Below, in pieces: positions 1 through 64,000 of a DNA stretch of 64,000 bases; the first letter of the stretch is position 1; every line of letters begins with the position of its first letter. The stretch is from NCBI GenBank assembly GCA_963924555.1, contig OZ004581.1, forward strand, positions 8,099,338 through 8,163,337, given 5' to 3'. The DNA comes from Crambe crambe (Eukaryota > Porifera > Demospongiae > Poecilosclerida > Crambeidae). The position numbers were made by a program, and so were the translations under genes. The notes beneath the pieces were generated by a model, which was given only the letters and a program-made list of their open reading frames with translations, was not told the DNA's origin and ran no database searches.

Positions 1-1070
1 TTTATAATATGACACTTTTATATGTAGAGTGTGGATCCCCCGGTGTGTCCATCTCCGGAACCAGTACTTAAAAAAAAAAGTTTTTTATTGCTAATATGTG
101 ACAGGCTATAGGAAAAGGGGGCACTTCACGCAAAAATTTAAAATGGAGTTATTAATACCACGCTATAGCTCATTACCTTAGAATTTCACCGATACTACGC
201 TTGAGGCTAAATCTTAAACCACCGCGGAGCTATAAGCGCTTGAAGTGCATCACCTCAGAGAAAGATTGAATAAGCGTTTTGCAAGAAACGGCGTCTAAAC
301 ATTGAACTTCCGGTCAATACCCAATGCTCCGTAAATCCTTACGTAAGTCCGTATAACGCGATGACATCATTCAATTTTTCTCACCTCGTGTAGCAGCTGT
401 GTGGAGAAGAAGTAGACTTAGCTTTACTACGTTGTTATCTTTGAGCGCTTGGGTTATCTGAGGCATGCTAGATATGGAACAAGTTCTGAATAATGATCAG
501 GTAAAGTTTGGGTAGATAGATGTTTGTACATCAGTAGTTTTAAAAGTACTTGTAGGTTTTATGATCCTATCTCTGCTGTATTGGTTGATTCCTGTGGAAG
601 TGGTGTTAGCCTGAGTTGGAATCTAGACACTGGTAGGATCTGGGCTGTGTTTGACTACTGTCTTGGGGTTGAAGGAGACATAGAATTCATCCAGCACCTC
701 CATATCTGGATCTTCTGACATATGAAGTTGGATGGCTCCTACCACAACCTCTTCCTATCTGTAGCTAGCTAAATATCTGTGTAGCTACTTTGTATTCAGT
801 AGAAATGATCAATATGAATTTTTATTGTTGTGTGGGGAATTTCCCTTATTTCCGCGCATTATGCTCATACATCCTCCGTAATTGAAGATTGAAATTTGGG
901 CACGTAGGATGTGAAATAAGTTCCGGGTGAGGTAGCTCACTTCAACTCGAGCGCTTGCCTACTTCAAAGCCTTCCCACTTCCTGAAATTTGGCAGAAAGT
1001 TAGATAAAGGACTGAAGATACTGTGGAGGCAAGGAAAAAGAAGTGGATAAAAATAATTTTTTTACCTAAG
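1..1070. other. No gene recognised; left flank with one arm of a 23-bp inverted repeat
   Basis: I see no convincing coding exon here; the short open frame at 524-718 has no recognisable motif. The one clear structure is a 23-bp sequence at 111-133 (GGAAAAGGGGGCACTTCACG then CAA) that recurs as an exact reverse complement at 1105-1127. The intervening ~970 bp could therefore be a non-autonomous inverted-repeat element, or the two copies could be remnants of one coding region duplicated in opposite orientation. I found no clear target-site duplication. Confidence 0.4.
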
Positions 1071-1071
1071 G

Positions 1072-1485
1072 CTAGTTTAAACGCGCATATCTCAAAAATT
1101 TATCTTGCGTGAAGTGCCCCCTTTTCCTAAATTGAGTCACATATATGCCATCTACTGCTACATAGAGGGATTTCCCAATGTCCCAGTCTCCATCTCCAGA
1201 CTTTCCTGTAATTAAGTGGAGTAATTCCCCTACAAATCCTATTTCTCCTGTTGTACCTCCATATTCTCCTATCAGAAATGTGGGTAGGTATATATGCAAT
1301 GAAATATTATTTACATCAAGAAGCTTCTTAGTATCAAACTTAGCCTTTTTGGCCTCCCTGAGCGCATCCTTCACCACAGCAGATCTGCGTACATCAATGA
1401 ATGTACGAGGTATTTCTCCTTTCCATTCTTCGTCTGTCTTTGGACAAGGTTGTTCTAGTCTGCTGTTTTCTATATAGTACATCAT
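1072..1485 (-). pseudogene. Inverted partial copy of the HECT-like exon
   Basis: This minus-strand open frame (137 codons) starts with the same exon that lies on the plus strand at 1708-1827 (shared residues DEEWKGEIPRTFIDV and ALREAKKAKFDTKKLLD), then reads on through what is an intron in the other copy. The 153-bp segments 1291-1443 and 1708-1860 are reverse complements with about one visible mismatch. The C-terminal part has no domain I recognise. It looks like a transposon-associated gene fragment copied head to head; expression is doubtful. Confidence 0.45.
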
Positions 1486-1501
1486 GGCATTATATAATTT
1501 T

Positions 1502-2087
1502 AAAGGTGCCGAGTTTTGTTGATCTTACTGAAATAGAAGAAGACATGATGTCAAGTGCTATTAAGGAAAGTCTTAAGAACGTTCCATGCATGGGGTGAGG
1601 ACTTTATTTTGTTAGCTAACATACATTAAGTTGCAAAATGTTACAGTGAACCAGAAAACCTGAAAGATGTCATCATCTTGCTTCAATGTGAGTGTGGAGT
1701 GAAGATTCCAAAGACAGACGAAGAATGGAAAGGAGAAATACCTCGTACATTCATTGATGTACGCAAATCTGCTGTGGTGAAGGATGCGCTCAGGGAGGCC
1801 AAAAAGGCTAAGTTTGATACTAAGAAGCTTCTTGATGTAAATAATATTTCATTGCATATATACATGTACACATTTCTGTAATTATCAACCATAGGTTCAT
1901 TTTGTGTTTGAGCCAGCAGTTGATACTGGTGGTGTTAGCCATGAGTTTTGGCGTCTCTTTGGTGCTGGAGTCTATGAAATTTACTGTTCTGGAGACCCAG
2001 AATGTTGTGTGTTCACAAAGAACACACTCATCTATCATCTTCCATCTAAAGAATTTCAAAGCACACGGTAGTATCATGAAGGGCAAT
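1502..2087 (+). pseudogene. HECT-domain-like gene fragment, three exons visible
   Basis: Three exons join in frame. Exon A (about 1502-1597) ends at GTGAGG. Exon B follows an acceptor near 1647 and ends with LLD at a GTAAAT donor near 1828. Exon C starts after ACCATAG at about 1892 and ends near 2087. The joined product contains a HECT N-lobe signature: a basic ALREAKK stretch, then VHFVFEPAVDTGGVSHEFWR, equivalent to the FVGExxxDxGGxxREF core of E3 ubiquitin ligase HECT domains. No C-lobe with the catalytic cysteine is present. HECT-like genes of this type are common passengers in invertebrate repeats. Truncated at both ends, probably non-functional. Confidence 0.55.
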
Positions 2088-2111
2088 AAGCTCTAATTGT
2101 CGCATTCATAC

Positions 2112-2861
2112 TTACCTAATGAGCTTATGATTTCCATCAATATGCCATAGGTGCTGGGGTCCACGTACATTATAACATCGCCTTCTTAGATTTCTTAATT
2201 TTCGCATAATGGAACCCTCGGGATCTACACGACTTTGTGATTCACGTACTCGATGGAATGGCACTCTTATGCCAAGAGATATCAGGTGGCCATACATTTG
2301 TCGGTTTCCCCAGTTTGGGAAATTTTGTTGTGCACCTACCACTATTTCGTCCAACTGCTCATCTGTCAATGATGCATAGGTAGCACGGATCGACAAATAG
2401 AAGGCAGTCATTCGAAGCCTAATAGTACTCACTGATACTCCAATGAGATCAGCAATCTGTGGAACAGAAAACCTACTTTCTACTAGATACTGCAATTGGT
2501 GATAAGAAATTGCAAAACGGGGTCTTCCTACAGAACCTGTGAGAATTGTTTGAGCTGGTTCTACTGGAGAAATTCCCATATCACTTGGGAAGGTCATTAG
2601 TTCCTCAACGAGCTTGCTCATGCCTCTATAAGCATTTTCTACACACTCCAGAGCACCCACTTCTGTAGTTCCATCAATTATTTCTATTGCTAGCAATTCT
2701 CTAAACATTAATTCAATCCTCCACTTATAACCTTCTGCTGTAACCAAGTCAATTCCACTTCCAGAACACTCGTCACCCAGATCAGCTATAACAGCTCGCA
2801 AGTTCTGAACAACCCAGGAGTCACCCATACTGTGGTGCAATTTAATTAGAAAATTGATCAC
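2112..2861 (-). CDS. Integrase-like transposon-derived protein, N-terminal exon
   Basis: A 249-codon open frame. Residues about 110-160 resemble a helix-turn-helix segment (FSVPQIADLIGVSVSTIRLR). The C-terminus ends in QHLWHIDGNHKLIR, which matches the beginning of an rve/DDE integrase core, where the Asp of WHIDG would be the first catalytic acid. The frame ends at an AG|GTAAGT donor, so the remainder of the core should lie in a downstream exon. The DNA below 2112 instead holds HECT-like exons on the opposite strand, so the catalytic core is missing or displaced. Related integrase-core genes are multicopy in sponges, cnidarians and fishes. Likely a truncated mobile-element gene. Confidence 0.55.
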   Translation of the reverse strand: MINFLIKLHHSMGDSWVVQNLRAVIADLGDECSGSGIDLVTAEGYKWRIELMFRELLAIEIIDGTTEVGALECVENAYRGMSKLVEELMTFPSDMGISPVEPAQTILTGSVGRPRFAISYHQLQYLVESRFSVPQIADLIGVSVSTIRLRMTAFYLSIRATYASLTDEQLDEIVVGAQQNFPNWGNRQMYGHLISLGIRVPFHRVRESQSRVDPEGSIMRKLRNLRRRCYNVRGPQHLWHIDGNHKLIR

Positions 2862-2936
2862 GTGACTTTATGGTCACGCCCATGCGCCCGAGCCCTACCC
2901 CTAGCCTTCCAGAAGGGGAAAAGAAGGAAAAAAATC

Positions 2937-3345
2937 AATGTACGTCCCAAAAATATACCCTAGGGAAAAAAATACAACACTCCAGAAAAAGTGTACATCT
3001 CTCTCTCTCTCTCTCTCAAAAAAAGTACCCCTCCCCCTCTGGAAAACTAAGCTCCAGAAAATAAAAATTACAAAAAAAAAATATAACCTTATCAAAATAA
3101 AAGTGTACGTCCCAAAAAATATACCCCTCCAAAAAAAGAATACCCTAGGGAAAAAATACAACACCAGAAAAAGTGTACATCTCTCTCTCAGAAAAAGGAC
3201 CCCTCCCCCTCTGAAAAACACACCCCCTTATCAAAATTAGTACCCCTCCCCTCTGAAAAAAACACAACCTCCTTATCAAAATTAGTACCCCTCCCCTCTG
3301 GAAAACACACCCCCAATAGTACCCCCCTCTGGAAAAAAATATATA
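2937..3345. repeat. Degenerate tandem repeat, strongly strand-asymmetric
   Basis: The segment is built from recurring short blocks: GTACCCCTCCCCTCTGGAAA, GTGTACATCTCTCTCTC, GTACGTCCCAAAAAATATAC and TTATCAAAATTAGTACCCC. Spacing is irregular and the plus strand is nearly devoid of G outside GTAC and TGG. The apparent reading frames on both strands are low-complexity artefacts. It separates the integrase-like exon from the CXC pseudogene. Confidence 0.7.
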
Positions 3346-3353
3346 AGGCAATT

Positions 3354-5784
3354 TTGACACTAATCTACCGCCATAGTAATCTCAAAGTCCCTACCGAGGT
3401 ATATTTACAACTGAACATTACAACACAAAACACAGCTCCAATAAAATTATGCAATCAACATTATAACAAAGTCCATCGCCTAATCCATCAGGAAGATTAT
3501 GTACATAAGTGCACTGCATGTACCAAACAAATCACTGGTGAATGCAGGCAATTTCAAGATATTGAACTTTTAAGCACATATTTAAGCAATACGCACAACA
3601 TTCATCTTGATACGAATAGCAACACATTTTGTATGAAATGCTACAATTCTTTCAATTCGATCATGCAAGACACACCAAGTACCGATGCCAACTTGAAAAA
3701 ATTATCGACAAATTGAGAGAGACTGAGTGCAGAGTACAGCCTATTGATTCAACCACATGCTTGGAACTTGCACTGATACAAAGCACCCTTGTTGTTGCCA
3801 ACCATATATTAACTCAACATGCATGTCTTTTATCTGAAATGTATGAACATTTTAACCACCTTTATCTGAAGTATTTAAAAAATCTCTCAAATCAAACTTT
3901 TCAAAAACAGTCCAAAAAAATCCTCCACAACTACCTCATCATTACACTGAAAGAACACCTCATCTGCACAACCAAACACCAATCCACAGGTACCATTCTG
4001 TTGAGAAGAGGAGGCGATGTTCTGGCCTCACTGAGTTATGCATTGAAACAAAATACACACAGCAATCCTCCAAAAATAGTGCAAACAGATACCACAACTG
4101 AGAATTCTATTTATAACACACTAACAGACATTATTCACAAACATATCACTACTATCCTTCAAGAAGATTCAAAGTCCCCATTTGATATATCAACTCTAAA
4201 CATTGATGAATGGATAGAGAAGTACGATCCGAAACTTTGGAAGATGATTGTGATGTTGACCAGAAACCAGCAAGAGAGGAAGAAATCTGAAATCGTTGAG
4301 TGCATACCACCCTTGAGAAAGTTGAGATGTTTTTACATCCTGTGCATTATACTGTACACAGTTGATAACAGGTGCAGCATGCCAATACACACACTGCTGA
4401 CTGATATAGTGGAAAGCCATGGAGGAAACTCAGAACTCATAATGATTTTGAATCATTTGGGTGCAATTGCTTCTGCAGACACACACAGGAGATTTGTAAA
4501 TTTTCTGATATGAAGGCCCCAGACAATAAAATGGGAACAAGTAATGACTTGTCAGAATTGCAAAGCTTCACTGGTGGAGTACATGGCAAAAAGCATCCAC
4601 AACCACATCAGACCGCACCTGAGAGCAGGTCAAAGGGTATACATCAGTGGAAACAAGGAACGCACAGGATACTCCACATTTCACCATGAAAACATTCCCA
4701 ATCCATGGCTGAGGAGCAATGCTCCTGAAGCTGATACCCTAGTGTGGTTACATGCTTATTCAAGACTCGGCAAAAATGTTTTATTAGTGATCTCCCCTGA
4801 CACAGACACTATATTCATTGGATTACCACTACTATTCCCAGAAAAAACTTTAGTGATCTCCCCTGACACAGACACTATATTCATTGGATTATCACTACTA
4901 TTCCCAGAAAAAAACAGTATTCATCAAAATTAATGCTTTGGGGAAGTCCCCCAGGTACCTTGACCTTACTGCATTGCAAAGGGCAATAAACTCAGACAGT
5001 GATCTTTCCTTAGTGCCAACTAACAAAAGATGCAAAATCATCAGATCAGTGTACGCACTGACTGGGTGTGATTTTGTATCATTCTTCAGTGGGTTTGGCA
5101 AGAAAATGCTCCTGAAAATCTTTACATTCAATTCAAGTTTTATATGTGGCACAACTTCACTACCAGGAAGTCTGGCAGAGGAAAAACCTACAGATGATGG
5201 ATTCCTAGCATTTTTACGGCTAGTAGGGTCAGCCTATTTCAAGAAAGTCCGTTCTGCTTTTGATACAAAAGAGACCCCTCATTCGTACTACCTCTCTCTT
5301 ATTAAGGACCCTGTAGATGCACAAACACATGAGCAATGGATAGCAGCAATTAGGGATGCTACATGGGAGAGAACATACTTTGAAGAAAGTTCAGTTGCAT
5401 CTCTTGATGCACTTCGTTACCATTTCAAAAGAGGTTTATGGACAGTTAACTATTGGAGTCAGGCTATTTCTGCTGAAATGAATACATCACCAGTAACAGA
5501 ATGTGGATGGGAAGTGAATGGAAGTCAACTGCAAGTGGGATTCGGCTCAAAACATAGCTGAGGTGAAGAAATGTGTTCATTACCTCTTGAAAGGTTGCAA
5601 TTGTAAAAAATCACAATGCCTCAATGGAAGATGTAAGTGCTACAGCAATGACAACATTTGCAGACCAGGGTGCAACTGCACTGACTGCAAAAATATTCCT
5701 CAAGGTACATACCATTGTATACTCAGTCTATCCATTATTATGATGTTTCATTATACACAGAGAAAATTGAAACTGAAATTATAA
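3354..5784 (+). pseudogene. Multi-copy PIN-like/CXC-domain gene, broken by several lesions
   Basis: Five overlapping frames read as one degraded protein. The N-terminal third (3354-3716) has CxxC pairs that may bind zinc. The middle (3629-4933) contains SPDTDTIFIGL, an acidic motif like those in PIN/FEN-type nuclease folds. Then follow LTGCDFVSFFSGFGK and a Trp-rich segment, and the end (about 5560-5710) is a cysteine-rich CXC (tesmin/TSO1-like) module. Lesions are frame shifts at A-runs near 3695 and 4915, an in-frame TGA at 4511-4513, and a shift near 5535 before WDSAQN. A 66-bp in-frame tandem duplication lies at 4785-4916. The family is recalled as a repeated, poorly characterised gene in sponges and cnidarians. 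Either a pseudogene or a copy with homopolymer errors. Confidence 0.6.
4785..4916 (+). repeat. 66-bp in-frame tandem duplication
   Basis: The motif beginning TAGTGATCTCCCCTGACACA occurs at 4785 and again at 4851, one substitution apart (TTACCACT versus TTATCACT), so the acidic PDTDTIFIGL motif is encoded twice. The period is 22 codons and keeps the frame; the second copy has an extra A in its terminal A-run, which then shifts it. Confidence 0.85.
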
Positions 5785-6990
5785 CTATGGCCGACATATT
5801 GGACAATACTTCACCAAATTTCTTCTCCATAATAGCTAGCCTATTCACAGTGAATTGTATGTAATGATTCTCTTATACTTGCCTCATATACTTGCTCAAA
5901 TCTGTCACTCAGAGAGGTCCAATCTCTGCCACCACAGATTATCTGGATCCGATTATCTATGCTGCCACACTGTACCCTACACAAGCCAAAAAAATACACC
6001 GTTTCAGGCATCCTATTGCAGCAAGGAAAAGTCTGTCTGGAACTATATTTATTCAAACAATACTTCAGGGCAAGCTCACTCAAAGAGCAAGCTGGCTAAG
6101 CCGTAAATTCTGGCTGGATAAAATGAGCACAAGTATCCCATACCAACTTACCACGTGGTCCATCTTTATATCTCTCTCCATCCAGCTTCTGGTAAATGAT
6201 ATCCACTAACATTTATCATGTACTTATTCTATCATAGTTCCTTTTAAATGTGTGGTAGTTTAAGAGTCTTCTTGGCCTCTAACAGAAAGTTATAGGAGAT
6301 AGAAAACAGAGTCAAAATCGCGCCATTTTGAAAAAAATTTTTCCAGTTGATTTCAGCGTTTTGTATTAATATTACGGTCAATACGAAATTGATGACGTCA
6401 CGGAACGTGGCGGAACGACTGTCTCTTACATGAAAGAGTAAATATTCAGAGTTTAGTGTACACTCTACTTCATGCCCTCATACCTAAATGTAGTGAACTT
6501 TGCATGTATTCAAGAGTTTCAGCCAATAGTTCACATTTGCAGGGTGTGTCTTTGCATACCTTTTTTGAAAAAGTGAAGTTATTTCTAGTGACCCCAATTT
6601 ATATTCATAACAAGTAGTTATTCCTTCATGCCCTCCACCTATGCTTTCCAAATGTATGCATTCCCTTGCCAAGAAAAAGCTCAATGATTAGAGTACATTA
6701 ATTTTTAATATTATATTCCTCAGGGATGATCAACTGAGAGGGAGGCTTCAATATCTTCACTCATAGTTCGGGCAGAGAACAAGGTGCAGAGGTGAAGAAG
6801 AACCTGAAAGAAATCAATGGCTGCACACTTAATACCTAAATTTGATAGTTATTGTTTTTTTTTCTTATTGTATTAATTAATGCAGGCATGCGCAATAAGG
6901 AGTGGCCGGGCAGTTTATATTGCGTTTCCAATCCCGGTTGGCTAGGGCTAGAGATAGTCTCGTGAAGGGTCTGGTTCACGAGCTAGGCTA
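5785..6990. other. No gene recognised
   Basis: Short open frames on both strands at 5841-6209 carry no motif I recognise. They may be further 3' debris of the CXC pseudogene, since they follow it directly. From 6210 the DNA is AT-rich and non-coding, up to the promoter of the membrane-protein gene near 6950. Confidence 0.4.
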
Positions 6991-6994
6991 GAGA

Positions 6995-9900
6995 ATGGCT
7001 GATTCGATGAAATTGGGAGTGATACTAATTTCCATCTTTGTTCTAGTTTCTGCTCGTGATTCGAGTCTTCAAGACTGCGATAGCAAATTGAGTGTGTTAG
7101 AGACTGCCTTGTATGAAACTGGAAACAATCCACTTCAACTCAATAGAATCTTCTTCCCACCTCATAGAGCGAAATCGAGATTCATTAGAATTATCTATTC
7201 GTTCCAGAACGAAACTGGTAAACTGGATGGCTGCAATGTCAGCTATATATGGGCCATTGGAGGATTTCTACTAATGCAACCTCCGACGATCTTTCAGTTT
7301 ACATCATTGTTTTTCAATTATCCTAACAATGATCTGAAAGAACTTCATCTGCAGCTACCTTACGAGTGTAGACCTCTTATAATTACCTCCAGTAGCAACT
7401 GCTCATGTTTTGGTGATGATACTGACCTCATGCTAAATATTGTGACTCAGCAGGTTAGTATAATATTGATATGATCCCCCCCTTTTTTTCCATGCACAGC
7501 AGCTGCAAAGGGATCAGGCAATTAGTGGTGTCTATATATTATAATGTAGCAGGCAATTTCAAAATGCAACCTTCCTGATAGGCTCGATTCATTTGTGCTT
7601 CAAATCTTTTTTTTTTATGTACTTAAGTGGCAGGCAGCTGCATGCATGGAGTGCCTGAGGTGGTTTCTTGCTATACTGTGATAGTGCCTATAGCTACCTA
7701 CCAAGGATGAGTCACATATGGACAACTACATGCACTGTAAAAACCAAAGGAATATGTTCCCTGTAAACAGTATATATGTAGTTTGTTTAGGCCACTATTT
7801 ATAGAATCCTAGTTTCCTGTCCAAGAAAATATCCACAAGTGCTGCGGGCGGGCGGTTATTATAATTATTCTATTACTGCTTCGTTGTTTGTCTCAAGGGT
7901 CCTGTCTTCATCATTCACTAGTCTCGCGGCCCACGAGACTAGTCATTCACCACGGGCTTTCCCAAAAAGAGCTGCATGTGAAGCCAAATGTGCGCGCTCT
8001 ACTGCGCGCATGAGCAATGGCAGGCGCTATAGGCAGTAATAATTTTTGATGCGGTGACATTTTCAATACGCGGGCGGTGGACAGGAAACAATCATTCTAT
8101 TAATAGTGGCCTTACAGAGAGAGATATGCAATATACATGCACTTTCATTTTTAGAGTGTATGGTTTATGGCAGTGACTGGGCAAGCATATTAAAACATTT
8201 AGCTTATTTGAGTAAGTGGGGAATAACTCAATCGGTGCATTTAAGGTAATAATATAGGAGCATTGTGGAATAGAATAACAAAATCTTGAGCATATAGTCT
8301 ATGTACATATAAGCCTAGACTGTATCAACTCCTGTGGATTTTCCAAGAATAAATGATGGCCAATATTACAGCAGATTGCAGTAACCTGGCAAATACTACA
8401 GCAGATTGCAGTGACCTTGCTTGTGGCTGTTAACTTTTGGAGAAAGAAGTTATTTGCGATGTGTGCATTACTGAGCTGGGAAGTCTTAATTATGCGGTGA
8501 ACACACCACCTAAACACAGGAAATACTAATACACGTTTCCAAATCATCCATTCCTCGTGCTATGGTGGGCAAGATGGTTTGGCAAGAATCGAGTACAAAT
8601 TATTAAAAAGCACAATCTAATCATAGGAGAAAAAGTTACCCTTGAGAGTGGATGACGAAATGGATGCACCTGGAGTGAAGTGTACAGGAATAGGCTGAGA
8701 GAGTAAAGGATAGGTACATTCCTCCACCATTCCAGTGGAACGGTCCACTGATTCATAAAAGCCCCTTGCAACATGATATCCAGAACAGCAAAACAAAAAT
8801 TTACATAGCCTCCTTTCAAGTAGCCCAACTTCAAAGCCATTTGAAAGGGGGCTATATAAATTTGAGTTTTGCTGTTCTGGATTTCATGTTGCAAGATCAC
8901 TGCAATCTGCTGTATCCATGCAGCCCTGAACAAAAAATAAACTATAATGATCAACAAATATATAGCGGCCTTATGATTGTCTTCCATGTACTTCATCAGT
9001 AGCTAGCGAGTAATCAATTTTCCCATCTTCTATAATATTATTAGACTCACTTTCACCATGTAAAATCTTATAAAACACACTCTCTATGATTGGACTGATT
9101 AATGAATATCGAGCAACTGCTCAACTGTAACATCAGTAATGTGCACAGTTGATGCAACTTCAAAATTATTTATATCTATGGGGAAGGGCTAGCTTACTTG
9201 CTTGTCCAATATGACCACAATTTTATCCTGCCTTTATCATGTTATCCCTTATTAATATATCCTATACAGATAACTACTTATACCAAATTTAATACACCAG
9301 GAAATTTGGAACGAGAAAATAACTATGCAAAGGCTGTCTGTGCTTCTAAACTCCAGAAGAGATATTACAACAGCAAAGAAGGCAGGATTGTTTACACACT
9401 GATATGTCTGTCGATATTATTTCCATTCTTTGTAATAATACTATGCTTATTCACATTTAAAAAAGCCAGTGAAGTAGTTCATTCACTTTCTAAACCTTCG
9501 AAACATGAAACGACAGTGGCTATGTCTTTGATTGGAGTGTATATTTCACTTACTATATATATCATGGATATCATTGCTTGTCATAGTGCAGTCACTGCAA
9601 ATCATGAATATAGAGATGATATCGACGATTCTTCTTTAAATGTGAGGTTGACGATTGGAACTCTCATATGTGACACCATATTTCTTGTGCCTTTGATCTT
9701 TGGTTTGTTTCATGCTTTTTGCATCAGTGGTATGGAAATGTGTGGTAAAGAACACAAGTGTAACCGAATTCTGTCGAAATATAATAGGGTGATCAAGATT
9801 CTGTCCAAAGTGAAAGAAGATACCTCAAGAGACAATGACAACGATAATAATAATATGGTTATTTTCCTTTGCATATTAGTGTCACCACTATTGTGCATCT

Positions 9901-10691
9901 CTTCGCATGTTGGCTTCATATTGATGGCATGGCTGACAGAACCATCAAAGAGCACAACAGTATTCATTCTCTACTACTTTGTCTTTGTGTACTTGTTCTT
10001 GATATTCAGAGAATGCTATCGCTTTTATTCAGATCTCCATTTCTCATGGACATTTAAGAAGAAATATAATACTATAGAGTATTCTACAGGTATAAAGTTG
10101 GAAGAGTTAACTAAGGACCATGATGCATCTTCTGGCGTTACCGATAGTGCAACGAAGTCACCCGTACCCAGAAAGGAGCAGTCCAAGGACCAAGGTGAAT
10201 CTCCACGTGGTAACAGTCGTGTGTCACTAATAAAGAAAAAGGAGCAGAATGACATGATTAATGTACAGGCCTTCTGCCTCATACTGCTGGTTCACTCTAT
10301 TTTCATTGTTGGTGTACCAATAATGATAGCCCTGGCTTTTATTCTCGTGCCTCTGGAAACTGCAGGATTAGTGACATATATATTCCAACTGTTCCAGCTA
10401 TTAGTGGTTTTGATCTCAACCATTTTCATATATCAGCTTTTCTCTACTCAAAAGTTTAACATCGATAAATTCTTGAAAGTCTTTCGTAAAAAATATGAAG
10501 AAAACGAAAATGATAGTGCTGCTGAGAGTGCTGATTCAGCTGATAAAAAGACGAGCGAGAAAACAAATGAGAAAGGCAAGAAACCTGATGATACTGAAAA
10601 GGTAGGAGACATTGCAGCACAGTTTATCAAAAAATACTTTGCTGAACGGGTTGTGAGAGCAGCTATTAATGCCGATGGTGCTTCCTCTTAG
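6995..10691 (+). CDS. Signal-peptide plus seven-helix membrane protein, two exons
   Basis: Exon 1 is 6995-7453 (153 codons) and ends at CAG|GTTAGT. Exon 2 is 9270-10691 and starts after CCTATACAG. Both junctions are phase 0, giving about 626 residues. Residues 3-20 are a hydrophobic signal peptide, followed by a ~170-residue ectodomain with several cysteines and N-glycosylation sites. Exon 2 then encodes seven hydrophobic segments, starting near IVYTLICLSILFPFFVI, VAMSLIGVYISLTIYI, TIGTLICDTIFLVPLI, MVIFLCILVSPLLCI, TVFILYYFVFVYLFLI, NVQAFCLILLVHSIFIV and VTYIFQLFQLLVVLIS. A charged ~80-residue loop separates helices 5 and 6, and the C-terminal tail is rich in Glu, Lys and Ser. The topology is receptor-like, but no GPCR family motif (DRY, NPxxY) is visible. 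Function unknown; the splice junction is inferred. Confidence 0.7.
7790..8111. mobile_element. PIF/Harbinger-type MITE in the membrane-protein intron
   Basis: The element is 322 bp. The left end GGCCACTATTTATAGAATCC and the reverse complement of the right end (GGCCACTATTAATAGAATGA) match over about 34 bp, including an inner TTTCCTGTCC. It is flanked by TTA on both sides (7787-7789 and 8112-8114). A GG...CC terminus with a TWA target-site duplication is the PIF/Harbinger (Tourist-like) pattern. There is no transposase. A small palindrome with CTCG...CGAG arms lies in the middle. Confidence 0.8.
8764..8897. repeat. Hairpin-forming inverted repeat
   Basis: The ~56-bp arms 8764-8820 and 8840-8896 are near-perfect reverse complements; both contain ATCCAGAACAGCAAAAC or its complement. 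The spacer is about 20 bp. Part of the arm (TTGCAACATGAAAT) recurs near 12128. It is probably a foldback MITE remnant inside the intron. Confidence 0.7.
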
Positions 10692-12354
10692 TTAACTATG
10701 TAGTAACCTTGGATTGAACTGTATAGAGTGTGCATGTTTTGTGTATATCAAGTAGCTACACTTTTAGCAGTTTGTTGTCAGTAGTGACATTAATCTTTAG
10801 TTTGCTGATGCATCTTTTTTATCATTTAATAACAGACTGTGGTAGGTAGTTATTCTGTGGTGATTTATGTGCAACTAGTTATTTTATTTACTGCTACGTT
10901 TTGGACCTTGTACCTAAAGATTGTATCTTATTAACACAAAAATATGTTCCTAAGACAACCCACCAAACTGACCTGTGAATAGCTAGCTACATCATATGGC
11001 AGCAGTAGCTGGAGATTCTTCTAGCATTCATAGTAAAGGGATCTTTCACAATAGGTGGCATACAGCTATGCAGTCAAGTCTATCTCCCTAGGTAGGTCAT
11101 GCAATTTCTGTCTATCTACACAATAAAAGAGTACGGTGACTTCCAAATAAGAAATACACTGGAGACAGCCATTGTGTCCCTGTGGCTGTGGAGAGGTTGT
11201 CCTCTCCAAGACATGTTAGAGGTGGTTGAAGAAAGCAAACACTTAAATTGGGACCTTGAAGACTGACCTTTGTAGAACACTTGGGACCTTGAAGGCTGAC
11301 TTTTGTATAGAGGTTTTGTATTGTGTCTTCTTCTCAGATGGTTTTTCATGTTTGTGTTCTTTTTGTTTTGTGTGTGTCCATAATAGCTAGCGCATGTGAT
11401 TTAATAGGGCTACCGCATTCATTTAAAAATAAATTATTTTTATTATTAGGATGCACTCTATCCCTCATTGCTTACTATCAGGATAGAGCACTTCCTACTC
11501 CAGCTATGCTAGAGGATGTATTATAAGGGTGACTGAGCCAACAAGAATGTATGATATGACATTTAAATAAAAAGTATAGTTATTATACTAGTGGAGCTGA
11601 GCAGTTGTTGCTACATAAATGGACTTTCTTTTCAGAAACTCTCCATACCTCATAACTGCATATCTATAATAAAAAATGATCACATAATAATGCTGGATAT
11701 TATACTCACCATCTATCTTGACTTATCAACGCTATAAATATTGGATTCAGGACTTTCTCCTAGCTACATAGCTAGACATAGCTAGCTATTGCTGTTACTG
11801 AGTTTATTTCATAGACAACAGCTAGGTGGGTGGGTGGGTGGGTAGGTAAAATTTTATGCAATAAAATCTTCGAATAAAGTTGTCCCTTGTATCCTCTCTT
11901 GGAGATAAAATGTATTAGACCTTTGATGATAAAATTGTGTAAGAGGGAGGGAGGGAGAGAGGTTTCACTGAAGTCTTATAATGATAAAAATAAAGGCTAT
12001 CCCATTCATTATTTCAGGGACAATCATAACAGTCTGGCACAGGACAGGAAAAATCAGTTTGACCAGCCATCTTCCTGTTGGTCTTACACATCACAAAAGA
12101 AAGAAGTACAGAAGATTGCAGGATGTTTGCAACATGAAATACATAGATAGCTCTTAAAGTGCTTGAGGTCATTAAGCAATGCAATAGTATATGCAGTAAC
12201 AGAGTATTGAGTCAATACATATTTTGAAGGCAGTGAGCTGTTCAGATTTTACATTTTGGTGCAATCATTCTGCAATTTTCAATCCAATATCAGGTCAGCT
12301 GTAAATGGCCCTGTATTATGTATTATGGTGTACTGTTAAGCTGTATTCACTTAC
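10692..12354. other. Intergenic; 3' flank of two convergent genes
   Basis: This lies between the membrane-protein stop and the last ethanolamine-kinase exon I could place. The final kinase exon should be here on the minus strand but was not identified. Visible repeats are a GGTG/GGTA run near 11826-11847, a GGGA run near 11943, and an imperfect direct repeat of GGGACCTTGAAG at 11250 and 11282. Confidence 0.4.
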
Positions 12355-14516
12355 TGCATGTAGTCAAAATCAATGGTTGAGTATATGGTCTGCACTAGTG
12401 CCCACACACCCCACATCAGATGAGACACCTATATACAACGTAAAGTGGAAAGAGTCCACTGGAATGATCATAATGGTATACCACTACTTCATAGTGGAAT
12501 ATTTTTGTGGTAATAATTAGATAGGAACTTCTTGGGACTAAGAATTTTGTCTACTATAAAAGAGATAGGTCTTCAAAAAGTCCTTTATTAGAAGATAATC
12601 ATTCAGTGTCCTTGGAAATTTCATTGTATTCTCAGAACTGAAGGGGTGAGGGATTGTCATGAGTGTTGAAAAACCATGGACTACTCCTCACCATTGCAAA
12701 CTTATTGACTTCTTCATAAAGAGATTTGACATGGTCCTCTGATACAGATTCATCTCCTTCCCCTGTGCAATCAGAACAATGGTAACCCTATTAGCAATTA
12801 TACCATTCAGTATTCCTTCTTCCTCTGACTGATCATAAGTGTTTGTGTGCTTGCTTCTGTATTTTGGGGTACTTAGAAAGCCCCTCCACCTGTTAGTCCC
12901 CTCCTACCTTTTAGTTTTGCTCTTTCCAACAGGTAGATCCGAATCCACCTCATCTGGAAAACTTGGTCAGGATAGAGGTCAAAGTTCACTTCTTCAACTC
13001 CTACATTGAAGTTTGAGCTGAAACACCCTCTCACCATGCATCCTTAAAGTGCTATCATTGTCTTCGTTTCACTAGCTAATAATTATGTGGATAGCTGCTT
13101 ACCCCAAGGGGACTCTGTCACTACTACATTCATTCTGCCCCATGGGACCCTGTCACTACTACATTCATTCTGCCCCACGGGACCCTGTCACTACTGTACG
13201 TATCCTCTTTCTAACTACCCCCAGGCAGGGAACACTGTCACTAACCTGCAAACTCACAGAAGTGGTTTGCAATATCGTAGGCCAGGTAGTTAGGACCACC
13301 ATACTCATAATCCACCAGTCCCACTTCACCTAGATCATTATAATGTGTAAAGTCAACCAGCTAGATGTAATGCTATCATATTAATTGGGAGACAGTTAAA
13401 AGCAGGAAATATGGAATAAAAGATATCAGATTTCTTAACACCAATTATTATTCTCTGTATCCACCTACATTAGTGCTATAGCAAGCCCCTCCCCCTCTCC
13501 AGGTGAACTTTCTTACCTGTTTTATCGTCAATGATGAAGTTAGCTATGAGGGTGTCGTTGTGACAGAAGACGATGGGAGAGTTACATGTCGATGTCAGGG
13601 CTTTGGCCCACTCTATCTCTCTCTCCAATAACTCCTTAGACCCCATCACTTCCGCAAAACTGCACATAATACATATTGGATAAGGGGTCAATGTTCCCAA
13701 AACCCATATTATTGGGTAAAGGGTCGATATAATAAAAACTCTGTAGAGTGTATTTGCTAGGTGGGTAAAGGTCATCATGATAATGTGAACCTTTTACCTT
13801 ACCATTTCTGCTTTGCTGGGTCTTCATATTGTTCTGGAATATCAGTCAAAATCTTATAAACCTATTAGCAGTTAGAAAAATGTGCGCATGAATCAGCAAT
13901 AATATCACTTCCTGGATATACATATCATGTTACTTCCTGGATACATAAATTCCTAGTATTGGGGCGAGGCCTATGGTATTTCATCCAATAGTTCATTTGT
14001 AATCATTACCTTTTCCCAAGCAGGCCTCCTGCCTTGGAAGTGGTGTGGTATATCCACATGGTGCAGTCGTGCCATCAACTTAGCTATCTTCCCACTCACC
14101 ACCTCCTCCCTCACCTCAGCCACGCCCATTTGTCTCCCAGGAAGAAACCCATAACACAAACCATTCTTGAGCTGTGCATAGAGAGGTGGACAAAGCCCAA
14201 CTTTGTGTAGTGTCAGAATGCAAATAATCTCATCCGTCCGATCGATAAGCCTCTCAGTTCCCATCCCGTTCACTCGAAGAAGAACGACATCTTCACGTGA
14301 TTCTCTCAAGCCTTTCTCCTTCTGATATATAGCCACTAACATATTGGTGATACCTGTATCGAATATCTTGCTCTCTAACTCCACACCAACCCATTCTGGC
14401 TTGACAAATCCCAACAAGTGCTTATTGAAATCCTCCATATACGAATTCACTCCAATCTCTACATCATCAAGATAAAGCCAACTTTTTTCAGCTACTCCAT
14501 TACCGCTCGCTTCCAT
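12355..14516 (-). CDS. ETNK1: Ethanolamine kinase, seven exons resolved, 3' end missing
   Basis: Catalyses ATP-dependent phosphorylation of ethanolamine, the first step of the CDP-ethanolamine route to phosphatidylethanolamine, in the cytosol. Exons in transcript order are 14516-14010, 13861-13803, 13659-13517, 13329-13246, 13000-12908, 12762-12692 and 12428-12355. All junctions are phase-consistent, giving about 343 residues so far. Diagnostic motifs are FDTGITNMLVAIY near residue 50, NGLCYGFLPGR, the catalytic-loop Brenner motif FCHNDTLIANFI, the metal-binding VDYEYGGPNYLAYDIANHF, and a C-terminal WGVWALVQTIYSTIDFDYM. These align along ethanolamine/choline kinases and favour the ethanolamine branch. 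I chose ATG 14516 because the upstream in-frame extension is low-complexity CT repeat. The last exon, entered in phase 2, was not found. Confidence 0.85.
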
Positions 14517-14528
14517 CTTCTCATCGGT

Positions 14529-14565
<37 letters not shown>

Positions 14566-14793
14566 TTCTTCTCCGATAAGTAGGCGGGGCTTTTGAATAA
14601 TAAAAAGCTATTGCGCATCGATCCTGCCGAAACGCGATGCGCAATAAGATTTTGCGGTTTTTATCAGCTTCCCGCATAACAGCAAAGTGTGAATTGCCAC
14701 TATTTTTGATATTTCTGTAGAATTAGAATCGGCTGCAAAGATTATGTTTTATAGCAAAAATTAGTAGCTTAGTAGCAGGATAAACAAGAACTG
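14517..14793. promoter_or_regulatory. Bidirectional promoter with GCGCA-type inverted repeat
   Basis: The ethanolamine kinase and RasGEF start codons diverge across only 277 bp, so both promoters and 5' UTRs must share this segment. It holds a perfect 10-bp inverted repeat, TTGCGCATCG at 14611-14620 and CGATGCGCAA at 14635-14644, and a CT microsatellite at about 14530-14562 in the kinase leader. GCGCA half-sites resemble NRF1-type sites of housekeeping promoters; that link is an inference. Confidence 0.55.
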
Positions 14794-33753
<18,960 letters not shown>

Positions 33754-33994
33754 AATATCATGTGACTATGTATATACACATACTGATATCATGTGACTAT
33801 CATGTGATATATCACATGGCATATGAACCAAATGAGTATTATACATGACAATGTCAAAAATTTATTTTTTTAATTATTTATACAATAATCAAACCTGTCT
33901 TACAACTACAAAGCATTTGTATTTGAGACCTCCAGTCTTTTTGAATCACAACCATTATTTTATTCTTGAACTATTAATTAACCCAGGGGCAAAT

Positions 33995-34147
33995 ACAGTG
34001 GAGCCTCCGAGTAAAGGACACTATGGGATCAGCCACTTTGTCCTTTGTAGAGAGGTTATCCTTTTCTCTCGGAGGTTAAAAATGGGAAAGGGGGCCCTAA
34101 AGAATGTCCATTGTTGGGAGGTTGTCCTTTATCAGAGGTTCCACTGT
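33995..34147. mobile_element. MITE with ACAGTGGAGCCTCC ends
   Basis: The left end ACAGTGGAGCCTCCGAGTAA pairs with the right end AGAGGTTCCACTGT. Same family as the element at 27531-27672; it lies between the RasGEF stop and EIF3J. Confidence 0.7.
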
Positions 34148-34388
34148 AATAACAAAGGAGCTGCGTGGGTCAAGGAAGGAAGGAAAACCCAAAGCATAAC
34201 ACTGATCATTTTATATAATACAATATTATTCAGCTACTATAAAAATTCATTCATTATTAATGTCAACACAAAATGGTATTTTTGAAGTAGTGTTATAATA
34301 ATTATACATAGAATGATTCCTAGTCTGTGAATATGTACAACAAAACCATCTTGTCCAGCTGCAGTTGTCATGTGACTCCCTCCCTCCC

Positions 34389-36838
34389 TCACATAAAGTC
34401 ATCAAACTCCGCCCCCAGGTCATTATCATAGTCAATATCATCTAGTCTCTTGGCCCCCTTCCCAACGGCCCGAGCCCCCAGCGATGCCTTCACACCCTTC
34501 TTCTTTGACCCTTTCACAGTCTGTACAGATAGTCAATGCAATGTCATGTGATAGTAGTCGTCATGTGATAGTTACAGATAGTCACTGCAATGTCATGTGA
34601 TAGTTACAGATAGTCAATGTAATGTCATGTGATAGTTACAGATAGTCAATGCAATGTCATGTGATAGTCAATGCAATGTCATGTGAAACTCAATGCATAG
34701 TAGTCAATTATGCAATGCAATGTCATGTGACAGTTACAGATGCCAAGATAGAACACTGCAGACACTTTTGGGAGTAGTGATAAGTGCCCTGATTAATCAA
34801 GGTGTCCTGAATTCAGGGGTGAATTGATACGAGTGAACTCCCTCTAATCAGGCCACATACTTCATTAAATCCACCCCTGAAGTGAGGCCAGGCCACCTCT
34901 CTAATCAGGACACTTTTACTCTGGATTAGAGGGAGTCCACTGTAGTTATTATTGCAGAGGGACCTGAATATAGAGGTTTTTTTTGCACTAGGGCTTCCAC
35001 TCATGTAACCAACAGACTTGAGGCTGAAATTTAGTATAGAGATAGTCTTTCCATTATAGAAGTTTGGAACAAGCAATACTTGAGAAATAGTTAATCTAAT
35101 TTGGCGATTAAAAAATTTGGATGATGACTATCATAGCTCCATATGGAGTTAAGGTGGGTCCACTTATAATGCTGACCTTTGCCTTTTGTTTTTCTGTTGC
35201 CATGGTGCTTAGGACTGTACTCAGGTGTCTCAAGTCACTGGTGTCCACTGTAACAGGTAAAGGGTCATCATTGTGACGAACTCATAATACAATACATGCA
35301 GGACTTACATCCACCACAACACTTGATAAGCAGCTGCTCCATGAACCTTACATAGTGTGGTGATGTCTGGATAGAGTTCAATAAAAAGAATTTCACAGTC
35401 AAAGCTGGAATCAACTGTACAGTGAAACCTCTGAATCTTGGGACCCATCCTTTCATCCAAGAGTCATCCTCTTTTGGAAGTTATTTTGTATAGAGTGTAT
35501 AATCATATAAAGGATGGAGAGGTTTGTCCTCTTTCAGATTGTCCTTTATTCGGAGGTTCCACTGAACTATATCACTGAAGGCAACCAAATCCTTATTTCT
35601 ACTTCTGTAAGGCACTTCACTCAACAAAGTATTAATAAGAGATTGCTTCTTTAAAGAATACTTCAGATTACTCTTAAGTATGAAACCTGTATTAAGAGAC
35701 CACCCAACACCTCTCTTTAAAGACCACTTGGTTATGTCCCTATAGTGCTTGTACCATTGATTTGACCTCTATAAAGAGACCACCTCCATTAAGAGACCAC
35801 CTTTTAGTGGTTGCTATAGACAGGTTGCACTGTATCAGTATGTCTGATTGCTGGAGCTCTCATTGATTTATACTCTGTGACTCAGTGTTATCAATAATAC
35901 ATCTTGGGGAGAACCTTATCGATCACTCACCTCGTACTTAGAGATCTTTTCTGAAAGTGCATCTTTGAATTTGCTGAATTCCTCTTCGGAGGAGGGGTCC
36001 ATGGCCTCAATCCCCCCCTTGTTCCCCCCAGACACCCCAAAGGTCTCCATGGCTATTCTCAGGTCTGACTCATGTTGCAACTTCTCTTTCTTCTCTTTTT
36101 CCTCCTGCTGATTCAGCACTGGAGTGGTTTCCTTGGCAGCCTCTGCCTCCAGCTCAGCTGCTCTTCTCTTGGCCTTCTTCTCTGCTATTCGCTCCTCTTT
36201 TGTCTTGGTGGGTTTCACTAAGGGAGGGAGGGAGGGAGGGAGGGAGGGAGAGAGAGACTCAACACTATATGAATACTATTATCACATCCTAACCTTCCTT
36301 TTGTTGGTCTGGGACTGGTTCCTTCTCTTCCTGTGTAGGAGGAAGTAAAAATAACAACTTCCTTCCTTTCTACCATGTCATCTCATCAGAAGACATGGAA
36401 CATGCATGTCTCCTGCACTGCACTCACGGCTAAGTCCAAGTCCTCATCCTCCCCCTCCCACTGCTCCCCCTCTCCTGCAAAGCCTTTCTCCACGTCAAAG
36501 TCCGGATCATCTGAAAACACCACATAAAACGTAATTCAAGCCAACCAATCAGAATCCTCACTGCTGATATCACCAACCCTTCAGTAAACCGAGAGGGTTT
36601 TATTTGCAAGATTAGGACTAGGACTAGGGCCAACCCTCTGGTCGACTCTAGACACACTGTAAACCACCCTTTATTGTATAACAGTTGGGAGATTGAAGAT
36701 ACTTATGTGATGCTTATCATGTAGCAAACCCATTTAATATCTATCACGATACTTTAGCGGCAAACTAGCTAGCTGTTGATGTCTAAAGTGACTACTAAAA
36801 CTGGATCACTATTGTCACTTACCCCAGTCATCTGCCAT
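34389..36838 (-). CDS. EIF3J: Eukaryotic translation initiation factor 3 subunit J
   Basis: The loosely attached eIF3 subunit that binds the 40S decoding centre and helps mRNA recruitment and ribosome recycling. Seven exons in transcript order: 36838-36823, 36510-36428, 36330-36294, 36217-35931, 35366-35309, 35247-35177 and 34520-34389. Together they make 684 nt, 227 residues plus TGA, all phases agreeing. Family marks are the acidic N-terminus starting MADDW, a Lys/Glu-rich coiled segment, METFGV followed by EAMDPSSEEEFSKF, the helical stretch SPHYVRFMEQLLIKCCG, a basic SKKKGVK patch, and the hallmark acidic C-terminus ending DDFM. Human EIF3J is about 258 residues, so this copy is slightly short. 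Its 16-nt first exon is typical of this gene-dense region. Confidence 0.93.
34523..34740 (+). repeat. Irregular tandem repeat of GTCATGTGATAGTTACAGATA
   Basis: Five to six irregular copies of a roughly 30-bp unit (words TCAATGCAATGTCATGTGA and TAGTTACAGATAG), in the last intron of EIF3J. Confidence 0.8.
35419..35565. mobile_element. MITE with ACAGTGAAACCTCTG ends
   Basis: The left end ACAGTGAAACCTCTGAATC pairs with the right end TTCGGAGGTTCCACTG. Third member of the CAGTGGAACCTC family, in an EIF3J intron. A further degraded copy of a different family (AAGAGACCACC words) follows at about 35680-35835. Confidence 0.65.
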
Positions 36839-36874
36839 CTCTGTAGCCTGTGGTTTTCTCTATTGGTAAAGGAT

Positions 36875-36912
36875 CGTTTTTCGCGCCGATTCTTATTTGG
36901 CGCGCGCGAATA
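36875..36912. promoter_or_regulatory. E2F-like elements upstream of EIF3J
   Basis: TTTTTCGCGCCGATTC and ATTTGGCGCGCGCGAA lie 40-75 bp upstream of the EIF3J ATG and match the TTTSGCGC core of E2F/DP sites. They are GC-rich words in otherwise AT-rich DNA. Function is inferred from the motif only. Confidence 0.4.
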
Positions 36913-37109
36913 TGATAAAATTAACGATGAATTGAATCATACATGTAGCTAGAACTGTTGAATCAACTTAATGCCATGGCCAGTCTGAGACCAAGCAGTG
37001 GGGTCCTCTTGCTAGGGTACTCCTTATAGCTCCCATGTTTGTGGTATGTTAACCTGGGAGGTCTGGAGTTGGGAGATAAATAACCAATGAATAAGTTATT
37101 TAACACAAC

Positions 37110-37743
37110 TTACTTCATTTGCATGTCTTTTATTCCTATGCAACTCAAGTGGTGGAGCAGGTAAGCTCTGGCAGGAACATTCATCACATCCATCTCCTTC
37201 TGCCATTGTTCTAGCAGAATCTTGGCATCATTATTGATGTACTCCAGTTCCTTCACCTTCTCACACTTTTGAACTTCCATGACAATAGCCTCAAGTTCAG
37301 AGGAAGAGATAATTGTATTAGCTGAGTGGTCCTGCATGAAATGAAAATACAACATGTCATGAATACATTATGAAGAGATAATAAGGCATGACTCACTTGT
37401 CGAATATTGAACCAAAATTTTTGGTGAACAGTTAACTTTGTCGGATTCCCCTTTTAACAAATGAGGGCTGGGTTGGAAGTGGTGGGAGATGATGGAAGGA
37501 CAACAAAATGATCTTTCTGCGGGCCTTCACATTTCAGTGCGAAATTGATATCAATTCCTGGCAGCCATTTTTTTATTTCGGAAAATGAAATTTGGAGTAT
37601 TTCAAGAATATCATGACATAGGACATTTGTACGTCCTTGAATCAATACGTTGTACGTCTGCTCAATTTTTCTTCTGTAATAAAGTCTATCCAGTTGTTCA
37701 GGAGATCCAAACGAGAATTGGATTTGATTTTGATTTTTTTTTT
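37110..37743 (-). pseudogene. Partial, decayed duplicate of the Roc-COR-Death gene tail
   Basis: The segment 37390-37743 repeats 39193-39560, with shared LEILQIS, IKKWLPGIDINFALKCEG, KDHFVVLPSSPTTSNP and KLTVHQKFWFNIRQ. A deletion and frameshift have replaced the middle (FGSPEQLDRLYY versus FGSPGQPLNRLF). A second exon (about 37110-37333) starts with DHSA like its counterpart at 39128. It continues into a helical segment (LEQWQKEMDVMNVPARAYLL) that resembles the end of a Death-like domain and is not found in the main copy. It could be an alternative 3' end instead of pure debris. Confidence 0.55.
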
Positions 37744-38136
37744 TTTTCACTGACAGGTAAGTAACACTACTTGTTCTTATTCTTATGCACAATCACAACC
37801 TGTTGCACTAGTGGATCGATCGAGATGATGCACACCACACCACCTACCAGTCCCACATTTGGATACATCAGTGATACTTGTGATAGTTACTATGTATCTT
37901 CTATGCCTGTTCTTATTCCTATGCAGGCAATTTTGATAAACACAACCGACCGATACACTTGATGGCTGACATGAACAATACGACAACACAAGGAGATGCT
38001 ACACAACTTAAGGTGTGAGATTTGACATTAATTTCCTGTTACACTAACTAGTTGGATCAATCGAGATAACGCCACCTACCAGCCCCACCCTTCAAATAAT
38101 GTGCATGCATAAAAGGTTAATGAATAAATTATAATC

Positions 38137-41100
38137 CTACAGTTTGACATCTCGAATAGATTTAGCAAGTTGGTTCAGTCCAATATCTTCCAGCACAGAA
38201 ATCAGAATTTCCCAGGACACAGGTTGTCTCCCTTTCCCATGCAGCCATTCTTGAAACACTCGGTAGTTGATGTCTTGTGCGCTCTTCACGAGTTCTTTTT
38301 CAAGGGCACTGATGTGTGCCCCAGTCTGGTCTTCCAGGAGGAGAATCCCAAACTGACGATAATTTGTTCCCACTTCTTTAGTCAAGTCCACTTTAGAGTC
38401 TTGCAAAGGGAAGCAGATGATGTCCATCATGGTTGGGGGACTGCAAGAACCTGCAATTAAGGGTCCATGAAGTTTCACTCAGATAAGGGAGTCAATAGTC
38501 CACCTTCCTAATAGTCCATTTTATATTATAGTCCATCCAACCCACTTTGCCAGTGTATACTTTGAGGTACACACATGCTTGTACATGTACATTGTAGCTA
38601 TGACAACTGTAGTGATAGGCATTCCTGCCTATGATCGCATCATGCATTTGCAGCACATGCACACTGTGTTGAATTGTATTGCCAGCATAATATGAGTCAG
38701 AGACAGTTGTCAGCTCATCTAAGGCACTGGAAGAATGGTTCATATCAAAGAGTCAGTGAGATTATGTGACTGTGCAGTGAAATGAGAGCATGCACCTAGC
38801 TCTCCATTAAAGCCACTCTGCAATGTTCTATTCCTACCATTTGACCTCCCTAAAGAGACCACCTCCCTATTAAGCCTGGCCCATATTATATCTACTCACT
38901 CAAGGTGTCATCTTTAACTTGACTTGCTTCAACTGATTTCCATGTTGGATCACTCTGTGGACATACACATAACAACTAGTGTTAATTAAGTCTTTATAGC
39001 TACTTATAATAATTTAAACTTACATCAGGAGCACTGCTTGTTCCAAGGGGTTGAGGTTTGTTGTGGACTGAGTAGGTGCACTTTGCAACTGGTTCAGATG
39101 AAACATAATCACAATAAGCTGAGTGGTCCTGCATGGAATGAAAATACGACATGCATTCATTAGCTATAAAGAGATAATAAGGCATGACTCACTTGTCGAA
39201 TATTGAACCAAAATTTTTGGTGAACAGTTAACTTTGTCGGATTCCCCTTTTGACAAATGAGGGATGGGTTGGAAGTGGTGGGAGATGATGGAAGGACAAC
39301 AAAATGATCTTTCTGTGGGCAGCCTTCACATTTAAGTGCGAAATTGATGTCAATTCCTGGCAGCCATTTTTTGATGTCAGAAGCTGAGATTTGGAGTATT
39401 TCAAGAATATCATGACATGAACTCATGAAGGTGGGACATTTGCATGTCCTTGAATCAATACATTGTACGTCAATTCTCACGCTCAATTTTTCCTCTGTAA
39501 TGAAAAGTCTGTTCAGTGGCTGTCCAGGAGATCCAAACAAGAATTGGACTTGATTTCGATATATTTTTTCATTGACAGGTAAATAACATTTAGGGTCCTT
39601 TGACATGACTGCTGCCAGTTGAGTGAAGAAGCCTGGAGGCAAGTAGTTGGTGCTGAAAACAAGGTGCAATGGAACAGAGTTGATGGCAGTGCTAGTTGAG
39701 TGTGGATCACCAACTTTGGGTAAATAAGGTAGCATGGATGGAACAAAATACTTTCTACCAGGACCCTTATGCTTTTCAGTACTGATTCTAGCAATGATAA
39801 AAAAATGCTCCAATAGATCCACAATCTGTTGAGGTTGCAACTCTTTTTGAGCTCTCAATACTTTTTGGTATAATGATTCTACCAATACTCCATCCTCACG
39901 CAGCAACTTCCAGAGACGATCATTTCTACATTCTTCTCGGCCTTCCAGTGCTAATAAACGGGCTATTTGCTTGATGAGCCATTGAGGGTCAGCAATGACA
40001 CAAGACTTCAAGGTGGGGATGTCAGAGTAGTGAAAGAACACGGCAAGATCGTGATAAAATAAAAGAATGCTAGTAAGAGTATCTTCAGAGATCAAACATG
40101 CTCTACATAATTCCTTCACTTCCTCTAAAGGAACTACTGGCTTCTTTTGAGATCTGGCATATCTCTGGAACACTTTCTTGAACAGCAACCAAGTGATTGG
40201 AGTACGAATAGCTAAATCTTCTGTTGCAAAGTTGCTCACAGTTTTACGAATGAGCTTAAAGGTGTCATCTTCAAGCTCTCCCTTACCAGCTGTTGTATTA
40301 TCAATTATTGCTCCATCCAGAACAATGTCAGAAAAGGCTTTATCAGGAAACTCTGAAGAAAGCTTTTTAAGAATCTCATGCTTTCTTTCCTTGACAAAAA
40401 CATCATCACCGTGTGAACCGACTGGCAGAATGCGAGGATACATGGGGATTTCTTCATCTTCATCACTTTCTATATCGAAAAAGAGCCTCTTATTCAAGAG
40501 GGTAGCATGAATGGTGGATATCCACTGCACCATCAGGTCCAGTGTGGATATATCTTCCAGATGTTCAGTGGCTCTTCCTTTCAAATAGGTGAGTGAGCGA
40601 TACTGATCGTGGAGATCACGTCTTGCATCAAACATTAAAAGAAATAATGTCCTTGCTGTTAGGAATGCAGGAAGAATTTTAAGAAAGATCGGCTGGCTTC
40701 CACAGTCCCATACATGCAGATAAACTTCCTCTTCAATAAATGGGCCACCAGTGGTTATAACAGAAAGAATCTCTTTCAAAATCCCCTCAATTAATGGGTG
40801 GTCAAACTTGGGGGCAGTTTTACTAGGTTGACTTTTGCCACTGCTCACATCATTTCCTGTGGCAGAATTGGAATCTTTGTGGTCAAGAATAGTTTGTATC
40901 AACTGAGCAAGTCTATTGATTTCATCAGCATCGGTGATTTTAGTCCAGAATTTTCCTTCCTGGCTGCAGGCCCAGTAACTCTCAGTGGGCCTGGGGTGGA
41001 GGGAGAATGTGTCGGCCACCTGGGTGCTGTAGGATTCACAGGGAAGGGGCAGATTCATCAAGCCATTGAGTAGACTTCTCTTGCCCACACCTCCAGGACC

Positions 41101-41316
41101 AATAATCATCACACGAGCATATGAAACCTTCGTTTCACCCTGCCCCAGGGCATTCAGGTAATCCACTGAAAATCAAATGTACAAAATAATTAATATTTAT
41201 CAAAGTAAAAATATTACCTTCAGTCCTTGGTGCTCGAATCTCAATGAAAAAGAATTCAACATGGAAACGAAGTTGATTCACAAGTGAATTATGCACAAAA
41301 GACATACACTCACCAC
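38137..41316 (-). CDS. Roc-COR GTPase with C-terminal Death domain, 5' end not in window
   Basis: Exons in transcript order: 41316-41218, 41165-39193, 39128-39024, 38954-38900 and 38450-38137 (TAG at 38137-38139). Phases agree throughout, giving about 848 residues; the first exon is entered in phase 1, so coding exons lie further upstream. The Roc domain has P-loop GPGGVGKRSLL, switch motif WDCGSQP and a SHGD G4-like motif. The COR-like region follows (LLFYHDLAVFFHYSDIP, ADPQWLIKQIARLL). The last exon is a Death domain (TNYRQFGILLLED, INYRVFQEWLHGKG, LEDIGLNQLAKSIRD). Such proteins act as GTP-controlled scaffolds in stress, death or immune signalling and are expanded in sponges. The P-loop has Arg where Ser/Thr should bind magnesium. 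No ligand-binding N-terminus is seen; the microexon-like array lies directly upstream. Confidence 0.82.
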
Positions 41317-42454
41317 CTGAAAATATGAACACCACAACAGTATGAGATTCAGTGAGCTAGCATAGAGAGAAAGATCACTCTCAGGCATGACTCAATGTAT
41401 GTGTTATGATTAGCAACACATTTATTTTGGTGGATTGTAATTTGTAAGCTTGTCTAAGTGCTTTGTGGTAAGTATTACAGCTCCTGCATAAGTTGTGCTG
41501 AAGACTGAAAATCTTATTTTGCATGTATAATCAATATGTTGCTATAGTATTTATGGTGGTCATAGATATTGCTTCAGCTTTCTCAGTTTGGCAGTGATAG
41601 TCTCAAAGACAATATGAAGGGCTACGTTTCAAAACTTGAAGGGTTCCGACAGAATACTTCTGTGCACCAGTTCACAAAATGGCGGCCAGAAGTTCCCAGA
41701 TTATATTGAAGTTAGGAGGATTGTAGAGCAGGATTCAGATCTCATAATACTTTGAATGATTTTTATTAATTAATTTTGTTAATGTTTACTCCCTTCTATG
41801 ATAATTGTACTTGCCATATAAGGAGGAAGGAAAGCTATACACTTCCTTATAGAAAGAAAGATCCCATGGGGCATACACTTACTTTTCTCATGAGGTAAAA
41901 CTCCCTATTATAAAGAGGTAATTGCATTGTGCACTTGACTTATAATAAGGAGGAAGAAAACAATTTGCTTCCTTATAAGGAAGAAGAAGCTATACACTTC
42001 CTTAAAGAAGAAAAATCCTGTGGCAGGAAGAAGGATCAGTTTCCTGTAGCTTCTATTCTTAATATTTAAGATTATTTTTTTGTAGGCTCTCTTGCTGCTT
42101 TTTTAGACTGATCATGAAATCTTGAGCTTTATACCTTCTCCTCTTGTTGCATTCATGTTGGTTTTCTTGCTTAGTTAATTTCTCACTTATGGCTGTCAAG
42201 GTCATATGCATGAGTATAACTATTTACGCATGATACTAATAAGATTTATGTACAATGGAAAGATACATAGTTGCCTCGAGTACTACAAGGAATTTATTAT
42301 ATCGGGAAAACCATTGGTGAATGACCCCCCCCCCCCCCCCCCCACCCACCCCGCCCCAAAAAAGCCCTAGCCCTAGTCCTAGCAATTTGCCTTGGCATAT
42401 TAACAGTAAATACAGGATGTAAGTAATCATGTAGAGTGAGTCAATTCAGAATAA
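41317..42454 (-). other. Intron between array and first recognised Roc-COR-Death exon
   Basis: No exon is recognised. It carries recurring purine-rich words (AGGAGGAAGGAAAGCTATAC and relatives, 41820-42030), a 17-bp C run (42327-42343), and flanks the first array unit at 42462. If the array is spliced to the exon at 41316, this is the last intron before it. Confidence 0.5.
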
Positions 42455-44247
42455 CTTACCTTCTAAAGGAATGAAATTAAGCATCAAAATTTAATACAAA
42501 GGTGAAGGTACAACAGGGTAAGAGAAAAGACAGCATGTAAGTAACAATGCAGAGAGTGAGTACATTCAGAATAACTCACCTCCTAAAGGAATGAAATTAA
42601 ACATCAAAGTATGACAGTTAAGGTACGACAGGGAAAGAGAATAGACAGCATGTAAGTAACAAAATAGAGAGTGAGAATGTTCAGAATAACTTACATTCTG
42701 AAAGAATGAAATTAAGCATCAAAATACAACAGTGAAGTTACAGCATGTAAGTAACAATGCAGAGAGTATGTTCAGAATAACTTACTTGCTGAAATTAGGC
42801 ATTGAAATGCAACAGTGAAGGTATGACAGGGTAAGAAAATAGACAGCATGTAAGTAACAATTTAGAGAGTGAGTTGGTTCAGAATAACTTACCTCCTGAA
42901 GGAATGAAAAATACGACAGTGAAGGTACGACAGGGTAAAATAGACAGTATATAACAATGCAAAGAGTGAGTACGTTCAGAATAACTTACCAGCTGAAAGA
43001 ATGAAATTAGACATCGAAGTACGACAGTGAAGGTAAGACAGGGTAAGAGAATAGATAACATGTGAGTATGTTCAGAATGACTTACTTTCTGAAGGAATGG
43101 AATTAAGCATCAAAATACAACAGTGAAGTTACGACAGGATAAGAGAATAGACAGCATGTAAGTAACAATTTAGAAAGTGAGTTGGTTCAGAATAACTTAC
43201 CACCTGAAGGAATTAAAAATACGACAGCAAAGATACAACAGGGTAAAACAGTCTGTAACAATGCAAAGTGTGAGTACGTTCAGAATAACTTACCAGCTGA
43301 AACAATGAAATTAGACATCGAAGTACAACAGTGAAGGTATGACAGGGTAAGAGAATAGATAACATGTAAGAAAGAGTGAGTATGTTCAGAATGACTTACT
43401 TTCTGAAGGAATGGAATTAAGCATCAAAATACAACAGTGAAGTTACGACAGGGTAAGAGAATAGACAGCATGTAAATAACAATTTAGAAAGTGAGTTGGT
43501 TCAGAATAACTTACCACCTGAAGGAATTAAAAATACGACAGCAAAGGTACAACAGGGTAAAACAGTCTGTAACAATGCAAAGTGTGAGTACGTTCAGAAT
43601 AACTTACCAGCTGAAAGAATAATTAAGCATCGAAGTAAGACAGTGAAGGTATAACAGGGTAAGAGAAAAGACAGCATGTAAGTAACAATGCAGAGAGTCG
43701 GTCAGTTCAGAGTAACTTACCAACTGAAGGAATAAAATTAAGCAGCAAAATACGACAGTGAAGGTACGACAGGGTAAGAAAATAGACAGCATGTAAGTAA
43801 CAATGCAGAGAATCTGTCAGTTCAGAATAACTTACCTCCTGAAGGAATGAAATTAAGAATCAAAATACGACAGAAAAAGGACAGGGTAAGAGAATAGACC
43901 GAATGTAAGTAACAATGCAGAGAGTGAGTCAGTTCAAAAAAACTTACCGACTGAAGGAATCATCAAAATACGTAAGATAAGGTATAGACAGCATGTAAGT
44001 AACAATGCAGAGAGTGAATCTGTACAGAATAACTTACTTTCTGAAAGAATAAAATTAAGCATCGAAATACGACAGTGGAGGTACGAAGGGTAAGAGAATA
44101 GACAGCATGTAAGTAACAATGCAGAGAGTTGGTGAGCTCAAAGCAACTTACTTTCTGAAAGTGAAAGAATAAAATTAAGCATTGAAATACGACAGTGGAG
44201 GTACGATAGGGTAAGAGAATAGACAGCATGTAAGTAACAATGCAGAG

Positions 44248-45020
44248 CAGTGGCATAGCCAGGATTTAAGGTAAGGGGGTGACTTAGTGCCTGGAAAATT
44301 GTGTGCCACGCCCCCTAAAACGGCCACGCCCACTAACATTGACCTTGAATGTTGCATTGCGCTACAAAGTAGTCTGGCGGGCGATAACCCCAGGTAAAAA
44401 ATAGGGGTCTGGTGACATCGCTATATCGAACCAGTTTTTACCCCACGATTCTGGGGGGGAAGTTGTGGTATCATGAATATCATTAGCGCGACCAAAGAAT
44501 TCAATTAGCCATCAATTAGCGACTTCCGTATGGCTGAACACCTTAGTGAAGGTTGAGTCAGCGCTTGGTGTAGCGGCGGGTCGCAAAGATCTACAGTTGC
44601 AGGTTTCAGAGATGCTTTCGGGATCTTGGGATATGGGAAAAGCTTTTGCTATGGACATTCGACAAGATCTGCAGCTCTGGATCCCCTGAGCCATCTATAG
44701 TTTGTGCTATGACTGAAGAATAAGTTATGTGCATCGCACAGGCAGATGACCGTGGTTTTTTCCGTGACCGCGATGACATCCTCGATTCGCGCTGATCACA
44801 TTCCATTAGAACTGGTCCGGTATAGCGGTGTCACCAGATCCCTATTTTTTACCAGGGGTCATCACCCGCCAGACTAGCTACAAAGCTGTGAGGTTAGTGA
44901 TCAATCTAGCTTAGTCTTGCAGGCCTGCTAGCTATTAGATACACGTAGTGAAGGTTCAGCAGTTCAGCTAATAAAGGGAGTGATCGAGCACCCACTGCAC
45001 CCTGTCTGGCTACGCCACTG
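44248..45020. mobile_element. hAT-like MITE inserted in the array
   Basis: The left end CAGTGGCATAGCCAGG pairs with the right end CTGGCTACGCCACTG, and CAGAG is repeated on both flanks (44243-44247 and 45021-45025). The insertion splits one array unit. CAGTGGCGTAGCCAG-type ends are common in metazoan hAT derivatives. No transposase frame is visible. It contains a second, nested element. Confidence 0.75.
44372..44874. mobile_element. Nested TA-flanked foldback MITE
   Basis: The ~65-bp arms beginning GTCTGGCGGGCGATAACCCC and ending in its reverse complement (CATCACCCGCCAGAC) bracket a ~370-bp core, with TA on both sides (44370-44371 and 44875-44876). It lies inside the hAT-like MITE and is therefore younger than it. 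Confidence 0.75.
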
Positions 45021-46041
45021 CAGAGAGTGAGTACATTCAAAATAACTTACCTCCTGAAGGAATAAAATTAAGCATCAGAATAAGACAGTGAAGGTAAGAG
45101 AATAGACAGCATGTAAGTAACAACACAGAGAGTGAGTACGTTCAGAATAACTTACCTCCTAAAGGTATGAAATTAAGCATCAAAATAAGACAGTAAAGGT
45201 AGGACAGGGTAAGAGAATAGACAGCATGTAATTAACAATGCAGAGAGTAAATCTGTACAGAATAACTTACTTTCTGAAAGAATGAAATTAAGCATCGAAA
45301 TACGACAGTGAAGGTAAGACAGGGTAAGAGAATAGACAGCAAGTAAGTGACAATGCAGAGAGTGAGTCTGTACAGAATAACTTACTTTCTGAAGGAATTA
45401 AATTAAGCATCAAAATACGACAGTGAAGGTATGACAGGGTAAAAGAATAGACAGCATGTAATGCAGAGAGTAAGTACGTTCAGAATAATTTACCTCCTGA
45501 AGGAATAGAATTAAGCATCAGAATAAGACAGTGAAGATAAGAGAATAGACAGCATGTAAGTAACAACACAGAGAGTGAGTACGTTCAGAATAACTTACCT
45601 CCTAAAGGTATGAAATTAAGCATCAAAATAAGACAGTAAAGGTAGGACAGGGTAAGAGAATAGACAGCATGTAATTAACAATGCAGAGAGTAAATCTGTA
45701 CAGAATAACTTACTTTCTGAAAGAATGAAATTAAGCATCGAAATACGACAGTGAAGGTAAGACAGGGTAAGAGAATAGACAGCAAGTAAGTGACAATGCA
45801 GAGAGTGAGTCTGTACAGAATAACTTACTTTCTGAAGGAATTAAATTAAGCATCAAAATACGACAGTGAAGGTATGACAGGGTAAAAGAATAGACAGCAT
45901 GTAATGCAGAGAGTAAGTACGTTCAGAATAATTTACCTCCTGAAGGAATAGAATTAAGCATCAGAATAAGACAGTGAAGATAAGAGAATAGACAGCATGT
46001 AAGTAACAACACAGAGAGTGAGTACGTTCAGAATAACTTAC

Positions 46042-49000
46042 CTCCTAAAGGTATGAAATTAAGTATCAAAATAAGATAGTAAAGGTAGGACAGGGTAAGA
46101 GAATAGACAGCATGTAATTAATAATGCAGAGAGTAAATCTGTACAGAATAACTTACTTTCTGAAAGAATGAAATTAAGCATCGAAATACGACAATGAAGG
46201 TAAGACAGGGTAAGAGAATAGACAGCAAGTAAGTGACAATGCAGAGAGTGAGTCTGTACAGAATAACTTACTTTCTGAAAGAATGAAATTAAGCATCGAA
46301 ATACGACAGTGAAGGTAAGACAGGGTAAGAGAATAGACAGCAAGTAAGTGACAATGCAGAGAGTGAGTCTGTACAGAATAACTTACTTTCTGAAGGAATT
46401 AAATTAAGCATCAAAATACGACAGTGAAGGTATGACAGGGTAAAAGAATAGACAGCATGTAATGCAGAGAGTAAGTACGTTCAGAATAATTTACCTCCTG
46501 AAGGAATAGAATTAAGCATCAGAATAAGACAGTGAAGATAAGAGAATAGACAGCATGTAAGTAACAACACAGAGAGTGAGTACGTTCAGAATAACTTACC
46601 TCCTAAAGGTATGAAATTAAGCATCAAAATAAGACAGTAAAGGTAGGACAGGGTAAGAGAATAGACAGCATGTAATTAACAATGCAGAGAGTAAATCTGT
46701 ACAGAATAACTTACTTTCTGAAAGAATGAAATTAAGCATCGAAATACGACAGTGAAGGTAAGACAGGGTAAGAGAATAGACAGCAAGTAAGTGACAATGC
46801 AGAGAGTGAGTCTGTACAGAATAACTTACTTTCTGAAGGAATTAAATTAAGCATCAAAATACGACAGTGAAGGTATGACAGGGTAAAAGAATAGACAGCA
46901 TGTAATGCAGAGAGTAAGTACGTTCAGAATAATTTACCTCCTGAAGGAATAGAATTAAGCATCAGAATAAGACAGTGAAGATAAGAGAATAGACAGCATG
47001 TAAGTAACAACACAGAGAGTGAGTACGTTCAGAATAACTTACCTCCTAAAGGTATGAAATTAAGTATCAAAATAAGATAGTAAAGGTAGGACAGGGTAAG
47101 AGAATAGACAGCATGTAATTAATAATGCAGAGAGTAAATCTGTACAGAATAACTTACTTTCTGAAAGAATGAAATTAAGCATCGAAATACGACAATGAAG
47201 GTAAGACAGGGTAAGAGAATAGACAGCAAGTAAGTGACAATGCAGAGAGTGAGTCTGTACAGAATAACTTACTTTCTGAAAGAATGAAATTAAGCATCGA
47301 AATACGACAGTGAAGGTAAGACAGGGTAAGAGAATAGACAGCAAGTAAGTGACAATGCAGAGAGTGAGTCTGTACAGAATAACTTACTTTCTGAAGGAAT
47401 TAAATTAAGCATCAAAATACGACAGTGAAGGTATGACAGGGTAAAAGAATAGACAGCATGTAATGCAGAGAGTAAGTACGTTCAGAATAATTTACCTCCT
47501 GAAGGAATAGAATTAAGCATCAGAATAAGACAGTGAAGATAAGAGAATAGACAGCATGTAAGTAACAACACAGAGAGTGAGTACGTTCAGAATAACTTAC
47601 CTCCTAAAGGTATGAAATTAAGCATCAAAATAAGACAGTAAAGGTAGGACAGGGTAAGAGAATAGACAGCATGTAATTAACAATGCAGAGAGTAAATCTG
47701 TACAGAATAACTTACTTTCTGAAAGAATGAAATTAAGCATCGAAATACGACAGTGAAGGTAAGACAGGGTAAGAGAATAGACAGCAAGTAAGTGACAATG
47801 CAGAGAGTGAGTCTGTACAGAATAACTTACTTTCTGAAGGAATTAAATTAAGCATCAAAATACGACAGTGAAGGTATGACAGGGTAAAAGAATAGACAGC
47901 ATGTAATGCAGAGAGTAAGTACGTTCAGAATAATTTACCTCCTGAAGGAATAGAATTAAGCATCAGAATAAGACAGTGAAGATAAGAGAATAGACAGCAT
48001 GTAAGTAACAACACAGAGAGTGAGTACGTTCAGAATAACTTACCTCCTAAAGGTATGAAATTAAGTATCAAAATAAGATAGTAAAGGTAGGACAGGGTAA
48101 GAGAATAGACAGCATGTAATTAATAATGCAGAGAGTAAATCTGTACAGAATAACTTACTTTCTGAAAGAATGAAATTAAGCATCGAAATACGACAATGAA
48201 GGTAAGACAGGGTAAGAGAATAGACAGCAAGTAAGTGACAATGCAGAGAGTGAGTCTGTACAGAATAACTTACTTTCTGAAAGAATGAAATTAAGCATCG
48301 AAATACGACAGTGAAGGTAAGACAGGGTAAGAGAATAGACAGCAAGTAAGTGACAATGCAGAGAGTGAGTCTGTACAGAATAACTTACTTTCTGAAGGAA
48401 TTAAATTAAGCATCAAAATACGACAGTGAAGGTATGACAGGGTAAAAGAATAGACAGCATGTAATGCAGAGAGTAAGTACGTTCAGAATAATTTACCTCC
48501 TGAAGGAATAGAATTAAGCATCAGAATAAGACAGTGAAGATAAGAGAATAGACAGCATGTAAGTAACAACACAGAGAGTGAGTACGTTCAGAATAACTTA
48601 CCTCCTAAAGGTATGAAATTAAGCATCAAAATAAGACAGTAAAGGTAGGACAGGGTAAGAGAATAGACAGCATGTAATTAACAATGCAGAGAGTAAATCT
48701 GTACAGAATAACTTACTTTCTGAAAGAATGAAATTAAGCATCGAAATACGACAGTGAAGGTAAGACAGGGTAAGAGAATAGACAGCAAGTAAGTGACAAT
48801 GCAGAGAGTGAGTCTGTACAGAATAACTTACTTTCTGAAGGAATTAAATTAAGCATCAAAATACGACAGTGAAGGTATGACAGGGTAAAAGAATAGACAG
48901 CATGTAATGCAGAGAGTAAGTACGTTCAGAATAATTTACCTCCTGAAGGAATAGAATTAAGCATCAGAATAAGACAGTGAAGATAAGAGAATAGACAGCA

Positions 49001-49440
49001 TGTAAGTAACAACACAGAGAGTGAGTACGTTCAGAATAACTTACCTCCTAAAGGTATGAAATTAAGTATCAAAATAAGATAGTAAAGGTAGGACAGGGTA
49101 AGAGAATAGACAGCATGTAATTAATAATGCAGAGAGTAAATCTGTACAGAATAACTTACTTTCTGAAAGAATGAAATTAAGCATCGAAATACGACAATGA
49201 AGGTAAGACAGGGTAAGAGAATAGACAGCAAGTAAGTGACAATGCAGAGAGTGAGTCTGTACAGAATAACTTACTTTCTGAAAGAATGAAATTAAGCATC
49301 GAAATACGACAGTGAAGGTAAGACAGGGTAAGAGAATAGACAGCAAGTAAGTGACAATGCAGAGAGTGAGTCTGTACAGAATAACTTACTTTCTGAAGGA
49401 ATTAAATTAAGCATCAAAATACGACAGTGAAGGTACGACA
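46042..49440 (-). repeat. Higher-order repeat of the array, 1001-bp period, nine units per copy
   Basis: A block of nine units starting at 46042, 47043, 48044 and 49045 repeats with a fixed 1001-bp period. The 285-bp frame at 46059 recurs with an identical translation at 47060, 48061 and 49062. Within a block the triplets, by rising coordinate, are GAG, AAA, AAA, AAA, GAG, GAG, AAA, AAA, GAG. Near-identity points to very recent unequal exchange, or to an assembly duplication. Confidence 0.85.
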
Positions 49441-52400
49441 GGGTAAAAGAATAGACAGCATGTAATGCAGAGAGTGATTACGTTCAGAATAACTTACCTC
49501 CTGAAGGAATAGAATTAAGCATCAGAATAAGACAGTGAAGGTAAGAGAATAGACAGCATGTAAGTAACAACACAGAGAATGAGTACGTTCAGAATAACTC
49601 ACCTCCTAAAGGTATGAAATTAAGCATCAAAATAAGACAGTAAAGGTAGGACAGGGTAAGAGAATAGACAGCATGTAAGTAACAATGCAGAGAGTGAATA
49701 AATACAGAATAACTTACTTTCTGAAAGAATAAAATTAAGCATCGAAATACGACAGGGTAAGAGAATAGACAGCATTTAAGTAACAATGCAGAGAGTGAAT
49801 CAGTGCAGAATAACTTACTTTCTGAAAGAATAAAATTAAGCATTGAAATACGACAGGGTAAGAGAATAGACAGCATGTAAGTAACAATGCAGAGAGTCAG
49901 TCAGTTCAGAATAACTTACCTCCTGAAGGAATGAAATTAAGAATCAAAATACGTAGGACAGGGTAAGAGAATAGACAGCATGTAATTGAGAGTGAGTACA
50001 TTCAGAATAACTTACCTCCTAAAGGTATGAAATTAAGCATCAAAATAAGACAGTAAAGGTAGGACAGGGTAAGAGAATAGACAGCATGTAAGTAACAATG
50101 CAGAGAGTCAGTCAGTTCAGAATAACTTACCTCCTGAAGGAATGAAATTAAGAATCAAAATATGTAGGACAGGGTAAGAGAATAGACAGCATGTAAGTAA
50201 CAATGCAGAGAGTACGTTCAAAATAACGTACCTCCTGAAGGACAGCATGTAAGTAACGATGCAGAAAGTGAGTACGTTCAAAATAACGTACCTCCTGAAG
50301 GAATAGAATTAAGCATCAGAATAAGACAGTGAAGGTAAGAGAATAGACAGCATGTAAGTAACAACGCAGAGAGTGAGTACGTTCAGAATAACTTACCTCC
50401 TGAAGGTATGAAATTAAGCATCCAAATAAGACAGTAAAGGTAGGACAGGGAAAGAGAATAGACAGCATGTAATTAACAATGCAGAGAGTAAATCTGTACA
50501 GAATAACTTACTTTCTGAAAGAATGAAATTAAGCATCGAAATACGACAGTGAAGATAAGACAGGGTAAGAGAATAGACAGCATGTAAGTGACAATGCAGA
50601 GAGTGAGTCTGTACAGAATAACTTACTTTCTGAAGGAATAAAATTAAGCATTGAAATACAACAGTGAAGGTAAAGGAATAGATGGCATGTAATGCAGAGA
50701 GTGAGTACGTTCAGAATAACATACCTCCTGAAGGAATGAAATTAAGCATCAAAATAAGACAGTGAAGGTAGGACAGGGTAAGAAAATAGACAACATGTAA
50801 GTAACAATGCAGAGAGTGAATCTGTACAGAATAACTTACTGTCTGAAGGAATGAAGTTTAACATCATTACGACAGTGAAGATAGGACAGGGTAAGAGAAT
50901 AGAGAGCATGTAAATAACAATGCAGAGAGTGAGTACGTTCAGAATAACTCACCTCCTGAATTAGAGCATCAAAACACGACAGTGAAGGTATAACATGGTA
51001 AGAAAATAGTAAGTAACAATGCAGAGAGTGAGCCAGTTCAGAGTAACTTACAAACTGAAGGAATAAAATTAAGCATCAAAATACGACAGTGAAGGTACGA
51101 CAGGGTAAAAGAATAGACAGCATGTAAGTAACAGTGCAGAGAGTCAGTCAATTCAGAGTAACTTACGATCTGAGAAAATGAAATTAAGCATCAAAATACG
51201 ACGGTGAAGATATGACAGGGTATGAGAATAGACAGCATGTAACAATGCAGAGAGTGAGTCAGTTCAAAAAACTTACCGACTGAAGGAATCATCAAAATAC
51301 AATGAAGGTAAGAGAATAGACAGCATATAAGTAACAATGCCGAGTGATTTGGTTCAAAAAAAACTTACCGACTGAAGGAATCATCAAAATATAACAGTGA
51401 AGGTAAGACAGTTTAAAAGAATAGACAGCATGTAAGTAACAATGCATAGAGTGAATCAGTTCAGAGTAACTTACCAACTGAATGAATACAATTAAGGATA
51501 AAAATACGACAGTGAAGATATGACAGGGTAAGCGAATAAACAGCATGTAAGTAACAATGCAGAGAGTGAGTCTGTACAGAATAACTTACTTTCTGAAGGA
51601 ATAAAATTAAGCATCGAAATACGACAGTGAAGGTATGACAGGGTAAAAGAATAGACGGCATGTAATGCAGAGAGTGAGTACGTTCAGAATAACTTACCTC
51701 CTGAAGGAATGAAATTAAGCATCAAAATACAGCAGGTAAGATAGGACAGGATAAGAGAATAGACAGCATGTAAGTAACAATGCAGAGAGTGTGACAGTTC
51801 GAAAAAACTTACCGACTGAAGGAATCATCAAAATATAACAGTGAAGTTAAGACAGGGTAAAAGAATAGACAGCATGTAAGTAATAATCCAGAGAGTGAAT
51901 CAGTTTAGAGTAACTTACCAACTGAATGAATAAAATTAAGCATAAAAACACGACAGTGAAGGTAGGAAAGGGTAAGAGAATATACAGCATATAAATAACA
52001 GTGCAGAGAGTCAGTCAATTCAGAGTAACTTACAATCTGAGGGAATGAAATTAAGCATCAAAATACGACAGTGAAGGTATAACAGGGTATGAGAATAGAC
52101 AGAATGTAAGTAACAATGCAGAGAGTGAGTCAGTTCAAAAAACTTACCGACTGAAGGAATCATCAAAATATAACAATGAAGGTAAGAGAATAGACAGCAT
52201 GTAAGTAACAATGCCGAGTGATTCGGTTCAAAAAAAACTTACCGACTGAAGGAATCATCAAAATACAACAGTGAAGGTAAGACAGTTTAAGAGAATAGAC
52301 AGCATGTAAGTAACAATGCCGAGAGTAAGTCAGTTCAGAGTAACTTACCAACTGAATGAATATAATAGAGCAACAGTGAAGATATGACAGGGTAATAGAA

Positions 52401-55400
52401 TTGACAGCATGTAAGAAAAAATGCAGAGAGTCATTCAGTTCAAAATAGCTTACCGACTGAAAAAATTAAGCATCGAAATACGACAGTGAAGGTACGACAG
52501 GGTAAGAGAATAGACAGCATGTAAGTAACAATGCAGAGAGTCAGTCAGTTTAGAGTAACTCACAAACTGAAGGAATAATATTAAGCATTGAAATACGACA
52601 GTGAAGTTATGACAGGGTAAGGGAATAGTAAGAAACAATGCAGAGTCAGTCAGTTCAGAGTAACTTACCTTCTGAAGGAAAGTATCAAAATACGACAGTG
52701 AAGGTACGACAGGGTAAGATAATAGACAGCATGTAAGTAACAATGCAGAGAGTTAGTCAGTTTAGAATAACTTACCTCCTGAAGGAATGAACAAAATATG
52801 ACAGGGAAGGTAGGACAGGATATGAGTATAGACAGCATGTAAGTAACAATGCAGAAAGTGAGTTAAATTTTAAAAACTTACTGACTGAAGGAATCATCAA
52901 AATACAACAGTGAAGGTAGGACAGGGTAAGAGAATAGACAGCATGTAAGTAACAATGCAGAGAGTGAATTTGTATAGAATAACGTACTTTCTGAAAGAAT
53001 AAAATTAAGCATCGAAATATGACAATGAAATAACGACAGGGGAGCATGTTAGTAACAATGCAAAGAGTGAGTATGTTCAGAATAACTTACCGGCTGAAGG
53101 AAAGCATCGAAATACGACAGTGAAGTTACGACATGGACAGTATGTAAGTAACAATGCAGAGAGTGAGTCAGTTAAGAGTAACTTACCAACTGAAGGAATA
53201 AAATTAAGCATCAAAATACGACAGTGAAGGTACGACAGGGTAAGAGAATACACAGCATGTAAGTAACTATGCAGAGAGTGAGTCAGTTCAGAGTAACTTA
53301 CAATCTAAGGGAAAGAAATTAAGCATTAAAATACGACAGTGAAGGTAAGATATGGTAAGATAATAAAGTAACGTGAGTCAGTTTAGAATAACTTACCTCC
53401 TGAAGGAATGAAATTAAGCATCAAAATAGACAGTGAAAATAGGACAGGGTAAGAGAATAGAGAGCATGTATGTAACAGGATAACTTACTTTCTGAAGGAA
53501 GCATCAAAATACGACAGTGAAGGTAGAACAGGGTAAGAGAATAGACAGTATGTAAGTAAAAATGCAGAGAGTCATTCAGTTCAAAATAACTTACCGACTG
53601 AAAAAAAAAGAAATTAAGCATCAAAATACGACAGTGAAGGTATGACAGAGTAAGAGAATAGACAGCATAATAAGTAAAAATGCAGAGAGTCATTCAGTTC
53701 AAAATAACTTACCGACTGGAAAAATGAAATTAAGCATCAAAATACGACAGTGAAGGTGCGACAGGGTAAGAGAATAGACAGCATGTAAGTAACAATGCAG
53801 AGAGTCAGTCAGTTCAGAGTAACTTACCTTCTGAAGGAATAAAATTAAGCATCAAAATAATTATGACAGTAAAGGTACGACAGGGTAAGAGAATAGACAG
53901 CATGTAAGTAACAATGCAGAGAGTTAGTCAGTTTAGAATAATTTACCTCCTGAAGGAATGAACAAAATATGACAGGGAAGGTAGGACAGGATATGAGTAT
54001 AGACAGCATGTAAGTAATAATGCAGAAAGTGAGTTAGATTTTAAAAACTTACTGACTGAAGGAATCATCAAAATACAACAGTGAAAGTACGACAGGGTAA
54101 GGAAATAGACAGCATGTAAGTAACAATGCACAGAGTGAGTACGTTCAGAATAACTTACTTCCTGAAGGAATGAAATTAAGCATCAAAATAAGATAGTGAA
54201 GGTAGGACAGGGTAAGAGAATAGACAGCATGTAAGTAACAATGCAGAGGGTGAGTATGTTCAGAATAACTTACTTCCTGAAGGAATGAAATTAAGCATCA
54301 AAATACGATAGTGAAGGTTACCAGGATAGGGTAAGAGAATAGACATTATGTAAGTAACAATGCAGGGAGTGAATTTGTATAGAATAACGTACTTTCTGAA
54401 AAAATAAAATTAAGCATCGAATTACGATAGTGAAATAACAACATTGGAACATGTTAGTAACAGTGCAAAGAGTGAGTATATTCAGAATAATTTACCGGCT
54501 GAAGGAGAGCATCGAAATACGACAGTGAAGGTACGACATGGACAGTATGTAAGTAACAATGCAGAGAGTGAGTCAGTTAAGAGTAACTTACCAACTGAAG
54601 GAATAAAATTAAGCATCAAAATATGACAGTGAAGGTACGACAGGGTAAAAGAATACACAGCATGTAAGTAACTATGCAGAGAGACAGTCTGTTTAGAATA
54701 ATTTACCTCCTGAAGGAATGAAATTAAGCATCAAAATACAACAGTGAAGTTAGGACGAGATAAGAGAATAGACAGCATGCAAGTAACAATGCAAAGAGTG
54801 AGTCAATTTTTAAAAAACTTACCGACTGAAGGAATCATCAAAATACAACAGTGAAGGTAAGACAGGGTGAGAGAATAGACAGCATGTAAGTAACAATGCA
54901 GAGAGTCAGTCAGTTCAGAGTAACTTACAAACTGAAGGAATAATATTAAGCATTAAAATACGACAGTGAAGTTATGACAGGGTAAGAGAATAGACAGCAT
55001 GTAAGTAACAGTGCCGAGTCAGTCAATTCAGAGTAACTTACCTTCTGAAGGAAAAAAATTAAGCATCAAAATACAACAGTGAAAGTACGACAGGGTAAGA
55101 GAATAGACAGCTTGTAAGTAACAATGCAGAGAGTGAGTCAGTTCAGGATAACTTACCTTCTAAAGGAATGAAATTAAGCATCGAAATACGACAGTGAAGG
55201 TACGACAGGGTAAGAGAATAGACAGCATGTAAGTACCAATGCAGAGAGTGAGTCAGTTCAAAGTGACTTACATACTGAAGTAATGAAATTAAGCATCAAA
55301 ATACGACAGTGAAGGTACGGCAGGGTAAGAGAATAGACATCATGTAAGTAACATTGCAGAGAGTGAGTCAGTTCAGAATAACTTACTCGCTGAATGATGA

Positions 55401-57349
55401 AATTAAGCATCAAAATACGACGACAGGGTAAGAGAATAGACAGCATGTAAGTAACAATGCAGAGAGTGAGTTAGTTCAAAAAAACTTACCAACTGAAGGA
55501 ATCATCAAAATACAACAGTGAAGGTAAGACAGGGTAAGAGAATAGACAGCATGTAAGTAACAATACAGAGAGTGAGTCGGTTCAGAGTAACTTACCATCT
55601 AAGGGAATGAAATTAAGCATCAAAATACGACAGTGAAGGTAAGACATGGTAAGATAATAAAGTAACATGAGTCAGTTTAGAATAACTTACCTCCTGAAGG
55701 AATGAAATTAAGCATCAAAATAGTGAAAATAGGACAGGGTAAGAGAATAGAGAGCATGTATGTAACAGAATAACTTACTTTCTGAAGGAATAAAATTAAG
55801 CATCAAAATACGACAGTGAAGGTAGAACAGGGTAAGAGAATAGACAGCATGTAAGTAATAATGCAGAGAGTGAGTCAGTTCGAAATAACGTACCGACTGA
55901 AGGAATCATCAAAATACAACAGTGAAGGTAAGACATGGTAAGATAATAGACAGCATGTAAGTAACAATGCAGAGAGTGAGTCTGTACAGAATAACTCACT
56001 TTCTGAAGGAATAAAATTAAGCATCAAAATACGACCATGAAGATAGAACAGGGTAAGAGAATAGACAGCATGTAAGTAACACTGCAGAGAGTAATTCAGT
56101 TTAGAATAACTTACCGACTGAAGGAATAATCAAAATATAACAGTGAAGGTAAGACAGGGTAAGAGAATACACAGCATGTAAGTAACAATGCAGAGAGTCA
56201 GTCAGTTTAGAATAATTTACCTCCTGAAGGAATGAAATTAAACATCAAAATACAACAGTGAAGTTAAGACAAGGGACAGCATGTAAGTAACTTACCGACT
56301 GAAGGAATCATCAAAATACAACAGTGATGGGTAAGAGAATAGACAGCATGTAAGTAACGATGCAGAGAGTGAGTCTGTACAGAATAACTTACTTTCTGAA
56401 GGAATAAAATTAAGCATTAAAATACGACAGTGAAGGTAGAACAAGGTAAGTGAATAGACAGCATGCAAGTAACAATGCAGAGAGTGAGTCAGTTCGAAAT
56501 AACTTACCAACTGAAGGAATCATTAAAATATGACAGTGAAGGAAAGACAGGGTAAGTGAATAGACAGCATGTAAGTAACAATGAAGAGAGTGAATCAGTT
56601 CAGAGTAACTTACCAACTGAAGGAATAAATTAAGCATCAAAATACGACAGTGAAGGTACGACAGGGTAAGAGAATAGACAGCATATAAGTAACAATGCAG
56701 AGAGTCTGTCATTTCAAAATAACTTACCTCCTGAAGGAATGAAATTAAGCATCAGAATACAACAGTGAAGGTAGGACAGGATAACAGTATAGACAGCATA
56801 TAAGTAACAATGCAGAGAGTGAGTTAGTTTTAAAAAACTCACCGACTGAAGGAATCATTAAAATATAACAGTGAAGGTAAGACAGGGTAAGAGAATGCAA
56901 GTAACAATGCAGAGAGTTGGTGAGATTGGAGTAACTTACCAACTGAAGGAATAAAATTAAGCATCATAACAATCAATGCAGAGAGTGAGTAAGTTCAGAA
57001 TAACTTACCTCCAGGAGGAATGAAATTAAGCATCAAAATATGACGGTAAAGTTATGATAGGGTAAGAGAATAGACAGCATGTAAGTATTAATGCATTGAG
57101 TGAGTACGTTCAGAATAATTTACCTCCTGAAGAAATGAAATTAAGCATCAAAATAATAAAGTGAAGGTAGGACAGGGTAAGAGAATAGACAGGATGTAAG
57201 TAACAATGCAGAGAGTGAGTACGTTCAGAATAACTTACCTCCTGAAGGTATGAAATTAAGCATCAAAATACGACAGTGAAGGTAGGACAGGGTAAGAGAA
57301 TAGACAGTATGTAACAATGCAGAGAGTGAATTTGTATAGAATAACGTAC

Positions 57350-60300
57350 TTTCTGAAAGAATAAAATTAAGCATCGAAATACGACAGTGAAATAACGACA
57401 GGGGAGCATGTTAGTAACAATGCAAAGAGTGAGTATGTTCAGAATAACTTACCGGCTGAAGGAGAGCATCGAAATACGAAAGTGAAGGTACGACAAGGTA
57501 AGAGGATAAACAGTATGTAAGTAATAATGCAGAGAGTGAGTCAGTTCAGAGTAACTTACCAACTGAAGGAATAAAATTAAGCATCAAAATACGACAGTGA
57601 AGGTACGACAGGGTAAGAGAATACACAGCATATAAGTAACAATGCAGAGAGTGAGTCAGTTTAGAATAATTTACCTCCTGAAGGAATGAAATTAAGCATC
57701 AAAGTACAACAATGAAGTTAGGACGAAGTAAGAGAATAGACAGCATGTAAGTAACAATGCAAAGAGTGAGTCAATTCAAAAAAACTTACCGACTGAAGGA
57801 ATCATCAAAATATAACAGTGAAGGTAAGACAGGGTAAGAGAATAGACAGCATGTAAGGAACAATGCAGAGAGTGAGTCAGTTCAGAGTAACTTACAATCT
57901 GAGGGAATGAAATTAAGCATCAAAATATGACAGTGAAGGTAAGACATAGTAAGATAATAGAGAGCATGTAAGTAATGATGCAGAGAGTGAGTCAGTTTAG
58001 AATAACTTACCTCCTGAAGGAATGAAATTAAGTATCAAAATATACAGTGAAAATAGGACAGGGTAAGAGAATAGACAGCATGTATATAACAGAATAACTT
58101 ACTTTCTGAAGAAATAAAATTAAGCATCAAAATATGATAGTGAAGGTAGAACAGGGTAAGAGAATAGAGAGCATGTAAGTGTAACAATGCAGAGAGTTAG
58201 TCAGTTTGAAATAACTTACCGACTGAAGGAATCATCAAAATACAACAGTGAAGGTAAGACATGGTAAGATAATAGAGAGCATGTAAGTAATGATGCAGAG
58301 AGTGAGTCTGTACAGAATAGCTTACTTTCTGGAGGAATAAAATTAAGCATCAAAATACGACAGTGAAGGTAGAATATGGTAAGAGAATAGACAGCATGTA
58401 AGTAACAATGCAGAGAATGAGTCAGTTCGAAATAACTTACAAACTGAAAGAATCATCAAAATATGACAGTGAAGGTACGACAGGGTAAGAGAATAGACAG
58501 CATGTAAGTAACAATGCAGAGAGTGAATCAGTTCAGAGTAACTTACCAACTGAAGGAATAAAATTAAGCATCAAAATACGACAGTGAAGGTACGACAGGG
58601 TAAGAGAATAGACAGCATGTAAGTAACAATGGAGAGAGTCTGTCATTTCATAATAACTTACCTCCTGAAGGAATGAAATTAAGCATCAGAATACAACAGT
58701 GAAGGTAGGACAGGATAACAGTATAGACAGCATATTAGTAACAATGCAGAGAGTGAGTTAGTTCAAAAAACTCACCGACTGAAGGAATCATTAAAATATA
58801 ACAGTGAAGGTAAGACAGGGTAAGAGAATGCAAGTAACAATGCAGAGAGTTGGTGAGTTTGGAGTAACTTACCAACTGAAGGAATAAAATTAAGCATCAT
58901 AACAATCAATGCAGAGAGTGAGTAAGTTCAGAATAACTTACCTCCAGGAGGAATGAAATTAAGCATCAAAATATGACGGTAAAGTTATGATAGGGTAAGA
59001 GAATAGACAACATGTAAGTATTAATGCATTGAGTGAGTACGTTCAGAATAATTTACCTCCTGAAAAAATGAAATTAAGCATCAAAATAATAAAGTGAAGG
59101 TAGGACAGGGTAAGAGAATAGACAGATGTAAGTAACAATGCAGAGAGTGAGTACGTTCAGAATAACTTACCTCCTGAAGGTATGAAATTAAGCATCAAAA
59201 TATAACAGTGAAGGTAGGACAGGGTAAGAGAATAGACAGTATGTAAGTAACAATGCAGAGAGTGAATTTATATAGAATAACGTACTTTCTGAAAGAATAA
59301 AATTAAGCATCGAAATACGACAGTGAAATAACGACAGGGGAGCATGTTAGTAACAATGCAAAGAGTGAGTATGTTCAGAATAACTTACCGGCTGAAGGAG
59401 AGCATCGAAATACGAAAGTGAAGGTACGACATGGTAAGAGGATAAACAGTATGTAAGTAATAATGCAGAGAGTGAGTCAGTTCAGAGTAACTTACCAACT
59501 GAAGGAATAAAATTAAGCATCAAAATACGACAGTGAAGGTACGACAGGGTAAGAGAATACACAGCATATAAGTAACAATGCAGAGAGTGAGTCAGTTTAG
59601 AATAATTTACCTCCTGAAGGAAGCATCAAAATACAACAGTGAAGTTAGGACGAAGTAAGAGAATAGACAGCATGCAAGTAACAATGCAAAGAGTGAGTCA
59701 ATTAAAAAAAATTTACCGACTGAAGGAATCATCAAAATATAACAGTGAAGGTAGACAGGGTAAGAGAATAGACAGCATGTAAGGAACAATGCAGAGAGTG
59801 AGTCAGTTCAGAGTAACTTACAATCTGAGGGAATAAAATTAAGCATCAAAATATGACAGTGAAGGTAAGACATGGTAAGATAATAGAGAGCATGTAAGTA
59901 ACAATGCAGAGAGTGAGTCAGTTTAGAATAACTTACCTCCTGAAGGAATGAAATTAAGCATCAAAATATACAGTGAAAATAGGACAGGGTAAGAGAATAG
60001 ACAGCATGTATATAACAGAATAACTTACTTTCTGAAGGAATAAAATTAAGCATCAAAATATGATAGTGAAGGTAGAACAGGGTAAGAGAATAGAGAGCAT
60101 GTAAGTAACAATGCAGAGAGTTAGTCAGTTCGAAATAACTTACCGACTGAAGGAATCATCAAAATACAACAGTGAAGGTAAGACATGGTAAGATAATAGA
60201 GAGCATGTAAGTAATGATGCAGAGAGTGAGTCTGTACAGAATAACTTACTTTCTGGAGGAATAAAATTAAGCATCAAAATACGACAGTGAAGGTAGAATA

Positions 60301-61200
60301 GGGTAAGAGAATAGACAGCATGTAAGTAACAATGCAGAGAGTGATTCAGTTCAGAGTAACTTACCAACTGAAGAAATGAAATTAAGCATCAAAATACAAC
60401 AGTGAAGTTAGGACAAGGTAAGAGAATAGACATCATGTAAGTAAAATGCAGAAAGTGAGTCAGTTCAAAAAAACTTACCGACTGAAGGAATAATCAAAAT
60501 ACAACAGTAAAGGTAAGACAGGGTAAGAGAATATACAGCATGTAAGTAACGATGCAGAGAGTGAGTCTGTACAGAATAACTTACTTTCTGAAGGAATAAA
60601 ATTAAGCATCAAAATATGACAGTGAAGGTAGAACAGGGTAAGAGAATAGACAGCATGCAAGTAACAATGCAGAGAGTGAGTCAGTTCGAAATAACTTACC
60701 AACTGAAGGAATCATTATTATATGACAGTGAAGGTAAGACAGGGTAAGAGAATAGACAGCATGTAAGTAACAATGCAGAGAGTGAATCAGTTCAGAGTAA
60801 CTTACCAACTGAAGGAATAAAATTAAGCATCAAAATACGACAGCAAAGGTACGACAGGGTAAGAGAATAGACAGCATGTAAGTAACAATGCAGAGAGTCT
60901 GTCATTTCAAAATAACTTACCTCCTGAATTAAGGAATGAAATTAAGCATCAGAATAAGGTAGGACAGGATAAGAGTATAGACAGCATATAAGTAACAATG
61001 CAGAGAGTGAGTTAGTTAAAAAAACTCACCGACTGAAGGAATCATCAAAATACAACAGTGAAGGTAAGACAGGGTAAGAGAATGCAAATAATAATGCAGA
61101 GAGTTGGTTAGTTTTGAGTAACTTACCATCTGAAGGAATAAAATTAAACATCATAACAATCAATGCAGAGAGTGAATAAGTTCAGAATAACTTACCTCCT
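57350..61200 (-). repeat. Second-order block, about 1.94 kb, repeated with drift
   Basis: From 57350 the triplet order by rising coordinate codes K, P, L, E, S, I, E, K, S, K. The same order starts again at 59286. Less complete versions (K, P, L, E, S) start at 54393, 61418 and 62127. Unit-specific flanks move with the triplets, so whole blocks were duplicated and then diverged. Confidence 0.7.
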
Positions 61201-64000
61201 GAAGAAATGAAATTAAGTATCAAAATAAGACAGTGAAGGTAGGACAGGGTAAGAGAATAGACAGCATGTAAGTAATAATGCATAGAGTGAGTACGTTCAG
61301 AATAACTTACCTCCTGAATATTTGAAATTAAGCATCAAAATATGACAGTGAACGTACAACAGGGTAAGAGAATAGACAGTAACAATGCAGAGAGTGAATT
61401 TGTATAGAATAACGTACTTTCTGAAAGAATAAAATTAAGCATCGAAATACGACAGTGAAATAACGACAGGGGAGCATGTTAGTAACAATACAAAGAGTGA
61501 GTATGTTCAGAATAACTTACCGGCTGAAAGAGAGCATCGAAATACGACAGTGAAGGTACGACATGGTAAGAGGATAAACAGTATGTAAGTAACGATGCAG
61601 AGAGTGAGTCAGTTCAGAGTAACTTACCAACTGAAGGAATAAAATTAAGCATCAAAATACGATAGTGAAGGTATGAGAGGATAAGAGAATATACAGCATG
61701 TAAGTAAAAATGCAGAGAGTCAGTCAGTTCAAAATAACTTACCTCCTGAAGGAATGAAATTAAGGATCAAAATACAACAGTGAAGTTAGGACAAGGTAAG
61801 AGAATAGACAGCATGTACGTAACAATACAGAGAGTGAGTTAGTCCAAAAAAACTTACCGACTGAAGAAATCATCAAAATTCAACAGTGAATTCAACAGCA
61901 AGTATAAGTAACAATGTAGAGAGTCGGTGAGTTTGGAGTAACTTACCAACTGAAGGAATAAAATTAAGTATTATAACAATGCAGAGAGTGAGTACGTTCA
62001 GAATAACTTACCTCCTGAAGGAATGAAATTAAGCATCAAAATAAAACAGTGAAGGTAGGACAGGGTAAGAGAATAGACAGTATGTAATTAACAATGCAGA
62101 GAGTGAATCTGTACAGAATAACTTACTTTCTGAAAGAATAAAATTAAGCATCAAAATACGACAGTGAAAATACGACAGGGTAAGAGAATAGACAGCATGT
62201 TAGTAACAATGCAAAGAGTGAGTATGTTCAGAATAACTTACCGGCTGAAGGAGACCATCGAAATACGACAGTTAATGTATGACATGGTAAGAGGATAGAC
62301 AGCATGTAAGTAACAATGCAGAGAGTGAGTCAGTTCAGAGTAACTTACCAACTGAAAGAATAAAATTAAGCATCAAAATACAACAGTGAAGGTATGACAG
62401 GGTAAGAGAATAGACAGCATGTAAGTAACAATACAGATAGTGAGTCAATCCAGGATAACTTACCCACTGAAGGAATGAAATTAATCATCAAAATACGACA
62501 GTCAAGGTACGACAGGGTAAGAGAATAGATAGCATGTAAGTAACAATGCAGAGAGTAAGTCAGTTCAAAATAACTTACTAACTGAAGGAATCATCAAAAT
62601 ATGACAGTGAAGGTAAGACAGGGTAAGAGAATAGACATCATGTAAGTAACAATGCAGAGAGTCAGTCCGTTTAGAATAGCTTACCTCCTGAAGGAATGAA
62701 ATTAAGCATTGAAATACGACAGTGAAGGTACAGCAGGGTAAGAGAATAGACAGCATGTAAGTAACAATGCAGATAGTGAGTCAATCCAGGATAACTTACC
62801 CACTGAAGGAATGAAATTATTCATCAAAATACGACAATCAAGGTACGACAGGGTAAGAGAATAGATAGCATGTAAGTAACGATGCAGAGAGTGAGTCTGT
62901 ACAGAATAACTTACTTTCTGAAGGAATAAAATTAAGCATCAAAATAGGACAGTGAAGGTACGACAGGGTAAGAGAATAGACAGCATATAAGTAACAATGC
63001 AGAGATTGAGTCAGTTCAAAAAAACTTACCGACTGAAGGAATCATAAAAATACAACAGTGAAGGTAAGACAGGGTAAGAGAATAGACAGCATGTAAGTAA
63101 CAATGCAGAGAGTGAATCTGTACAGAATAACTTACTTTCTGAAGGAATAAAATTAAAATACGACAGTGACAGGGTAAGAAAATAGACAGCAAGTCACAAT
63201 GCTGAGAGTGAGTACGTTCAGAATAACTTACCTCCTGAAGGAATGAAATTAAGCATCAAAATACGACAGTGAACGTACAACAGGGTACAATTATAGACAG
63301 CATGTAAGATTGAGTCAGTTCAAAAAAACTTACCAACTGAAGGAATCATAAAAATACAACAGTGAAGGTAAGACAGGGTAAGAGAATAGACAGCATGTAA
63401 GTAACAATGCAGAGAGTGAATCTGTACAGAATAACTTACTTTCTGAAGGAATAAAATACAGTGACAGGGTAAGAAAATAGACAGCAAGTCACAATGCTGA
63501 GCGTGAGTACGTTCAGAATAACTTACCTCCTGAAGGAATGAAATTAAACATCAGAATACGACAGTGATAGTATTACAGGGTAAGAGAATAGACAGCATGT
63601 AAGCAACAATGCATAGAGTGAGTCAGTTCAGAATAACTTACTTCCTGAATGAATAAAATTAAGCATCAACATAAGACAGTGAAGGTACGACAGAGTAAGA
63701 GAATAGACAGCAAGTAAGTAACAATTCAGAGAGTGAGTCAGTTCAGAATAACTTACCCGCTGAAGGAATAAAATTAAGCATCAGTGAAAGTATGACAGGG
63801 TAAGAGTATAGACAGCATGTGAGTAACAATGCAGAGAGTCAGTCAGTTCGAAATAACTTACCCGCTGAAGAGTTAAAATTATGCATCAAAATACGACAGT
63901 GAAAGTATGACAGGGTAAGAGAATAGTCAGCATGTAAGTAGCTAATAGTGCTGAAATTATTTGACTTACATCCTTAAGGATCTAATTGGTATGACAGGGT

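Follow-up and report, generated by a model that had tools for sequence, protein, structure and literature searches.

Rows of candidate three-base exons, each one codon long, in a gene family beside ROCO genes of the sponge Crambe crambe

The window analysed here is a stretch of 64,000 nucleotides of Crambe crambe DNA (OZ004581.1, positions 8,099,338 to 8,163,337), which lies on a contig of 9.57 Mb, hereafter contig 1 (C1), within the 143 Mb and 119 contigs of the genome that was searched. Its minus strand carries a ROCO gene, recognised by Pfam matches to Roc (30 bits, cut-off 27) and COR-A (58.3 bits, cut-off 35.3), preceded by a short exon that we call exon X and, upstream of this, by a long tandem array of splice-like cassettes (Table 1). 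In addition to the Death-domain-like open reading frame (ORF) of this gene, a second Death-domain ORF was found near Roc-COR genes, scoring 25.9 bits (L011:2059-2370).

Table 1. Features of the array and of the adjoining ROCO gene (window positions unless a contig position is given).
Feature	Position	Strand	Basis or remark
Array of 3-nt exons (candidate)	42444..63992	-	unit = intron GTAAGTTATTCTGAAC...TTAATTTCATTCCTTCAG + one triplet
First array unit, GAG	C1:8163497, just outside the window	-	sequence
Second array codon GAT (D), acceptor CTTAAG	63970..63972	-	sequence
Last 3-nt exon, AAG (K)	42460..42462	-	cassette pattern
Tandem 1001-bp blocks, nine units each	45093..49755	-	block comparison
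Insertion, ends inverted, within a single array intron	44250..45020	.	neighbouring cassettes intact
Exon X, first exon after the array	41218..41316	-	frame 0 = VVSVCLLCIIHL, then TGA at 41278-41280
52-nt intron, exon X to Roc-COR exon	41166..41217	-	kept as 52-53 nt in 19 copies read
Roc-COR exon, downstream ROCO gene	39160..41165	-	out of frame with array
Death-domain-like ORF of ROCO gene	38137..38478	-	20 bits, under Pfam cut-off 22.6

Each cassette consists of an acceptor, three bases and a donor. A search of the window for TTCAG-NNN-GTAAGTTATTCTGAAC, allowing up to six mismatches, returned 192 cassettes on the minus strand, mostly spaced at 115 or 106 bases; AG and GT were both intact in 190 of them, and the remaining two had CTG instead of CAG. 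One extra cassette in the window uses the acceptor CTTAAG (CTTAAG-GAT-GTAAGT), and the array runs on for about 160 bases past the window end to its first unit. The sequence-only reading had described acceptor-three bases-donor units on this strand and had put their number at about 194; the arrangement is real, and that count is right. An 899-base gap in the cassette series (44159-45058) proved to be an insertion with inverted ends, contained within one intron. Three comparisons of neighbouring 1001-bp blocks gave 24, 0 and 0 differences, and the intron between units was most often 112 nt long (205 of 391 measured in four arrays).

The same cassette recurs far beyond the window, and its length is fixed. 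The exact core AACTTACNNNCTGAA occurs 3,606 times genome-wide (3,306 + 300), against 51 occurrences (23 + 28) of the reversed control. When donors and acceptors were located independently of each other in six arrays, one of them partial, 392 donor-acceptor pairs lay exactly 3 bases apart, and the only others noted were 2 pairs at -5, which are alternative acceptor calls. Within the mismatch limit, 39 donors in these arrays had no acceptor and 10 acceptors had no GT donor; of the unpaired sites that were listed, up to 14 per array, almost all retained AG-NNN-GT, and four of the listed acceptors were followed by a triplet and then a GC donor. A similar pattern, in which the acceptor arm is longer and 4-12 bases separate the sites, was found once in the genome (control, 0), the spacings covered genome-wide being 3 and 4-12 and the two patterns differing in length. 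In the 12 arrays read that had at least 20 units, the cassettes stood in consecutive rows of 22 to 191, as judged from sequence alone.

The window array is one member of a gene family, with homologous arrays on a second contig. Exon X matched 23 places on contig 1, from 8.14 to 9.37 Mb, and by position 23 contig-1 Roc-COR copies adjoin these matches. The candidate first exon, exon 1, lies upstream of the array and outside the window, for this array at C1:8164592-8164732. It gave 38 matches on contig 1, of which 36 fall within 8.16-9.37 Mb; the other two, in the opposite orientation, lie at 6.64-6.71 Mb, and two of the 38 span only 53 bases. An exon 1 match stands upstream of most exon X matches, again by position. 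A cluster of ROCO genes on contig 11, at about 44% protein identity, also has arrays of 3-nt cassettes, for which the pattern count was 2,147, a figure that allows 3 mismatches, may overlap the contig-1 type and hence is not additive with it. In five introns of one contig-11 array the intron is homologous to that of contig 1, with 18/18 identities at the donor end, 12-13/14 at the acceptor end and 45-50/80 in the middle: the ends that splicing would need are kept, and the middle has diverged between the two contigs. An exon X counterpart was not recognised in the 801 bases before the contig-11 ROCO gene.

Exon 1 has an ATG, and its most frequent reading is MSDKKGEENEETEKKATSSRAEPYF or a near variant of this. 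Of the 38 matches, 16 distinct copies were read, with lengths of 66, 75 or 78 nt and, in all 16, an end in phase 0; together with the acceptor and donor flanks of 190/192 window units, this consistent phase is what would be expected of microexons, which are spliced exons of 30 nt or less. Judged by eye, its product is charged, with neither a hydrophobic core nor a signal peptide in evidence. Glutamate then aspartate opens all 16 array starts that the script found outside the window, and the window array likewise opens E-D, with GAG followed by the GAT unit whose acceptor is CTTAAG. Two of the 16 starts, L041 and L042, are identical across the ten codons read. An extended version of the first array exon, 97-100 nt in length (EVSHSRLTLLYLASC...), was open in all 15 aligned copies, but we read it as intron because most differences between copies, by eye, change the amino acid.

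In their content, the triplets behave like codons. Stop codons were absent from the 752 triplets counted (12 arrays of at least 20 units, with 739 codons, plus 13 units from partial loci), whereas 102 were expected from independent base columns, although array units are related by duplication and are therefore not independent draws. Another 95 triplets from ten other loci contained no stop either, for 0/847 in all, nor did the 11 units dropped for a missing AG or GT. When the triplets of the 12 arrays were joined in order, the 739 codons held no stop in frame 0, 19 in frame 1 and 22 in frame 2. Among the 3,606 genome-wide cores, YTA (TAG or TAA) occurred 7 times, in every case as TAG (control, 4), one of the seven, at C1:8424775, sitting outside any array; TAA accounted for 0 of 315 NAA, and TGA for 2 of 288 NGA (control, 0 TGA). 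Stops are not the sole absentees: 28 of the 64 possible triplets are missing from the 752, among them CAG (31 expected), GCG (28), GTA (16) and ACG (15). Avoidance of CAG and TAG may act against the creation of a second acceptor, and since both could do so, clean evidence of stop avoidance comes from TAA and TGA only; an argument that weighs all three stops equally is weakened by the missing CAG. The data strongly support the triplets as codons in frame 0, which would be spliced together and translated.

The triplets are also far more variable than what surrounds them. Entropy at the three triplet positions was 1.92, 1.74 and 1.36 bits, versus 0.08-0.37 bits at the adjacent TTC and AAGTT, a low motif variation that arises partly by construction, as AG and GT were fixed by the filter and the motif served as search key; beyond the motif, the values at single positions rose to 1.45 bits on the upstream side and to 1.72 bits at intron bases 17-18. 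Pairs of units offer a comparison between triplets and spacers. For the closest non-identical pairs from different genes, with a spacer divergence of 1.4%, 53% of triplet sites differed (942 pairs), and where the spacers were identical the triplets were unlike in 68% of 282 pairs. In gapped alignments of arrays at 85-95% identity, 65-67% of triplet sites differed, against about 6-12% of the rest. Within the same gene, pairs with identical spacers had unlike triplets in only 13% of 251 cases, and in one recent segmental duplicate 4/51 triplet sites had changed versus 75/1,852 others, about twice as fast, which makes a weak case for accelerated triplet change in recent duplicates and was set aside. 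Because same-gene pairs and the recent duplicate differ so little, the hypervariability of the triplets is long-term and not the result of instant hypermutation. This pattern fits introns that have been homogenised around codons kept apart by long-term selection. The earlier description of the units as single-codon microexons thus holds up at the level of sequence, on the fixed 3-base spacing, on triplets that are stop-free in one frame only and hypervariable amid conserved splice sites, and on the in-phase first exon.

What follows the array determines the kind of product to be expected. In each of the 19 distinct copies whose exon X start was recognised, frame 0 stops inside this exon, in 18 of them at the same codon and in the nineteenth later; the start was not recognised in 4 of the 23 contig-1 matches, which align in the second half only. 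The exon is 89-112 nt long with no fixed remainder by 3, and the frame offset from exon X to the ROCO gene is 0, 1 or 2 depending on the copy. Taken straight into the Roc exon, frame 0 meets a stop at the fourth codon (five copies aligned). In 8 of the 23 contig-1 copies, the Roc-COR match itself contains one or two interrupting stops. On these exon X frames we reject fusion of the array to the ROCO protein as the default, and the attachment of the peptides to a signalling protein, as in the sequence-only reading, finds no support. As frame 0 ends within exon X in every recognised copy, the array product is most likely a short protein of its own and not an extension of Roc-COR. All 19 copies read preserve the donor of exon X and the intron of 52-53 nt, so the array and ROCO frames may perhaps lie on one transcript.

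We propose a gene with a variable coding middle, one codon per exon, made up of exon 1, the triplets and exon X, and give this reading a probability of roughly 0.78; splicing and its order, translation and function are what we infer from the arrangement. Exon 1 would end between codons, each 3-nt exon would add one residue, and exon X would contribute about 12 hydrophobic residues before the stop. The triplets would be joined one after another, each splicing step recreating the next donor beside the joined triplet; such stepwise addition is probable because the introns are short and the acceptor and donor of a unit lie too close together for simultaneous occupancy. If every unit were joined, the arrays read would each encode about 60 to 230 residues, as a protein separate from ROCO and not fused to it. 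Every codon is embedded in one of many closely alike repeats of about 115 bp, so that unequal crossing-over or conversion could insert, delete or rearrange codons and leave the frame intact, and strong differences between paralogues would follow from such frame-safe changes to the codon series. Skipping would likewise be tolerated, 3-nt exons being always in frame. It is a tentative extension, to which we give somewhat less than even odds, that the family builds a hypervariable region codon by codon, germline recombination among thousands of codon cassettes and a stepwise, partly skipping splicing together producing in-frame variants. The Roc-COR genes and Death-domain ORFs nearby suggest, no more, that the array protein is possibly a variable recognition or defence protein. 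Hydrophobic periodicity was considered as proof of a helix and rejected, as no more than 2 of 11 arrays beat shuffles at P<0.05.

Other readings of the array must be weighed against this one. One is an intronic minisatellite, a tandem repeat with chance splice-like motifs that is skipped as one intron. The repeats are indeed tandem and homogenised, comparisons of 1001-bp blocks giving 0 to 24 differences, and the 28 unseen triplets include more than the stops. In a minisatellite, however, the triplets should be no less homogenised than the remaining repeat, and they differ at 53% of sites where spacers differ at 1.4%; they are saturated with differences and the spacers are not. Nor would it account for a length fixed at 3, for an order that is stop-free in one frame only, or for the conservation of cassette ends between two clusters whose intron middles have diverged, and we regard this explanation as highly improbable. 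A variant of the main reading has individual transcripts using different subsets of the 3-nt exons, so that each gene makes many peptides. Splice sites are alike across the units and every subset remains in frame 0; skipping errors across up to 191 junctions would probably suffice to give mixed products. Yet the full series in genomic order is stop-free, the sequence gives no sign of regulated choice, and E-D starts every array start read. Near-complete inclusion matches the data at least as well as a combinatorial repertoire, and we hold the latter to be possible but on balance doubtful.

Two further readings concern the ROCO gene. The array peptide could be fused to the Roc-COR protein by way of a distal acceptor within exon X (GTGGTGAG, directly before TG) or through an unseen exon; from that acceptor, phase 0 would reach the ROCO frame where exon X is 96 or 99 nt long and free of stops. 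Exon X at large, with its 89-112 nt and no fixed remainder by 3, does not preserve such a frame: the ROCO offset takes all three values among copies, some of which carry stops or shifts, and we think such a fusion quite improbable. Alternatively, the array frame might serve as an upstream frame that controls ROCO translation on the same transcript, a role compatible with the main reading. The conserved donor and short intron that lead from exon X to the Roc exon favour this, as does an ATG in the ROCO frame within exon X, after the last in-frame stop, in 16 of 19 copies. Control alone, however, needs no such number of diverse, stop-free codons, and we consider it unlikely, if less so than a fusion.

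How does the proposed gene compare with known systems? In Dscam1-type clusters, long exons have been duplicated in tandem within one gene and are used mutually exclusively; tandem exon duplication is common to both, but the sponge exons would be single codons, with no known exclusion. Recursive, or ratchet, splicing removes introns stepwise through zero-length exons, at which an acceptor and a donor are adjacent. Adjacent sites are again shared, but the sponge arrays would leave three stop-free bases at each step. We know of no described system with a gene layout of one amino acid per three-base exon, from dozens up to nearly 200 consecutively, and no title or abstract among the matches listed from a search of open-licence PMC articles, preprints excluded, dealt with rows of 3-nt exons.

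The nearest known kind is the micro-exon genes (MEGs) of Schistosoma, whose exons of 6-81 bp (3-81 in the abstract), mostly 15 bp, are separated by introns of 0.1-5 kb and encode secreted products, and whose diversity has been proposed to stem from splicing and gene duplication (PMC10526429). MEGs and the sponge arrays have in common a gene family, rows of very short exons and high variability, but the candidate sponge exons are 3 nt long, against 6-81 bp in MEGs (PMC10526429). The sponge introns, moreover, are most often 112 nt and closely alike, the arrays adjoin ROCO genes, and exon 1, which reads as charged and has no signal peptide evident by eye, may differ from MEGs with their N-terminal signal peptide. 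Single 3-nt microexons that each add one residue are known from Ncam and from Drosophila troponin T and homothorax, where they are described as isolated exons (PMC8042270, PMC7392893). In the sponge, by contrast, each gene would line up 22 to 191 such exons, and their triplets are hypervariable.

If the triplets are exons, the genome of this sponge would hold some 3,500 three-base exons, far beyond the isolated examples known, and genes of this type would probably be missed by standard annotation and short-read alignment. The arrays would test how the spliceosome joins exons smaller than its own footprint, nearly 200 times consecutively. They would also offer a route by which variable proteins could evolve with a reading frame that recombination never disrupts. 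Were germline reshuffling and partial skipping both to operate, the family would constitute a repertoire generator at single-residue resolution, placed beside ROCO signalling genes.

Numbering the array introns from the G of the donor GT as base 1, bases 17 and 18 had entropies of 1.72 and 1.47 bits, respectively, about equal to the variability of the triplets. GC replaced GT as the donor in four units of arrays B and C (L014 and L018). On contig 1 the triplets ended mostly in G or A, whereas on contig 11, among the matches listed (locus L058 and the first rows of the contig-11 pattern search), the last base was mostly T; the donor was the same on both contigs.

Single unit-like cores bearing a TAG triplet occurred on contig 1 approximately 6-11 kb upstream of copies of exon 1, the ATG exon. 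One of these (locus L015) lies outside any array, and the same placement was assigned to the other three by position only. Eight of the 23 Roc-COR matches on contig 1 contained one or two stops.

Features located on contig 1 (C1) and in the window
Feature	Coordinates	Observation
TAG core (L015)	C1:8424775
TAG core	C1:8636865
TAG core	C1:8668433
TAG core	C1:9004731
Roc-COR match with stops (example)	C1:9054956-9056845
AG dinucleotide repeat	window 31225-31553	329 bases, 99% matches
Insertion	window 44250-45020	within a single array intron
Tandem blocks	window 45093-49755	blocks of 1001 bp, nine units per block

The insertion, with inverted ends GTGGCATAGCCAGG and CTGGCTACGCCAC, is probably a DNA transposon. 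Neighboring tandem blocks showed 0 differences in two of three comparisons, and this identity reflects either very recent duplication or an effect of assembly.
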